From Methylotenera oryzisoli (lineage in GTDB: Bacteria > Pseudomonadota > Gammaproteobacteria > Burkholderiales > Methylophilaceae): a DNA stretch of 64,000 nt. How positions within the stretch are numbered: the first letter of the stretch is position 1; every line of letters starts with the position of its first letter. The DNA is taken from NCBI GenBank assembly GCA_945881735.1, contig CAMCVF010000010.1, positions 1 through 64,000 of the forward strand, written 5' to 3'. Made by a program: the position numbers and the translations under genes. A model generated the notes under the pieces. The model did not search any database, was not told the DNA's origin, and was given only the letters and a program-made list of their open reading frames with translations. Shown in pieces: positions 1-64,000 of the stretch.

Positions 1-4
1 TCAT
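1..4 (-). CDS. Start codon of the next operon gene, cut by the window edge (probably tatA)
   Basis: Read on the minus strand, an ATG lies at 4-2. It is preceded by AGGAGA at 8-13 with a 3-nt gap, a very good ribosome binding site. Only four bases of the gene are in the window. In related betaproteobacteria the gene after hisE and the HIT gene is tatA, so that identity is inferred from gene order only. Confidence 0.5.
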
Positions 5-27
5 ACTCTCCTAAAATATTTAGAAAT

Positions 28-348
28 CTAGTGACCACCAAATACGTGAACGTGTATATGAAATACTTCCTGCCCACCTTCACGACCGGTATTAATCAGT
101 GTTTTAAAACCAAGCAAGCCTTGGCTTTCAGCCAATTTAGGTGCCAGCATTAAAGCTTTGCCTAACAAAGATTGATGCGTTTCGGTGCAATCTTTAAGCG
201 TTTCAATGTGTAATTTTGGCACAATTAAAAAGTGGACCTTTGACATTGGCTTTATATCATGAAAAACAATAAAATCATCATCTTCATAAATTTTTTTAGT
301 AGGAATATCGCCCTTAATAATCTTACAAAAAATGCAGTCTGTGCTCAT
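28..348 (-). CDS. hinT: HIT-family nucleotide hydrolase (HinT-like)
   Basis: This is a 106-residue histidine triad protein of the usual HinT length. The family hydrolyses purine nucleoside phosphoramidates and aminoacyl-AMP. The N-terminal CIFCKI with GDIP is typical, and the C-terminal HIHVHV triad contains the catalytic histidine. Its ATG overlaps the hisE stop by one base (TAATG), so translation is probably coupled to the histidine operon. The frame ends GGH*. The specific substrate cannot be read from sequence. Confidence 0.93.
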   Translation of the reverse strand: MSTDCIFCKIIKGDIPTKKIYEDDDFIVFHDIKPMSKVHFLIVPKLHIETLKDCTETHQSLLGKALMLAPKLAESQGLLGFKTLINTGREGGQEVFHIHVHVFGGH

Positions 349-665
349 TATTTTGGACGACTTTCCTTCTCTGCAATACCGGACAATCCTTCACGGCGTG
401 CCAATTCTTCCAGCACATCCTGTGGCTTTAAATCGGCTTTAGCCAGCATAATCAATGTGTGAAACCATAAATCAGCAGTTTCATGAATAATTTCTTCTTT
501 ATTACCGCCTTTAGCCGCAATCACAGTTTCAGTGGCTTCTTCACCAATTTTTTTGAGTATGCTATCCATGCCTTTAGCATAGAGTTTAGCCACATAGGAA
601 GACGTTGGATCCGCGCTTTTGCGCTTTTCTATCAACTCACTTAATCGGGCTAATACATCATTCAT
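348..665 (-). CDS. hisE: Phosphoribosyl-ATP pyrophosphatase
   Basis: HisE converts phosphoribosyl-ATP to phosphoribosyl-AMP, the second step of histidine synthesis. The 105-residue all-alpha MazG-like protein shows the metal-binding pattern [14 protein letters not shown] and a downstream HETADLWFH segment. It is a stand-alone gene rather than a HisIE fusion. Its ATG lies inside the end of hisI (8-nt overlap), and its stop overlaps the HIT gene start, so hisI-hisE-hinT appear translationally coupled. Confidence 0.96.
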
Positions 666-1056
666 GTTTGTATATTTCGTCTGGATCTTTAATCACGGCT
701 TGGTCGATCCGCCATTGATTATTGTCTAGTTTTTTAAAAAAGCAATTATGCCTACCTGTATGACAAGCAATACCGCCGATTTGCTCAATATTAATCAAAA
801 TCACATCTTCATCGCAGTCTAGGCGAACATCGTGCACTTTTTGAATATGGCCAGATTCTTCACCTTTGCGCCATAATTTGTTGCGCGAACGCGACCAATA
901 TACCGCTTGTTTAGATTCACTGGTTAATTGTAACGCTTCACGATTCATCCAAGCAAACATTAATACTTTGCCCGTATCAAACTCTTGCGCAATAACGGGC
1001 ACCAAGCCGTTTGCGTCCCAGTTCACCTCGTCCAACCAATTCATATTAATAGCCAA
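658..1056 (-). CDS. hisI: Phosphoribosyl-AMP cyclohydrolase
   Basis: HisI opens the adenine ring of phosphoribosyl-AMP, the third histidine step. The 132-residue protein shows the metal and zinc ligands of the family: [10 protein letters not shown], followed by [11 protein letters not shown] near residues 95-107. The length fits the stand-alone cyclohydrolase. It follows hisF with a 1-nt gap and overlaps hisE by 8 nt. Confidence 0.96.
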
Positions 1057-1057
1057 C

Positions 1058-1825
1058 TCACAACCTCACCTCAATGTTATGGTCGCGCATATACTTTTTA
1101 GCCTGCTGTACCGTGTATTCACCATAATGGAAAATACTAGCGGCTAGAACAGCATCAGCGCCACCGACGGTAACGCCATCGACCAAGTGCTGCAAATTAC
1201 CTACACCACCAGATGCAATCAATGGCACATCCACCGCATCGCTAATGGCGCGATTTAATGGATTATTAAAGCCAATTTTAGTACCGTCTCTATCCATACT
1301 GGTAACCAGCAATTCACCAGCGCCAAGACTTACCATATACCGCGCCCATTTAACGGCATCTAAGCCCGTGGCTTTTCGGCCACCATGCGTAAATACTTCC
1401 CAGTCGAATGGTTGATTGTCTACCTTTTTAGCATCAATGGCTACCACAATGCATTGCGAACCAAAGCGGGCGGCGGCGTCTTGTACCATTTGCGGATTTA
1501 ACACTGCGGTGGTGTTAATGCTGACTTTATCGGCGCCTGCATTCAATAAGCGGCGAACATCTTCCACCTCGCGCACACCTCCACCAACAGTTAAAGGAAT
1601 AAACACTTGGCTGGCGACTTGTTCAATAATATGCAAAATCAAGCCGCGATTGTCGGAACTAGCGGTTATATCCAAAAAAGTCAGCTCATCTGCACCTTGG
1701 TTGTCATAGCGTTTGGCAATTTCAACAGGGTCACCTGCGTCGCGTAACTCTAAAAAATTGATTCCTTTTACCACGCGACCATCGGTCACATCCAAGCAAG
1801 GAATGATACGCTTAGCTAATGCCAT
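1058..1825 (-). CDS. hisF: Imidazole glycerol phosphate synthase, cyclase subunit
   Basis: HisF is the (beta/alpha)8 cyclase that uses ammonia from HisH to turn PRFAR into imidazole glycerol phosphate and AICAR. The 255 residues begin [13 protein letters not shown]. The catalytic aspartates are visible in [13 protein letters not shown] (Asp11) and TSMDRDGT. The phosphate-binding loops VGGGVR and ASGGVG are intact. It lies 9 nt after hisA, in the same operon as its partner hisH. Confidence 0.97.
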
Positions 1826-1834
1826 AAAGGTTTT

Positions 1835-2575
1835 CTAAGCACTTAACTCGTCTGCCAATTTTTGCGCCGCAGCAAAATCTATCGTACCTTCATAAATGGC
1901 GCGGCCAGTAATGGCGCCAATAATTCCTTCACTCGCTACAGCGCACAGACTACGCACATCATCCAAATTAGTAACGCCACCAGAGGCAATCACTGGAATA
2001 GTCAGCGACTGCGCCAACGCTAACGTTGCCTCAATATTGACACCCGTTAACATACCATCACGACCAATATCGGTATAAACAATGGCATTTACGCCATAAT
2101 CTTCATACTTTTTCGCCAAATCAATGACATCGTGACCGGTCAGTTTTGACCAGCCGTCAATCGCTACTTTGCCATCTTTGGCATCTAGGCCCACCATAAT
2201 TTGACCAGGGAAAGCATAACAAGCTTCATGCAAGAAGCCAGGAGTTTTAACTGCAGCCGTTCCAATAATGACATAGTCAATACCATCATCCAAATAACGC
2301 TCTATGGTTTCTAAATCGCGAATACCGCCACCAAGCTGAATTGGGATTTCACCCTTGCACGCCGCTACTATAGACTTAATAGCCGCCTCATTCACTGGCT
2401 TACCTGCAAACGCGCCATTTAAATCAACTAAATGTAATCGTTTTCCGCCTTGAGTAACCCAATGCCGCGCCATTGCGCCCGGGTCTTCAGAAAATACGGT
2501 AGATTCTTCCATTAGGCCCTGTTTTAAACGAACACAGTGGCCATCTTTGAGATCAATTGCAGGGATAATAAGCAT
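1835..2575 (-). CDS. hisA: Phosphoribosylformimino-AICAR ribotide isomerase
   Basis: HisA isomerises ProFAR to PRFAR. The 246-residue barrel starts [17 protein letters not shown] with the general base Asp8. The second acid/base aspartate is in [10 protein letters not shown]. It shows the family loops LGGGIRD and ASGGVTN, and is homologous to the downstream hisF. Length and motifs are ordinary. It is separated from hisH by about 63 nt. Confidence 0.97.
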
Positions 2576-2638
2576 GAATGTTATTGATTGTAATGACGAA
2601 AATAATGAAGGGTTTTAGTTATAAATTCTTTAAATGTG

Positions 2639-3292
2639 TTAGGGCTTCCAATATACAAAATTACGCAGTAATTGCAAACCAGCTTGTGCGCTTTTTTCAA
2701 CGTGAAATTGTGTGGCAAATATATTATCTTTTGCTATTACGCTGCAAAAGCGATTAGGGTACTCAGTCTCGCCCGCAATTAAAGCCGCATCTAATGGTGC
2801 CGCATAATAGCTATGCACATGATAGAAACGTGTGGCATCTGCAATACCTTGCCAAAGCGCATGCGCTTGGCTTTGCTTATTTTTAACCTGATACACTTGA
2901 TTCCAACCCATATGCGGGATTTTTAATTTTTCGTTATTGACTACTTGGTGCGCGGCAAAACGTTTTACGTCACCTCTAAACAAGCCTAATCCTGCTGTAT
3001 CACCCTCTTCAGAGTGATCAAACAACAATTGCATACCAATGCAAATACCTAAAAACGGCTTATTAGCAGCAGCATGCAAAATAGCATCTCGCAAGTGGCG
3101 CGTGTCCAGTTCGCGCATACAATCTGGCATGGCGCCTTGACCTGGGAAAACTACCCGAACTGCCTGCTGAATTAATGCTGGATTACTGGTAACCACCACG
3201 GATTTACCATCGGCGACATGCTCAACCGCCTTTGAAACAGAGCGTAAATTACCCATGCCGTAATCAACAACGGCGATATCTATTTTACTCAT
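2639..3292 (-). CDS. hisH: Imidazole glycerol phosphate synthase, glutaminase subunit
   Basis: HisH is the class I amidotransferase that hydrolyses glutamine and channels ammonia to HisF. The catalytic triad is complete: Cys84 in GICIGMQ, and His197 and Glu199 in QFHVEKS. The oxyanion segment PGQGAMPDC is present. The length of 217 residues is normal. It sits between hisB and hisA in the usual proteobacterial order. Confidence 0.97.
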   Translation of the reverse strand: MSKIDIAVVDYGMGNLRSVSKAVEHVADGKSVVVTSNPALIQQAVRVVFPGQGAMPDCMRELDTRHLRDAILHAAANKPFLGICIGMQLLFDHSEEGDTAGLGLFRGDVKRFAAHQVVNNEKLKIPHMGWNQVYQVKNKQSQAHALWQGIADATRFYHVHSYYAAPLDAALIAGETEYPNRFCSVIAKDNIFATQFHVEKSAQAGLQLLRNFVYWKP

Positions 3293-3322
3293 TGTATGTG
3301 AACCGTATGCAAAACGCCGTAT

Positions 3323-3910
3323 TTATAAGCTACCTTTAGTAGACGGCATAATGCCAGCCATGCGATCATCAAATGTCACGGCCATACGTAAGGCGCGCCC
3401 AAAAGCTTTAAATATGGTTTCACATTGATGATGCGAATTATGGCCCTTTAGATTATCGATATGCAAGGTGACATTGGCGTGATTGACGAATCCTTGAAAA
3501 AATTCATGCACCAAATCGACGTCAAAATCGCCTATTGCCGCTCGGGTAAATTCACAATCAAACTCTAACCCTGGTCGGCCCGATAAATCGAGCACAACTC
3601 GACTCAAAGCTTCATCCAAAGGCACATAGGCATGACCATAACGGTTAATACCTTTTTTATCACCAACTGCTTTTGCAAACGCTTGGCCTAGCGTAATGCC
3701 AATATCTTCAACGGTGTGATGTGCATCAATATGCAAATCACCTTTGGCTTGTACATTTAAATCAAACAGACCATGACGCGCAATTTGATCAAGCATATGA
3801 TCTAAAAATCCAATGCCTGTATTAAATTGTGCCGTGCCGTTGCCATCTATATTAATAGAGACAGTAATTTGAGTTTCTAAGGTGTTACGTGTAACTTCTG
3901 CTAGGCGCAT
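3323..3910 (-). CDS. hisB: Imidazoleglycerol-phosphate dehydratase
   Basis: This is the 195-residue monofunctional HisB, without the phosphatase domain found in enterics. It dehydrates imidazole glycerol phosphate. The metal-binding His-rich motifs [11 protein letters not shown] and [10 protein letters not shown] are both present. It is the first gene after the hps terminator, so hisB and the genes below it probably need their own promoter in the 3911-4044 gap, or readthrough from upstream. Confidence 0.96.
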
Positions 3911-4043
3911 AAAATATCTAAATTAATTCAATTAAATAGGTGACATATTTTAACTCAAACTCTATGTTAGGCGAAAATTGAGCCAAAATAAAGTTTAAGC
4001 CTAAACTACAATACAAATTTTAGTAATGACCATCCTCAAATGC

Positions 4044-4074
4044 AAAAAAAGCCGAGTATTAAGTCGGCTTTTTT
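4044..4074 (-). terminator. Strong intrinsic terminator after hps (hairpin works on both strands)
   Basis: The stem pairs GCCGA at 4051-4055 with TCGGC at 4064-4068, extended by six A:T pairs (4045-4050 with 4069-4074), around an 8-nt loop. The A and T runs on both sides mean it can act in either direction. It lies 38 nt beyond the hps stop codon and isolates hps from hisB. Confidence 0.85.
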
Positions 4075-4112
4075 ATAACAGTAATCAAACAAAATTAGTT
4101 TGTAGTGCCTGT

Positions 4113-4997
4113 TTATTCTTTAGCTGTAGGAGCGGCATCAGCTGCGGGAGCGGACTCAACTGGAGCAGCCTCAATTGGCGCCACTTCTTCTGGCGCAGCT
4201 TCCATTGGTGTTTCAGCGGCTGGCATTGCTTCTTCTACTGCTGGTGTTTCAGCTGGCTTTTCTTCAGCTGGTTTGTTACCAGTTAACAAATATAAACCTA
4301 ATAAAACAGCCCCTGCGATAAGTGCCCATGGTAAGTATTTACCCATGCCACCAGCTGACGCTGAGTTAGCACGTGCTAAACCGGTGATTTCAGCGGCTGA
4401 AGCGGCTGGATCGGCCGCGCCATAAATCGCAGCACCTGCAACCACAATGTCTGCACCTGCATCTACCACTTGACGTACTGTTGCCGCTTTTACGCCACCA
4501 GCTACAGAAACTTTAGCGCCAGTATTTAAACCAGTGATTAAAGCTAAATCCGCAAAAGGTGTTTGACCTGCTGCTTGTTGATCTAAACCAGTATGAACGC
4601 CAATAATGTGAGCGCCTAATTTAGCTACTTCTAAAGTACGTGCCTTTTTGTCAGCAACGTTAATCAAGTCGACTTGTGCCATTTTTCCGTATTTGTTAGC
4701 AACGTCGATTACGCCTTTAATAGTACCAATATCTGCAGTACCTAAAACGGTACAAATATCAGCACCGGCTTTGTAGAAAGGCTCAGCTTCGTAGAAGCCA
4801 GCGTCCATGGTTTTCAGATCAACTAAGATTTTGTTGTTTGGGAATTTAGCACGCAATGTTTTTAATAATTCAATACCGTTGTGCTTAATGCAAGGTGTGC
4901 CTATTTCTAAAATATCTACGTGTGGTGCTACTTTAGTTGCTAACGCAACTGTTGCATCAAAATCTAGTGAATCTAATGCCATTTGGGTTTGTGCCAT
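4113..4997 (-). CDS. hps: 3-hexulose-6-phosphate synthase with C-terminal membrane anchor and acidic tail
   Basis: HPS joins formaldehyde to ribulose 5-phosphate, the entry reaction of the ribulose monophosphate pathway. Residues 1-210 are a complete OMPDC-like barrel starting MAQTQMALDSLDF. The DxKxxD motif is Asp60, Lys62 and Asp65 (LVDLKTMDAG), and phosphate loops are at VAGGVK and VAGAAIYG. The family normally ends near residue 210. Here there is a linker, a transmembrane-like helix at about 221-239 (PWALIAGAVLLGLYLL), then about 55 residues made almost only of Ala, Pro and Glu. The frame is clean and a terminator follows directly, so the tail looks genuine. GGAGG at 5008-5012 supports the start. 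The gene splits the his cluster between hisC and hisB. Confidence 0.95.
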   Translation of the reverse strand: MAQTQMALDSLDFDATVALATKVAPHVDILEIGTPCIKHNGIELLKTLRAKFPNNKILVDLKTMDAGFYEAEPFYKAGADICTVLGTADIGTIKGVIDVANKYGKMAQVDLINVADKKARTLEVAKLGAHIIGVHTGLDQQAAGQTPFADLALITGLNTGAKVSVAGGVKAATVRQVVDAGADIVVAGAAIYGAADPAASAAEITGLARANSASAGGMGKYLPWALIAGAVLLGLYLLTGNKPAEEKPAETPAVEEAMPAAETPMEAAPEEVAPIEAAPVESAPAADAAPTAKE

Positions 4998-5063
4998 GGT
5001 GCCTATTCCTCCGAGCTCGCTAATAATTTAATAAAAGTGTTCGATTAAAATTATTTGATTAAA

Positions 5064-5200
5064 AGTTAATATTTTGTAGTTATTTGGTTTTAACTAAAGT
5101 TAATTTTACAAAATACTGTTTGCACATTTTGTACAATTTACATCATAACCGCAATTGATTGATTAATTCAACAATTTGGACGTAAATTGATTACAAAACA
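5064..5200. promoter_or_regulatory. hps upstream region with repeated ATTTTGTA / TACAAAA motifs
   Basis: The 238-bp gap upstream of hps is very AT-rich. The 8-mer ATTTTGTA occurs at 5071-5078 and 5126-5133. Its complement occurs at 5107-5114, and TACAAAA at 5192-5198. The copies at 5070-5078 and 5107-5115 form a perfect 9-bp inverted repeat. These could be regulator sites or A/T upstream-element blocks for a strong promoter. I could not place a convincing -35/-10 pair. Confidence 0.35.
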
Positions 5201-5235
5201 ATCACTTTAGCGGAATTAAGTACTGATTGGACATA

Positions 5236-6303
5236 CTAAACTGATTTTAGAATCACATTGATTGCTTGAATTAGACTACTTGACTGGTTATCGGTACCGA
5301 TTGTGATGCGAATATAAGGTGAAATACGCGCTGGCTTTTTAAAATGGCGAACGATAATACTATGCTCACGCAGTTTTACCACCAATTCTTCACCATCTAT
5401 TTTTTTGTGTTTGGCAAATATGAAGTTAGCTCCTGATGGCAGAACTTCAAAGCTTAGTGCATGTAACTCATTAACCAAAGTATCTCTTGTTGAAATAACT
5501 TTAGCGCAAGTTTCTTCAAAATAGCCACTGTCTTGCATGGCAGCAACCGCGCCCGCCTCAGCAAAGCGATCAATTGGATACGAGTTAAAACTATCTTTAA
5601 CGCGCATTAAAGCTTCGATTAAATCCTTATTTCCCAACGCATAACCTACCCGTAGGCCTGCCAAAGATCGTGCTTTGGACAAACTATGTGTCACTAGCAG
5701 ATTAGGATAAGTATTAATCAAGTTAACCGCAGATTCAGTACCAAAATCCACATAAGCCTCATCAATTACCACTACAGAGTGCGTATTTTGGCGTAGCAAT
5801 TGCTCTATTTTTGCAAGCGCTAGCGGAATGCCCGTAGGCGCATTTGGATTTGGGAAAATAATACCGCCATTTGGACGCGCATAATGGTGAATATCAATAT
5901 TAAATTGCTTATCTAACGCGATAGTTTCATATTGAATACCATATAACCCGCAATAAACAGGGTAGAAACTGTAGGTAATATCGGGGAATAGCAATGGTTT
6001 ATCATGCTTTAATAAACCTTGAAAAACATGCGCCAGCACTTCATCTGACCCGTTACCGACAAACACTTGATTAGATTGCAAATCAAAAATTCGTGCGATT
6101 ACCGACTTTAATCTATCTGAATTTGGGTCTGGGTAAAGTCTTAAACTGTCGGCAGCTTCAGCCTTTAGGGCTTCAATCACCTTGAGGCTTGGCCCATAAG
6201 GATTTTCATTGGTGTTTAACTTAACCAAGTTGGTTAACTTGGGTTGCTCACCTGGCACATAGGGGGTTAATCTATGTACAACATCGCTCCAATACTTACT
6301 CAT
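5236..6303 (-). CDS. hisC: Histidinol-phosphate aminotransferase
   Basis: HisC is a PLP-dependent class I/II aminotransferase that converts imidazole acetol phosphate to histidinol phosphate. At 355 residues the length is normal. The PLP lysine is Lys210 in [16 protein letters not shown]. The cofactor-ring aspartate is in VIDEAYVDF, and NPNAPTG contains the usual Asn. It follows hisD by 11 nt. The operon then breaks at the hps promoter region. Confidence 0.97.
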
Positions 6304-6314
6304 TTATCTGCTCA

Positions 6315-7610
6315 TTATTTTAAGCGGTATTCAGCGGATTTAGCATGCGCGGTTAAGCCTTCGCCATGAGCCAATGTGGAAGCAATCTTACCCAGTTTTT
6401 GCGCACCATCTTGTGACACCATAATCAAGCTAGAGCGTTTTTGGAAATCATAGACACCCAATGGGCTTGAAAATCGTGCCGTGCGCGATGTTGGCAATAC
6501 ATGGTTTGGCCCTGCGCAATAGTCACCTAACGCTTCGCAGGTATCACGACCCATAAAAATCGCGCCCGCATGTTTGATTTTTTTACTCATCTCTAGCGGA
6601 TTCTCGACTGAAAGTTCCAGATGTTCTGGCGCAATATAATTGCTTATTTCAATTGCTTCATCTAAATCTTTAGTCAAGATTAGCGCACCCCTATCACTAA
6701 TCGACGTATTAATGATGTCTTTGCGTGGCATGGTTTCGACTAGCTTTTGCATACTGGCTGCAACGGAATCTAAAAATGCGGCATTTGGGCTTAGCAAAAT
6801 AGATTGCGCTAATTCGTCATGCTCAGCTTGACTAAACAAATCCATGGCAATCCAATCAGGATTGGTTTTGCCATCGCAGATCACTAAAATTTCAGATGGG
6901 CCTGCCACCATGTCAATGCCTACTACGCCAAATACACGGCGCTTGGCAGCAGCCACATATGAATTACCAGGCCCAACTATTTTATCCACTTGCGGTACGG
7001 TTTTAGTACCATAAGCCATTGCACCTACGGCTTGCGCGCCGCCAATACAGAATACGCGATCTACAAGTGCAATAGCTGCTGCTGCCAATACCAAAGCATT
7101 TTTTTCACCATTTGGAGTTGGCACCACCATGATTAACTCAGCAACACCAGCCACTTTTGCCGGTATCGCATTCATTAACACGCTAGAAGGATAGGCAGCC
7201 TTGCCACCTGGAACATACAAACCTACACGGTCTAATGCCGTGACTTGTTGACCCAGCAATGTACCATCGGTCTCAGTGTAGCTCCATGATTGCATCACTT
7301 GTTTTTCATGGTAGCTTTTTACCCTGTCCGCAGCCGCCTGCAAGGCTTCACGCTGATTAATGGGCAAGCTATTTAATGCACCTTGCAACTCTGATTGGCT
7401 AATTTCAAGCTCACTTAGAAGGCTTGCGCTGGTTTTATCAAAGCGATTGGTGTATTCCAATACAGCTAAATCGCCGCGATTTTTCACATCTTTTAAAATA
7501 TTGGCAACCACCACATCAATAGAATCATCTTGCGCGGTTTCAAACGCCAACAAGGCCTTTAAATCCGCATCAAATGTGCTATCTATTGTGGATAAACGTC
7601 TAATCTTCAT
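6315..7610 (-). CDS. hisD: Histidinol dehydrogenase
   Basis: HisD performs the last two oxidations, histidinol to histidine, using NAD and zinc. The 431-residue protein carries the family signature around [12 protein letters not shown] and [10 protein letters not shown] (zinc and catalytic residues). Further down are APEHLEL and the conserved [13 protein letters not shown]. It lies between hisG and hisC, as in other betaproteobacteria. Confidence 0.97.
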
Positions 7611-7657
7611 TGCTTGTTACTTTCAGAATCTTTTAATGTTCTTATGGCGTAATTGCG

Positions 7658-8299
7658 TTAATTTTTAATTGCAGAAGCAAAACTATCAATAATTGGCTGT
7701 AATTGCGCGCGATTTAGTTTAAGCGATGCCTGATTAACCACTAAACGTGAGCTGATGTCGCCTACAAACTCTACTGCTTTGAGGTTATTGGCGCGCAAAG
7801 TTCCGCCAGTGCTCACTAAATCTACAATTACATCGGCTAAACCCACCAATGGGCCTAGCTCCATTGAGCCGTAAAGCTTGATTAAATCGACATGCATGCC
7901 TTTTGCCGCAAAGTGCTCACGCGCCGTTTTAACGTATTTTGTCACCACTTTAAGCCTTGCACCTTGGCGAATACTGGCTTCATAGTCAAAATCGTTGCGC
8001 ACGGCCACCATCATTTTACATTTGGCAATTTGCAAATCCAGCGGCTGATACAAACCTTCACCACCATGCTCTTCTAAGACATCCTTGCCCGCAATGCCTA
8101 AATCCGCCGCACCATATTGCACATAAGTTGGTACATCGGTAGCGCGCACAATGATGAGTCTTACATCATCTCTATTAGTGCCAATTATCAATTTGCGCGA
8201 TGATTCAGGGTCTTCTAATGCATGAATACCCGCCGCCGCCAATAATCGGACAGTTTCTTCAAAAATTCGGCCTTTAGATAGTGCTATTGTAATCATCAT
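7658..8299 (-). CDS. hisG: ATP phosphoribosyltransferase, short form
   Basis: HisG starts histidine synthesis by joining ATP and PRPP. At 213 residues it is the short form, which lacks the regulatory ACT-like domain and in known cases needs HisZ as partner. No hisZ is in this window, so it must be elsewhere. The N-terminus [13 protein letters not shown] and the PRPP loop [14 protein letters not shown] are intact. It is the first his gene, 32 nt after murA. Confidence 0.96.
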
Positions 8300-8331
8300 T
8301 TTTTCTTATAATTATTGGTTAAAACTATTAA

Positions 8332-9600
<1,269 letters not shown>

Positions 9601-9912
9601 TTAAACCGTTTCAGCTAACAAAGCTTGCAACTCACCACTTTCATACATCGCGCGCATAATGTCTGAACCGCCTAAAAATTCACCGTTTACATACAACTGC
9701 GGAATGGTTGGCCAATTGGCGTATTGCTTAATGCCTTCGCGAATGGCTTGATCCTGTAAAACATCTACCGCTAAATAGGGCGTGTTACAGGCGTCTAAAA
9801 TTTGCGTAGCCATATTCGAAAAACCACATTGTGGAAATTTTGGACTACCTTTCATGTACAACACAACTTTATTGCTGGTTAACGTTTGTTTAATTTGCGC
9901 TTGCGTATCCAT
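9601..9912 (-). CDS. grxD: Monothiol glutaredoxin, Grx4 type
   Basis: This is a 103-residue monothiol glutaredoxin with the CGFS active site (Cys29, in FPQCGFSNMA). It also has the glutathione-binding WPTIPQLYVNGEFLGGSDI segment. The family carries or delivers [2Fe-2S] clusters together with BolA-type partners. The neighbouring ibaG gene is such a partner, which supports an iron-sulfur role. Confidence 0.95.
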   Translation of the reverse strand: MDTQAQIKQTLTSNKVVLYMKGSPKFPQCGFSNMATQILDACNTPYLAVDVLQDQAIREGIKQYANWPTIPQLYVNGEFLGGSDIMRAMYESGELQALLAETV

Positions 9913-9934
9913 TCACTTCTCCATGCTTTTAATA

Positions 9935-10183
9935 TTAACTATTTGAGACCGCGGCCCATGCCGTTGGCGTGTATGTTTTCATTGATAAAGCGTGTATTTC
10001 GGCGCGCATGCGGTCACCCAATGCGGCGTAAACTAATTGATGTTGTTGTATCATACGCTTGCCTTCAAAAGCAGGACTGACAATCACTGCCTCAAAGTGA
10101 GTGCCATCATCACCTAACACTTTGATGTAATCGCAATCTAGATTTTGCGTGATATAACTTTCTAACTGCGTTGCGCTTAACAA
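9935..10183 (-). CDS. ibaG: BolA-family protein, IbaG type
   Basis: This 82-residue BolA-family protein has the signature HFEAVIVSPAFEGKRMIQQHQLVYAALG, given here in overlapping parts: HFEAVIVSPAFEGK and then QQHQLVYAALG. The conserved C-terminal histidine (EIHALSMKTY) is a cluster ligand in BolA-glutaredoxin complexes. Its position beside grxD and murA matches ibaG (yrbA) rather than bolA itself. It is probably a Grx4 partner in Fe-S or acid-stress physiology. Confidence 0.88.
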   Translation of the reverse strand: MLSATQLESYITQNLDCDYIKVLGDDGTHFEAVIVSPAFEGKRMIQQHQLVYAALGDRMRAEIHALSMKTYTPTAWAAVSNS

Positions 10184-10239
10184 CCTTATTTACTCCTTGA
10201 AAACCGTTTAAATTGATGCCTTTAATTTAAGCTCAAAAC

Positions 10240-11028
10240 TTATGCCCTTAATTTATAACCAGATTTTAACATTTTTAAAGCAAGCCATGCTAACCCTAAC
10301 AAAAAGCTCAGCACCACCACAAAACTCATCCATGGCGAAATATCGCTTTGACCAAAAAAGCCATAGCGAAAGCCATCAATCATGTAAAAGAATGGATTAA
10401 ATTTTGAAACGGCCTGCCAAAACGGCGGTAAAGAATGTATGGAATAAAACACGCCAGATAAAAACGTAAGCGGCATAATCACAAAATTTTGAAACGCGGC
10501 CATTTGGTCAAACTTATCTGACCAAATACCCGCAATAATGCCAAAAGTACCCAATAAGGCGCTGCCCAATAAGGCAAATATGAATATCCACAACGGGTGC
10601 ACGATAGACAAATCGACAAAGCAAATCGCCACTAAATAAATACTTAAGCCCACCAAAAATCCGCGAATGATGGCAGCTGCTAAAAACGCAATAAAAAACT
10701 GTACGTAGCTAATTGGTGTTAATAATACAAAAACAATACTGCCCATAATTTTTGATTGCACTAAGCTAGATGAACTATTGGCAAATGCGTTTTGCAATAG
10801 CGACATCATAATCAAGCCTGGAATTAAAAATGCTTTGTAGGGAACGCCTTTATATACTTGTACATGGTTCTCTAGCACATGTGAGAATATCAATAAATAC
10901 AATAGCGATGTGAGCACAGGTGAGGCAACGGTTTGAAACGCCACGCGCCAAAAACGAAATAACTCTTTTTTAAATAGCGTATAAGTGCCGCGCCATTGCG
11001 GTGAAATTAAATCATCTATGATATTCAT
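10240..11028 (-). CDS. ABC-2 type exporter permease (YadH-like)
   Basis: This is a 262-residue ABC-2 permease with about six predicted membrane helices. The amphipathic N-terminus is RGTYTLFKKELFRFWR, and the family segment is MPLTFLSGVFYSIHSLPPFW. Its start overlaps the ATPase gene stop by 4 nt (ATGA), so the two form one transporter. Relatives are YadGH-type exporters. The substrate is unknown, although the link to mla genes suggests the envelope. Confidence 0.9.
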   Translation of the reverse strand: MNIIDDLISPQWRGTYTLFKKELFRFWRVAFQTVASPVLTSLLYLLIFSHVLENHVQVYKGVPYKAFLIPGLIMMSLLQNAFANSSSSLVQSKIMGSIVFVLLTPISYVQFFIAFLAAAIIRGFLVGLSIYLVAICFVDLSIVHPLWIFIFALLGSALLGTFGIIAGIWSDKFDQMAAFQNFVIMPLTFLSGVFYSIHSLPPFWQAVSKFNPFFYMIDGFRYGFFGQSDISPWMSFVVVLSFLLGLAWLALKMLKSGYKLRA

Positions 11029-11975
11029 CGCTCACCCGCTTGAAGGTATTGCTGGGCGACTTGCTCACCGACTAGTGACATAAAAACATCTTCTAAATCT
11101 GCTTCAATTAATTGCATATCGTGTACATTCACATTGGCTTTGCGTAACTCGCTTAACGCATATTCAATTTGATTTAATTCGGTTAAGGCCAATGTAAAAA
11201 TGCCATTTACACCATTTTTAAGCATGGGTAATAAAGTGATTGGCAAATTTTCTTGGCCAAGTGTTAAGCGTAAATTTTTACCCGGTAATTTGCTGAGTAA
11301 ATTGGCGGTTGTATCTAGCGCCACTATTTCGCCCTGCTTCATCATCGCCACACGCTCACATAGGGTTTCGGCTTCCTCTAAATAATGCGTGGTGAGAATA
11401 ATAGTGTGTCCATCATTATTGAGCTGCTTAATAAACGCCCATAGCATTTGGCGCAGCTCAACGTCCACACCTGCTGTTGGCTCATCTAATACAATCACAG
11501 GTGGCTTGTGCACTAAAGCCTGCGCAATCAGTGCGCGGCGTTTCATGCCGCCAGAAAGTTTGCGCATATTGGTATGCGCTTTATCCGTCAGACCTAGGTT
11601 TTCGATGACTTCATCTACCCAAGCATCATTTTCGCGACCACGTCCAAAATAGCCTGCCTGAAAACGCAGCATTTCACGTACATTAAAGAACGGATCGAAT
11701 ACCAACTCTTGCGGCACAACACCGAGCGACATGCGCGCGGCTTGGTACGCATTAATCACATTATGACCCATAATAGAAACTTGTCCATCAGTGGGCTTCA
11801 GCAAACCCGCCAAAATATTAATGAGTGTGGATTTTCCTGCGCCGTTTGGCCCAAGTAAGCCAAAAAATTCTCCTTGTTCAATAGTTAAATCAACGCCTTT
11901 TAAGGCATCTAATTGCCCAAAACGCTTATGAATTTTTTCAATTTTTACAGCTGGTGCTGATTTGATATCTGTCAT
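11025..11975 (-). CDS. ABC exporter ATP-binding protein (YadG-like)
   Basis: This is a 316-residue ATPase with Walker A GPNGAGKST near residues 42-50, signature KLSGGMKRR, Walker B VIVLDEPTAGVD and the switch His in LTTHYLEEAE. The C-terminal extension of about 80 residues is usual for ABC-2 exporters of the CcmA/YadG type. It is paired by a 4-nt overlap with the permease. It lies downstream of mlaB, a conserved betaproteobacterial order. Confidence 0.93.
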   Translation of the reverse strand: MTDIKSAPAVKIEKIHKRFGQLDALKGVDLTIEQGEFFGLLGPNGAGKSTLINILAGLLKPTDGQVSIMGHNVINAYQAARMSLGVVPQELVFDPFFNVREMLRFQAGYFGRGRENDAWVDEVIENLGLTDKAHTNMRKLSGGMKRRALIAQALVHKPPVIVLDEPTAGVDVELRQMLWAFIKQLNNDGHTIILTTHYLEEAETLCERVAMMKQGEIVALDTTANLLSKLPGKNLRLTLGQENLPITLLPMLKNGVNGIFTLALTELNQIEYALSELRKANVNVHDMQLIEADLEDVFMSLVGEQVAQQYLQAGER

Positions 11976-11997
11976 TTTTTTAATCGCTATAAATACG

Positions 11998-12021
11998 AAA
12001 CCCCATCATTAAGATGGGGTT
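11998..12021 (-). terminator. Hairpin between mlaB and the ABC exporter
   Basis: CCCCATC at 12001-12007 pairs with GATGGGG at 12013-12019 around a 5-nt loop, and flanking A:T pairs extend the stem. Only three T residues follow on the minus strand, so it may be a weak or partial terminator separating mla from the exporter genes. Confidence 0.55.
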
Positions 12022-12055
12022 AAGTTAATCAATTACACTATATAATAGCTAAAAA

Positions 12056-12355
12056 CTAGCTAATTAATTCAGCCACATCATATAGCTTTACTAAGCTGGT
12101 TAAATTCTCTGGCAGATTGACAAATGTTAAAGATTTATTTTCATTGGCGGCGCGGCGCTTCCATTCTAAAATCAAACTCACCGCAGTCGTGTCGATTTCT
12201 TCAACGTCAGCAAAATCAACGGATGTATTATCAACTATATTAAATAGCTTACTCGCCTTTAAAATATCGCCTGCCGTGCTATTTATAACATCCCCGCTTA
12301 ATATCCAGCAGTTATTGATTTGAGTTATTTGCGCCATTTGTGTTTTCGATAGCAT
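12056..12355 (-). CDS. mlaB: STAS-domain protein MlaB
   Basis: This is a 99-residue STAS domain. MlaB binds the MlaF ATPase and stabilises the inner-membrane MlaFEDB complex, which moves phospholipid across the envelope. The characteristic VDFADVEEIDTTAVSLILEW segment is present. Its ATG directly abuts the mlaC stop codon, so it is clearly part of the mla operon. Confidence 0.88.
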   Translation of the reverse strand: MLSKTQMAQITQINNCWILSGDVINSTAGDILKASKLFNIVDNTSVDFADVEEIDTTAVSLILEWKRRAANENKSLTFVNLPENLTSLVKLYDVAELIS

Positions 12356-12973
12356 TTATTTTGCTTTTGCGGCAGTGTTTTTATCAGCCAGCTTTTTAAT
12401 CAAACTATCCAAGCCATTTTGACGTATTTCTTGCGTAAATTGACCGCGATAATTAGTGACCAAGCTCACACCTTCAATCACAATATCATACACTTTCCAT
12501 GTGTCTGATTGTTTTTCTAACGCATAATCCACTGCAATTGGTTGACCACCTGGTTGCAAAATAGTGGTTTTTACATCGGCAGTATTAGCACCATCGACCA
12601 AACGTAATGGCTTGTACTCAATGGTTTGATTTTTGTATTTTGATAACGCTGTTGCATAGGTACGCAATAACAAAGTACGGAACTCTGTTTGAAACGCGGC
12701 TTTTTGATCAGGTGTGGCTTTAGTCCAGTTTTTACCTAAGACCAAGCGAGAAACACGATCAAAATTAAAATTCGGCAAAATCTTTTCTTCGGCCAATGCA
12801 AAAATCTTGGTTTGGTTACCAGCTTGAATGTCTTTATCGTTTTTAATAATAGTCAGCACATCATCAGCAGTACGTTTTACCAGCTCATCAGGCGATTCTG
12901 CTGCTAATGCGCCAACAGTAAAGCAAAGCATAGTGCCAGCTAATAAAAGCTGTTTGAATTTGTTTTTAATCAT
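12356..12973 (-). CDS. mlaC: Periplasmic phospholipid carrier MlaC
   Basis: This is a 205-residue protein of the MlaC/Ttg2D family with a signal peptide (MIKNKFKQLLLAGTMLCFTV, cleaved near ALAAE). MlaC shuttles phospholipid between the outer-membrane and inner-membrane Mla complexes. The body shows the family patterns ILPNFNFDRVSRLVLG and VKTTILQPGGQPIAVDY. It lies between mlaD and mlaB. Confidence 0.93.
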   Translation of the reverse strand: MIKNKFKQLLLAGTMLCFTVGALAAESPDELVKRTADDVLTIIKNDKDIQAGNQTKIFALAEEKILPNFNFDRVSRLVLGKNWTKATPDQKAAFQTEFRTLLLRTYATALSKYKNQTIEYKPLRLVDGANTADVKTTILQPGGQPIAVDYALEKQSDTWKVYDIVIEGVSLVTNYRGQFTQEIRQNGLDSLIKKLADKNTAAKAK

Positions 12974-13000
12974 GTATTAACCCTAATTTATGCAATGCGA

Positions 13001-13567
13001 TTAAGGCGTTGCTGTTTGTGTGATTGCATCTAATGGGTTAGCGCCTAACGCATCATCTTCTGATTTGGTTGATGGCGATTCTGTTTTAGTTGCGGTATCT
13101 GTTGGTGCTTCTGAGGCTTTATTGTACAAAAATTGGCTAATCATTTTTTCCAACACCACTGCATCTTGGGTTTGCATGATTTTGTCACCATTGGCTAAGC
13201 TAAGTTCATCACCACCCGCCTCTAAACCAATATATTGCTCACCCAACAAGCCTGCCGTGTAAATATTGGCAAACGTATCTTTAGGAAATGCATAGCGCTT
13301 ATCAATGCTTAAGCTAACAACAGCCTCAAAAGTTGAGGCATCAAATTTTATATCACTGACACGTCCAACTACTACACCCGCGCTTTTTACTGGGGCACGT
13401 GGTTTCAAGCCACCTATATTCTCAAAATTAGCACTAACGGTGTAGGTTTCACCGATACTGCTGGTTGTTAGATTACCCACTTTCATGGCAAGCCCAAGAA
13501 GGGCAGTTAAGCCTAAAGCGACAAAAATACCGACCCATAAATCAATTGATGTTCTTTCCATTGCCAT
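13001..13567 (-). CDS. mlaD: MCE-domain protein MlaD
   Basis: MlaD forms a hexameric ring over the MlaE permease. The 188-residue protein has a single N-terminal helix at about residues 10-28 (LWVGIFVALGLTALLGLAMK). One MCE domain follows, with GGLKPRAPVKSAGVVVGRV and the GLLGEQYIGLEAG segment. The C-terminal 40 residues are polar and low in complexity. It lies 12 nt after mlaE. Confidence 0.94.
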   Translation of the reverse strand: MAMERTSIDLWVGIFVALGLTALLGLAMKVGNLTTSSIGETYTVSANFENIGGLKPRAPVKSAGVVVGRVSDIKFDASTFEAVVSLSIDKRYAFPKDTFANIYTAGLLGEQYIGLEAGGDELSLANGDKIMQTQDAVVLEKMISQFLYNKASEAPTDTATKTESPSTKSEDDALGANPLDAITQTATP

Positions 13568-13579
13568 ACTCCTGACGCC

Positions 13580-14386
13580 TTACATGCTAATCATAAATGA
13601 GGTTAATACAAAATCTAGCCCTAAAATCGCGAGCGACGAAGTCACCACTGTGCGCGTGGTGGCGCGACTCACGCCTTCTGCTGTTGGCGGCGCATCGTAG
13701 CCTTCAAACAAGGCAATCATGGTACAAGCAACACCAAACACAATGCTTTTAATTACGCCGTTTACAATGTCCAGACGCCAATCAACGTTGGCCTGCATTT
13801 GCGACCAAAATGCGCCAGCGTCTACGCCAATTAAAGGAACGGCAACAATATAGCCGCCTAAAATTCCGACCATTGAAAATAAGGCCGCTAATACTGGCAT
13901 AGCAATTACACCCGCCCAAAAGCGAGGTGCAATCACACGAGCAATGGGGCTCACTGCCATCATTTCCATGGCGGCTAGTTGCTCAGTTGCTTTCATTAAT
14001 CCGATTTCTGCTGTAATGGCCGTACCCGCGCGGCCAGCAAACAACAATGCTGTAACCACTGGGCCAAGCTCGCGAATTAAAGATAAAGCGACCAACACAC
14101 CAATGGCTTCGGATGAGCCGTATTTTTGCAAGGTGTAATAACCTTGTAAGGCCAGTACCATACCCACAAAAAAGGCCGATACTAAAACAATAATTAAGGA
14201 CATGACGCCCGTAAAATACACTTCGCGAATGGTTAGATGAAAACGGCGAAAGCTTTCACCAGAATAGATAAGCGTTAAGCCAAATAAGCGCGCACCCGCA
14301 CCAAGACGCAAAATGCGGTTGCTAAAGCCATGCCCAATATTTCGAAGCATGCGCGTTAAACTGACAAGAACACTAAAACGTATCAT
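13580..14386 (-). CDS. mlaE: Phospholipid transport permease MlaE
   Basis: MlaE is the membrane subunit of the Mla transporter. The 268 residues include five or so hydrophobic helices and the family motif ELGPVVTALLFAGRAGTAI. ATEQLAAMEMMAVSP, the coupling region that contacts MlaF, follows. It overlaps mlaF by 4 nt (ATGA). Confidence 0.95.
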   Translation of the reverse strand: MIRFSVLVSLTRMLRNIGHGFSNRILRLGAGARLFGLTLIYSGESFRRFHLTIREVYFTGVMSLIIVLVSAFFVGMVLALQGYYTLQKYGSSEAIGVLVALSLIRELGPVVTALLFAGRAGTAITAEIGLMKATEQLAAMEMMAVSPIARVIAPRFWAGVIAMPVLAALFSMVGILGGYIVAVPLIGVDAGAFWSQMQANVDWRLDIVNGVIKSIVFGVACTMIALFEGYDAPPTAEGVSRATTRTVVTSSLAILGLDFVLTSFMISM

Positions 14387-15216
14387 GCACCTTGCCTTGT
14401 ATTTTCAAAACCCAGTAAATCTTGCGCATAATCACCCGCCGCATAATGAAAAGGTACTGGGCCATCTTTTTCGCCATGCACAAATTGATGTACAAAAGGT
14501 AAGGTAGAGTTGCGTAAATCATCTGGTGTACCCTCTGCCGCCACCACACCATTGGCAACAAAATAGACGTAATCGGCAATGGCAAAGGTTTCTTTCACAT
14601 CATGCGATACGATAATCGAAGTTGCTCCAAGCGCATCATTCAAGGTACGTATTAAATCGCAAATAACACCCATAGAAATAGGGTCTAAACCTGCAAATGG
14701 TTCATCATACATAATAATATCGGGATCTAATGCAATGGCACGCGCTAATGAAACGCGACGCGCCATACCGCCAGATAACTCAGTTGGCATAAGTTTGTGC
14801 GCGCCCCTTAAGCCGACGGCATTAAGCTTCATTAACACTAAATCATGAATCATGCTCTCAGGTAAATTGGTATGCTCGCGTAATGGGAAAGCGACGTTTT
14901 CGTAAACAGACAAATCGGTAAACAATGCGCCTTGTTGAAACAACATACCCATTTTGCGGCGCAATTTGTAGATGCCATCGCGGGATTGATGATGCACGAC
15001 TTGACCTTCGACACGCGCCTCACCTTTGCTGGGCTTAAGCTGGCCGCCAATTAAACGTAGTAGCGTGGTTTTACCCGTTCCGCTACCGCCCATTATGGCG
15101 ACGACCTTACCGCGCAGAAACACCATATTGATGCCCTGATGCAAAAGGCGGCCTTTGTAGCCAAAAGAAAGATTATTAATCTCTACAATATTTTGGGCTG
15201 CAGTGTTTACTGTCAT
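14383..15216 (-). CDS. mlaF: Phospholipid transport ATPase MlaF
   Basis: MlaF is the ATPase of the MlaFEDB complex. The 277-residue protein has Walker A GGSGTGKTT at about 43-51, signature LSGGMARR, Walker B IIMYDEPFAGLDP and the switch histidine in IVSHDV. It is the first gene of mlaFEDCB. No mlaA (vacJ) gene is present between mlaD and mlaC, where some betaproteobacteria keep it. Confidence 0.95.
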   Translation of the reverse strand: MTVNTAAQNIVEINNLSFGYKGRLLHQGINMVFLRGKVVAIMGGSGTGKTTLLRLIGGQLKPSKGEARVEGQVVHHQSRDGIYKLRRKMGMLFQQGALFTDLSVYENVAFPLREHTNLPESMIHDLVLMKLNAVGLRGAHKLMPTELSGGMARRVSLARAIALDPDIIMYDEPFAGLDPISMGVICDLIRTLNDALGATSIIVSHDVKETFAIADYVYFVANGVVAAEGTPDDLRNSTLPFVHQFVHGEKDGPVPFHYAAGDYAQDLLGFENTRQGA

Positions 15217-15307
15217 TTGAAGTGATTTTTCATTTAGATGATATTTTAAATCAAATCACGCAACTAGCAATACTTTAAAACCAGCAATACCCCAAATAGG
15301 TGCAATT

Positions 15308-15340
15308 GAAAACAAAAAAGCCCACATTAAGTGGGCTCGA
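15308..15340 (-). terminator. Intrinsic terminator of the prepilin gene
   Basis: AGCCCAC at 15319-15325 pairs with GTGGGCT at 15331-15337 around a 5-nt loop. On the minus strand the stem is followed by TTTTTTGTTTTC. It lies 30 nt beyond the prepilin stop codon and upstream of mlaF, closing a single-gene transcript. Confidence 0.85.
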
Positions 15341-15369
15341 AAATTTTAAGTACTAGACTAATATTATGG

Positions 15370-16023
15370 TTAGAGCGACATACACACTGTATGTTGACGA
15401 GCTTGGTTTGCTGTAACATCAGCTGTTGTGGCTGCATTACCTGGCGCATTAGATGTTGCAATAGCCCGTACATTGCCTGTTTCAGTATTGCCATCATCGA
15501 GCGTTACGTCAAGTTGTAAAGCGTCACGCCCCAAAATTAAACCTGAGCAAACTGCATAAGAGCCTCGCATATTTGCTATTTCTGTAAAGTTTGCACCTAT
15601 ACTTTGCACACCAATTCTGCCACCACTTGCATTTCTAGGCTCAAACTCTGGGGTGCCCAATTGATTTGATCCTGGCGCTAGGCCTGCAAGACGTACTTGC
15701 TGCCAAAACCTATATGATTCATCTGTCGTTATTGCAGAGTCCCATTCACCGCCGATTTGACCATTACCTAAAGGACCTCCGGTACTAGCGTTTGCTAAAG
15801 AACCTACATGGCCTACTGCATCATTGTCATCGCCCGGAACAGATCTAAATCGATCTTGATAGCCGTATATGTAAACTTGTACGTTCTGAAAATCGCGTGT
15901 AATGTTTTTGACACGTGCGCTATTAATCAGCTCTTGACCCCTGAGAACACCACCAAGCAGCAATCCGATAATCACTAAGACAATGGCTAACTCGATTAGG
16001 GTAAAACCTTTTTGTTTGTTCAT
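15370..16023 (-). CDS. Type IV pilin-like protein (prepilin, orphan)
   Basis: The 217-residue protein starts MNKQKGFTLIELAIVLVIIG. This is a class III prepilin leader cut after Gly6, with Phe at +1, Glu at +5 and a hydrophobic helix to about residue 28. The body contains a PGDDNDA motif and a Cys pair near residues 160 and 214 that may form the pilin disulfide loop. No other pilin or assembly gene is adjacent. A sigma-54 promoter upstream and a strong terminator downstream make it a monocistronic unit. It could be a pseudopilin or adhesive pilin; which one cannot be told. Confidence 0.85.
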   Translation of the reverse strand: MNKQKGFTLIELAIVLVIIGLLLGGVLRGQELINSARVKNITRDFQNVQVYIYGYQDRFRSVPGDDNDAVGHVGSLANASTGGPLGNGQIGGEWDSAITTDESYRFWQQVRLAGLAPGSNQLGTPEFEPRNASGGRIGVQSIGANFTEIANMRGSYAVCSGLILGRDALQLDVTLDDGNTETGNVRAIATSNAPGNAATTADVTANQARQHTVCMSL

Positions 16024-16085
16024 TTCCGTGTCCTTAACCTAATATTATTGTGTGAATTGTAAAAATAAAACTTTTTTTAAATTAA

Positions 16086-16101
16086 TGCAAACAACATGCC
16101 A
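16086..16101 (-). promoter_or_regulatory. Sigma-54 (RpoN) promoter of the prepilin gene
   Basis: On the minus strand the sequence is TGGCATG, four bases, then TTGCA. GG at -24 and GC at -12 are separated by exactly 10 nt, matching the RpoN consensus TGGCACG-N4-TTGC with one C-to-T difference. It lies about 63-78 bp upstream of the prepilin ATG. PilR, encoded in this window at 41.8 kb, is the obvious candidate activator. Confidence 0.75.
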
Positions 16102-16214
16102 GATTGGATATTAGATAGAAAGCTTTAAATACTAGCTATTTTAATCACTTTGAGCTAAATTCTACAATTAATTAAAAATTTATATGTTGAAAATTCATCA
16201 TATATGACATTTTT

Positions 16215-16247
16215 TTGACACCCTGCTTGTTCAACAAGACATCTTAA
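16215..16247 (+). promoter_or_regulatory. Possible promoter and palindrome upstream of the orphan kinase
   Basis: A perfect -35 hexamer TTGACA lies at 16215-16220, but no good -10 is found at 16-18 nt. A 13-bp palindrome CTTGT-TCA-ACAAG at 16226-16238 falls where a repressor could overlap the promoter. The rest of the 300-bp divergent gap (16024-16323) is AT-rich and shows no gene. Confidence 0.3.
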
Positions 16248-16323
16248 GCCTTCCACTTAAAGCGCGAAAATTGTAACCTAAACGTAGTAAACGAAAATCA
16301 AAATTTAACACATGGAATAACGC

Positions 16324-18048
16324 ATGTTTAGAAAAATGTTTAATTACAACACTATTAATCTGATGCTGATTAAAAATTCGCAGCGTGTATTGGCTTTAAT
16401 GCTGTTATCTTTGCATACTTTTTTAATTTGGGGTGGTAATGCGGATTATTTGCAGCAAACTTTTTTCTTATGTACTTACGCACTTTTTTTACTGTGGCAA
16501 CCCATTTGGCGTAGTACAGAAAGACTATCTAAACCAGCACTTTTTTTGTTTATTGGTGTTGGTATATTGGGCTTTTTATATATCAACTGGTGGTTAACTG
16601 CCTTATGGCTTTCTATTTTATTTGGATTGCTTGGTGGCCGAATTTTTTCAGAGGAAACCAAAGCCAATCGCGTCATTCATATTTTAGCCGCCAGCTACTT
16701 ACTAGCCATGCTGCTGTTATGGGTTGTGCCAAGACTACTTAACGCCGCTAATGATTTAGAAGCCGCGAATTTTATAATTCGCTACTTTATGCCACTACTC
16801 CCGATCATCATTTTATTTATAGGTAATCATGTCAGTAAATCGGGTCAATTGCCTGTACTAGATTTTTTCTACACCTTATTGTTAATGTTGGTTGCGCTTA
16901 TTTTGGTACTCGGTAGTTACGCAATTGGTAGCGTTAATACGGTTAATTATATTCAGGTAATGTTTATCACCATATTTAGCCTAGCCTTTGTGTTAATTGC
17001 TTTTAGTATGTTGTGGCAACCCAGCGTCCGTTTTTCTGGCGTTGAGTTATTAATGTCACGCTACTTGTTAAGCATTGGCATGCCTTTTGAAAAATGGATA
17101 AAAAATATCGCCTCTTTAGGTGAGATTGAATCGACCGCCAATGGCTTTATTCAAGCGGCAATGGTTGAAATGACATCACTGCCTTGGGTGTCAGGCGTTT
17201 CTTGGTTAGCAGATGATACGCAAGGTAAATTGGGCGAGTCTTCAAAGCATCAAACCAATTTTAACTTTAAAGATTTTCACATGACCTTGCATACCAACTG
17301 GCAAATATCGCCTGCTTTGTATGTGCATGTGAAATTATTAACGCAGATTATGGGTGAGTTTTACGATGCCAAACGCCGTGAAGAAACTTTGCGGCAAAAT
17401 GCCTTTATGCAAGCGTTTTACGAAGCGGGTTCGCGCTTAACGCACGATATTAAAAACATTTTGCAATCGGTGGGGACTTTAGTTTCGGCCGCCGATCAAT
17501 CTGAAGATAGAGATAACGACGCTTTATTAAAGCTAATACGTAAGCAATTGCCTGTTTTAAATCAACGTATCGGGGCTACTTTAGATAAATTAAAAGCGCC
17601 AGGTGAGTATAAAAAACGCTTAGAGAAAATGTCAGCATGGTGGAAAAACTTGCAATTACGCCACACTCAAGATCATATTGATTTTATTGCATGTGAATTG
17701 CCCAATCACGATATCAACGCTGAAGTGCTGGATAGCGTGATTGATAATTTGATAAATAATGCGATTGAAAAAGCCAAATACCAGCCTAGTACTTTGATTA
17801 CGATTGAAATGCAAAGCGATTCTGAACAGCGCTTTTATATAGATGTAACGGACACTGGGAAAGCAATGGACGCTGCAATTGCTAATGATTTATTTAAAAA
17901 GCATATTGTATCGCATAACGGTTTGGGCGTTGGCCTATATCATGCTGCTCAAGATGCAAAACAAGCAGGTTACAGCTTAAGCTTGGATAGTAATGTGAAT
18001 GGTTCAGTTCGCTTTAGAGTGGTGTTAACACCCCAAAAGCAGTTTTAA
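16324..18048 (+). CDS. Orphan membrane sensor histidine kinase
   Basis: This is a 574-residue protein. Residues 1-235 contain about eight hydrophobic helices. A GAF-like linker at about 240-350 is followed by a histidine box with His374 in RLTHDIKNILQ. The N box is DSVIDNLINNAIEKA, and the G boxes are DVTDTGK and GLGVGLY. The His box (HDxKN) and layout resemble PrsK-type kinases rather than classic HisKA. No response regulator is adjacent: ccsB converges and the prepilin gene diverges. Its signal and target are unknown. Confidence 0.8.
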   Translation: MFRKMFNYNTINLMLIKNSQRVLALMLLSLHTFLIWGGNADYLQQTFFLCTYALFLLWQPIWRSTERLSKPALFLFIGVGILGFLYINWWLTALWLSILFGLLGGRIFSEETKANRVIHILAASYLLAMLLLWVVPRLLNAANDLEAANFIIRYFMPLLPIIILFIGNHVSKSGQLPVLDFFYTLLLMLVALILVLGSYAIGSVNTVNYIQVMFITIFSLAFVLIAFSMLWQPSVRFSGVELLMSRYLLSIGMPFEKWIKNIASLGEIESTANGFIQAAMVEMTSLPWVSGVSWLADDTQGKLGESSKHQTNFNFKDFHMTLHTNWQISPALYVHVKLLTQIMGEFYDAKRREETLRQNAFMQAFYEAGSRLTHDIKNILQSVGTLVSAADQSEDRDNDALLKLIRKQLPVLNQRIGATLDKLKAPGEYKKRLEKMSAWWKNLQLRHTQDHIDFIACELPNHDINAEVLDSVIDNLINNAIEKAKYQPSTLITIEMQSDSEQRFYIDVTDTGKAMDAAIANDLFKKHIVSHNGLGVGLYHAAQDAKQAGYSLSLDSNVNGSVRFRVVLTPQKQF

Positions 18049-18059
18049 TAAGCTGACTC

Positions 18060-19205
18060 TTAAAGCTCGCCGTAAGAATGCAAGCCGCTTAAGAACATAT
18101 TTACACCTAAAAAGGCGAATGTTGTCACTAATAAGCCAATTAAAGCCCACCAAGCTAACACAGGACCGCGCAACCCTTTTACCATTCGCAAATGCAACCA
18201 TGCGGCGTAATTAAGCCAAACAATCAGCGCCCAGGTTTCTTTAGGATCCCAACTCCAGTAACCGCCCCAAGCTTCTGCCGCCCACATGGCACCCAAGATA
18301 GTGGCAATGGTAAAAAATGCAAAGCCTACGGCGATGGATTTATACATCACATCATCTAACACATCCAAGCTTGGCAAGCGGCTAGCTAAAATCCCTTTTT
18401 TGGCTAACAAGTACGCACTTGCTACCATGGCAGCCAATGAAAACGCGCCATAACCCACAAAGTTAGCAGGCACATGAATCTTCATCCAATAGCTTTGCAA
18501 GGCTGGCACTAAAGGTTGAATCGAATCGGCACCGCGGTCAAATCGATACCATAAAATAAATAGTACAGCCGCGTTGATAATCAGCAGCGCAAAGCTACCA
18601 AGCTGCTTGGTATTAAATTTACTTTCATAATGTAAATACAACAATGCTGTAATTAAGCAGAATAAAATAAATACTTCATACAGATTACTGATGGGAATAT
18701 GTCCCACATCCGGGGCAATTAAATAAGACTCGTACCAACGCACCATTAGCCCAACAAAGCCAAATAGAACGGCGCTCCATGTCAATGCTGAAGCGACTCT
18801 GCCTGCAAAATCGCTACGATTGAACATGGCAAACCAGTAAGTGAACATGGCTAAAATAAACAGAACGTTCATCCACATAACGGCTGATTGGCTGGATATT
18901 AAAAATTTAAGCAAAAACGCCTGCGTAGCGCGCGCTTGATCGCCTTGATACAGGCTTATTGAAAACAAGCTGATAGCACCCACGCCAATCACTAACTTGG
19001 CTAAGCCTTTCCAGCGCCAACCTAAATAGCTGAATACTGCCGCTGCACCAAACAAAAAACTCACCTCATAAATATCCATAAACTGTGAATATTGGCTGTA
19101 AGCGAAGACTGCGCCTGCGGCAAGCAATAAGGCATAAATCCAATCTACCATTTTTAGGCTTTGCAAAAGTGTTTGAGGGGTAAAGTTAAGTGTTTCGGTG
19201 TTCAT
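18060..19205 (-). CDS. ccsB: Cytochrome c biogenesis protein CcsB (CcsA/ResC family)
   Basis: This is a 381-residue integral membrane protein with the tryptophan-rich heme-handling WWD signature GGYWSWDPKETWAL and flanking histidines (for example in AWLHLRM). With ResB it forms the system II synthase that attaches heme to apocytochromes c in the periplasm. It lies 35 nt after resB, in the same direction. Naming differs: the family is also called CcsA or ResC. Confidence 0.94.
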   Translation of the reverse strand: MNTETLNFTPQTLLQSLKMVDWIYALLLAAGAVFAYSQYSQFMDIYEVSFLFGAAAVFSYLGWRWKGLAKLVIGVGAISLFSISLYQGDQARATQAFLLKFLISSQSAVMWMNVLFILAMFTYWFAMFNRSDFAGRVASALTWSAVLFGFVGLMVRWYESYLIAPDVGHIPISNLYEVFILFCLITALLYLHYESKFNTKQLGSFALLIINAAVLFILWYRFDRGADSIQPLVPALQSYWMKIHVPANFVGYGAFSLAAMVASAYLLAKKGILASRLPSLDVLDDVMYKSIAVGFAFFTIATILGAMWAAEAWGGYWSWDPKETWALIVWLNYAAWLHLRMVKGLRGPVLAWWALIGLLVTTFAFLGVNMFLSGLHSYGEL

Positions 19206-19240
19206 GAATGTTCCTTTATTCTTAATTACTTTGTCTTTGC

Positions 19241-21238
19241 TTAATTTGGTTGATCAAGTAACTGACTTAATTGCGATTTAGTACGTTCAAACTCTTGTTC
19301 AAAATCTAAATTTTTGCGGTTAGACGACATGGCAAATAAAACCTCGCTCGACTTGTCGCCACTCTTGTCTCCAACTTTTTTGACTAACAACCATATGCGA
19401 CGTTCACGAATATAAAACATAGCAAAAATACCAATTACCAATAGCACAGAACCTAAATAGACCCATTTTTGTCCAGGTGATTTTGTTAGCTGCAATCCGC
19501 TAGCTTCAACATGCTTAAAATCGATCAATTGCAAATAATGCGGTGAGCCATAAAAAAATGAATCGCTCAGCGCATTTAAACTATCTTGCAAAAGCTCTCT
19601 GGTTTTATCATTTGCTGGCAATTCAGGCTTATTAGCTTTTGCCAAGCTTAAATTGTATGCTTCAAACGCAGCTGTGTTGAGCATTTTGATATAGGTTTGT
19701 GCAGCCGCTTCACGCTGATCTTCTGGCACGGCTTTTTCAATTGCTTTGGCTATGCTGGTATAACCGCCTTGTGCATAAGTGCTTAATAATTGCACCACAC
19801 TTTGCTCAAATTGCGCTTGCAAATTACTATCTTGCGTTAAGGCGTTGGCACTTAACTTTTTAGCAATGGCTGGGTATTGCTTGCTATCAAGCATGGCGGC
19901 GCGAAAGTGCATAAAACCATCAATCTCGAAATCGTCATCAACCGGAATGCGCAGATATTTAAAGTCTTCTTGCACTGTTTCGCGCATGCCCGAAATAAAG
20001 TACGATTTACCATCTAACTGCATAGGTTGCATATAGGTAACAAACTCACGTGCTTGACCGCTGGCATCGCGCAACTTGTAGGTAATGTTTGGCCCAACAT
20101 TACGCGGCTTGCCTTTGCCGTCTGGTGTTAGATTAATAATATTAAATTTGCGGAACTCATTAAATTCAACCGTTAATTGGTTTTCACCTTCGCCCAACGT
20201 GGCTTTTTTAAATATTTCACCATTTAAGGTAGTAGTTTTTAGATTCGGCCTACTTAAATCCCATACCTTAAAATTTACCGATGAACCGCCATCTTGGAAA
20301 TCGGATTGATAAATGGCGATACCTTTATAAACAAAAGGATGATTGACGCTAATTGTTTTGGTGAGCGGCTGTTTTAAATCACTATCCGTAATCAAAATAT
20401 CGCTTTCAAACGATTTGGGCTGGCCCGTGGCGTAGTGCTCAATTCTAAAATCTTTAAGCGCCACTCTAAAAGGTAACTCCTGCACCAAATAGCCATCTCG
20501 TACCCTGACAAACGCCACATTGTCGCTAACACCTTCTGGTAGGGTCATGTTGGCTCTGAAAGAGGCATTGCTTGTTGTAAGTCGACTAACAGGGGGCACT
20601 TGGCTTTCTGGAATATCCAATGTTTCTATCTTTTTTTGCCCAAGTAGCTCTTGCACCTTAAGCGGCAAGTTGCCATCGAGTAAGCCACCAAAAAAGATAA
20701 CCACCATAGCCACATGGGTAAAAATATAGCCTAAACGCTGATGCGTACCCGTTTTGGCCGCAATCAGCTCATCGCCATTTTGTTGTGTGTTGAATTTAAA
20801 TTTAAAGCCTTGTGAAGCCAAATAATTAGCTAATTTGGCTTTGGTAGTGGCAATATCATCTCGCTGGTTAATGAGATTAAACGATGCTTGATGACTAAAA
20901 GCGCGGAGGGAGTTTTCTGCCGCATGCTCTTTAAAGGTTTTCCACTCGCGCACCATTAAAGGACTATTGCGATAAATACATAAACTGGTCGAAATCACCA
21001 AAAATAATAAGATGGCTAAAAACCAAGTGGCGTGATAGACATCGTACAAACCTAGCTTTTCAAACGCCTCAAACCAGAATTGGCCAAATTTGATGATGTA
21101 ATTTTCGTAAGGCTCGTTTTGTTTAAGCACCGTGCCAATAATGGAAGCAATGCCCAATACGGTGAGCATGCTCACGGCAAAACGCATTGAACTTAGCAGC
21201 TCGTAAAAACGTTGTGATGTGGTAATTGATGGTTTCAA
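19241..21238 (-). CDS. resB: Cytochrome c biogenesis protein ResB (Ccs1)
   Basis: This 665-residue ResB-family protein begins RFYELLSSMRFAVSMLTVLG. It has N-terminal helices near residues 15-35, 70-90 and about 170, a large periplasmic domain, and a last helix near 610 (VYLGSVLLVIGIFAMFYIRE). It is the partner of CcsB in system II heme ligation. The adjacent cytochrome c4 is an obvious client. Confidence 0.94.
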   Translation of the reverse strand: MKPSITTSQRFYELLSSMRFAVSMLTVLGIASIIGTVLKQNEPYENYIIKFGQFWFEAFEKLGLYDVYHATWFLAILLFLVISTSLCIYRNSPLMVREWKTFKEHAAENSLRAFSHQASFNLINQRDDIATTKAKLANYLASQGFKFKFNTQQNGDELIAAKTGTHQRLGYIFTHVAMVVIFFGGLLDGNLPLKVQELLGQKKIETLDIPESQVPPVSRLTTSNASFRANMTLPEGVSDNVAFVRVRDGYLVQELPFRVALKDFRIEHYATGQPKSFESDILITDSDLKQPLTKTISVNHPFVYKGIAIYQSDFQDGGSSVNFKVWDLSRPNLKTTTLNGEIFKKATLGEGENQLTVEFNEFRKFNIINLTPDGKGKPRNVGPNITYKLRDASGQAREFVTYMQPMQLDGKSYFISGMRETVQEDFKYLRIPVDDDFEIDGFMHFRAAMLDSKQYPAIAKKLSANALTQDSNLQAQFEQSVVQLLSTYAQGGYTSIAKAIEKAVPEDQREAAAQTYIKMLNTAAFEAYNLSLAKANKPELPANDKTRELLQDSLNALSDSFFYGSPHYLQLIDFKHVEASGLQLTKSPGQKWVYLGSVLLVIGIFAMFYIRERRIWLLVKKVGDKSGDKSSEVLFAMSSNRKNLDFEQEFERTKSQLSQLLDQPN

Positions 21239-21306
21239 AGTGAGTGCTTAACGCTCTTGCCTTCAGTGCGACGACATGAAAATTGAAATACGACTTTTGA
21301 TATAGC

Positions 21307-21342
21307 CTGATGAAAAGTTTGTAGCAAAAAACTTTTCATCAG
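21307..21342 (-). terminator. Perfect 14-bp hairpin between cytochrome c4 and resB
   Basis: CTGATGAAAAGTTT at 21307-21320 pairs perfectly with its complement at 21329-21342 around an 8-nt loop, 8 nt beyond the cytochrome c4 stop. There is no T run after the stem on the minus strand. It may be a weak terminator or an RNA-processing or stabilising hairpin. Confidence 0.5.
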
Positions 21343-21350
21343 TTTTGAAA

Positions 21351-22007
21351 TTAACGCAAACCTTGCATATAGTCAGACACTGCTTGCATTTCCGCATCGG
21401 TCATTTTGGCTGCGATTACCATCATCATCGGTGCATTGGCTCGCTCACCCGTGCGGAATGTTTTCAGCTGTTGGTAAATGTAATCAGCATGTTGACCGGC
21501 TAGACGCGGAAATTGTTTAGGTATACCAGCACCATTGGCACCATGGCAAGCGGCACAGGCTGGTAGATTGGTTTTAGCAATGCCACCACGGTAGATTTTT
21601 TCGCCTAATGAACCAGCGCCGTTGGTTTTCGCTTTTGCCAATGTTTGTTTTTGTGTCGCAAAATAAGCCGCCAAGTTTTGCATGTCTTCAGTTGTTAAAT
21701 TCGCCACCATGCCACTCATTACTGCATTAGCGCGCGTACCTTCCTTAAAATTTGTTAACTGTTTTAACAAATACTCAGGATGTTGGCCGGCCAATTTTGG
21801 GTTCAAACTAATAGCGCTGTTACCATCAGCAGCATGACAAGCCGCGCAAACACCCTGCACAATTTGATCAACGGCTTGCTTATTAACAGCAGGTAAAGCG
21901 GTGGTTGCTACTGACTCTGTTTTTTTTGCTACATGTGTAGCACAAAAAGCGATATTTGAGGAGAAACTAAACGCTAAAACGGCGATTAAACTGACATGCT
22001 TAAACAT
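21351..22007 (-). CDS. Diheme cytochrome c4
   Basis: The 218-residue protein has a signal peptide of about 22 residues and two class I cytochrome c domains. The heme sites are CAACH at 54-58 and CAACH at 151-155. Each is followed by a KLAGQH or RLAGQH segment and a distal Met (AVMSGM; APMMMV). Cytochromes c4 pass electrons in the periplasm to terminal oxidases. It precedes resB/ccsB, the machinery that would mature it. Confidence 0.93.
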   Translation of the reverse strand: MFKHVSLIAVLAFSFSSNIAFCATHVAKKTESVATTALPAVNKQAVDQIVQGVCAACHAADGNSAISLNPKLAGQHPEYLLKQLTNFKEGTRANAVMSGMVANLTTEDMQNLAAYFATQKQTLAKAKTNGAGSLGEKIYRGGIAKTNLPACAACHGANGAGIPKQFPRLAGQHADYIYQQLKTFRTGERANAPMMMVIAAKMTDAEMQAVSDYMQGLR

Positions 22008-22122
22008 TGTATTGCTTTCCTAACTATTTAATTAATTTAATATTTTGCCCAGTTTATATTTTATCAAATTAGGGCTGTTCGTGATAGCATTTACGTCTTA
22101 AGTTTTACAGACAAACCATGTC

Positions 22123-22755
22123 ATGCCGCTTTTTCAAAACGCTACCTTTTTTATTTCTGCCCATCATTTACGCGATTTACCACCTGCATCTGGTATCGAA
22201 GTAGCCTTCGCTGGCCGATCTAACGCGGGTAAATCTAGTGCGCTTAACACGCTAGCCAATCACAATCGACTTGCATTTGTCAGTAAACAACCTGGTCGCA
22301 CACAGTTAATTAACTTTTTCACTTTGGGTAATGACCGCCATTTAGTCGATTTACCTGGATACGGTTACGCAAAAGTACCCGAAAGCATGCGCGCCCACTG
22401 GCAAAGCGTGCTGGCACGCTATTTAAGCGAGCGCACTAGCTTGGGCGGCTTGGTACTAGTAATGGATAGCCGCCATCCACTTACACAACTAGACCGACAA
22501 ATGTTGGATTGGTTTTGCCCAAGTGGCAAACCGGTGCATGTTTTATTAACAAAATCCGATAAATTATCGCGCGGTGAGGCTGGATTAACGCTAGCGAAGG
22601 TACGCAAAGAGCTGTTAGAGACTTGGGATAAGAACTACGGCAGCAATTGCACCGTGCAATTATTTTCTAGCTCTAAAAAATTAGGCGTTGAAGAAGCCGA
22701 AAAAGTGATTGGTGCGTGGCTATTTGCAGATGAAACAAAAGTTGCTGAGGAATAA
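22123..22755 (+). CDS. engB: Ribosome biogenesis GTPase EngB (YsxC/YihA)
   Basis: This is a 210-residue small GTPase needed for large-subunit assembly. The motifs are G1 [13 protein letters not shown]2 [11 protein letters not shown]3 [12 protein letters not shown]4 LTKSDK and G5 FSSSKK. The length and start ([14 protein letters not shown]) fit the family. It is divergent from cytochrome c4, the pairing often seen in betaproteobacteria. Confidence 0.96.
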
Positions 22756-22824
22756 GCGCTTAGGCATGCATCCTTGCACAAGCCTTAAATATAGCTTTAT
22801 CTACTTAATATGAGGGAATTGTTC

Positions 22825-23256
22825 ATGACAAAAGGATACTTAAAGTACATATTAGCGGTTTTATTTTGTGTTTTGCATCACAACGCTTCTGCCTCAGAAG
22901 CTTCTCAAAGCATCACCGTGACACCACTTTTAAAAACAACTAGCAGTTGGAATGGCTCGCCACTGGCTTATCCAGGTGGCAACGCAGAAATTACCGGCAT
23001 GGTGGTAGAAATTGCTGTAGGGGCAGAAACCGGCTGGCATTTGCACACGGTACCATCGTTTGGAATGATTTTAGAAGGCCGTTTGGAAGTCTCGCTAAAA
23101 GACGGTAGCACCAAAATATTGCAAACTGGAGAGGCATTGGCTGAAGTGGTAAATACCTTGCACAACGGCCGTAATATTGGTTTCACGCCTGTAAAAATTG
23201 TGGTTTTTTATGCTGGTGCAGTTGGTAGCAAGTTGACTGATAAGCCTCTGCCATGA
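22825..23256 (+). CDS. Secreted cupin-domain protein
   Basis: This is a 143-residue exported protein with a signal peptide (KGYLKYILAVLFCVLHHNA, cut near ASASE) and one cupin barrel. The metal-binding-like histidines are in GWHLHTVPSFGMILEGRLEV and LHNGRNIG. I chose the ATG at 22825 because GAGGGA at 22812-22817 sits 7 nt before it. A longer frame from 22810 would place that site inside the gene. The substrate is unknown. Confidence 0.82.
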   Translation: MTKGYLKYILAVLFCVLHHNASASEASQSITVTPLLKTTSSWNGSPLAYPGGNAEITGMVVEIAVGAETGWHLHTVPSFGMILEGRLEVSLKDGSTKILQTGEALAEVVNTLHNGRNIGFTPVKIVVFYAGAVGSKLTDKPLP

Positions 23257-23283
23257 GTTGCGCTATGTTTTAGCATCCGCAAC
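23257..23283. terminator. Hairpin between convergent cupin and trmB genes
   Basis: GTTGC and GCTA pair with TAGC and GCAAC across a short loop, with an internal bulge. It begins immediately after the cupin stop and ends 29 nt before the trmB stop. T runs are lacking on both sides, so its strength is uncertain. Confidence 0.4.
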
Positions 23284-23311
23284 AAACTGTTAAGCTTGAT
23301 GGCTGAATTCT

Positions 23312-24034
23312 TTAATTCTTCAAAAATACCAAATCCCAAACGCCATGACCCAATTTGATGCCGCGATTTTCGAATTTGGTCAGCGGTCTATAAGCTGGTT
23401 TTTCTGCGTAATTCAGAGCTAAATTTTGCAATTGAGGCTCGGCTTTAAGTGCAGCTAATACCCATTCCGCATATTCTTGCCAATCGGTCGCCACATGAAT
23501 GTAAGCACCCACTTTCAGTTTAGTGCAAAGCAGCTTTAAAAATTCTGCTTGAATCAAGCGGCGTTTGTGATGGCGTTTTTTATGCCAAGGGTCAGGGAAA
23601 AAGATATGTACGCCATCCAAGCTATGATCCGCAATCATCTGTTGTAGCACTTCCACCACGTCATGCTGGATGATACGAATATTTTGGATATTGGATTCAT
23701 CAATCAACTTAAGCAAGCTGCCAACACCTGGCGTATGCACTTCTACCGCCACAAAATCGCAATCAGACAAGGTTTGGGCAACTTGGGCAGTACTTTCACC
23801 CATACCAAAACCAATTTCCAATATTTTTTTTCTATCAGCCCCCCCAAATACTTGATTTAAATCCAATACATTTTCAGCATACTCAATACCAAATTGTGGC
23901 CAAAACGTTTCTAACGCATAAGTCTGGCCTTTGGTTAAGCGGCCTTGACGCAATACAAAGCTGCGAATGCGACGATGCATATTTTCGTTAGGCAAATCGT
24001 TTTGAATTGTTTCTGGTTTAATTAAATGGTTCAT
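23312..24034 (-). CDS. trmB: tRNA (guanine-N7-)-methyltransferase
   Basis: TrmB makes m7G46 in tRNA. The 240-residue protein has the SAM loop EIGFGMGEST, the acidic VAVEVH strand end and the family signature FPDPWHKKRHHKRRL. The C-terminal segment RPLTKFENRGIKLGH is also typical. It converges with the cupin gene and follows the MidA-family gene on the same strand. Confidence 0.96.
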   Translation of the reverse strand: MNHLIKPETIQNDLPNENMHRRIRSFVLRQGRLTKGQTYALETFWPQFGIEYAENVLDLNQVFGGADRKKILEIGFGMGESTAQVAQTLSDCDFVAVEVHTPGVGSLLKLIDESNIQNIRIIQHDVVEVLQQMIADHSLDGVHIFFPDPWHKKRHHKRRLIQAEFLKLLCTKLKVGAYIHVATDWQEYAEWVLAALKAEPQLQNLALNYAEKPAYRPLTKFENRGIKLGHGVWDLVFLKN

Positions 24035-24068
24035 GGGCGCATTATACTTAAATTGTGCTCAATTAATT

Positions 24069-25259
24069 TTAGAGCATATGCGCTTTATCGCCACTTTTAA
24101 AACCGATTAATGGTGAATCAAAGTCTTTGCTTAACGCAATCACTTTAAATAATTCTCCCATTTCGGCTGGCGATAGCAGTTTATGCGTCGCCGCCGCTAA
24201 AGGTGCATAAGCTGCAATATTGTTTGGTGAAGTTTCACTTAATATTTCCAACAAACCGCAACTCATTAAAAAACTAGCTTGATTACAATAACCCGCCAAA
24301 CTTAAATCAAGTGACACGCCTGCTGCAGTAATCGCCGTAAAATTCACGTGGGCGGTAATGTCTTGCAGGCCTACATATATCAAGGGATTGCTATGTGCGT
24401 AATGTTGATAATGGCACATCAAGGTGCCTGTGTTGCGTTGCGGGTGGTAATACTCGGCGGCACCAAAACCATAATCGATCATTAAAATAACACCCTTCTT
24501 TAAGCTGCTAGCTAAGCTTTTAATTAAGGCTATTGCGGCAGGACAAGATTCTGTTAAATAATCAATTGGCAGTGAGTGTGTGCTAACTTCATCCTGTAAC
24601 TTACCTGCAGCTAAGGGTTTATCTTGCCAAACAAATCCCTCATTAAAAGTCACACCGCGCTCTATTAAACCCTGCTGTGTAGTGCCTACAAGATGCACAG
24701 AAATCGAGTCTAATACCTCATTACCAAATATAAAACCAACAAAGTCGTTTGGCAGCGAATCTAGCCAAACCACACGCGCGCACAATTCACTTGGCAATTT
24801 CCGTATTGTCTCTAGCTGGATTTGGCGTAAGTAACCACTTACTTCTAAAATGTAATAATGTTGCGGCAGCTGCTGTAAAAACTGCAGCTCAAGTAGTAAA
24901 TCGGCCGCCAATTTACCTGTGCCCGCACCCAATTCCAAGATGCTAGAAACCAAGCCACCACCTTTGGTTTCGCTTAAAACTTGCGCAGCCTGCTTTGCCA
25001 ATGTGCGTGCAAACAGTGGTGAAATTTGAGGCGCCGTGACAAAATCGCCACCACCTTTTTGATTATCCGCGAACTTAAGTGCGCCGCCACTGTAATAACC
25101 TATTGCGGGAGTATATAAGGCCATGTGCATAAACGTGGCGAAGTCTATCCAGCCACCTGTTTGCTCAATTTTTTGCTGAATTAATTGGCTTAACTGCTTG
25201 CTCCGATCTTGCGCAAGTGAGTCTGGAATCGGTAGATTTAGTTGTAAAGTTGAAGCCAT
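24069..25259 (-). CDS. SAM-dependent methyltransferase, MidA/NDUFAF7 family
   Basis: This is a 396-residue DUF185 protein. Markers are GGDFVTAPQISPLFARTLA, the SAM loop ELGAGTGKLAADLL, GNEVLDSI and IDYGFGAAEYYHPQR. The mitochondrial homologue methylates an arginine of complex I during assembly; the bacterial substrate is not established. It is divergent from the SDR gene, a common pairing in betaproteobacteria. Confidence 0.9.
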   Translation of the reverse strand: MASTLQLNLPIPDSLAQDRSKQLSQLIQQKIEQTGGWIDFATFMHMALYTPAIGYYSGGALKFADNQKGGGDFVTAPQISPLFARTLAKQAAQVLSETKGGGLVSSILELGAGTGKLAADLLLELQFLQQLPQHYYILEVSGYLRQIQLETIRKLPSELCARVVWLDSLPNDFVGFIFGNEVLDSISVHLVGTTQQGLIERGVTFNEGFVWQDKPLAAGKLQDEVSTHSLPIDYLTESCPAAIALIKSLASSLKKGVILMIDYGFGAAEYYHPQRNTGTLMCHYQHYAHSNPLIYVGLQDITAHVNFTAITAAGVSLDLSLAGYCNQASFLMSCGLLEILSETSPNNIAAYAPLAAATHKLLSPAEMGELFKVIALSKDFDSPLIGFKSGDKAHML

Positions 25260-25297
25260 AAGACATTATAATATTTGATTACTAAAGTGAGTAAATC

Positions 25298-26050
25298 TTG
25301 AGCGAATCTCTAAACAATAAAGTCGTGTTAATTACAGGCGGTGCCAAACGTGTAGGCGCTGCCATTTGCCGCGAACTGCATGCTTGCGGCGCGCAATTAA
25401 TGATTCATTATCGATCATCCACCACTGAGGCGCGCGCCTTGCAAGCTGAGCTAAATTTGTTGCGCGCTAATTCTGTGGTGATTATTCAGGGCGATTTACT
25501 TAATATTGCGGTTTTGCCAAGCTTGATACAAGAAACGGTGAAGCATTTTGGCAAATTAGATGTGTTGATTAATAATGCATCCAGCTATTACGCCACCGAA
25601 ATTGGCGCAATTACTGAAGATAATTGGCAGGATTTAATGGGCAGCAATTTAAAAGCGCCGATGTTTTTGGCGCAGGCAGCAGCAACTGAGCTACGCAAAA
25701 ACCACGGTTGTATTGTAAATATTACCGATATGCACATTGAGCGCCCTAAAAAAGGCTATGTAGTTTATAGTGTGGCAAAAGCGGGTTTGGTAAACCTGAC
25801 CAAATCACTTGCGCATGAATTAAGCCCAGAAGTGCGCGTAAATGCTGTGGCCCCGGGGCCTGTGCAATGGCCAGAAAATAATCCGCAATTTAACGAAGTG
25901 TATCGCCAACGCGTTATTTCACAAACACTGCTGAAAAAAATTGGTGAGCCAAAAGACATTGCCAAAGCCGTTAAATTTCTGGTGGCAGATGCGCCATTTA
26001 TCACTGGTCATGTGCTGGCGGTAGATGGTGGACGCGGCTTGAATTTATAG
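25298..26050 (+). CDS. Short-chain dehydrogenase, pteridine reductase-like
   Basis: This is a 250-residue SDR. The cofactor loop TGGAKRVGAA has the Arg typical of pteridine reductases (TGxxKRxG). NNAS follows, and the active site has Asp in NITDMH with YSVAK supplying Tyr and Lys. This matches PTR1/FolM-like enzymes that reduce biopterin or dihydrofolate rather than classic Ser-Tyr-Lys SDRs. It starts at TTG; AGTGAG at 25286-25291 is the likely ribosome binding site. The exact substrate is inferred. Confidence 0.82.
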   Translation: MSESLNNKVVLITGGAKRVGAAICRELHACGAQLMIHYRSSTTEARALQAELNLLRANSVVIIQGDLLNIAVLPSLIQETVKHFGKLDVLINNASSYYATEIGAITEDNWQDLMGSNLKAPMFLAQAAATELRKNHGCIVNITDMHIERPKKGYVVYSVAKAGLVNLTKSLAHELSPEVRVNAVAPGPVQWPENNPQFNEVYRQRVISQTLLKKIGEPKDIAKAVKFLVADAPFITGHVLAVDGGRGLNL

Positions 26051-26104
26051 GCCTGAACGTGCCGCTCTTTACGATAGAAAATCGCCTGACTCAATGCCAT
26101 GACT

Positions 26105-26575
26105 AAACAAAGAATAAGTAGTTTATCGGCAACTGTTCAAATAAAGCAATGAGCTGCAGCCTTTACCATAATTATCAATACTAATTTCAACACCTAACCC
26201 ATTAAACTTTTTAGTACGACTTAACGCGTACTGGGTCAAAAAGTGCGTCAAATTAGGTAATTTCAATCTCCAGATAACTGGATGGCATATTATTTTAAAT
26301 GAGCACTTGCTTAATTTAATTGGCCAAATCAAGATTCATTAAATCTCTAGCCGTGACATTCAGCGCAATACTTATCATGAGGCTTTGCTTACTCCAAACT
26401 CGCCATTGCTTGGTTGCTTCATTAAGCACTAAAGTAAACAAGCTATTAATTAAATCTGCTGGATCAATTTGTGGCAGGAACTGATAAGGTGTTAAAAATC
26501 TATGCTCGGGATGCTGCCAGCGGATGAACGCCTCAACTCCCATGACTTTCTGGCTAATTAAATTAGCCTAATTGA
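26105..26575 (-). pseudogene. Decayed EAL-domain (c-di-GMP phosphodiesterase) gene
   Basis: On the minus strand the frame from about 26560 reads SQKVMGVEAFIRWQHPEHRF and continues to LNVTARDLMN, the start of an EAL domain (EAL replaced by EAF). A frame change near 26320 leads to GVEISIDNYGKGCSSLLYL, the DDFG region with Asp changed to Asn. Another shift gives QLPINYLFFV before stops. There are several frameshifts and stops, and no N-terminal sensor or GGDEF part. It is a non-functional fragment that fills most of the 26051-26747 gap; the rest of that gap holds nothing I recognise. Confidence 0.8.
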
Positions 26576-26747
26576 TCCCCATTTTAACTAACTGTATAGT
26601 TGATTTTTAAGATTCTACTTAATAGTGAATTTAAAGTATTAATAGTAAACAGTATATGTGACTATTTACCATGCAAATCAAGCGGCAGAATTTAATGCTA
26701 GCCTTCAGTTATAATCAATATGAAATGTAAATAGATGATTAACTAGC

Positions 26748-27653
26748 ATGATTAAACACTTACCCGACAACCATTCTAACAACTTTATTAAGTTGCGTAA
26801 CAGCCTTATCTCAAACACTGGCAAGGCCATTGGCGACTTCAACATGATTGAAGATGGCGATAAAGTTTTGGTGTGCATGAGCGGCGGCAAGGATAGTCAC
26901 ACCATGTTGATGATGTTGCTGGCATTGCAAGAACGTGCGCCGATTAACTTTAAATTAATCGCCATGAATTTAGACCAAAAACAGCCTAACTTTCCTTCAA
27001 ATATTCTACCTGAGTACTTTAAAAAATTAGGAGTGGATTACCGCATTGTAGAAGCGGATACCTATTCCGTAGTGAAAGAGAAAATTCCAGAAGGAAAAAC
27101 CACCTGTAGTTTATGCAGCCGCTTGCGTCGCGGTATTATCTATACTACGGCCAAAGAGTTGGGTGCAAACAAAATCGCACTTGGGCATCACAGAGATGAC
27201 ATCGTAGAAACGCTTTTCTTGAATATGTTCTTTGGCGCCAAATTGAAAGCCATGCCACCCAAATTGGCAACCAACGATAAGCAAAATGTGGTCATTCGAC
27301 CTTTGGCTTATTGCGCCGAAAAAGATGTAGCCAGCTATGCACGCCAAATGGAGTTTCCGATTATTCCTTGTGATTTATGCGGCAGCCAAGAAAACCTACA
27401 GCGCCAAAAAGTAAAAGATATGTTGCAAGAGTGGGAACATGAGCAGCCTGGTCGCGTGAACAATATATTCCGCGCCATTTGTAATGTAGAGCCATCACAC
27501 TTGGCTGATGTGAATTTATACGACTTTAAAAGCCTAACGCAAGCCAAGGCAGATGATGAAGATCCCTTATTTGGTGATATTGCAAATGAAGGTGCTGCTT
27601 TAAGGATCAGCAGCAACGACGGGACGCGAATTGAGTTCGCCAGAAACAAATAA
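26748..27653 (+). CDS. ttcA: tRNA 2-thiocytidine biosynthesis protein TtcA
   Basis: TtcA thiolates C32 of tRNA, using ATP and an iron-sulfur cluster. The 301-residue protein has the PP-loop SGGKDS at 45-50 and the cluster cysteines Cys120/Cys123 (CSLC). A third ligand lies in CDLCGSQ near 209-212. [18 protein letters not shown] is the family signature. It precedes topA on the same strand with a 123-nt gap. Confidence 0.95.
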
Positions 27654-27706
27654 GGCTACCTTCACACCGCTAATCATTGAAACTGTTGCTTTTTTTCATT
27701 GACTTA

Positions 27707-27736
27707 TTGTCCACAAGCCAATTAGCTTGCTATCAT
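27707..27736 (+). promoter_or_regulatory. Possible topA promoter
   Basis: TTGTCC at 27707-27712 and TATCAT at 27731-27736 are separated by 18 nt and lie 40 nt before the topA ATG. Both hexamers match the sigma-70 consensus at four positions, so the call is weak. Confidence 0.3.
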
Positions 27737-27776
27737 CTAAGGAATTATTCAAATTAGCGCTTAAATCTAGGCACCA

Positions 27777-30401
27777 ATGTCCAAACTACTCATTGTAGAA
27801 TCACCTTCTAAAGCAAAAACTCTTAAAAAATACCTTGGTAGCGATTTTGAGGTGCTGGCTTCTTACGGTCATATTCGGGACTTAATTCCTAAAAATGGCG
27901 CGGTTGACCCAGCGAACAATTTCGCCATGAAATACGACATTATTGAGCGCAACGCTAAACACATGGACGCGATTACGCGTGCGGTTAAAAGTGCCGATAG
28001 CATTTATCTGGCAACCGATCCAGACCGCGAAGGTGAAGCGATTTCATGGCATATTGCCGAAATTCTGGCAGAGAAAAAACTACTCAAAAACAAGCTATTA
28101 AAACGAGTTGAGTTTAACGAAATTACGCAAACAGCGGTAAAACATGCGATTGATAATCCACGTGATATCGCCATGAACTTAGTTAATGCGCAGCAAGCAC
28201 GCCGCGCACTGGATTATTTGGTTGGTTTTAATTTATCGCCACTTTTGTGGAAAAAAATCCGCCGCGGCTTATCGGCAGGCCGTGTACAGAGCCCTGCGTT
28301 GCGTTTAATTGTTGAGCGCGAATTAGAGATTGAAGCGTTCAAATCGCAAGAGTATTGGTCGATTCACTTAGACGCCCTAAAACATGCGCACAGCTTTAAC
28401 GCCAAGTTAATTCAATTAAATGGAGAAAAAGTAGAACAATTCACCGTTATTAACCATGGCCAGCAAGCCGATATTGTCGGTAAACTTTTGCTGGCAAGTG
28501 CAGGTAAAACCACCGTTTCGCGGGTTGAGAAAAAACAACGCAGCCGCAGTCCTGCTGCGCCTTTCACCACTTCTACCCTTCAACAAGAGGCAGTGCGCAA
28601 GCTCGGTTTCACCACTAGCCGCGCTATGCGCGTGGCACAACAGTTATATGAAGGTGTGGATATTGGTAACGGTACTACGGGTTTAATTACCTATATGCGT
28701 ACCGATTCGTTTAGTTTGGCCACTGAAGCGGTGATGAGTATTCGCGATTATGTCAAAAAGAATTTTGACGCCGAGTATTTGCCAAAATCGCCGATTATGT
28801 ACAAAACAAAAGCCAAAAATGCGCAAGAAGCGCATGAGGCGATTCGTCCAACCGATATTGTGCGCAGCCCAACGGCGATGCGCAAATATTTGAACGATGA
28901 GCAATTTAAATTGTATGAAATGATTTGGAAGCGCACGCTGGCTTGTCAGATGTCACCCGCAAAATTTGATGCGGTGAGTGTGGATTTGAGTGTAGGCTCT
29001 GAAGCCAACCTATTCCGCGCCACTGGTCAAACCTTGGTGTTCCCTGGCTTTATCGCAGTGTATATGGAAGGCCGTGATGATGAAGAGGAAGAAAGTGAAA
29101 GCAAGCTACCTCACATTGAAGCAGGTGAAGTGTTAAATGTAGAAAAAATCTATGGCGATCAACACTTTACTGAGCCGCCGCCTAGATATGGTGAAGCTAG
29201 TTTAGTGAAAATTTTAGAAGAGTACGGCATTGGCCGCCCTTCTACTTATGCCAGCATTATCAGCACCTTGCAAGACCGTGAATATGTGATTTTGGATAAA
29301 AAACGCTTTACGCCAACAGATGTTGGGCGTGTGGTCGTTAAATTTTTAACTGAGCATTTTACCAAATATGTGGACTACGACTTCACCGCCAACTTAGAAA
29401 ATGCGCTGGATAATGTAGCCGATGGCTCATGTGAGTGGGTGCCGCTGATGGATGAGTTTTGGCAAGGTCTTAATGCGCAGATCATCAGCAAAGCCGATGT
29501 GGATAGACCTGGTAACGAATTAATCGATGAAGCCTGTCCAAAATGTGGCAAACCACTGCAAAAACAGTTAAGTCGTTATGGCACATTTATCGGCTGTACA
29601 GGCTATAACGCAGAGCCTAAATGTGACTACAAACGTAGCATGAACGGTACCGCTCAATCGGGTGCTGATCCAGTCACTATTGGCATAGATGCCGACTCTG
29701 GCAAAGAAATTTACTTAATGAACGGACCTTATGGGCCTTATTTGCAAGTGGGCGTGGCGGTAGAAGGTGAAAAGAAAAAACCGAAACGTGTGAGCATTCC
29801 TAAAGAAATATCGGCTAGTAATATAAATATCGATATCGCCAATATGCTGCTGTCACTTCCACGTGATTTAGGTTTGCATCCTGAGACAAATAAAAAAATC
29901 GTCGCTAATATTGGTCGCTTTGGTCCTTATGTTAACCATGATGGTAAATTTAAATCGATTCCAAAATCGGATAGTGTATTTAGTATTGATAACGCTGGTG
30001 CGATTGTATTGCTGGCTGCCGCCAACACTGGCCCTGCGCCTTTATTAGAACTTGGCGCGCATCCATCTGGCGAAGGTAGAATTGAAGTATTCGCTGGCCG
30101 ATATGGTCCTTATGTGCAACATGGCAAACTACGCGCAACCTTACCTAAAAGTATTGAGCCAGAATCATTAACACTAGAAGAAGCAATTGGTTTGCTAGCT
30201 GAAAAAGCTGCTAAAGATGGGGCAACTGGCAAAAATGGAACTAAAAAAGCGGTTGCAAAAAAACTAGTCGCAAAAAAAGCCAGTACTGCTACTAAAACAA
30301 CTATAAAAAATGCTGCGACAAAAAAATCAGTGGCTAAAAAAACGGCTATTAAAAAACCAGTCGCAAAAAAAGCGACCACTAAAAAAGTAACCGCCGAATA
30401 A
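27777..30401 (+). CDS. topA: DNA topoisomerase I
   Basis: This 874-residue type IA topoisomerase relaxes negative supercoils. The TOPRIM domain starts KLLIVESPSKAKTLKKYLG with DPDREGE. The strand-cutting tyrosine is in GLITYMRTDS (about residue 305), and HEAIRPT is intact. A zinc finger (CPKCGKPLQ ... CTGY ... CDYKR) and further repeats bind DNA. The last 50 or so residues are a Lys/Ala-rich, histone-like tail with repeated VAKK and ATKK. A terminator follows at once. Confidence 0.97.
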   Translation: MSKLLIVESPSKAKTLKKYLGSDFEVLASYGHIRDLIPKNGAVDPANNFAMKYDIIERNAKHMDAITRAVKSADSIYLATDPDREGEAISWHIAEILAEKKLLKNKLLKRVEFNEITQTAVKHAIDNPRDIAMNLVNAQQARRALDYLVGFNLSPLLWKKIRRGLSAGRVQSPALRLIVERELEIEAFKSQEYWSIHLDALKHAHSFNAKLIQLNGEKVEQFTVINHGQQADIVGKLLLASAGKTTVSRVEKKQRSRSPAAPFTTSTLQQEAVRKLGFTTSRAMRVAQQLYEGVDIGNGTTGLITYMRTDSFSLATEAVMSIRDYVKKNFDAEYLPKSPIMYKTKAKNAQEAHEAIRPTDIVRSPTAMRKYLNDEQFKLYEMIWKRTLACQMSPAKFDAVSVDLSVGSEANLFRATGQTLVFPGFIAVYMEGRDDEEEESESKLPHIEAGEVLNVEKIYGDQHFTEPPPRYGEASLVKILEEYGIGRPSTYASIISTLQDREYVILDKKRFTPTDVGRVVVKFLTEHFTKYVDYDFTANLENALDNVADGSCEWVPLMDEFWQGLNAQIISKADVDRPGNELIDEACPKCGKPLQKQLSRYGTFIGCTGYNAEPKCDYKRSMNGTAQSGADPVTIGIDADSGKEIYLMNGPYGPYLQVGVAVEGEKKKPKRVSIPKEISASNINIDIANMLLSLPRDLGLHPETNKKIVANIGRFGPYVNHDGKFKSIPKSDSVFSIDNAGAIVLLAAANTGPAPLLELGAHPSGEGRIEVFAGRYGPYVQHGKLRATLPKSIEPESLTLEEAIGLLAEKAAKDGATGKNGTKKAVAKKLVAKKASTATKTTIKNAATKKSVAKKTAIKKPVAKKATTKKVTAE

Positions 30402-30417
30402 TAAACGCATACTAAAT

Positions 30418-30456
30418 ACAAAAAGGCGTTAAATTAACAATTCAGCGCCTTTTTTG
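30418..30456 (+). terminator. Intrinsic terminator of topA
   Basis: AAAAAGGCG at 30420-30428 pairs with CGCC plus a T run starting at 30446. The stem encloses a 17-nt loop that can itself pair partly. The T tract on the plus strand fits topA termination, and the A run also permits action on the minus strand for the pbpG-like gene ending at 30559. Confidence 0.8.
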
Positions 30457-30558
30457 TATTACATAACTTATTTTTGTTTTAACAGAATAATTATGTTGCA
30501 GACTTTTAATCAAAATTGGGTTTATAGTATTTTTTTGAATTTCAGGATTTAAATTGCC

Positions 30559-31653
30559 TTAAGAAATTCTGCCTACCCTCTCTTCGTTTGGAGGTGGCTT
30601 CAATTTTAAAGCGTCCACCTGACCTGTAGTAGTCACATTTGACTCGCTATTATATTCCATCCATTTACGTACACGGTTAGCATCGCCAATTCTAGTCATT
30701 TTACCGTTAGAATCTAATAACACAATAATCATTGGTTGACCTGCAATTTGTGCCTGCATCACCAAGCACCGACCTGCTTCAGAAATGTAGCCTGTTTTTG
30801 ACAAGCCAATTTGCCATTGACCGGCGCGGACTAAGCCGTTGGTATTATTAAAATTAACGGCATAAGTATGGCCATTTACATACACTTCATGCGATGGGCT
30901 GGTACTGGCCATTCTAATTTCTGGGTACTGATAAGCCGCCGCAACCATTTTGACTAAATCTTCCGCGGTAGATACATTGCCGCTATTTAAACCAGTTGAA
31001 TCTAGAAAAGTAGTATTGCTCATGCCTAATTGAATCGCTTTTGCATTCATGGCTTTAATAAAGGCATAGCGACCACCTGGATAATAACGGCTTAGCGCAG
31101 AAGCCGCACGATTTTCGGATGCCATTAACGCCAATTGCAACATGTCGCTACGGCTTAATTCGGCGCCAACTTTTAATCGTGAGCTAGTACCTTTAAGATA
31201 ATCTACATCGCCTTCGGTAATCGTTAATGTTTCATCTAGCGACAGTTGCGCATCCAGCATCACCATTGCTGTCATTAATTTAGTAATGGAAGCTATGGGT
31301 GTGGGCGCGTTTGTATTTTTAGCATAAACCACCTCACCTGTATTTTGATTAATAATCAACGCTTTAGCAGACGCCAATTGCAACATACTACTACCATCAT
31401 AGCGATCTGCTGCTAAATACTGTGATTGTGTAAAGGCAGGCGCATTGCGCTGTTTGTAATGAATTCTTTTCACACGACTGCTTTTTGAGCGCAGACGCGA
31501 AGACACCCCTGTTTTAGATAGTTTGGTTTTTTGGCTAGTATGGACGCGTTTTTCAGATTTTTTTTGCGCAGCCAATGATTCTATTGGTAATGCCATTAAA
31601 GAAAATGATACATAAAAAAGCACTAGATTTTTAAATAATTTAATCATTTTCAA
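30559..31653 (-). CDS. D-alanyl-D-alanine endopeptidase (PBP7/PbpG type)
   Basis: This is a 364-residue low-molecular-weight penicillin-binding protein with a signal peptide of about 28 residues. A basic linker of about 40 residues (KKSEKRVHTSQKTK and following) precedes the peptidase S11 domain. The three active-site motifs are present: SITK at 122-125, SEN at 179-181 and KTG in GLSKTGYIS. It cuts peptidoglycan cross-links in the periplasm. The C-terminal DacA beta domain is missing, which favours PBP7 over PBP5. Confidence 0.88.
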   Translation of the reverse strand: MKMIKLFKNLVLFYVSFSLMALPIESLAAQKKSEKRVHTSQKTKLSKTGVSSRLRSKSSRVKRIHYKQRNAPAFTQSQYLAADRYDGSSMLQLASAKALIINQNTGEVVYAKNTNAPTPIASITKLMTAMVMLDAQLSLDETLTITEGDVDYLKGTSSRLKVGAELSRSDMLQLALMASENRAASALSRYYPGGRYAFIKAMNAKAIQLGMSNTTFLDSTGLNSGNVSTAEDLVKMVAAAYQYPEIRMASTSPSHEVYVNGHTYAVNFNNTNGLVRAGQWQIGLSKTGYISEAGRCLVMQAQIAGQPMIIVLLDSNGKMTRIGDANRVRKWMEYNSESNVTTTGQVDALKLKPPPNEERVGRIS

Positions 31654-31887
31654 CCTTTAACTCAACACTATTTAAACAAATAATATATAGAAAATGTATA
31701 TTTGTCATTAAGTTAGCGCATATTTTTAAATTTAATCTTAACATATGATTTAATTAGTCATTTTTGACACAAAAATAAAACATTTCACAGCAACTTATTA
31801 TCGTCGATGGATACTGAAAGTTAGTGACAAATTCTTTCGATGTGAGAAAATAAAGTCCATTAAATTAACCGATTATTATATAAAACA

Positions 31888-32268
31888 ATGAAATTTTCTG
31901 ATACCTATCATTACACAAACGAACATTTATGGGTTAACCAGTCTCCCACTGGCGAGTGGTTGGCTGGCATTACCGATTATGCGCAAGATTTATTGGGTGA
32001 CATTGTGTTTATTCAGCCACCTGCTGTTGGCGATGTCATCAAAAACGGTGTTGCATGCGGCGTTGTAGAATCTGTTAAAACCGGTTCGGATTTGCATGCA
32101 CCCATGAATGGTGTGGTTACTGAAATTAATGGGGCATTATTACATGCGCCTGAAGGAATTAATGAAAAGCCTTATTCTGCTTGGATATTTAAATTTAAAC
32201 CGCTGGACGACACCGATATTGGCCATTTTTTAACAGCAGTCGCTTATGCCGAGTTAGTAAATCAATAA
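31888..32268 (+). CDS. gcvH: Glycine cleavage system H protein
   Basis: This is a 126-residue lipoyl carrier. The lipoylated lysine is Lys64 in VVESVKTGSDLHAP. The fold markers GITDYAQDLLGDIVFIQ and the C-terminal WIFKFKP are present. GcvH shuttles the aminomethyl group between the P, T and L proteins. No gcvT or gcvP is in the window, so it is a detached gene. The 234-bp gap upstream shows no glycine riboswitch that I can recognise. Confidence 0.94.
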   Translation: MKFSDTYHYTNEHLWVNQSPTGEWLAGITDYAQDLLGDIVFIQPPAVGDVIKNGVACGVVESVKTGSDLHAPMNGVVTEINGALLHAPEGINEKPYSAWIFKFKPLDDTDIGHFLTAVAYAELVNQ

Positions 32269-32271
32269 TAT

Positions 32272-33249
32272 CTAAGGTAGTACAAACTTCACTTTTAATA
32301 AAAGCTGCTGCAACTCCTCGGTGAGTTGCAAACGCAAATCTTGCTCTAACGCTGGCAATGCGCCTGCCAAAATCTGCTGAATATTATCCCGTAACACTTT
32401 TTGAACAGACGGCAAGTCGCCATTCATTGTAGTTAAAAACTCTTCTCTTAAAGTCAACGTTTGTGCATTCATTTCTTCTACAAATTTTGCTTTTACTTCA
32501 CCAACGGCAGCGCTGTAAATATCCGGTAGCGCAGTTTTTAAATCCGAGCGTACTTGTGTTAAAGCTACGTCTTGTATCGTTTGCATATGTTGTTGCAGCG
32601 CAAGGCTGGCCTGTAGAGAAATATTTTTGTACAAATTGGTTAAAGCTTCGTGGGCCAATGTTTGCTGTTGTTGTAACGAGTTATCTTGAAACGCCTGCAT
32701 CTCTAGCATTAACTCACCGCTAACACGCTGCTTGGCCTCCTCTTTAAGGGCTTCAACATGCGTATTGATTTCGGCAGTAGCTGCTTGGCTAGAGGATTGC
32801 ATCACGTCCGTTAGCGTTTTATCCACTTTACTCACTAAATCGGTTTGTAAAAGTGCCATTCTTTCTTGCAAACTAATATGTACTAAATCGGCGCTGGCCT
32901 GATACATACGCGGCAAGTCTGTTTTGAGATCGGCTTTGGTCTTATCGATAAAATCGCTGACACCAGCTTCGATTTTAAATTTGGTTTTAGCTATTTCGGC
33001 TTGCAATTCCACAATCAAATCTTTTTTAAGCGTTTCACGTAAGTTATCCATAACTGCCTGCGTAATTTCCGCCTCTAGCCTTGGTCTTACATGGCCTGTT
33101 ACGCGCGAGATAAATTCTGGTGTAATACCTAAAATTGGGTCATTTGGATTAGTTTGCGGTTTAAATTCTTGTGCAGATACTCTAGACTTAGGCTTATAAA
33201 TGTTTGTCAGCACTGGGATTTTGCTATCTGAAGGTGGGGTATCGGCCAA
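32272..33249 (-). CDS. Uncharacterised coiled-coil protein
   Basis: I do not recognise a named family. The 325 residues lack a signal peptide or membrane helix. After a polar, Pro-rich N-terminus (about 1-45) the protein is almost entirely helical with heptad-like Leu/Val spacing and many Gln, Glu and Lys. It contains recurring units such as MDNLRETLKKDLIVELQ, QERMALLQTDLVSKV and LEQDLRLQLTEELQQLL. It lies 8 nt after holC in the same direction and converges tail to tail with gcvH (3-nt gap). A structural or scaffold role is only a guess. Confidence 0.7.
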   Translation of the reverse strand: MADTPPSDSKIPVLTNIYKPKSRVSAQEFKPQTNPNDPILGITPEFISRVTGHVRPRLEAEITQAVMDNLRETLKKDLIVELQAEIAKTKFKIEAGVSDFIDKTKADLKTDLPRMYQASADLVHISLQERMALLQTDLVSKVDKTLTDVMQSSSQAATAEINTHVEALKEEAKQRVSGELMLEMQAFQDNSLQQQQTLAHEALTNLYKNISLQASLALQQHMQTIQDVALTQVRSDLKTALPDIYSAAVGEVKAKFVEEMNAQTLTLREEFLTTMNGDLPSVQKVLRDNIQQILAGALPALEQDLRLQLTEELQQLLLKVKFVLP

Positions 33250-33257
33250 AGTAATCT

Positions 33258-33731
33258 CTATTCCGCGTTTAGCGTTGTTAATGTTGCTTGGTTCTGTTTA
33301 GCGTAATCAATATGCTGAATCTCATAACCTCTATCGCGGTAAAACTTATAGCGAAGACGCCCATCTTTCTTATCAGATTCATCATTGCCAACCATCTCAA
33401 CTAAATGCGTAAAACGGCTAAAAAATATCGGCTCTTGAGCGGTTAAGTTAATCAGCATTTCATCTTGCGCAATAGTATCCAACTGCCCTGCTGCATTATT
33501 TTTGCACGCAATCACGATTGGCGTTTTTGCCACATGGGCATTATTGGCCATTACATGTGGCAAAAAACTACTGGCATTTTGTTGCCACAAACAGTTTGAT
33601 AATTGAGTAGCACTTTCACAATTTTCAGTGAGCAAAGTCACTTGCCTACGTTTAAGCAAAGCGCTTTCAACCAAGCTTACTAGCAAAATTTGTTTGTCGG
33701 CAACATTGAAGTAAAACTCAATTCTAGTCAT
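33258..33731 (-). CDS. holC: DNA polymerase III chi subunit
   Basis: The 157-residue HolC starts MTRIEFYFNVADKQ, with LVESALLKRRQVTLLTE and the WQQNASSFLPHV segment of the family. Chi links the clamp loader to single-strand binding protein. pepA-holC adjacency is standard in proteobacteria, although valS, the usual third gene, is replaced here by the coiled-coil gene. Confidence 0.92.
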   Translation of the reverse strand: MTRIEFYFNVADKQILLVSLVESALLKRRQVTLLTENCESATQLSNCLWQQNASSFLPHVMANNAHVAKTPIVIACKNNAAGQLDTIAQDEMLINLTAQEPIFFSRFTHLVEMVGNDESDKKDGRLRYKFYRDRGYEIQHIDYAKQNQATLTTLNAE

Positions 33732-33755
33732 GCCATGTCTTTAAACTAACAGACT

Positions 33756-35234
33756 TTATGTCGCGCGCTGAATCAAAAAGGTGGTCAATAACGGCACGGG
33801 GCGACCTGTACCGCCTTTTTCTTTACCGCTTTTCCACGCCGTTCCCGCAATATCCAAATGCGCCCAATCGTATTTTTTAGCAAAGCGCGATAAGAAACAA
33901 GCCGCTGTAATACTGCCTCCAGCACGGCCGCCAATATTGGCCATATCAGCAAAATTGCTGTCTAGCTGGCTTTGAAATTCTTCCCATAAAGGCATGTGCC
34001 ATGCCCTATCATGTGCCAATTCACCTGCTTCTAGCAATTCTTTGGCAAGCGTATCTTTGTTACTAAATAAGCCACTTGGATGATGTCCAAGCGATATGAC
34101 GCAAGCGCCTGTTAGTGTGGCAATATCCACCACCGCACTTGGCTCAAAACGCTCGGCATAGGTTAGCGCGTCACATAAAATCAAGCGGCCTTCTGCATCG
34201 GTATTTAATACTTCAATGGTTAATCCAGCCATGGATGTCAAAATATCACCCGGTTTGATGGCGCCTGCATCTGGCATATTTTCGCAAGTAGGAATCACCG
34301 CCACCACGTTGATCGCTAAATCCATTTCGCCGATGGCTTTAAATGTGCCCAACACACTGGCGGCGCCGCACATATCGTATTTCATCTCATCCATATCACC
34401 ACCCGGTTTTAATGAAATGCCGCCAGTATCAAACGTAATACCTTTACCCACCAGAACTACTGGTTTTTGCGTTTTTTTACCTTTTAAGTGTTGCAACACA
34501 ATTAAGCGTGGCGGCTCTACACTGCCTTGGGCTACGCCCAAAAACGAGCCCATGCCCAGTTTTTCAATTTCTGCTTTTTCAAGCACTTCCACTTTAAAGC
34601 CGTATTGTTTTGCCATTAATTTAGCTTGTTCACCCAAATAAGTGGGTGTGCAAATGTTTGGTGGCAAATTACCTAAATCCTTAGCAACGGTTACGCCAGC
34701 CGCAATCGCTGCACCTTGTTTAACGGCTGATTCAGCCGCTTCATTATCCGCTTTATCCACATAAATATTCACTTTATTTAGCGCAATGGGATCGGCTTTC
34801 TTGGCCTTAATCGCGTTTACTTGATAAGTCGCATCCAATACTACTTCGACCAATTGAGCTACTTTGCTATGAGCATCCGATTTCTTAATCGCAATATCTG
34901 CTAAAAAAAATCCTGCATGAGCAACTCCTTTAGGTAAGGCTTTAATGGCAGCGCGCACGGCTTGACGATATTGCTTTTCGGCAAACTCATCTTGTTTACC
35001 TAAACCGACCAACAACACGCGGTCTGATTCAACTCCGCTTAATTGATGCAAAACCATACATGAATTCAATTTTCCTTCAAAATCACCATTTTTTAAAATG
35101 GCTGAAATAGCTTTATCGGCCGCTTTATCCAGTTCTTTTGCCGCATCACTTAATTTATTACCTTCAAATACGCCCACAACGGCACAATTAATACGTTGTT
35201 TTTCAGGATTTCCGTTTTTTATGCTAAATTCCAT
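33756..35234 (-). CDS. pepA: Leucyl aminopeptidase
   Basis: This is a 492-residue M17 aminopeptidase that removes N-terminal residues and in E. coli also binds DNA. The signature NTDAEGRLILCDAL and the metal-binding lysine/aspartate stretch VGKGITFDTGGISLKP are intact. The C-terminal half carries AGTAWKSGKEKGGTGRPVPLL. It is divergent from lptF, as in most gammaproteobacteria and betaproteobacteria. Confidence 0.97.
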   Translation of the reverse strand: MEFSIKNGNPEKQRINCAVVGVFEGNKLSDAAKELDKAADKAISAILKNGDFEGKLNSCMVLHQLSGVESDRVLLVGLGKQDEFAEKQYRQAVRAAIKALPKGVAHAGFFLADIAIKKSDAHSKVAQLVEVVLDATYQVNAIKAKKADPIALNKVNIYVDKADNEAAESAVKQGAAIAAGVTVAKDLGNLPPNICTPTYLGEQAKLMAKQYGFKVEVLEKAEIEKLGMGSFLGVAQGSVEPPRLIVLQHLKGKKTQKPVVLVGKGITFDTGGISLKPGGDMDEMKYDMCGAASVLGTFKAIGEMDLAINVVAVIPTCENMPDAGAIKPGDILTSMAGLTIEVLNTDAEGRLILCDALTYAERFEPSAVVDIATLTGACVISLGHHPSGLFSNKDTLAKELLEAGELAHDRAWHMPLWEEFQSQLDSNFADMANIGGRAGGSITAACFLSRFAKKYDWAHLDIAGTAWKSGKEKGGTGRPVPLLTTFLIQRAT

Positions 35235-35354
35235 TGCGAGTCCTTTTAGATATTAAAGCCACTGAGATTTTAAACTTTTATTTATTTAATTCATATTAAC
35301 CAATTATCCAGCGTTTTTAGGCGAAATCAAAGCCTAAATTGGAACAATATTAAA

Positions 35355-36470
35355 TTGCGTATATTCAAAAAATCATTATTGCATGAGTTGATTAGCACCG
35401 CTGGCGCGCTGTTCTTAATACTCATTGGTATAGTTGTGGCGCAACGCGCAGGTTACTTGACGCGACTAGCTTCTAAAGGCATTTTACCAAATGACGCCAT
35501 CACTACTTTATTAGGCTTTAACATGGTTAAGTTCCTGCCCATGATTTTGTCACTCACCATTTTCCTTAGCGTATTGCTGACCTTAACACGCTGGCATCGC
35601 GACTCCGAAATGGCGGTTTGGTTTAGCTCTGGCTTAAGCATCAGTAAATGGATACGTCCTATTTTAAGTTTTGCTATCCCTGTGGTGATTGTTGTTTCCT
35701 TGCTCAGCTTTTTAGTGATGCCGTGGGCAACGCAAAAAGTTGAGGATTACCGCGTACAACTTAAAAGCCGTGATGAGCTGGCATCTATTACTCCAGGAGT
35801 GTTTAAAGAATCCAATGGCGGTGATCGCATTTACTTTGTCGAAAGCTTTGATGAGTTGGGTAAAGTCGTCAAAAATATCTTTGTACAATCGACACAGCAT
35901 CAAAAAAATGGCGTGATTGTGGCATCTGAAGGCAGTCGCGATAAAGCCAAAAATGGTGATAATTTTATTGTGTTACATAATGGTAGGCGCTATGAAGGCA
36001 AGCCAAATTCAGCCGAAGTATCGTCTACTGAATTTGAACGCTATACGATTCGCATTGAAACTAAAGAGGTAGCGCGCGAACCCAACAGCAATAATGCAAC
36101 TTCTACCCAAGCACTGTTAAATAGTGCTTCACCGGCTGCTGCTGCAGAGTTGCAATGGCGTTTAGCGATTCCCATATCAGCGCTGATATTGGTTTTATTG
36201 GCCGTACCGCTTAGCTTTGTAGACCGGCGCACTGGGCGCTCACTTAACTTAATGTTTGCGCTTTTAATCTACATCATCTACAACAATATTTTGAGTATTT
36301 TTCAAGCATGGGTAACGCAGGGGCGCCTTAGCACCATGATTGGCTTGTGGCCGGTGCACGTGCTTTTCATGCTGTTAGCTGTGTATATGTATTATCGCCG
36401 CACCTACTTACTGCCTATTGTGCCACTATTTATATCATGGCTTTGGTCAGCCAAACGTTTTAAAAAGTAA
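35355..36470 (+). CDS. lptF: LPS export permease LptF
   Basis: LptF and LptG form the inner-membrane channel of the LptB2FG transporter that extracts lipopolysaccharide. The 371-residue protein has three N-terminal helices, a periplasmic beta-jellyroll domain at about 140-270 and three C-terminal helices. The start MRIFKKSLLHELI comes from a TTG codon at 35355; no ATG gives a full-length protein. lptG follows after 9 nt. Confidence 0.94.
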   Translation: MRIFKKSLLHELISTAGALFLILIGIVVAQRAGYLTRLASKGILPNDAITTLLGFNMVKFLPMILSLTIFLSVLLTLTRWHRDSEMAVWFSSGLSISKWIRPILSFAIPVVIVVSLLSFLVMPWATQKVEDYRVQLKSRDELASITPGVFKESNGGDRIYFVESFDELGKVVKNIFVQSTQHQKNGVIVASEGSRDKAKNGDNFIVLHNGRRYEGKPNSAEVSSTEFERYTIRIETKEVAREPNSNNATSTQALLNSASPAAAAELQWRLAIPISALILVLLAVPLSFVDRRTGRSLNLMFALLIYIIYNNILSIFQAWVTQGRLSTMIGLWPVHVLFMLLAVYMYYRRTYLLPIVPLFISWLWSAKRFKK

Positions 36471-36479
36471 ATTACTGCC

Positions 36480-37568
36480 ATGAATATTTTTAATCGTTAC
36501 CTTTGGCAAGAAACCAGCATAAATATTTTAATGACTATGCTAGGCTTATTAGCCTTGTTTTCGTTCTTTGATTTAATTCAAGAACTTGACACGCTTGGCC
36601 GCGGCGATTATGGCATTAGTACCATGCTCATGTTTGTCGCGTTAAGTATCCCAGGCCATATTTATGAAGTTGTCCCTGTGGCGGTTTTAGTTGGCATGAT
36701 GTTCAGCCTAGGCACTTTAGCGCGCAATTCAGAACTAGTGGTGATGCGCGTTAGCGGCATTTCAGTGGTCAAAATTGGCTGGGTTCTGATTAAAGTGGGC
36801 CTTTTATTTACAGTGATCACTTTTTTAGTGGGTGAACTGATCACCCCAATTAGCGAAAAAATGGCGCAGCGTTTGCGTATTAAAGCTACGGATTCGGTAG
36901 TCGCGCAAGACTTTAAAACAGGGCTATGGGTTAAAGACGGTAAAAGCTTTGTCAATGTAGAAAATGTACTACCTGACGCCAGTTTATTTAATATTCACGT
37001 CTATGAATTTGATGAAAACTTTAGGTTACGCAGTATTAGCAATGCCAAGAATGGCTACTTTGATGAAGATCGCTGGCGTTTATCGAAAGTGACTCAAACC
37101 AAATTCAATAACGCTAAGGTGATTCAGCAAAGCAATATTCAAACGCAGATTTTCAACGAAGCTAATTGGAAATCGCTGATTCGGCCAGAGCTACTCAATG
37201 TTTTATTGGTGTCTCCAGAGAAAATGTCGGCGTGGAATTTGTATTCATTTATTAACCATTTAAGTGCCAATAATCAAAAAACCACGCGCTACACAGTGGC
37301 GCTGTGGGCCAAGATGATTTACCCTCTTGCCTGCATGGTGATGGTGATTTTGGCGCTACCGTTTGGCTTTTTGCAGCAGCGCTCTGAGGGCACCAGTACT
37401 AAAATATTTATTGGTGTCCTGCTGGGTGTGGTTTACCAAATCATGAATCGAGTGTTTATTCACTTGGGCGTATTAAACGATTGGCCGCCATTAATGAGTG
37501 CGATTATTCCAACCATTCTGTTCTTACTGGCTGGATTAAGTCTTCTGTTTGTAGTGGAAAGGCGCTAA
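36480..37568 (+). CDS. lptG: LPS export permease LptG
   Basis: This 362-residue partner of LptF has the same 3+3 helix layout around a periplasmic domain. It starts MNIFNRYLWQETS, with LVVMRVSGIS as the coupling region and LALPFGFLQQRSEGTSTKIF before the last helices. The gene ends 4 nt before the convergent RDD-protein stop. Confidence 0.94.
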   Translation: MNIFNRYLWQETSINILMTMLGLLALFSFFDLIQELDTLGRGDYGISTMLMFVALSIPGHIYEVVPVAVLVGMMFSLGTLARNSELVVMRVSGISVVKIGWVLIKVGLLFTVITFLVGELITPISEKMAQRLRIKATDSVVAQDFKTGLWVKDGKSFVNVENVLPDASLFNIHVYEFDENFRLRSISNAKNGYFDEDRWRLSKVTQTKFNNAKVIQQSNIQTQIFNEANWKSLIRPELLNVLLVSPEKMSAWNLYSFINHLSANNQKTTRYTVALWAKMIYPLACMVMVILALPFGFLQQRSEGTSTKIFIGVLLGVVYQIMNRVFIHLGVLNDWPPLMSAIIPTILFLLAGLSLLFVVERR

Positions 37569-37572
37569 TTAT

Positions 37573-38025
37573 TTAGCGATTTTTTTCAAGCAGAATAAAA
37601 TGCGTTTTAAGTACTCTATCGTGAAGATATAAACGGTCTTTATCGACAAAAGCCCACAAAAACCCCAAGCCAAATGCGCAGGCAGATGAACTTGCCAACA
37701 CATAACGTTGCATGGCTTGCTGAGTACTTAACACGCCATCATCTTTATTCACCAGCCGCATTCGCCAGGTTTGGGTTGCCAGCGTTTGCCCACTTTTTCG
37801 CCAACAACATACAAAATAAACGCCTGTCACTAGCCATAGGCAAATTTGTAATAAAAAGCGTTTATAAGATTGAGTGGCGTCACCAAATAACACCAAAAAA
37901 ATCCATGCGCTGATAAACCACAGAGCAATTAATAATAATAACTCGTACACACAAGTGGCTAATAACTTAAAGTAGCCGATTTTAGTGGTTGAGTTTGCTA
38001 CTGTGGCGGTGGAGTTTTCAAGCAT
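37573..38025 (-). CDS. RDD-family membrane protein
   Basis: This is a 150-residue RDD-family protein with three membrane helices and the polar motif TWRMRLVNKDDG. I place the start at ATG 38025 (MLENSTATVANS), with GGAA about 7 nt upstream. A longer frame from a TTG at 38109 would run through the terminator of the preceding gene. Some RDD proteins act in ion transport; here the function is unknown. It closes the sigma - DUF3619 - DUF3106 - RDD block. Confidence 0.82.
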   Translation of the reverse strand: MLENSTATVANSTTKIGYFKLLATCVYELLLLIALWFISAWIFLVLFGDATQSYKRFLLQICLWLVTGVYFVCCWRKSGQTLATQTWRMRLVNKDDGVLSTQQAMQRYVLASSSACAFGLGFLWAFVDKDRLYLHDRVLKTHFILLEKNR

Positions 38026-38064
38026 TTCGTTCCGATAATTTTTTACGATAAAAGAATTATGACG

Positions 38065-38098
38065 TAAAAAAGCCCACAACTTGGGTGCGGGCTTTATC
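38065..38098 (-). terminator. Terminator after the DUF3106 gene
   Basis: AAAGCCC at 38069-38075 pairs with GGGCTTT at 38089-38095, and an inner CCCA/TGGG pairing is possible. On the minus strand GGGCTTTTTT follows. It is located 15-45 nt beyond the DUF3106 stop. Confidence 0.7.
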
Positions 38099-38112
38099 AA
38101 AATAGACAATTT

Positions 38113-38628
38113 TTACTCTAAGTCAGGTGAATACTCAAGCTCTGGCGAATCTTTACGCAATTTTTGGCGTTCAACTTCTGATAATTTTTGGTAGTCCGCC
38201 CATTTTTTGCGCACTTCATCTTTTTTCTCGGGGCTTAATACATAAAACTGCTGATACCGTTTGCGTGCGTTTTCACGCTCGTATGGTGTCATTCGGCTCC
38301 AACTATTTAATCTTTTTTGCACGCGTTGCTGTTTTTGCCCATCCATTTTTGGGTAGTCGGCAGCAATATCCAGCATTTTTTCACGTTGCCATGGGCGCAA
38401 AGTGTCCCATTCAGCACCTAAAGGCGCTAATACTTTACGTTGCTCAGCCGATAGCTCAGCCCAAGTCTTGGCTTGAGCTTCTCCACTATCAGTGAGTGAG
38501 GTTTTAATACTGCCAATATCACCCATTGCCAAATACGATGGGTGGGCGATAGATGAATTTTCTTGGGCGTTCACTTGTGTGCAAAAAGGTGCAACAAAGA
38601 ATGCTAGCGTTAAAAATAGTTTATTCAT
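38113..38628 (-). CDS. DUF3106 secreted protein
   Basis: This is a 171-residue exported protein with a 21-residue signal peptide (LFLTLAFFVAPFCTQVNA). The DUF3106 body holds repeated WxxLxxxQR and LSPEKKDEVRKKW helices (for example TWAELSAEQRKVL and RMTPYERENARKR). These resemble the Spy/CpxP-like LTxEQ repeats that sense or chaperone in the periplasm. It belongs to the ECF sigma operon. The function is not established. Confidence 0.83.
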   Translation of the reverse strand: MNKLFLTLAFFVAPFCTQVNAQENSSIAHPSYLAMGDIGSIKTSLTDSGEAQAKTWAELSAEQRKVLAPLGAEWDTLRPWQREKMLDIAADYPKMDGQKQQRVQKRLNSWSRMTPYERENARKRYQQFYVLSPEKKDEVRKKWADYQKLSEVERQKLRKDSPELEYSPDLE

Positions 38629-38712
38629 TGCGCTTTATTTTCTGAAAGCTGATTTTTATGGACACTTGATTAATTAAAAACATTGTCAATTAAAGCATGA
38701 ATCATAAAAACA

Positions 38713-39135
38713 CTAAAGTTTCGCATGAGTATTATTTAATAGCGGTTCAAAACCTCTATCCACAAACGCTTCTGGTGGCAAATCGGCTCCCAATAAAAAG
38801 GCATCCCCATATTCAGAATTTCGACTAAACATTTGCATTAATATAAAACCAGCAATTATTGCACCCAGCAAAAAGCATGTTAAAGCTAGGCGATAATGGT
38901 CGACCCAAGAAAACAAATAGCTGATGGTACCATCTTGGTTTATGGCAATACCAGCATGTTGTTGGATGTGTGCTTTTACGGCTATCTCTCTGCTATTTTC
39001 AAGCTGTTTTAATGTGCGCATGCTCAAGTAGTCGGCATGGATATTTAATAAGCCTGCAATTTTCTTAGCTTGTGTATCAGTCAAACTCAAATCTTGCTGT
39101 TTATTATTTTCTTGATTTAAAGGGTTCATTGTCAT
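38713..39135 (-). CDS. DUF3619 membrane protein, candidate anti-sigma factor
   Basis: This 140-residue protein has an N-terminal cytoplasmic region of about 85 residues, one membrane helix (ALTCFLLGAIIAGFILMQ) and a short periplasmic tail. I set the start at ATG 39135, which overlaps the sigma stop (TAATG) and has AGGAGT 6 nt upstream. Position and topology resemble single-helix anti-sigma factors, but there is no recognisable zinc-binding or ASD motif, so that role is inference. Confidence 0.8.
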   Translation of the reverse strand: MTMNPLNQENNKQQDLSLTDTQAKKIAGLLNIHADYLSMRTLKQLENSREIAVKAHIQQHAGIAINQDGTISYLFSWVDHYRLALTCFLLGAIIAGFILMQMFSRNSEYGDAFLLGADLPPEAFVDRGFEPLLNNTHAKL

Positions 39136-39722
39136 TAATCTACTCCTAAATTTTCGATTGCGCGTGCACCAAGACCTTGCTTCTCTAGCAAGGAGGAGAG
39201 TGTATTTACTGCACGTGAGCAATGTGTTTTTACACTGCCTTGAGAACAGCCCATCACTTCGGCGGTTTCTGCTACGTTCATATCTTCCCAGTAACGTAAT
39301 ATAAAGGCTTCTCGTTGACGTGTTGGCAGTTTTTCAATGGCTTTTTCGATGATTCTCATAGTCTGGCTTTGCTCAAGCTGAGTCATTGGATTTTCAGACT
39401 CATCCCCCACATCAATGGTATCAAGCGGATCATGGTCTTCCTCACCATCTTGGCCTGCGCCAAACGATGAAAGCAAAGTCGTCCAAATATTGCGGACTTT
39501 TTGTCTGCGCCAAAAATCGCGCGTGGTATTTTGCAAAATTCGTTGAAACAACATGGGATATTCAGCGACTGGCTTATCTGCATATTTTTCGGCTAGTTTA
39601 AGCATGGAATCTTGCACAATATCCAATGCCGTATGTTCATCGCGCACAGCGTAAACAGTTTGCTTAAAAGCACGGCGCTCCACATCGCGCAAAAAATCGG
39701 ATAACTCTTGAGAACTTGCCAT
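39135..39722 (-). CDS. ECF RNA polymerase sigma factor
   Basis: This is a 195-residue ECF sigma factor. Region 2 is at about 15-80 (ALDIVQDSMLKLAEKY and FWRRQKVRN). Region 4 is at about 125-180 (LPTRQREAFILRYWEDMN and GCSQGSVKTHCSRA). An acidic linker of about 30 residues (DGEEDHDPLDTIDVGDESE) separates them. It leads the operon with DUF3619 and DUF3106. The stimulus is unknown; the partners suggest an envelope signal. Confidence 0.9.
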   Translation of the reverse strand: MASSQELSDFLRDVERRAFKQTVYAVRDEHTALDIVQDSMLKLAEKYADKPVAEYPMLFQRILQNTTRDFWRRQKVRNIWTTLLSSFGAGQDGEEDHDPLDTIDVGDESENPMTQLEQSQTMRIIEKAIEKLPTRQREAFILRYWEDMNVAETAEVMGCSQGSVKTHCSRAVNTLSSLLEKQGLGARAIENLGVD

Positions 39723-39889
39723 GAAATTATTTTATAACTCGGTGTTTCTAGTATAACAGTTTTAATTTTTTGGCTGATTGCGCTTTTTAAGCTTTTATAT
39801 AATCGCCTTATTAATGGGCAAATTTCTAAATAGCAACATTTTTAGTTACAATCAATGTTGTTAAAAAAACATTTTAGTTGAAGGTCACA

Positions 39890-40120
39890 ATGATGCGCGT
39901 TTTATTATTAATAGTATTGGGATGGTTAGTTTACATGTTGATTAAACGTGCATTTTTTAGCACGCATGCCACTAACTCAACGCGGCAACAGGCAAAGCCA
40001 GAAGCCGAGCAAAAATTTGTGCAATGCGTCAACTGTGGTATGCATGTGCCCGAATCAGAAAGCATCAAAAAAGACGAATTAGTTATTTGCAACAACCCTG
40101 ACTGCAATAAAACCCCATAA
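39890..40120 (+). CDS. PP0621-family small membrane protein
   Basis: This is a 76-residue protein with one N-terminal helix (RVLLLIVLGWLVYMLIKR) and a C-terminal CVNCGMHVPESE motif followed by CNNPDC, a probable four-cysteine zinc knuckle. GAAGG at 39880-39884 supports the ATG at 39890. This family regularly precedes pilS in betaproteobacteria; pilS starts 7 nt after its stop. The function is unknown. Confidence 0.83.
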   Translation: MMRVLLLIVLGWLVYMLIKRAFFSTHATNSTRQQAKPEAEQKFVQCVNCGMHVPESESIKKDELVICNNPDCNKTP

Positions 40121-40126
40121 TTCAAA

Positions 40127-41761
40127 ATGGCAATCCAGCTAACGCCCAACATCAAAGACACTCTCACCGCCGCACGCTGGCGCAGCTTAAAGTTATATAA
40201 CGGCTATCGCCTAGTCATCGCCATTTTATTTTTTGTCACGCAAAGCGCAATTGGTGATAAAGCTTATTGGCAAGATAATTATGTCAGCTTGGTACTGGCC
40301 TATTTTATTTTTAGTTGTATATCGGGCCTACTAACTTGGCTGGAAAAGCCCAGTATTAATTACAACCTACCCACACAAATCATTATTGAAATTGTATTTA
40401 TTCTGCTGTTAATGCATATGCAACAAGATGGTGTTTCTAACATTGGTTTATTGCTGATTATTACTATTGCCAGCGCCAGCCTTATCAGCGATGGCCGCTA
40501 TGCTTTATTTTACGCCTCATTAGCCACTATTGGCATTTTACTTGAGCAATCTTATCAATTAGTTTCAGCTTCTAAACCGATGCAGAATTATACTAGCGCG
40601 GTTATTCTAAGTTTAAGCTGTTTTGCTACAGCATGGCTTGCATATAGCCTTGCAAAACGTGTGCAACAAAGTGAGTGGCTGGCGGTTCAGCGCGGTTTAG
40701 ATGTAAAAAATATGGCGCAAATTAATGCGCTGATATCCCATGAAATGCAAGATGGCGTATTGGTGGTTGATCAAAGTCTGCAAATTAAACATCACAATAT
40801 TCAAGCAAAACGCCTGCTAAATCTGGATTTTGAGGACAATGAGCCAAGCAACTGGCAAGGCAAATCGCTGCAAACACTATCGCCTGAAATCAGCCAGATG
40901 ATTCGACGCTGGATGTATGAAGATAATGTTCTAAATGAATCCAGCCATGCCAATATTTTAAAACTTAGCACATTGTCACGTGAACTAAGATTAAGATTGC
41001 TGCCGGTTGCCGAAAATCGGCATGAGGGGGCGGTTATTTTTATTGAGGATTGGTCGCAAATGCAAACGCAGGCGCACCAAGTTAAATTGGCCGCGCTGGG
41101 GCGCTTAACAGCCAATATTGCTCATGAAATTCGTAATCCTCTTAGCGCCATTAGTCACGCCAACCAACTGCTGCAAGAGGAAGAGGACAACAACCCAGCC
41201 ACTACGCGCATGTTGCAAATTATTGCCGATAATGTGCAACGGCTTGATCAGATTATTAAAGATGTATTAGAGCTCAATCGTCGTGATCGCACCAATCAAG
41301 AGTTGATTCAGCTTGAAAACTTTATGACTGATTTTTATACGCAATTTTGCGCGGTAGAAAAAATTCCAGCGCATTGTTTTAAACTCACACTGCAAAACAG
41401 CAATACAATGATTGCGTTTGATAGGCGCCACTTGAACCAAATTTTATGGAATTTATGTAAAAATGGTTGGCGCCATTCAAAAAATGTTGAAAATAGCCTT
41501 AAATTAACAGTTCTGACCAGCACTAAAAGACAGGATGTGCAAATTGAAATTACCGACGACGGTAAAGGCATACCGGAAAGTGTACGCAGCCATTTATTTG
41601 AGCCATTTTTTACCACTGAAAAATCAGGCACTGGCTTGGGGCTTTATATTGCGCGCGAATTGGCCGATGCCAATGGCGCTGTGTTGCAACTAAAAACACC
41701 GGCTAAAGCAGCAAACGTTCGTCTTGGCACGCAATTTATAATGTACATCAAAAAGGCTTAA
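40127..41761 (+). CDS. pilS: Sensor histidine kinase PilS
   Basis: This 544-residue kinase has six N-terminal membrane helices (about 25-185), a PAS domain at about 205-310 and a HisKA domain with His333 in NIAHEIRNPLSAI. An ATPase domain follows with N box QILWNLCKNGW, DDGKGIPE and GTGLGLYIA. It precedes the sigma-54 activator PilR by 5 nt. PilS/PilR control pilin transcription in related bacteria; the sigma-54 promoter at 16.1 kb is a likely target. Confidence 0.92.
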   Translation: MAIQLTPNIKDTLTAARWRSLKLYNGYRLVIAILFFVTQSAIGDKAYWQDNYVSLVLAYFIFSCISGLLTWLEKPSINYNLPTQIIIEIVFILLLMHMQQDGVSNIGLLLIITIASASLISDGRYALFYASLATIGILLEQSYQLVSASKPMQNYTSAVILSLSCFATAWLAYSLAKRVQQSEWLAVQRGLDVKNMAQINALISHEMQDGVLVVDQSLQIKHHNIQAKRLLNLDFEDNEPSNWQGKSLQTLSPEISQMIRRWMYEDNVLNESSHANILKLSTLSRELRLRLLPVAENRHEGAVIFIEDWSQMQTQAHQVKLAALGRLTANIAHEIRNPLSAISHANQLLQEEEDNNPATTRMLQIIADNVQRLDQIIKDVLELNRRDRTNQELIQLENFMTDFYTQFCAVEKIPAHCFKLTLQNSNTMIAFDRRHLNQILWNLCKNGWRHSKNVENSLKLTVLTSTKRQDVQIEITDDGKGIPESVRSHLFEPFFTTEKSGTGLGLYIARELADANGAVLQLKTPAKAANVRLGTQFIMYIKKA

Positions 41762-41766
41762 CGTTA

Positions 41767-43152
41767 ATGGCGCAGTTTAGTTGCTTAGTAGTGGATGACG
41801 AAACCGACATTCGTGAACTAGTGGTATTAACGCTAGAACGCATGGATATTCGCGCCGATAGCGCAAGTAGCGTGACTGAAGCAAAGCAACTTCTGGCTAG
41901 CCAAAGTTATAACTTATGCTTAACTGATATGCGCCTGCCAGACGGGCTTGGGCTTGAGCTGGTGCAACATATTGCTGCTAATCACAATGGCTTACCTGTT
42001 GCTGTTATTACAGCTTATGGAAGTGCCGAAAATGCGGTATCTTCCTTAAAAGCAGGTGCGTTTGATTATTTAACTAAACCTATTTCACTAAAACAATTGC
42101 GGCCATTGGTGGAATCAGCACTTAAATTATCTAGTTCTGACGCCAAACAAACCAGCAACACGGTAGATTTGATTGGTCAATCACCTGCCATGGATTATGT
42201 GCGCACTATGATTACAAAGCTTGCGCGTAGCCAAGCACCTGTTTACATCAGCGGCGAATCGGGTAGTGGGAAAGAGTTAGCCGCGCGCTTAATTCACAGC
42301 AATAGCTCACGCCGTGATAAAAGTTTTGTAGCGGTTAACTGCGGCGCAATACCCGAAAATTTAATGGAAAGTGAATTTTTTGGCTACAAAAAAGGTGCCT
42401 TTACAGGTGCCGCTCAAGATACCTTAGGCTTATTTCAAGCGGCCAATGGCGGTACACTATTCCTGGATGAAGTTGCCGATTTACCATTAGCCATGCAAGT
42501 AAAATTATTGCGTGCGATTCAAGAAAAAAAGGTACGTATCGTGGGTGGTACGCTGGAAGAAAGCGTTGATGTGCGCATTATTAGCGCCACCCATAAAAAC
42601 TTAAGCGACATGATGAGTAATGGCTTGTTTAGGCAAGATTTGTATTACCGCCTCAATGTGATTCAGCTCAAAATACCTGCTTTAAGAGACAGGCCTGAAG
42701 ATATTCCTGAGTTAACACAAAAATTATTGCATAAGCTGTGTGAGGCACAATCCATTAATGTACCAATTTTAGAAGATAGCGCCACTAAGCTAATTAGCAA
42801 GCTACCATTTGACGGCAATGTACGTGAATTAGAGAATATGCTAGAGCGCGCACTGGCATTGTGCGATGGCCAAAAAATTGGTGCGGATGATTTATTTGTG
42901 GACCATCAGCCAAAAATAAGTACTGACGATAAAATCAATTTTGACTCAGGAAAAACCCCTGAAGTTGGATTGCCTGAATACTTAGAGGACATTGAAAAGC
43001 GTGCAATTTTAAAGGCGCTGGCAAAAGCTAATAATAATAAAACAGTAGCAGCAAAATTGTTGGGAATGAGTTTTAGAACTTTAAGATATCGCTTTTCTAA
43101 GCTGGGTTTGGCTAAGGATGATGATTTGGGTATGACGGATGAAAGCTTGTAA
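41767..43152 (+). CDS. pilR: Sigma-54-dependent response regulator PilR
   Basis: This is a 461-residue NtrC-type regulator. The receiver has Asp54 in CLTDMRLPDG. The AAA+ domain has Walker A GESGSGKE, the sigma-54 contact GAFTGA and Walker B GGTLFLDEVA. The Fis-type helix-turn-helix at the C-terminus is KTVAAKLLGMSFRTLRYR. It is coupled to pilS. The gene ends 8 nt before the convergent antiporter gene. Confidence 0.94.
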   Translation: MAQFSCLVVDDETDIRELVVLTLERMDIRADSASSVTEAKQLLASQSYNLCLTDMRLPDGLGLELVQHIAANHNGLPVAVITAYGSAENAVSSLKAGAFDYLTKPISLKQLRPLVESALKLSSSDAKQTSNTVDLIGQSPAMDYVRTMITKLARSQAPVYISGESGSGKELAARLIHSNSSRRDKSFVAVNCGAIPENLMESEFFGYKKGAFTGAAQDTLGLFQAANGGTLFLDEVADLPLAMQVKLLRAIQEKKVRIVGGTLEESVDVRIISATHKNLSDMMSNGLFRQDLYYRLNVIQLKIPALRDRPEDIPELTQKLLHKLCEAQSINVPILEDSATKLISKLPFDGNVRELENMLERALALCDGQKIGADDLFVDHQPKISTDDKINFDSGKTPEVGLPEYLEDIEKRAILKALAKANNNKTVAAKLLGMSFRTLRYRFSKLGLAKDDDLGMTDESL

Positions 43153-43160
43153 GATTAATG

Positions 43161-44174
43161 TTATTGGCTTAAAGCAATAAACAGATACGTCACATACATC
43201 GCGCCGTTTACCAATAAATGCCAAACGCGTATGCCGCCTTTTGCCATTAAATAGCGCAACCAAATGGCGGCTAGCAAGGTAATTACAATCCCCCAAACCA
43301 CCTCTTGTCTTGGTTGCCAAGGTGTTAACATAATACCAATCGCTGGTAAAAGTGTGCCTTGAAAAACCATCGCGCCTGTAATATTACCAAATGCTAGCGT
43401 ATCTTTACCTTTGCGAATCCACAAAATACTATTCACTTTTTCTGGCAATTCGGTTGCAATAGGGATAATTAAAAGTGACAGCAATAATGCTGAAATACCG
43501 ATAATTTCAGCGGCGCCTTCAACCTCATTGATGAAGCCTTTTGCACCAAAAATCAATAAAGCTAAACCCAAGATTAGCTGCGCGATAATCACGGCGATAT
43601 TGTTTGGCAGACCAATTTTGCACAAGAACATATCGCTATCGGCCTCGGTAGCATGGCCTTCTTCTACTAAGGCTTTTGATGCTCGCAAAGTCATCATCAC
43701 ATAAATAAAATAGGTCATTACCATAATGGCGCCAATGCCGTATCTAATAGTTGGCAAATCGTGAGGCACATACATAGCCACGGCGGCAAAAATAAATGCA
43801 ACAATAAAGAAATTTAAATCACGAATGAGTCCTGTGCGCTCTGGCCTAATGTGACCTTGGGTGCCACGGCGTTTCCAAACAGAGATCGCCATTAACGCTA
43901 GCGACAATGTTGCTAACATTAGCGGCGCGCCTAAAATTGCACCCACACCAATCTCATGACCAGCATTAGAACCAGCTGTAGTAGAGGTGTAACTAAAAAT
44001 CGCCAGTAAAGGGACTAATGTCTCTGGTAAAGCCGTGCCTACAGCAGCAAATAAAGAACCTGTAACGCCTTCAGATATGCCCAGCTTTTCGCCTAAATGT
44101 TCAAGAGCATTGGTAAAAACCTCTGCCGCAATTAAAATAACAATCAGCATTAAAAATAACTTTAAGAAAACCAT
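43161..44174 (-). CDS. Sodium/calcium exchanger family membrane protein
   Basis: This is a 337-residue protein with about ten helices in two inverted halves. Each half carries an alpha-repeat with acidic transport residues: AAVGTALPETLVPLLAIF near residue 45 and IPIATELPEKVNSILW near 240. It is a member of the CaCA superfamily, probably a Ca2+ or other cation/H+ or Na+ antiporter. Ion choice cannot be read from sequence. Confidence 0.85.
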   Translation of the reverse strand: MVFLKLFLMLIVILIAAEVFTNALEHLGEKLGISEGVTGSLFAAVGTALPETLVPLLAIFSYTSTTAGSNAGHEIGVGAILGAPLMLATLSLALMAISVWKRRGTQGHIRPERTGLIRDLNFFIVAFIFAAVAMYVPHDLPTIRYGIGAIMVMTYFIYVMMTLRASKALVEEGHATEADSDMFLCKIGLPNNIAVIIAQLILGLALLIFGAKGFINEVEGAAEIIGISALLLSLLIIPIATELPEKVNSILWIRKGKDTLAFGNITGAMVFQGTLLPAIGIMLTPWQPRQEVVWGIVITLLAAIWLRYLMAKGGIRVWHLLVNGAMYVTYLFIALSQ

Positions 44175-44249
44175 ACTAAAAACATCTCTAAAAATTAGCT
44201 AAAGTGTTATCTTATCGGATTAATCAGAGTTTTGACTAAATAATTTATC

Positions 44250-44786
44250 ATGTTGCACATCAACTCACAAGGATTCATCAACCACGCAAAACAAGTATGC
44301 TCTCCCAATTTTGATGCACGACCTTGTCCAGACACAGCCGCACCTGAAATTAGCATGATCGTGATACACAACATCAGCCTACCGCCCAATCAATATGGCG
44401 GTAATGGAATTGTTGAGTTGTTTACTAATACGCTGAACCCTGATGAACACCCTTATTACGCGCAAATTTATACGCACAAAGTTTCATCGCATTTTTTAAT
44501 TAGGCGCGATGGTGGGCTGGTGCAATTTGTTTCGTGTTTGCAACGCGCTTGGCATGCTGGCGTATCAAATTGGTTAGGTCGTGAACGTTGTAACGATTTC
44601 TCTGTCGGAATTGAGATGGAAGGCAGTGATTTTGAGACGTTTGAGCCTGCGCAATACAACTCGCTGCAACTATTGATTAAAATTTTAAAACAGACCTATC
44701 CTATTCAACATATTGTTGGCCACTCTGATATTGCGCCTGGGCGCAAGACAGATCCAGGACCTTACTTTGAGTGGGCTAAAATTTAA
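44250..44786 (+). CDS. ampD: 1,6-anhydro-N-acetylmuramyl-L-alanine amidase AmpD
   Basis: AmpD is a cytoplasmic zinc amidase that recycles muropeptides and limits the AmpR inducer. The 178 residues include the zinc ligands His in VIHNISLPP, His in HIVGHSDIAPG and Asp in KTDPGPYF. The family stretch ISLPPNQYGG is also present. There is no signal peptide, as expected. It is divergent from the antiporter gene and 21 nt before the RND adaptor gene. Confidence 0.95.
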   Translation: MLHINSQGFINHAKQVCSPNFDARPCPDTAAPEISMIVIHNISLPPNQYGGNGIVELFTNTLNPDEHPYYAQIYTHKVSSHFLIRRDGGLVQFVSCLQRAWHAGVSNWLGRERCNDFSVGIEMEGSDFETFEPAQYNSLQLLIKILKQTYPIQHIVGHSDIAPGRKTDPGPYFEWAKI

Positions 44787-44807
44787 GGCTGTTAATTACT
44801 TTAAAAC

Positions 44808-45911
44808 ATGAAAAAAATTACCTCTTATTTCCACACCAGCTTGTACACTTGTTTGCTAGCTTTATTTTTAGTGGCTTGTGGAACATCAGATAACAAATCT
44901 ACAGAAAAAGATGGCGATAAAAAAGGCCAAAAACCAACCCTGGTCACTGTCACTCGCTTAAGCAATCAAGCTATTGAAACCACGCAAGAAACAATCGGCT
45001 CGTTAGAGGGCTTGATTGACCCAACTGTATCGGCAGAAGTAGCGGCGCGAGTGATGAATGTGCATGTTAATTTGGGTCAAACAGTCAAGCAGGGACAGTT
45101 AATTGCCACTTTAGATGCAGCCGATTACACCATGCAGCGCAGGGAAGCGCAGGCAGAGGTTAGACGTATTCAAGCATTAATTGAAAATCAAGCCAAAACT
45201 GTGACAAGAAATCAGGCTTTAGTAGACAAGAAATTTATCTCACAAAATGCGGTAGATAATGAAATCGCTCAGCAAAATGTACTCAAACAACAACTTGATG
45301 CAGCTAAAGCGCGAGTTGGTAGCATTAACCACAGCAGTAACAAAACTAGAGTAATCGCGCCTGTGAGCGGTGTAATAGAAAAAAAACTAGTCGATACGGG
45401 CGATTTTGTGAGCATAGGCGACCCGATAGTACAAATTGTATCTAAGCAAAAACTACGAGCACACTTGCCTTTTCCAGAACAGATAGGGGCGCAACTTAAA
45501 GCCGGTTTAAAAGTACGTTTAAGTACGCCGACCAGCAATAAAAAGGTGGAATCGACAATTCATGAGCTAAAACCAATGATTACCGAAGGCAGTCGCACTA
45601 TTGACGTGATTGCGGATGTGGTGAATGAACCGGACTGGCAACCCGGCGCAAGCGTTACAGGCATTGTTATTTTAGGAGAACAATTCGCGGCATTAATGAT
45701 TCCCGAACAAAGCCTAGTGCTGCGTCCAGCGGGGGAAGTTGTATACATAGTACGCAACAATGTGGCCTATCAAGCTATTGTCAAAACTGGTGCGCGTCAA
45801 AATGGTTTGATTGAAGTGCAAGAAGGCTTGCAGCCAAATGATACTGTTGTGGTGGATGGCGCAGGCTTTTTAACTGATAAAGCACCTGTTAGTATTCAGC
45901 AAGTCAAATAA
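44808..45911 (+). CDS. RND efflux adaptor lipoprotein (MFP)
   Basis: This is a 367-residue membrane fusion protein with a lipobox (LFLVAC, Cys24), a biotinyl-lipoyl barrel half (SAEVAARVMNVHVNLGQTVKQG) and a short helical hairpin at about 105-165. The second lipoyl half is TRVIAPVSGVIEKKLVDTGD, followed by a beta-barrel. It bridges the inner-membrane pump and an outer-membrane channel. The stop overlaps the pump start (TAATG). No TolC-type gene is adjacent. Confidence 0.92.
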   Translation: MKKITSYFHTSLYTCLLALFLVACGTSDNKSTEKDGDKKGQKPTLVTVTRLSNQAIETTQETIGSLEGLIDPTVSAEVAARVMNVHVNLGQTVKQGQLIATLDAADYTMQRREAQAEVRRIQALIENQAKTVTRNQALVDKKFISQNAVDNEIAQQNVLKQQLDAAKARVGSINHSSNKTRVIAPVSGVIEKKLVDTGDFVSIGDPIVQIVSKQKLRAHLPFPEQIGAQLKAGLKVRLSTPTSNKKVESTIHELKPMITEGSRTIDVIADVVNEPDWQPGASVTGIVILGEQFAALMIPEQSLVLRPAGEVVYIVRNNVAYQAIVKTGARQNGLIEVQEGLQPNDTVVVDGAGFLTDKAPVSIQQVK

Positions 45912-48900
45912 TGTCATTGCCTGAGCTATCGATTAAACGCCACGTCCTCGCTTGGATGATATCTGGCGTCATAATTTTATTTGGCTTAATTGCTTATCAG
46001 CGTATTGGTGTAGATCGCATTCCATCTATCGATTTTCCGGTCATCATGGTCACCACCACTTTGCGTGGGGCAGATCCTGACGTGGTAGATACCAGCATTA
46101 CCAGCGTCATCGAATCTGCCATTAATACCACATCTGGTATAGACCATATTCAATCGGCCTCATCTCCTGGTGTATCTAGCGTCACTATTACATTTGCACT
46201 AGGCAAAGACATTGATGTGGCTTATAACGAAGTGCAGGCCAAGGTAAACCAAGTTTTGCGCCGTCTGCCTTCAGATACCGACCCGCCAACTGTACAAAAA
46301 GTAGATACAAACGCTTCGCCAGTAATTTGGCTGGCCTTAAGCGGCGACCGCACTGTTCAACAGCTTAATTTATACGCCAACAATGTGCTGAAGAAAAAGT
46401 TTGAAACCATTCAAGGCGTAGGCGAAGTGCAATTAGGCGGGCGTCGCGATCGCGTCATTCGCGTCAATGTCAACCCAGAGCGAATGGCGGCTTATAAGCT
46501 TACCGCTAACGATTTAATCACCGCGTTTAATCGCGAACACGTTCAATTGCCAGGCGGTTTTTTAGTCAGCAGCCAGGCAGAGCAATTGCTTAAACTTGAT
46601 CTCGAATTTCACGATGTGAAAGATCTCGCTAATTTAATCATCGTTTCAAACGCTGGCGCGCCCATTTACTTAAAAGACGTCGCAACGATTGAAGATGGCA
46701 TTACTGATAATAGACAAATAGCGCGCTACAACGGCAAACCTACAGTAGGCGTTGGCATGGTAAAAATCGCCAATGCCAACACAGTGGAAATTATCAATGA
46801 AGTATTACGGAAATTAGAAACCGAAGTGCGCCCCAATTTGCCCGCTGGCATGACGCTGGAAATTTCCACCAATGATTCTACTTTTATCAATCAGATGGTA
46901 GCTGGCCTTAAAGAGCACTTAATAGAAGGTACGCTGTTTGCTGCGCTAATTGTGCTCATTTTCATGCGCTCTTTTAGTTCGACTTTGATGATTTGTTTAG
47001 AGATTCCTGTCTCACTATTAGGCGCAATTGCCGTGATGTATTTTTCTGGCTACACCTTTAACAGTATGACGCTGCTAGCCTTGCTGCTGCTGATTGGCGT
47101 AGTGGTAGATGACGCGATTGTGGTGCGAGAGAGCATTTTGCGCCATATGTCTGGTGGGCTTAAGAATCTTAATTTAAACGACACAGTCGCAGTTGATACC
47201 AATCGTACGCAAGCCACCATCGACAAAGATGAAGTCGCTGAAATCGCTAGCATCAAGCGAGCAGTCGACGCCTATCGTACGCAAGTTACCATCGATGGCA
47301 GTCGCGAGGTGGTTTACGCGGTGCTCGCCTCATCGCTGTCGCTTGTTTGTATATTCGCGCCAGTGATATTTATGGATGGTGTTATTGGCATGTTTTTTAA
47401 ATCTTTTGCCGTGGTCGTGACTTTCGGCGTTTTGGTTTCACTGTTTGTTTCGCTCACACTCACACCGATGTTGTGCTCGCGCTATTTAAGCGTCTCGCCT
47501 AAAGAAAATGCGATTTATCGATTTTTTGGGCGTGTATTAACACACTTTGATAATATTTATAAAAAACTATTGAATTTTTCACTCACGCATCGCGGTTTAG
47601 TGTTGCTCGCAACCGCAGTATTTGTCGGATTAAGCGGTTATTACACGCTTAAAAATGTGGATAAAGACTTTGTGCCAGAAACCGACGAAGGCAGCTTTAG
47701 CATCAGCATCAAAACACCATTAGGCTCTAGTTTAGAATACACCGATTCGCGCATGAAATTAGTGGAAGAAATGTTGGCCAAGCACTCTGATGAAGTCGCT
47801 AGCTACTACTCCAGCATTGGTGGCGGCTCTCGCGGTCAGGTCAATCAGGGTAATATTAATGTTCGGCTAAAACCCAAAGAAGAACGTGAAAAAAGTCAGC
47901 AAACTCTCACTAAAGAGCTAAGAAAAGAGTTCGAAAACATTTCTGGCGTGCGCGCCATTCCATCAGCAGGTTCCATTGTTCGCGGCCAGCGTTCTGAGAA
48001 GCTTCAATTTAATCTGACAGGCGCGAATTTACAGGAGATTGGTCGTATATCAGCAGAGTTGCAGCAGGTGCTAAGTGCCGAGCCAGATATTGGCAAAGTT
48101 GATGTAGACGTACAGCTAGATTTACCACAACTTGGCATTAAAATTGATCGTGTACGAGCGGCTAATCTTGGCCTAACTGCCAGCGACGTTGCAACCGCTG
48201 TGAGTTTGTATGTTGGTGGCATTAATGTGGCTAAATATAATGACAACATCAGCGATGGCCAGCGTTACGATATTCGCCTAAGAACAAGCGAAAATGCGCT
48301 TAAACATACGTCCGACTTAAAGAAAATTTACTTGCGCAGTAGCAACGGCGAGCTAGTGAGGCTAGACGCAGTTGCAAGTTTTAAACCCGAGCTTGGTGCT
48401 GCCGTGATTGGACGCTACGATTTGCAATATGCGGTAAATTTTTATGCAAACCCAAACGTGCCACTAGGTGAGGCGGTAGATTTAGTGACTGAAACCACCA
48501 CAAAACTGGTGCCGCCAAGTTACAAAGTCAAATTTACAGGCCAAGCCGAAGAATTAGGCAAAACCATGAAAAATATGACCTTTGTGTTTTCGCTCGCTTT
48601 TGTGCTGCTTTACATGGTGCTAGCCAGCCAATTTAACTCTTTCGTTCAACCAATCATTATTATGCTGGCACAGCCGCTAGCCATTATCGGCGGGCTTATC
48701 GCGCTGTTACTCACTGGCAATACACTGAATATTTTCTCTATGATAGGCTTAGTGCTGCTCATCGGCTTAGTCGCTAAAAACTCCATTTTACTGGTGGATT
48801 TAACCAATCAGCTGCGTGATAAAGGCGCCAACATTGATGACGCCTTAAGAGAAGCTTGCCCAGTCAGATTGCGGCCAGTATTAATGACCTCACTCACCAT

Positions 48901-49087
48901 TATTTTAGCCCTACTCCCAGCCGCACTTGGTTTAGGCGCTGGCAGTGAAACCAATAAACCTTTATCTGTTGCTATTATTGGCGGCATGATTTCATCTACC
49001 CTGCTCACCTTGGTGGTTGTCCCAGCGGCGTATTCATTTGTGATGGGCGCGTTAAATAAGTTTGAGCATAGGCATCAACCGACCTAA
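45911..49087 (+). CDS. RND efflux pump, inner-membrane subunit, with a loop insertion
   Basis: This is a 1058-residue RND transporter of the AcrB/MdtB kind with 12 helices and two large periplasmic loops. The proton-relay pair is in GVVVDDAIVVRE. C-terminal LIGLVAKNSILLVDLTNQ matches the second repeat. Between the helix-4 segment RESILRHM and SREVVYAVLASS, where the family has about 15 residues, there are about 50. These include two related units NRTQATID and YRTQVTID. The extra residues explain the length beyond the usual 1020-1040. Substrates are unknown. Confidence 0.92.
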   Translation: MSLPELSIKRHVLAWMISGVIILFGLIAYQRIGVDRIPSIDFPVIMVTTTLRGADPDVVDTSITSVIESAINTTSGIDHIQSASSPGVSSVTITFALGKDIDVAYNEVQAKVNQVLRRLPSDTDPPTVQKVDTNASPVIWLALSGDRTVQQLNLYANNVLKKKFETIQGVGEVQLGGRRDRVIRVNVNPERMAAYKLTANDLITAFNREHVQLPGGFLVSSQAEQLLKLDLEFHDVKDLANLIIVSNAGAPIYLKDVATIEDGITDNRQIARYNGKPTVGVGMVKIANANTVEIINEVLRKLETEVRPNLPAGMTLEISTNDSTFINQMVAGLKEHLIEGTLFAALIVLIFMRSFSSTLMICLEIPVSLLGAIAVMYFSGYTFNSMTLLALLLLIGVVVDDAIVVRESILRHMSGGLKNLNLNDTVAVDTNRTQATIDKDEVAEIASIKRAVDAYRTQVTIDGSREVVYAVLASSLSLVCIFAPVIFMDGVIGMFFKSFAVVVTFGVLVSLFVSLTLTPMLCSRYLSVSPKENAIYRFFGRVLTHFDNIYKKLLNFSLTHRGLVLLATAVFVGLSGYYTLKNVDKDFVPETDEGSFSISIKTPLGSSLEYTDSRMKLVEEMLAKHSDEVASYYSSIGGGSRGQVNQGNINVRLKPKEEREKSQQTLTKELRKEFENISGVRAIPSAGSIVRGQRSEKLQFNLTGANLQEIGRISAELQQVLSAEPDIGKVDVDVQLDLPQLGIKIDRVRAANLGLTASDVATAVSLYVGGINVAKYNDNISDGQRYDIRLRTSENALKHTSDLKKIYLRSSNGELVRLDAVASFKPELGAAVIGRYDLQYAVNFYANPNVPLGEAVDLVTETTTKLVPPSYKVKFTGQAEELGKTMKNMTFVFSLAFVLLYMVLASQFNSFVQPIIIMLAQPLAIIGGLIALLLTGNTLNIFSMIGLVLLIGLVAKNSILLVDLTNQLRDKGANIDDALREACPVRLRPVLMTSLTIILALLPAALGLGAGSETNKPLSVAIIGGMISSTLLTLVVVPAAYSFVMGALNKFEHRHQPT

Positions 49088-49100
49088 AGTAGGCCATTAT

Positions 49101-49149
49101 TTTATCCTTGCAATATGCGGAATTAAGTTCCTATTTTGTAAGGATAAAC
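49101..49149. repeat. Long imperfect palindrome downstream of the RND pump
   Basis: TTTATCCTT at 49101-49109 pairs with AAGGATAAA at 49140-49148, and GGAA at 49119-49122 pairs with TTCC at 49128-49131. The result is one 48-nt hairpin with small mismatches. There is no T run. It may be a terminator-like structure or one copy of a dispersed palindromic repeat. Confidence 0.5.
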
Positions 49150-49244
49150 AGTCAAAATCTCTATCCAATTATCAAAAAAAACGTCTAAAGTATTTTCAAT
49201 ATAAATTCAAAACTGATTACTATACATTTTTGTTTTAACTGGAT

Positions 49245-49778
49245 TTAGCGCTTAATAATTTTAACCAAATACTCCAGTGTTAAGCCAGCCACCTTGGGTT
49301 GCCATAGCGCACTATTTTCTGGGAAGTTTTTAAACTCACCGCTGCGCGCATAGCCTAGGCGCTCATAAAAAGCGATTAGCTCTTCACGAAGGGTAATCAC
49401 TGCCATATGAAAACCCACAACGCGCCACTCTCTAAAAGTCATGGCTTCGGCGGCATGTATCATGGTTGTACCGTGGCCTTTATTTTGCAGAGTTGGTTTT
49501 ACAGCAATCATGCCTAGATGGGCGATATTCCTGCCGTAGGCATCTTGGCGCTCACAGCAAATGGTGGCCACTATTTGGTCGCGCAATACCCCCACTAACA
49601 TAAACGCGTCATCGCGCTTAATAATGCTGGCGACTTCTTGTGTGGTAGTGCGCAAACCATCCAAAATATCGGCTTCTGTGGTCCAGCCTGCGCGGCTACT
49701 TTCACCGCGATAGGAAGAGTTGATGAGTGCGGCAATATCTTGCGCGTCGACCAGTTCGGCCTTATGAAAATGCAGCAT
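49245..49778 (-). CDS. GNAT-family N-acetyltransferase
   Basis: This is a 177-residue GNAT protein. Motif A with the acetyl-CoA loop is MIAVKPTLQNKGHGTTMI, and motif B is FYERLGYARSGEF. The N-terminus FHKAELVDAQDIAALIN is typical. The substrate is not recognisable. It stands alone between the pump and the transporter gene. Confidence 0.85.
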   Translation of the reverse strand: MLHFHKAELVDAQDIAALINSSYRGESSRAGWTTEADILDGLRTTTQEVASIIKRDDAFMLVGVLRDQIVATICCERQDAYGRNIAHLGMIAVKPTLQNKGHGTTMIHAAEAMTFREWRVVGFHMAVITLREELIAFYERLGYARSGEFKNFPENSALWQPKVAGLTLEYLVKIIKR

Positions 49779-49866
49779 GAAAATAGTTAATTTCTAATGA
49801 GTTAATGACTTTATTAAAATCATTTAATTTCAAGCGAATTAAATTCAAATGAGCTAATTTTGGATA

Positions 49867-51102
49867 TTAAGTTTTACTCACTAATTTTTGTACAACTAAA
49901 CTGCCAATCATATCGCCCTGTACATTTACGGTGGTGCGTATTGTATCTAGCAGCCTATCAATCGGTAATAAAATCGCAATCGCCTCCGCTGGTAATCCTA
50001 CACTTTGCAACACCATCACCATGGTCACCATACCGGCGCTAGGAATACCTGGTGCCCCAACGGCGGCTATCATGGCGGTGAAGAAGACAATTAACTGCTG
50101 CACAAAGCTAAGCTCTATACCCACTAAGTTAGCAATGAACAAAGCCGCTGCCGCTTCATATAATGCTGTACCATCCATATTTATAGTGGCGCCCAACGGC
50201 ACAACAAAACCAGCAATTTCGGGTTTTACATGCAAATGTTGCGTGGTGCAACGCATGGTAACGGGCAGTGTAGCACTGCTTGAACTAGTAGCGAATGCGG
50301 TAATTAAAGCCTCACGCGCGCCGCGCCAAAACCATAATGGTGTTTTACCTGTAATCAAATACAGTAATAACGGCAATATCACCAAGCCATGTAGCAATGT
50401 GGTACCAACCACCACGATCATAAATTTTGCCATAGTGCCGAGCATTACGGTGTCTTGGCTGGCAACTAACTTAATTAATAAAGCCGCAATACCAAACGGC
50501 GCTAGCACCATCACCCAGCCAACAATTCGCATGGTAAGCTCTAAACATTCTTGCAATAAGCCTAAAATATTCTTATATCTTTCGCCGCCAACTACCAGAG
50601 CTATGCCTAAAATCAGCGCAAATATCACCACAGCCAGAACATTTCCTGTTGCCAAAGCCGCAAAAGGATTCATAAATAAGCCATGCAAAAGCTGTGTAAT
50701 AAATTCAGGTAACGGAAGCTGCTGTGCTTGAAAATTTTGTATAGAGTCGGCAAACATCGCCATTTGCAGGCCAGTGCCGGGCTTAAAATAATTGCTGGTA
50801 AGCAAGCCCAAAGCCACTGCAATCGCCATGGTAAAAGCAAAGAAAACTAAAGTGGTGACCCAAACGCGATGCATCTGGCTGTGCTGCCGCAAATTGGCAA
50901 TTCCCACTGCAATGCTGCAAAATACCAACGGTATTAAAATCATTTTAAGCAAATCGATAAACAGCGTACCGATTAGACCAGATGTGTATAAACCACCTTG
51001 AACTAGGCCATTTTCAGCGCCCAAACTATGAAAATATAGGCCAATTAAAACGCCGAAAAATGCGCCCAGTAAAATTTGTGTATTTAGGCTGGGTACTTTC
51101 AT
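49867..51102 (-). CDS. Dicarboxylate/amino acid:cation symporter (DAACS)
   Basis: This is a 411-residue GltP/DctA-family carrier. Markers are the Ser-rich hairpin TAFATSSSSATLPVTMR, the substrate and sodium region GATINMDGTALYEA, and GAPGIPSAGMVTMVMVL (second hairpin). It has eight helices. Glutamate/aspartate versus C4-dicarboxylate preference cannot be decided from sequence. It follows the rRNA methyltransferase gene by 6 nt. Confidence 0.92.
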   Translation of the reverse strand: MKVPSLNTQILLGAFFGVLIGLYFHSLGAENGLVQGGLYTSGLIGTLFIDLLKMILIPLVFCSIAVGIANLRQHSQMHRVWVTTLVFFAFTMAIAVALGLLTSNYFKPGTGLQMAMFADSIQNFQAQQLPLPEFITQLLHGLFMNPFAALATGNVLAVVIFALILGIALVVGGERYKNILGLLQECLELTMRIVGWVMVLAPFGIAALLIKLVASQDTVMLGTMAKFMIVVVGTTLLHGLVILPLLLYLITGKTPLWFWRGAREALITAFATSSSSATLPVTMRCTTQHLHVKPEIAGFVVPLGATINMDGTALYEAAAALFIANLVGIELSFVQQLIVFFTAMIAAVGAPGIPSAGMVTMVMVLQSVGLPAEAIAILLPIDRLLDTIRTTVNVQGDMIGSLVVQKLVSKT

Positions 51103-51108
51103 TTCTAA

Positions 51109-52587
51109 TTAGGCTTTGTCTGCTTTGCTGACTTTTGGTGCTGCAGCTTTTACTTTTATAGATGGCGCTTTTTTGGCAACTACAATTTTTTTAGGAACTG
51201 CTTCTTGTTCAAGCACTTCTAATTCATCCGCGACGGCTAGTTTTATATGTTCAATAATCTCGACTGCCTCTTCAACAGTTTCTGGCGACATTTTTACCTC
51301 ATTATCGGTTGGATTGATTTTTTCAAACACTGCAGCAAAGAAACCATCTGTGCCATGCAAGTGCGGCAATAGTTTTAAATAATCACCAGTATCTAGTTTG
51401 ATTTGCTGATGACTTAATACTATATTCGCGGGAATTAATTTAAAATCAGGATTTGCTCTTAAAAAAGCTTCGGCAATCGCCTCATTTTCATCCTTCAATA
51501 AGCTGCATGTGGCATAAATCAAGCGGCCGCCTGTTTTAGTCAGCTTGGCGGCGCGCGCCAAAATATTGGTTTGTTTAATATAAAGCTCAGCAATATCCGC
51601 CTCTTCAAAACGCCACTTTAAATCGGGGTTACGGCGCAGCGTACCAAAGCCACTGCATGGGGCATCGACTAGCACACGGTCAAATTTGCCATTAAGGCGC
51701 TTTAATTTAGGGTCTATTTCAGAGCTAATGACTTGAGCGTGCAAATTAGATAAGCCTGAACGTTTTAGACGTTTGCCTAAGTTAAACAAACGTTTTTCTG
51801 AAATATCAAACGCATACAAGCGGCCAGTATTTTTCATTAACGCGCCAATCGCCAGTGTTTTTCCACCAGCGCCTGCACAAAAGTCTGCTACCATTTGGCC
51901 GCGTTTTGGTGCAACTAAATACGCCAATAGCTGGCTGCCTTCATCCTGAACTTCAATTTTGCCCGCTTCAAACAATACGTGTTTGCTAATGTTTAAACGC
52001 GCACCCATGCGAATACCGATGGGCGAATACGGCGTTACTTCTATCATATTATCTTTAATGGTGTTTTCGGACAGCATGCGCGCCAATACTTCTTCTCGCG
52101 TACCTTTAATGGTGTTCACACGCAAATCTAAGGCGGCTTGCTCAAACATACTGCGGCAAATGGTTAGCGCTTCGGCTTCGCCATATTGTGCTACCAGCTT
52201 GTTCCAGAGCCAATCGCGAACATCGGCCTGCACAGGCAAGGGGAAATCTTGGGTCGATTTAGCTTTAATCGCATGTGCCCACTCGGTTTGTTGCTCATTT
52301 AAAATCGGCTCTAATTCGCGGATACTTTTGCCTTGAACGCGCAATAACCACGCCAAAATCAGCTTACGCGCGTCATCTGGGTCATTCGCCTCATTAGCAG
52401 TTACTGCGCTTAAATAACGTAAACGACGCAAAACACCATAAACGCTTTCTGCCACAAATGCGCGATCCTTGGTGCCAAGTTCACGATTATTGCGAAAAAA
52501 ATCGCCTAATTTGGCATCGGCAGGGCTATTAAAATCCAGCAGATTAGTGAGTAGCATAGCTGCTTGGCGCAGCAAATTTGGGGTCAT
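51109..52587 (-). CDS. rsmB: 16S rRNA m5C methyltransferase, RsmB/NOP2 family, with Lys/Ala tail
   Basis: This is a 492-residue RNA m5C methyltransferase. The SAM site is DFCAGAGGKTLAIG. The two catalytic cysteines are in DAPCSGFGTLRRNPD and YATCSLLKDENE. An N-terminal helical RNA-binding region covers about 1-130. The last 70 or so residues are low complexity with AKKAPSIKVKAAAPK, outside the normal domain. The RsmB name rests on family similarity; related RsmF-like enzymes are possible. Confidence 0.82.
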   Translation of the reverse strand: MTPNLLRQAAMLLTNLLDFNSPADAKLGDFFRNNRELGTKDRAFVAESVYGVLRRLRYLSAVTANEANDPDDARKLILAWLLRVQGKSIRELEPILNEQQTEWAHAIKAKSTQDFPLPVQADVRDWLWNKLVAQYGEAEALTICRSMFEQAALDLRVNTIKGTREEVLARMLSENTIKDNMIEVTPYSPIGIRMGARLNISKHVLFEAGKIEVQDEGSQLLAYLVAPKRGQMVADFCAGAGGKTLAIGALMKNTGRLYAFDISEKRLFNLGKRLKRSGLSNLHAQVISSEIDPKLKRLNGKFDRVLVDAPCSGFGTLRRNPDLKWRFEEADIAELYIKQTNILARAAKLTKTGGRLIYATCSLLKDENEAIAEAFLRANPDFKLIPANIVLSHQQIKLDTGDYLKLLPHLHGTDGFFAAVFEKINPTDNEVKMSPETVEEAVEIIEHIKLAVADELEVLEQEAVPKKIVVAKKAPSIKVKAAAPKVSKADKA

Positions 52588-52610
52588 TTTATAATCTTAA
52601 ATATCTAAAG

Positions 52611-53720
52611 TTAATTGCTTGTTGGCGGTGTCGTTCTAATACGGTTTGCAACTAATTCGTACACTCTACCTTTTTTTTCTGTTTTGCGAATTTTTACCGG
52701 CAGATATTCATAATCAAGTGCCAACCAAAGCTCTGTTTTTTCATCCGAATTTTCACTTTCATGGAAAATATGGATGGTTTTAATTTCGCCTAGCGGGGTA
52801 TTAATATTTTCCTCACCGCTAAAACTGTAAGTATAACTGGTCAATTTTTTGCCGGTAGCAATACTAATTTGCATGCGCTCCAAGGGTGCCAAAAACATAA
52901 ATTGATACATAAAACTTAATAAATCTTGTGCGCCTTCTTCAATTTCTGCTGTTTTTGTGCCTTGGGACGTAATTAAATTGACGGTTTTAGTTTGCCAATT
53001 AAATTTAGCGGCATAAGTTTTGTTACTTTTATTGCCATATTGATACAAATAATTATCAGGCTGCAAACCTCTTTTAGTGAGCTGACCAGAGCTTGTTTGC
53101 AATAAATCAGAAACTATTAAGGCCGCCAAACCATCCGGCTTAATCAAACTCGTAAGTTGGTATTGCTTGCCATCTATTACGTTAAATACAATTTTGGCAC
53201 TACCTTCAGTGGCGCCATCTATCTGCGTTCTAACATCAAAATTGGTTTCTACGTATGGATAAGCATTTTCATTAATAACCAAGTCTTCATCAACTGCTTG
53301 CGGAGCGGTTCCAACTTCATCGCTAGCTTCAGGCGATGCGACTAAATCCGACTGCTGTATATTCTGAGGATTTGATTCTGACGTTATTGCTTGGAAATTG
53401 GTCGAATTAAATTCAGCTGGCAACGGCTCTAAAATCGTTTCTGAATCTCCAATTATTTCGGGTTGAGGCATAGAAGCGGGCACAGTCTGAGGAGATTGCG
53501 CTAGTTTGTTATTAAAAACCTCTTCTCTTATTACCACTTTTTTAGTCATCTTTGAAGCTTGTAATCTTGCTTCAATTGCTTGATTTTTTTGTTTCAGGGT
53601 AGGTAAGTACAGATCAAAGCTACCCACCAAATAAGCATGTAAAACGGCAGAAACAACAATGGCTAGCACTAGTTTTTTAGTGCTACCATCCCTAATGAAT
53701 TGCTCATCATTATTCCACAT
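52611..53720 (-). CDS. DUF3108 protein with N-terminal membrane anchor
   Basis: This 369-residue protein has an N-terminal helix (KLVLAIVVSAVLHAYLVGSF) like the anchor of TonB-type proteins, then a disordered linker of about 130 residues. A C-terminal DUF3108 domain begins near 155 (KIVFNVIDGKQYQLTSLIK). The domain shares GAQDLLSFMYQFMFLAPLER and TGKKLTSYTYS with its neighbour. It overlaps the upstream paralogue by 11 nt. The function is unknown. Confidence 0.83.
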   Translation of the reverse strand: MWNNDEQFIRDGSTKKLVLAIVVSAVLHAYLVGSFDLYLPTLKQKNQAIEARLQASKMTKKVVIREEVFNNKLAQSPQTVPASMPQPEIIGDSETILEPLPAEFNSTNFQAITSESNPQNIQQSDLVASPEASDEVGTAPQAVDEDLVINENAYPYVETNFDVRTQIDGATEGSAKIVFNVIDGKQYQLTSLIKPDGLAALIVSDLLQTSSGQLTKRGLQPDNYLYQYGNKSNKTYAAKFNWQTKTVNLITSQGTKTAEIEEGAQDLLSFMYQFMFLAPLERMQISIATGKKLTSYTYSFSGEENINTPLGEIKTIHIFHESENSDEKTELWLALDYEYLPVKIRKTEKKGRVYELVANRIRTTPPTSN

Positions 53721-54417
53721 GTATTTTAGTTAGTGTTTGCTCAAAATTGGCGCCATCTTCATCGGTTAATCTATATTGCACGGGTAAATAATACTGATCT
53801 TGTGCCAACCATAACTGTTTATTGTCTTCGCCAACAGCAGGCTCGTTGGCAATATGAAGCGTTTTAAATTGCGTGTTAGCAGCGTTTAATTTTAAGTCAC
53901 GTGCTACAACTTTGTATTGATATTGATCTAGCTTTTTGCCTGTGGTTAAGGTGACATTGATCTTTTGTGCCGCGCGCACTTTTTCAGGCATAAACATAAA
54001 CTGGTAGGCATAACTCAATAAATCTTGCGTGCCTTTTTCTAGCGCTTGCGTTCTAGCTTCTCCTTTTACTTGCATATTCAACGTGTTATTAGCCCAATCA
54101 AAATCACTAATCAGCGATTTTCTTCTATTGTCACCTTGATGCAATTCAAAATGTTTGGGTTCTAAGCCTTGTTTGTTAACGCTGCCACTGCTGGACAATT
54201 TGCGTTGACCTAATAGCGCGTATACGCCAACGCCTTTTGTGACTGACTCAATTTTATATTGACGTCCATCTTGGCTAAAATTTTCGACTACATTGGCAAA
54301 TAATTTACCATCGCGCTTTAATTCATATTCAAGCTGAATTTTTTGGGGGGCGGCTTGCGCTATTAAACCAAAAAAAATAAGGCAAAAGAAAATAATACAT
54401 AAGTTAAGGTTAAACAT
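53710..54417 (-). CDS. DUF3108 secreted protein
   Basis: This is a 235-residue exported protein with a signal peptide (about 22 residues, ending IAQAAP) and one DUF3108 domain. Conserved stretches are LEYELKRDGKLFANV, TQDLLSYAYQFMFMPEK and TGKKLDQYQYKV. It is a paralogue of the following membrane-anchored protein and probably arose by tandem duplication. DUF3108 proteins are periplasmic beta-rich proteins without an assigned role. Confidence 0.84.
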   Translation of the reverse strand: MFNLNLCIIFFCLIFFGLIAQAAPQKIQLEYELKRDGKLFANVVENFSQDGRQYKIESVTKGVGVYALLGQRKLSSSGSVNKQGLEPKHFELHQGDNRRKSLISDFDWANNTLNMQVKGEARTQALEKGTQDLLSYAYQFMFMPEKVRAAQKINVTLTTGKKLDQYQYKVVARDLKLNAANTQFKTLHIANEPAVGEDNKQLWLAQDQYYLPVQYRLTDEDGANFEQTLTKIHVE

Positions 54418-54448
54418 CTATTTTCCAAACAATTGAATAAAACTGTTT

Positions 54449-54471
54449 AACGCACACGTTACGTATGCGTT
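54449..54471 (-). terminator. Hairpin after purM
   Basis: AACGCACACG at 54449-54458 pairs with CGTATGCGTT at 54462-54471 (one G:U) around a 3-nt loop, 7 nt beyond the purM stop. On the minus strand the following sequence AAACAGTTTTATT has a short T run, so termination is plausible. Confidence 0.55.
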
Positions 54472-54477
54472 GTCTGG

Positions 54478-55524
54478 TTACACAACAATAGTAGCTGCCT
54501 CATTAGCATTTTGTGCACGAATTGCACCAACTTCATACACCGTTTCACCGGCCGACTCTAATAGTTGCTTAGCCGCTACTGCATCCGCTTTAGCCACAAT
54601 CACCACCATACCAATGCCGCAGTTAAAGGTTCTGTACATCTCGCTGTGCGTGATATTGCCTTGCGCTTGTAGCCATTTAAATAAAGGCGGCAAATCCCAA
54701 CTTTTAGCGTTGATTTCGGCTGTTAATCCAACCGGTAAAACGCGTGGAATATTCTCGGTAATGCCTCCACCCGTAATATGTGCCATACCTTTTACAGTTA
54801 ATGCCTCAATTAATTTAAGCAGCGATTTCACGTAAATTTTGGTGGGAGCCATCACTACATCTTTGAATTTTCTGCCATGAAAGTCGGATTCGAAATCAAT
54901 GCCAGAGTTACTAATCAGCTTACGAATCAATGAGTAACCGTTTGAGTGCGCGCCGCTTGAAGCTAAGCCGAGGACTACGTCGCCTGCGGCAATATTCAAG
55001 CCATTGATGATTTTTTCTTTATCCACACAACCCACTGCAAAACCCGCTAAATCATACTCACCCGCTGGGTACATGCCTGGCATTTCTGCCGTTTCGCCAC
55101 CGACTAGCGCGCAACCTGATTGTTCGCAGCCTGCTGCAATGCCTTTAATGACTTGCGCCGCCGTGCCTACTTCTAGTTTGCCACAGGCAAAATAATCAAG
55201 GAAAAATAACGGCTCTGCGCCCTGCACTAAAATATCATTCACACTCATAGCGACTAAATCGATGCCAACAGTGTCATGCTTATTTAGCTGAAACGCTAGT
55301 TTTAATTTTGTGCCCACGCCATCAGTGCCAGAAACCAGTACAGGATTTTTAAACTTTTTAGGCATTTCAAACAATGAGCCAAAACCGCCAATCCCAGCCA
55401 ACACTTCTGGGCGCATGGTACGTCTAGCATAGGGCTTAATTTGCTCTACTAAAGCATCGCCTGCTTCCATATTAACGCCCGCATCGCGGTAACTAATAGA
55501 GTTTGTTGGATTATTGGTGTTCAA
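54478..55524 (-). CDS. purM: Phosphoribosylformylglycinamidine cyclo-ligase
   Basis: PurM (AIR synthetase) closes the imidazole ring in purine synthesis. The protein shows [37 protein letters not shown] and [17 protein letters not shown] favour the TTG at 55524 (348 residues) with GAGA upstream. The longer frame from a GTG at 55557 lacks a ribosome site and adds residues not usual in the family. It is divergent from the PerM-type gene. Confidence 0.93.
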
Positions 55525-55617
55525 AACTGTTCTCGATTCAATTAAATGCAATATCACTATTCAAGTTAAGTATAATTTTAACTTATCTGATATTTAAATT
55601 CATAATTTAATCCAACC

Positions 55618-56724
55618 ATGACCAAGCAACCAAAAAACAGTCGTAATAAAGTGACTGACAGTAATATTGTTGCTGATAATCGATGGTTAATTTTAAGTGC
55701 GGCGTTTTTACTGCTGCTGTATTTTTTGCTGCCAGTGCTCACACCATTTGTAACTGCTGCCATTGTGGCTTATATGTGCGACCCTCTGGTGGATAGGCTA
55801 AGTGTATTAGGTTATAAAAAATATCAATTTGGCCGTACAACAGGCACTGTATTAGTGATGCTGGCACTGATGGGCATTATCGCTTTGCTACTTTTAATCA
55901 TTATTCCTTTACTACAAAAGGAATCTTTGCTAATTATTGAGCGATTACCCGACGTTATTACTAATATTCGCAATACGACTGAACCCTCTCTGCAAAAACA
56001 TTTCGGCATTAGTTTGGCGATAGATAGCGCGCAAATTCAAGAAATTATCACCAAAAACTGGAAAACAGCAGGTGGTATTTTAGGCGATGTGCTTAAAACG
56101 GCAGGTGCTAACAGCATGGCGCTTATTGGTGTGATTGCCAATATTTTATTATTACCAGTGGTACTGTTTTATTTATTACGCGATTGGGATGAGTTGATGA
56201 CGGGTATCGGCAACTTGATTCCACGCCAATTTGTGGGACAAACCACGGAGTTCGCTCAAGAAATCGATAAAGTGCTGGCGGAATTTTTTCGTGGTCAGTT
56301 CACGGTGATGATGATTATGAGTGTATTTTATGCAACTGGATTATGGATGTCGGGGCTAGATATGGCTCTGCCAATCGGCATCATCGCAGGTTTGTTGAAT
56401 TTTGTACCCTATTTAGGCCCCGCAATCGGCATGGGCTTGGCTTTGTTAGTGGGCGCTTTGCAATTCAGCAGCGTTGGTCAATTAATCCCCGTATTAATGG
56501 TGTTTGGAGTTGGTCAATTAATAGAAAGTAACATTATCACCCCCAAATTAGTAGGTGACCGCATTGGTTTACACCCTGTTGTGGTGATTTTTTCTTTACT
56601 CGCTGGCGGGCAATTATTTGGTTTTGTTGGCGTATTACTGGCACTGCCAATAAGCGCAGCCATTGCCGTTGGCTTGCGTCACACCAAATACAATTATTTA
56701 GATAGCGATGCTTATCTTAAATAA
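55618..56724 (+). CDS. AI-2E family (PerM-like) membrane transporter
   Basis: This is a 368-residue AI-2E/PerM-family protein with about eight helices. Signatures are FYLLRDWDELM, GLLNFVPYLGPAIGMG and LIESNIITPKLVGDRIGLHPVVVIFSLL (cited in part: ITPKLVGDRIGLHPV). Members export small molecules or ions, and some act in stress tolerance. purM - perM - hda is a conserved order in betaproteobacteria and gammaproteobacteria. The substrate is unknown. Confidence 0.88.
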   Translation: MTKQPKNSRNKVTDSNIVADNRWLILSAAFLLLLYFLLPVLTPFVTAAIVAYMCDPLVDRLSVLGYKKYQFGRTTGTVLVMLALMGIIALLLLIIIPLLQKESLLIIERLPDVITNIRNTTEPSLQKHFGISLAIDSAQIQEIITKNWKTAGGILGDVLKTAGANSMALIGVIANILLLPVVLFYLLRDWDELMTGIGNLIPRQFVGQTTEFAQEIDKVLAEFFRGQFTVMMIMSVFYATGLWMSGLDMALPIGIIAGLLNFVPYLGPAIGMGLALLVGALQFSSVGQLIPVLMVFGVGQLIESNIITPKLVGDRIGLHPVVVIFSLLAGGQLFGFVGVLLALPISAAIAVGLRHTKYNYLDSDAYLK

Positions 56725-56775
56725 TCCAATACAGATTTACCGCGCTATTAACTCTAATTTTCAAGCATATGCTGC

Positions 56776-57384
56776 ATGAAACAACTACTACTCGATATTA
56801 AACCTGCCGCACCACCTACCCTGCAAAATTTTGTGGTGGGTCGTAACGCCGAAGCCCTTGCAAGCTTGACTGACGCATTTGACGGCAAACCCCCACAATT
56901 TATTTATGTTTGGGGTGAATCGGGCTGTGGCAAAAGTCATTTACTAAAAGCCTGCAAAGCCTTAGGCGCCAAGGTGGTGGATGATGTGCACTTACTAAAT
57001 AATGATGCGCAAATTGATTTATTTAATCAATATAATCAACTTAAAGAAGCGGGTGAATGGATGATTACCGCAGGCTTGCATGCCCCTACGCATATGGGTC
57101 TGCGCGACGATGTAGCAACGCGCTTGGCTTGGGGATTGGTGTATCAATTGCATCCGATGAATGACATTGAAAAAGCTACTGCGCTTAAGCAGCATGCTTT
57201 TGAACGCGGCATGAAACTACCAGATGAAGTAGTGGGATATTGCCTGCGCTACCTCCGCCGAGATTTGCCAACATTGATGGCGACGCTAGATGCGTTAGAT
57301 GAATGGTCACTGACCATGCAAAAACCCATCACAGTTCCAATGTTGCGAAAACTATTACAGCTCAATTTAGATTTAAGCGATTAA
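56776..57384 (+). CDS. hda: DnaA regulatory inactivator Hda
   Basis: Hda with the beta clamp stimulates ATP hydrolysis on DnaA after initiation. The 202-residue protein has the N-terminal clamp-binding QLLLDIKP, Walker A WGESGCGKSHLL and Walker B-like VVDDVHLL. The arginine-containing LRDDVATRLAWGLVYQL sensor region is intact. It follows the PerM-type gene by 51 nt. Confidence 0.93.
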   Translation: MKQLLLDIKPAAPPTLQNFVVGRNAEALASLTDAFDGKPPQFIYVWGESGCGKSHLLKACKALGAKVVDDVHLLNNDAQIDLFNQYNQLKEAGEWMITAGLHAPTHMGLRDDVATRLAWGLVYQLHPMNDIEKATALKQHAFERGMKLPDEVVGYCLRYLRRDLPTLMATLDALDEWSLTMQKPITVPMLRKLLQLNLDLSD

Positions 57385-57420
57385 GATAAAAATCATGTTG
57401 AGTTACTTTAAGCCCATACC

Positions 57421-59052
57421 ATGTTACGCATAACTGAAATCAAATTACCCCTTGCCACATCCGCTGATAAAGGCCATACGGATGCAGAAATTAGGGCAGC
57501 TGTTATAAAAAAATTGGCTATTAATGCAGCGGATTTGCTCAGCTTTAACATTTTTAAACGCGGTACCGATGCGCGCAAATCGCATGCGATATTGTTGGTT
57601 TACTCGTTAGATGTAGTTATTAACGGTGAGTTAAAAGTATTAGCCAAACTTAAAAATGACCCACATGTAAAACCGACACCTGATACTGAATATAAATTTT
57701 TGGCACACGCACCAGCGCAACTTAAAAATCGCCCTATTGTGATTGGTTTTGGCCCTGCTGGCATTTTTGCCGCTCTGATTTTAGCGCAGGCTGGCTACAA
57801 GCCTATTGTTTTAGAGCGCGGCAAAGCAGTAAAAGAGCGAACCAAAGATACCTGGGGTTTATGGCGCAAAAACACGCTTAACCCGGAATCAAACGTGCAG
57901 TTTGGTGAAGGCGGTGCGGGCACTTTTTCGGATGGTAAATTGTGGAGCCAGATTAAAGACCCTAAACATTATGGCCGCAAAGTGTTGCAAGAGTTTGTAT
58001 CAGCTGGAGCACCTCCAGAGATTTTATACCTAAGTCACCCGCATATAGGCACGTTCCGTTTAGTGGGCATGGTTGAAAGCATGCGCAACAGTATTATTGC
58101 GTTAGGCGGTGAGATTCGTTTTGGTGCGCGTGTGGACGATATTGAAATTAAAAATAATACGGTTAAAGGAGTGGTGCTAGCTAACGGTGAGCAAATACCA
58201 GCCAATCATGTGATATTAGCGGTTGGCCATAGCGCACGCGATACCTTTGAAATGGTGCATCATAAAGGCATCTTTGTAGAAGCCAAGCCCTTTTCAATCG
58301 GTTTCCGTATTGAGCATCCGCAATCACTGATTGATAAAGCGCGCTATGGCAGTAGCTACTCTGAAGATTTAATCAGCAAACTAGGCGCTGCCGAATACAA
58401 GTTAGTACACCATGCAAGCAATGGCCGTAGCGTATATAGTTTTTGTATGTGCCCAGGCGGCACCGTGGTGGCGGCGGCCTCTGAAGAGGGTCGCGTGGTG
58501 ACAAACGGCATGAGCCAATACAGCCGCAATGAACGTAACGCTAATGCAGGCATTGTGGTGGGAATTACACCAGAGGTTGATTATCCTGATAACCCACTAG
58601 CAGGTATAGAATTACAGCGCAAGCTAGAAAGCCATGCCTATATCCTGGGTGGTAGCAATTATGCAGCGCCAGCGCAATTGATTGGGGACTTTTTAGCCAA
58701 TAGAACTTCTCAACAATTTGGTGAAGTAGTGCCCTCTTATACGCCGGGAGTACATCTGACCAATTTAGATTCTACCCTACCCGCCTTTGCGATTGAGGCG
58801 ATTCGGGAAGCGATTCCTATATTTGCTAAACAAGTAAAAGGCTACGATTTGGCCGATGGCTTATTAACGGGCGTAGAGACACGCACAAGCAGCCCAATCC
58901 GTATTAAACGTGATGACATTAGCCTGCAAAGTATTAACACGAAAGGCTTATATCCGTGTGGCGAAGGCGCTGGCTATGCAGGCGGTATTTTGTCTGCAGG
59001 GGTGGATGGTATTCGAGTAGCAGAAGCCGTGATGTTAGCGATGAATGAATAA
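57421..59052 (+). CDS. FAD-dependent dehydrogenase (COG2509 type)
   Basis: This 543-residue flavoprotein has an N-terminal domain of about 95 residues and then the dinucleotide loop VIGFGPAGIFAALILAQAGY. FGEGGAGTFSDGKL and a C-terminal YPCGEGAGYAGGILSAGVDG complete the FAD site. Proteins of this kind are widespread but poorly characterised. TRTSSPIRI is part of the family signature. It lies 36 nt after hda. The physiological substrate is unknown. Confidence 0.85.
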   Translation: MLRITEIKLPLATSADKGHTDAEIRAAVIKKLAINAADLLSFNIFKRGTDARKSHAILLVYSLDVVINGELKVLAKLKNDPHVKPTPDTEYKFLAHAPAQLKNRPIVIGFGPAGIFAALILAQAGYKPIVLERGKAVKERTKDTWGLWRKNTLNPESNVQFGEGGAGTFSDGKLWSQIKDPKHYGRKVLQEFVSAGAPPEILYLSHPHIGTFRLVGMVESMRNSIIALGGEIRFGARVDDIEIKNNTVKGVVLANGEQIPANHVILAVGHSARDTFEMVHHKGIFVEAKPFSIGFRIEHPQSLIDKARYGSSYSEDLISKLGAAEYKLVHHASNGRSVYSFCMCPGGTVVAAASEEGRVVTNGMSQYSRNERNANAGIVVGITPEVDYPDNPLAGIELQRKLESHAYILGGSNYAAPAQLIGDFLANRTSQQFGEVVPSYTPGVHLTNLDSTLPAFAIEAIREAIPIFAKQVKGYDLADGLLTGVETRTSSPIRIKRDDISLQSINTKGLYPCGEGAGYAGGILSAGVDGIRVAEAVMLAMNE

Positions 59053-59068
59053 GTTATATGAGAAGTAG

Positions 59069-59155
59069 ATGATAAATAGCCTTAATTTAGCACTGGGCTT
59101 AGCCCTTACCACCTTTGGCTTAGCCATTCCTGTGTTAGCTATTCTTTATTGCTAA
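59069..59155 (+). pseudogene. Short hydrophobic remnant in the gap before soxZ
   Basis: A 28-codon frame starts MINSLNLALGLALTTFGLAI and ends in a stop. Further hydrophobic stretches in other frames continue to about 59330 (for example LVIFGAYLFTTVIPMSIL). It looks like the debris of a small membrane protein gene, but I cannot name the family. Nothing else is visible in the 59053-59330 gap. Confidence 0.3.
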
Positions 59156-59330
59156 CGGGGTGGAAGCTGACATTGTGAATTGATATGAAATCAATCGCGC
59201 TTCTACTATCGGCTTATTTGTAAATGCTATTTCGCTAGCGACTGGCTGCACTAATGTGTTGCAGGGTTGATAATGCTAGTGATATTCGGTGCCTATCTGT
59301 TTACGACTGTCATTCCTATGTCAATACTGA

Positions 59331-59657
59331 TTAAGCCGCCAAAACCATAATTTCGCCGTTGCCGGTTTTGCCTAAATTATCCACCCAATTAACGCTGATT
59401 CTATCGTTAAGAGAAGCGCCTTTTAGGTAAAAAGTCAGGTATGGATTCTTAGAGATGCCAGTGCCCCACTGCATTTCCAACACGATTTTATCGTTTAACT
59501 TGGCTGTCACCATTTGAATAAAGTAAGCCGGAATCAACTGCCCAAAATCGTCCTTTTTGCGCCCTGTTTCCATGAGGTGATTCATAATCATCTTCACTTC
59601 AGTAATGCCTAAAATATTGTCGCCAGTTAACTTGGCACGCATTTTAATGTTATCCAT
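59331..59657 (-). CDS. soxZ: Sulfur carrier complex subunit SoxZ
   Basis: This is a 108-residue SoxZ with MRAKLTGDNILGITEVKMIM, HLMETGRKKD and IPAYFIQMVTAKLN. SoxYZ carries sulfur intermediates on the SoxY cysteine during thiosulfate oxidation in the periplasm. I chose ATG 59657 because AGGAAA lies 5 nt before it. A longer frame from 59678 would overlap soxY. No soxXABCD gene is visible nearby. Confidence 0.9.
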   Translation of the reverse strand: MDNIKMRAKLTGDNILGITEVKMIMNHLMETGRKKDDFGQLIPAYFIQMVTAKLNDKIVLEMQWGTGISKNPYLTFYLKGASLNDRISVNWVDNLGKTGNGEIMVLAA

Positions 59658-59668
59658 GTGCGTTTCCT

Positions 59669-60112
59669 TTAGCCACAACCATTTTCAAGCACCACCACAT
59701 TTTTGGTCGCGCTAAAATAGGCGCCTCCTGCTTTTACAATCACTTTTATATCCGATGTATCAGCCATTTTAATGCGCGTGACCAGTTGCGGTAACGCGCC
59801 ATTACTAAACACGAAATGGGCAATTAAAGCGGTTGGATTATTTTCTACCAATACTGAAATCGCCTCTGTATTGGGGATGCGACTAGTGATTTCAATTTGC
59901 ACAATCGCACCATTTTCAGCGCGATCTGGCGCCACTAAATCAATATCGTTGCTAGGCATTTCTTGTACTATGCCTAAATTAGCTTTTGCATCATTTATCT
60001 TAATTGCTTCAAATGCCGATTGATTCCACAGCGCCGCAAGCGCGCGAATAGGATTCACCAACAAGGCTAACGCCACGCCCGATGCAATTTTTAAAAAGTT
60101 TCTGCGTTGCAT
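59669..60112 (-). CDS. soxY: Sulfur carrier protein SoxY
   Basis: This is a 147-residue protein with a Tat-like leader ([19 protein letters not shown]). It ends in NGCG, which holds the C-terminal carrier cysteine. The canonical end is GGCGG, so the last glycine is missing and the first is Asn. The carrier function can plausibly be kept, but the arm is slightly short. It precedes soxZ by 11 nt and follows the BepA-type gene with overlapping stop and start bases. Confidence 0.9.
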   Translation of the reverse strand: MQRRNFLKIASGVALALLVNPIRALAALWNQSAFEAIKINDAKANLGIVQEMPSNDIDLVAPDRAENGAIVQIEITSRIPNTEAISVLVENNPTALIAHFVFSNGALPQLVTRIKMADTSDIKVIVKAGGAYFSATKNVVVLENGCG

Positions 60113-61647
60113 TAAGTTAGCCTCTCAATCGCTTTTTTTTCATTCTCTTGCAGGCGACGCAATTCTTTTAAACGCGCTTCTACAATCGATTGCTCATAAA
60201 AATTGCCATCTTTAGCTTTGATGGCTAAATCTAACTGCTCAACCGCTTTTTTTAAATTATATTTGCGATAATACGATTCGCCCTGCGCTTGAAAACGCAA
60301 TAAATCCTTACCTTTTGCCGCATAAGCTTTTGCTAACATATCATACAAATAGTAATCATCGGGGTATAAGCGCTGCTTTTCAGCAATCAGCTTAATGGCT
60401 TGATCGGGCTGCCTGCTATCCAAAAAATGTTCGGCATAACCATAAATGAGTGAGCGGTGTTCAGGAAACAAACTTAAAGCTTTAGCATATTGAGCAGCAG
60501 CCGCTTTCGGATTATTGCGCGCCACCTCAATTCTAGCCGCTAAATTTTCAATATAGGGATGTTTATCGGTGTGACTTTTCAGCCATTCCACTTGCTTTGC
60601 TGCGCCCACCACATCATTTTTACGTAGCATAGCTACCGCTAGTCCATAGTGCTCGGCGGCTTCACTGGCAAATCTATACTCTTTAAGATTGTCTTCAAAT
60701 TGCTCAACAGCCGTTTGCGCTAAGCCATTGCTTGCGCGTAATTTGGCTTTTACTAAGTTAAAATCCAAACTATCAGTCACTTGCCTGTAAGGCATGGACT
60801 CAACCCGATTCGACACATCAGCGATTCGCTCTGCAGACAACGGATGTGTGCGTAAAAAGCTGGGTGCAGTGCCCTCTATAAACCGCGAAACGCGCTGCAA
60901 TGTGCTAAAAAAAGCAGGCATACCGCGCACATCAAAGCCTGCCGCATCTAATATAGTTAAGCCTACCCTGTCCGCCTCACGCTCATGTTCTCGCGTGTAA
61001 TCCAGCTGGCGCTGAATACCTGCCGCGCTGGATGCGGTTAATGCGCCAGTTGCCAACTGCGGATTAGAGCGCGCCACCAATAAAGCCAAGGCGATACCCG
61101 CAATATTTTTAAACGTGTCGTATTTCTGCGAAGCCAGCATGCGCGCCAAATGGCGCTGCGTAACATGGCCAATTTCGTGGCCTAACACCCCCGCCATTTC
61201 AGATTCACTATTTGCCGCTAAAATTAAGCCCGTATGCACACCAATCACACCACCTGGCATCGCAAAGGCGTTAATGCTGTTATCCTTGACCGCAAAAAAA
61301 TGAAAAGTTTGGCGCTTATCTGGCCCGCTGGCAGATAATTTTTGACCGACAGCCTGAATATAATCGGTCACTTCTGCATCTTGCAACACCTCATCACTCT
61401 CTGCTACTTCGCGCAAAATTTGTTCTGCAATACGTTGTTCATCTTGCGGGCTTAAAACGGTTTGTGCAATATCACCTAAATCTGGCAAATTTTGATCATC
61501 GGCAGGAATATTGATATTTAGCGTACTACTGTTATATGGCTTGCCCGAAATGGCAGGCGCATTTGCGGCATCGGCATACGCTGTTGGCGCCAGTAATAAC
61601 AGCGCAACAGCCGTGCTTTTTGCAATTAATGATAACTTTGACTTCAT
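60112..61647 (-). CDS. Periplasmic M48 metalloprotease with TPR repeats (BepA type)
   Basis: This 511-residue protein has a signal peptide of about 25 residues. The zinc protease domain has HEIGH in [13 protein letters not shown], with the third ligand in [13 protein letters not shown]-terminal TPR region spans about 290-500. BepA-type enzymes check outer-membrane protein and LptD assembly. It is divergent from moaC and followed without a gap by soxYZ, which is probably cotranscribed. Confidence 0.9.
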
Positions 61648-61719
61648 GATTGTATGATAATGCCTTTAAAGGCTAAGTTCATGCCAAAATTGTTTATGGA
61701 TAGTAACCTAGAGAACCCT

Positions 61720-62211
61720 ATGACTGATACAAAAAAAACCCTCACGCACTTTGATAACAGCGGACAAGCGCATATGGTTGACGTTGGTGATAAAGCGATT
61801 ACGCGCCGTGTGGCGATTGCTACTGGCAACATCATTATGTTAGCCAGCACGTTGGCGCATATTCAGAATGGCAATTCCAAAAAAGGTGATGTACTAGGTA
61901 TTGCACGTATTGCCGCCATTCAAGCCAGCAAAAAAACGACTGATTTGATTCCGCTGTGCCACACAGTTGCGTTAACCAAAGTGGCTATCATATTTGAAAT
62001 TAATACCACATTAAACAGCATTAACTGCACCGCTACCTGCGAAACCACAGGCCAAACAGGCGTTGAAATGGAAGCCTTAACCGCCGTGAGTGTGGGTTTA
62101 CTTACTATTTATGATATGTGTAAAGCCGTTGATCGCGGCATGACAATGGGTGACATTAAGTTATTAGAAAAACACGGTGGCAAATCGGGGGATTGGGTGG
62201 CGCCACAGTAA
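61720..62211 (+). CDS. moaC: Cyclic pyranopterin monophosphate synthase
   Basis: MoaC forms cyclic pyranopterin monophosphate in molybdenum cofactor synthesis. I place the start at ATG 61720 ([20 protein letters not shown], 163 residues, the normal size). The longer frame from 61654 adds a tail not found in the family. Catalytic markers are [25 protein letters not shown] and [13 protein letters not shown]. Its last part is repeated almost exactly at the window end. The C-terminal [10 protein letters not shown] is intact, so this copy should be functional. Confidence 0.95.
62102..62167 (+). repeat. Direct repeat, left copy (inside moaC)
   Basis: These 66 bp inside moaC encode [21 protein letters not shown]. 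They match 63935-64000 at 65 of 66 positions; the one difference is A at 62143 versus T at 63976. They may mark the left junction of an inserted element. Confidence 0.85.
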
Positions 62212-62330
62212 GCGCTCACTGATGGCGATGAAGTTAAAAAGATAAAGAACGAGGCTTGTCCCAAATGTGTCCCACTTAGGATAGAAAAATGGGCAAGAAG
62301 CACAGAAGTTGACCTAGATAAGAAAAGATA
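62212..62330 (+). other. Open frame after moaC without recognisable homology
   Basis: The moaC frame stays open past its stop for 55 codons, to a TAA near 62382 (for example ACPKCVPLRIEKWARSTEV). It has no start codon with a ribosome site and resembles nothing I know. Its last part overlaps the IS3 remnant in another frame, so it is more likely junk or a fragment than a gene. Confidence 0.25.
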
Positions 62331-62546
62331 CACCAACCTAGCTGAGAAAACTACTTTTAACTTCTTAAAAGAGAAAGGATAAAACGAAAAATATATAACT
62401 ATCGCGATGAAACAAGACAGGATATCTTTGACTACGTTGAGTTGTTCTAAAACTCAAAGCGACGTCACAATTCCAAAAACTTATTATCTCCGATAGACTA
62501 CGAAAATCAATTCAGAAAAACGGCTGATGCGTGTCTACAAAACTAG
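62331..62546 (+). pseudogene. IS3-family transposase (OrfB) C-terminal remnant
   Basis: From 62346 the frame reads ENYF-stop-LLKRERIKRKIY, then RQDIFDYVELF-stop-NSKRRH and LLSPIDYENQF. This is the end of the DDE catalytic domain of IS3-type transposases; the final Glu of the triad would be in the NLAE/ENYF region. Stops at 62358 and 62448 and a frame change near 62348 kill it. No OrfA, no 5' part and no clear inverted repeats remain. The stretch 62547-62703 shows nothing else recognisable. Confidence 0.8.
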
Positions 62547-62703
62547 TGGCGAATCAAACGGCTAAAAGTCACTAGGCCGTAAAGCGAAGAGGTACTGCAA
62601 AATAACTTCGGTGGATGAGATTTAAAAAGCTATAGGGTGAATAGTCGCTTTAAAGCAATCCAATTAATAGGTCGTCCTAGTCCAAAGGACCATTATGAGA
62701 CTT

Positions 62704-63519
62704 TCATTTTAATTTCTGAACAACGATCCACATGTTGTCGCTAATAGGAAGGCGGTCGGAAAATTTAAATTGCCTAATATGAAATCCGACACCTTGGCAC
62801 ATTCCGACTAAGTTTGTTGGGGTGAAATAATTGACATGGTCAGGCAATCTGAAGCCACACCATTTTTTACCTCGCACTAGTCGATTTATTGATGCAAAAT
62901 TAGGCACTTTGATTATGCAACTTCCAGATGGGGTTAAGGTTCTGTAAATCTCTTTAAGCACTTCTCTTGGGTTAATTTCATGCTCAAGAAAGGCACTTAA
63001 TATAACACCGGATAAGTAATTGCTGGGGAGTTCTTTTAATCCTGAGAGTGCATCATTATGCACGACATAACCCCCTCGTAGCTTCACTTGTTCGTTAGCT
63101 TGCAGTGCAAGATTCTTTGATATTTCTATGCCATGAGGAATGTGTATTTGGTCAAGATTAGCAAGAAGACCTCCTCCTGCACACCCAATATCAAGAACGT
63201 TGCCTTTGGCGAAGTACTTTTGAATAAGCTCAGGAAGCTTGTTTCGTTTTAGAAAGCTACGACGAAAAGTTTTTAATTGCTCGCTAATAAATTGTCTGAT
63301 TGGTTCTTTAGAAACCTTACGTGCCTTTTCAGCAACCGATGTTTTTTCCCAAGCAAGGTCTTCGCTTAGACTTTCGTACACTGGAGTTGTTTCAATGTAT
63401 ACGAAGTTGCATGAGCTACAAGCTTTTATAGTCCAAGACCCGTTACCGAATTCAGTAGGTTGAGTGTTAGCATTATTATTGCCACAGTAGGGGCAATTCC
63501 TAAATAAAATGTAATTCAT
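62704..63519 (-). CDS. Class I SAM methyltransferase with N-terminal zinc ribbon
   Basis: This is a 271-residue protein. A four-cysteine ribbon at about 9-37 (CPYCGNNN and CSSCNFVY) precedes a linker. A Methyltransf_23-like domain follows, with the SAM loop VLDIGCAGGGLLANL, the acidic HGIEIS, and LEHEINPREVLKEIYRTLTP. Such enzymes often modify sugars or cell-surface glycans in polysaccharide loci. Its neighbours here are debris and a moaC repeat, so it is probably cargo of an inserted element. The substrate is unknown. Composition is more AT-rich than the core genes. Confidence 0.82.
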   Translation of the reverse strand: MNYILFRNCPYCGNNNANTQPTEFGNGSWTIKACSSCNFVYIETTPVYESLSEDLAWEKTSVAEKARKVSKEPIRQFISEQLKTFRRSFLKRNKLPELIQKYFAKGNVLDIGCAGGGLLANLDQIHIPHGIEISKNLALQANEQVKLRGGYVVHNDALSGLKELPSNYLSGVILSAFLEHEINPREVLKEIYRTLTPSGSCIIKVPNFASINRLVRGKKWCGFRLPDHVNYFTPTNLVGMCQGVGFHIRQFKFSDRLPISDNMWIVVQKLK

Positions 63520-63685
63520 TTTATTCTCTAGATTTATATAACACTCTAATTATGCCATTTTTTACAAATTTAACTGATAATTTTATTCATATTTACACAT
63601 TAACACTCCTTATTTGAAAGGCAACTTAGGGTCGCAAGCACCAAAAATCAATACTTAGGTAAACCTGCAAGAAGCCGACATATTT

Positions 63686-63691
63686 AGGAGG
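63686..63691 (+). promoter_or_regulatory. AGGAGG Shine-Dalgarno-like site in the island
   Basis: A perfect AGGAGG stands 17 nt before the ATG at 63709 and 10 nt before a GTG at 63702 that is quickly stopped. It suggests that a gene once started here. The stretch 63520-63685 is AT-rich upstream DNA of the methyltransferase with nothing else seen. Confidence 0.35.
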
Positions 63692-63708
63692 TAGGGGCAT
63701 AGTGAGTT

Positions 63709-64000
63709 ATGATATTGAGCTTTTATAAGGGCCCCAATAGGCATATCACTTCGCGCTTCGTTCAAATGAAACCAGTTCTCATGCAACTAGTATGCGGATG
63801 GTTTGCGCTTTGCGATATTCTATTAGTTGGCCCAATTAACATATTTTTAACCCTCAGATTCAGGTTAAGTGAGTTTTTTAATTTTTATAACTCATTGTTT
63901 TTATTTGCTTTGTCTGCGACCACAGTCGCCTTAATTACTATTTATGATATGTGTAAAGCCGTTGATCGCGGCATGTCAATGGGTGACATTAAGTTATTAG
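63709..64000 (+). CDS. Chimeric open frame: hydrophobic N-terminus fused to a MoaC C-terminus (runs off the window)
   Basis: From ATG 63709 there are 97 open codons to the window edge. Residues 1-65 are unfamiliar and hydrophobic ([20 protein letters not shown], then [10 protein letters not shown]). From residue 66 the frame reads [20 protein letters not shown] and on, in register with MoaC, where moaC itself has [20 protein letters not shown]. The DNA is almost identical to moaC only from 63935. Upstream of that only the protein pattern is similar. It could be a remnant of a second moaC allele or an accidental fusion at an insertion junction. Expression is doubtful. Confidence 0.5.
63935..64000 (+). 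repeat. Direct repeat, right copy (second moaC 3' end)
   Basis: This is 66 bp with one mismatch to 62102-62167, cut by the window end, so the full repeat may be longer. With the left copy it brackets about 1.77 kb of accessory DNA. Confidence 0.85.

Follow-up and report, generated by a model that had tools for sequence, protein, structure and literature searches.

3-Hexulose-6-phosphate synthase (HPS) is known as a soluble enzyme, and it has long been asked how methylotrophs handle formaldehyde that arises in the periplasm while its fixation is cytoplasmic. The HPS of Methylococcus capsulatus was reportedly described as membrane-associated in a 1974 study, which we take as a lead only. Tail-anchored (bitopic, with a C-terminal helix) inner-membrane proteins are a known class, and the C-terminal end of MinD is a recognised kind of membrane-targeting sequence. 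That a genome may hold two HPS genes is already known: in a set of new strains, as in related species, there are two HPS that are ~90% identical within a genome, one in a histidine cluster and the other in an H4MPT cluster linked to HPI and transaldolase, and the accessible section on the two HPS makes no mention of tails (PMC4109929, PLoS One 2014). In the accessible part of another study hps appears among the well-known methylotrophy genes, with high expression (PMC3728764, PeerJ 2013). The accessible portions of PMC8879981, PMC517821, PMC11978286, and PMC7241084 describe no membrane tail on HPS, and we found no description of such a tail, or of a C-terminal difference between the copies, in the accessible literature, whose scope excludes most subscription journals.

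The window analysed here is a stretch of 64,000 nucleotides from Methylotenera oryzisoli (contig CAMCVF010000010.1, positions 1 to 64,000). In it an hps gene lies between hisC and hisB, all three on the same strand, with the following features:

3323-3910, minus strand: hisB, the downstream neighbour (NF002106, 370 bits, cut-off 283)
4044-4075, no strand assigned: terminator-like hairpin between hps and hisB, flanked on both sides by A/T runs (read directly)
4113-4997, minus strand: HPS with a predicted C-terminal membrane segment and an acidic tail, 294 aa plus stop (TIGR03128, PF00215)
4116-4280, minus strand: acidic disordered Ala/Pro/Glu tail, residues 240-294 (composition, AlphaFold2 disorder, dN/dS)
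4281-4337, minus strand: predicted transmembrane helix, residues 221-239 (hydropathy, AlphaFold2, dN/dS)
4338-4373, minus strand: flexible linker of 12 residues, 209-220 (RANSASAGGMGK; AlphaFold2 pLDDT <50 at 212-218)
4374-4997, minus strand: HPS (beta/alpha)8 barrel, residues 1-208 (TIGR03128, 3ajx alignment, AlphaFold2)
5008-5012, minus strand: Shine-Dalgarno-like GGAGG, 10 nt ahead of the hps start codon (read directly)
5236-6303, minus strand: hisC, the upstream neighbour (TIGR01141, 301 bits, cut-off 277)

The hps gene starts with ATG and runs as a single open frame. The gap upstream of it is 238 nt long and, together with the GGAGG and the hairpin at 4044-4075, would fit a separate hps transcription unit. 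A consensus scan speaks neither for nor against such a unit: it returned four promoter-like sites against 3.6 in shuffles and four terminator-like sites against 1.5 in shuffles, all four of the latter within the hps gene and the hairpin at 4044-4075 unlisted.

A profile search matched TIGR03128 (RuMP_HxlA) to residues 5-205 of the window protein with 246.4 bits (cut-off 200), PF00215 covers residues 5-204, and the best solved relative, 3ajx, aligned over residues 4-205. AlphaFold2 gave the barrel block means that were mostly 76-97 in pLDDT, with one block at 64. E31-P35 and D60-D65 are invariant in 23 aligned sequences, and the EIGTP and DxKTMD segments of the window protein, which presumably have an active-site role, align with ELGTP and DMKTMD of 3ajx. 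The likeness to 3-hexulose-6-phosphate synthase (TIGR03128; 3ajx) takes in the entire catalytic barrel, including the EIGTP and DLKTMD segments, and we infer that the gene would encode a catalytically ordinary HPS. Whereas 3ajx (207 aa) and the methanotroph HPS examined stop shortly past the barrel, the window HPS adds a linker, a putative membrane helix, and an acidic tail; at 294 aa it does not match the ~210 residues that are usual, and not defining, for a stand-alone HPS. The same genome carries a paralogous HPS (G000 C3), adjoining HPI and transaldolase, the barrel of which is ~88% identical to that of the window HPS but which, unlike it, stops at residue 210 without a tail.

A reading of this DNA made from the sequence only had proposed an HPS barrel, a linker, a 19-residue hydrophobic segment (221-239), and a tail of about 55 residues of Ala, Pro, and Glu, and this anatomy was borne out by the TIGR03128 match, by AlphaFold2, and by composition. 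Hydropathy alone is a moderate signal in the window protein, because the best 19-residue Kyte-Doolittle window (beginning at 222) scores 1.84 and the maximum inside the barrel is 1.52. AlphaFold2 with 23 aligned sequences predicted a helix at 222-238 (block means pLDDT 78) followed by residues 241-294 with nearly all pLDDT values <50, and the 55 residues of the tail (240-294) include 17 Ala, 10 Pro, and 12 Glu, with a net charge of about -10. G217, K220, L222, P223, and L238 are invariant in 36 sequences and W224 is kept in 34 of the 36. Across 69 close pairs from 36 sequences, dN/dS was lowest in the barrel (0.021), followed by the helix (0.108), the linker (0.161), and the tail (0.199), which makes the tail the least constrained region and indicates that the helix is under purifying selection.

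The window genome and its relatives yielded 62 distinct tails in which a hydrophobic segment is combined with a net negative remainder; the hydropathy cut-off for these was 1.4, applied outside the barrel only (at 1.9 many helical tails score plain). Beyond their best hydrophobic window these tails run on for 29-110 residues (median 52), with 43% Ala, 17% Glu, and 13% Pro and a net charge of -3 to -21. Named carriers of this transmembrane tail include Methylophilus methylotrophus DSM 46235 (= ATCC 53528), M. rhizosphaerae, M. aquaticus, and Methylotenera versatilis 7; M. methylotrophus has long been used in industry. Six of the long tails (L011, L014, L015, L094, L111, and L124) end in a recurring (L/V)VGAAK(D/E)ATGxAx, an end peptide far more specific than the Ala/Pro/Glu run.

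No N-terminal signal peptide was seen on direct reading, made with no predictor, MAQTQMALDSLD running into the first barrel strand (residues 3-8), and Pfam returned past the barrel only a sub-cut-off match of Extensin_1 to the Ala/Pro tail (E 0.12). A secretion or sorting signal was ruled out on these two grounds, no signal peptide and no Pfam match above cut-off past the barrel. A GlyGly-CTERM sorting signal comprises a signal peptide plus a helix and a basic cluster at the extreme C-terminus; this candidate was rejected as well, the window protein showing no signal peptide and an acidic 55-residue tail after its helix. What the window HPS shares with tail-anchored inner-membrane proteins is a cytoplasmic-type domain, a single helix of ~19 residues near the C-terminus, and no signal peptide seen; it differs from them in the long acidic Ala/Pro/Glu tail (29-110 residues) beyond the helix. 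The positive-inside comparison was a draw (mean K+R 1.61 before the helix and 1.56 after), and the topology that we infer, barrel in and tail out, therefore rests on HPS being cytoplasmic.

Elsewhere in the window genome a predicted 63-aa lipoprotein (MTRSALLAALLALALTACGEKPAEEAPAAEAAP...; L194:1383-1574, G000 C1, ~230882-231073) has an Ala/Pro/Glu tail much like that of HPS, and a small ORF similar to it occurs in G030 (L185) and perhaps G017. The look-alike tail suggests that Ala/Pro/Glu tails sit outside the cytoplasm in Methylophilaceae. For a possible origin of the HPS tail from this small lipoprotein the match is weak (E 0.135), and the search returned some match at E up to 1 in 74 of 150 genomes, mostly low-complexity-like.

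Many other genera of the family carry a second type of HPS tail, ending in GG[LVF][FL]GW[LIV]K[KGRNS]L[FL][SG] (e.g., GGLFGWLKKLFS), and at the his locus this amphipathic form has nothing beyond its short helix. A DNA pattern for this end had a single hit in each of 26 genomes out of 60, always at the end of HPS, and the reversed control pattern had none; variants such as those of G005, G006, G008, G021, and G023 escape the pattern. Plotted as helical wheels, seven cores show cleanly separated faces: their large hydrophobic residues occupy a single arc of ~160 degrees (from 300 to 100 degrees), and G, K, K (or G), and S lie on the other side. The hydrophobic moment of single cores reached no better than about p 0.05 against shuffles, some variants giving up to 0.65 where linker residues were included, and AlphaFold2 placed a helix at 217-225 with low confidence (block means 45-49). 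MinD scored over the cut-off in one of the six genomes searched (G021), where it ends in KPGLLKRLFGGK. The amphipathic HPS end of the relatives (GLFGWLKKLFG) resembles this MinD end (GLLKRLFGG) in being short, basic, and C-terminal, but HPS lacks the ATP switch and has an unrelated fold, and the likeness may be convergent. The MinD-like tail is a feature of relatives; the window HPS carries the transmembrane type instead.

Beyond the family, a class-wide search found HPS at E 1e-20 or better in 6 of 369 genomes, the window's own included, and the other five had no match beyond query residue 209. In the order that holds G512, a genome whose triple HPS repeat and fused HPS-PHI suggest Methylococcus, HPS was found in 56 of 81 genomes. 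The 31 HPS from the best 30 loci there had no tails and ended within ~25 residues of the last strand, with longer open frames in some further matches; the fused HPS-PHI forms of that order are a different kind of extension. A plasmid collection gave 188 matched records, none with 80% query coverage. Both kinds of tail have so far been seen only in Methylophilaceae, within the genomes searched.

In the family the tails follow the locus. In a larger set, with HPS matches read at ≥55% identity, his loci held 95 transmembrane and 42 amphipathic HPS, one that was cut, and none that was plain; HPI loci held 52 plain, one cut, and none tailed; and HPS with no readable neighbour comprised five amphipathic and one cut. 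These counts are redundant and not blind, as open-frame length played a part in picking the loci and the helix or tail supplied two of the six search peptides, and for this reason we ran a test in which loci were chosen by neighbour, reading HPS matches at ≥50% identity. HisB was sought in 33 family genomes and matched in 32, and 30 loci were read among the matches listed. HPS stood in the flank of 21 of these, with a membrane-type tail in 21 of 21: six were transmembrane, 14 were GW-type amphipathic by pattern, and one was a GF variant in G006 (ending in GGLFGFIKKLFS), which the pattern script scored plain and which we counted as amphipathic. The HPI loci of the same 33 genomes (30 among the matches listed) held 35 HPS, none of them tailed. 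The membrane-type tail is thus strictly tied to the his locus in the loci read. A divergent HPS in g6, 64-68% identical to the window barrel, obeys the same rule, its his copy ending in GGLFGWIKKLLG or similar and its HPI copy being plain. At several HPI loci of g12, g19, and g6 (L061, L063, L073, L155, L156, and L159) a second, divergent HPS, ~66-68% identical to the window barrel, stands in tandem with the usual one.

The nine HisB loci that had no HPS in the flank belong to g3 (two), g24, g9, g12 (two), g19, and g14 (two). In g3 (two genomes), g24, and g9 an amphipathic HPS sits on another contig; in g14 one HPS was found per genome, which was plain; and in g12 and g19 two HPS were read per genome, all plain, of 3, 3, and 4 matches, so that a tailed copy may lie elsewhere. 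Among the 24 family genera sampled, the amphipathic form occurs in 17, the transmembrane form in five (g1, g7, g10, g20, and g22, with g7 and g22 carrying both), and neither tail in four (g12, g14, g16, and g19), among the copies read. Among 13 genomes of these last four genera that were searched with HisB, 11 have hisC within ~165 nt of hisB and no HPS match between them; in one of the remaining two the gap is 740 nt, and in the other the locus sits at a contig end. At L286 (G080) the hisC-hisB gap is ~740 nt, with no HPS match in between.

In G021 a transmembrane and an amphipathic HPS stand in tandem. Their barrels match at 629 of 630 nt, in a tract that runs from ~20 nt ahead of the start codon to codon 210, while the spacers or flanks and the tails differ. 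The pattern resembles gene conversion that took in the barrel and left the tails distinct. The tandem pair with alike barrels (629/630 nt) and unlike tails, seen at L130 (Methylophilaceae bacterium P-RSF-NP-02) and L052 (G021 C4), makes a natural tail-swap pair. In a tree of the barrels (120 rows, with 19 dropped because they were short, cut, or unmatched) the copies from the his and HPI loci are intermingled, a pattern that conversion between paralogs would produce; we relied on a tree of HisB and HisC. This was built by a quick method, with SH-aLRT support only, from 121 loci with both genes readable, seven repeat loci having been excluded beforehand (92 rows after de-duplication). One group of 72 rows (SH-aLRT 99) takes in all 62 transmembrane rows; its other 10 rows are amphipathic, nine being Methylotenera mobilis-like and the tenth from g8, and G021 is placed outside the group. 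Tail type needs four changes on this tree, and shuffled tails need 25.9 on average. If an ancestor had the two copies in tandem and one was later lost, the mixed tail distribution would be accounted for. L123, which has a run of X, was left out of the second alignment (23 sequences).

Membrane tethering, though still a prediction, is well supported by sequence: there are two unlike membrane-type tails, a tie to one locus, and purifying selection. We consider it likely that the his locus encodes an HPS isoform attached to the membrane on its cytoplasmic face and that the copy beside HPI is a soluble isoform. The barrel of the attached isoform would lie in the cytoplasm, with its C-terminus on the inner membrane, and would convert formaldehyde and ribulose 5-phosphate to hexulose 6-phosphate. 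Attachment would be the common trait of his-locus HPS, most genera achieving it with a MinD-like amphipathic helix and the window lineage with a bitopic helix and an acidic tail. Attachment may concentrate HPS in a membrane-bound assembly, or split HPS capacity into membrane and soluble pools, rather than exploit a formaldehyde gradient. As for the acidic tail, it could be a by-product of insertion or could serve as a spacer or in interactions, and its low constraint fits the first two of these best. An assembly of this sort has an engineered parallel in a methanol dehydrogenase-HPS-PHI complex in which HPS was included to raise flux; in its accessible description that assembly is man-made through an SH3-ligand pair, whereas the HPS tail here is natural and of membrane type (PMC7241084).

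Membrane attachment could also be read as regulatory or quaternary, the tail sorting near-identical subunits, or the membrane storing, recruiting, or turning over HPS, with mixed oligomers drawn to it. Because the isoform barrels are so alike (~88% identical in the window genome, and 84-89% for HPI-locus copies aligned to the window protein), soluble and tailed subunits could mix, and the near-identical tandem barrels with distinct tails are in keeping with such a role, which we regard as a possible if less probable account.

The sequence-only reading had gone further and suggested that the tethered enzyme might sit near the periplasmic methanol or methylamine dehydrogenases, to catch the formaldehyde that they release, with the tail as a possible periplasmic spacer or docking arm. 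While its tethering stands as set out above, this nearness fared poorly. A helix followed by an acidic tail is compatible with a C-out topology, and the predicted small lipoprotein with the look-alike tail would be outside the cytoplasm; but the amphipathic form ends at its helix, so that an arm in the periplasm cannot be the function that both forms share, and the tail is the region under least constraint. A diffusion estimate, for which orders of magnitude were assumed for the diffusion, the enzyme amount, and the kcat/Km, gave a formaldehyde depletion length of 1-100 um, so that by this rough estimate proximity alone would gain little, the length being as long as the cell or longer. The one PQQ alcohol-dehydrogenase-type protein found in the window genome (92.7% complete) has a computed pI of 6.4-6.8, which left electrostatic docking of the acidic tail to a basic methanol dehydrogenase unsupported. 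That protein scored 393 against TIGR03075 (cut-off 480) and is perhaps not the main methanol dehydrogenase, which, given this score and the completeness, may be missing from the assembly; it is 593 aa long (L244; G000 C2, ~8290-10080) and has a Cys soon after a hydrophobic N-terminus (ILQACAANQ). We judge capture facing the periplasm to be unlikely. With the arm excluded as the common function and the gain from proximity doubtful, an assembly or a division of pools is favoured.

A soluble HPS whose tail is carried along neutrally or cleaved away would suit the wide variation in length after the helix (29-110 residues), but it seems very improbable beside two unlike membrane-type tails at the his locus and none at the HPI locus, a helix dN/dS of 0.108, and five invariant residues in and just before the helix. 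A sequencing or assembly artefact, in the form of a frameshift past the normal stop, was ruled out for practical purposes, as the tail recurs in frame and with its motifs across many independent genomes and in isolates, including Methylophilus methylotrophus ATCC 53528.

Returning to the membrane-attached isoform, one could extend it to a speculative picture, to which we give little credence, in which Methylophilaceae would split the entry step of RuMP in space: a dedicated membrane HPS, in an assembly taking formaldehyde directly from C1 oxidation, would stand apart from a soluble HPS-HPI pair, with anchors exchanged (MinD-like or bitopic) and barrels kept alike by gene conversion. The tailed isoform is easily overlooked because the two barrels are nearly 90% identical. 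Its native tails would offer a means of bringing HPS to membranes in synthetic methylotrophs. A membrane-attached isoform would make the question of formaldehyde between periplasm and cytoplasm testable, and our findings suggest that part of a supposedly soluble formaldehyde-fixing pathway may sit on the cell membrane.
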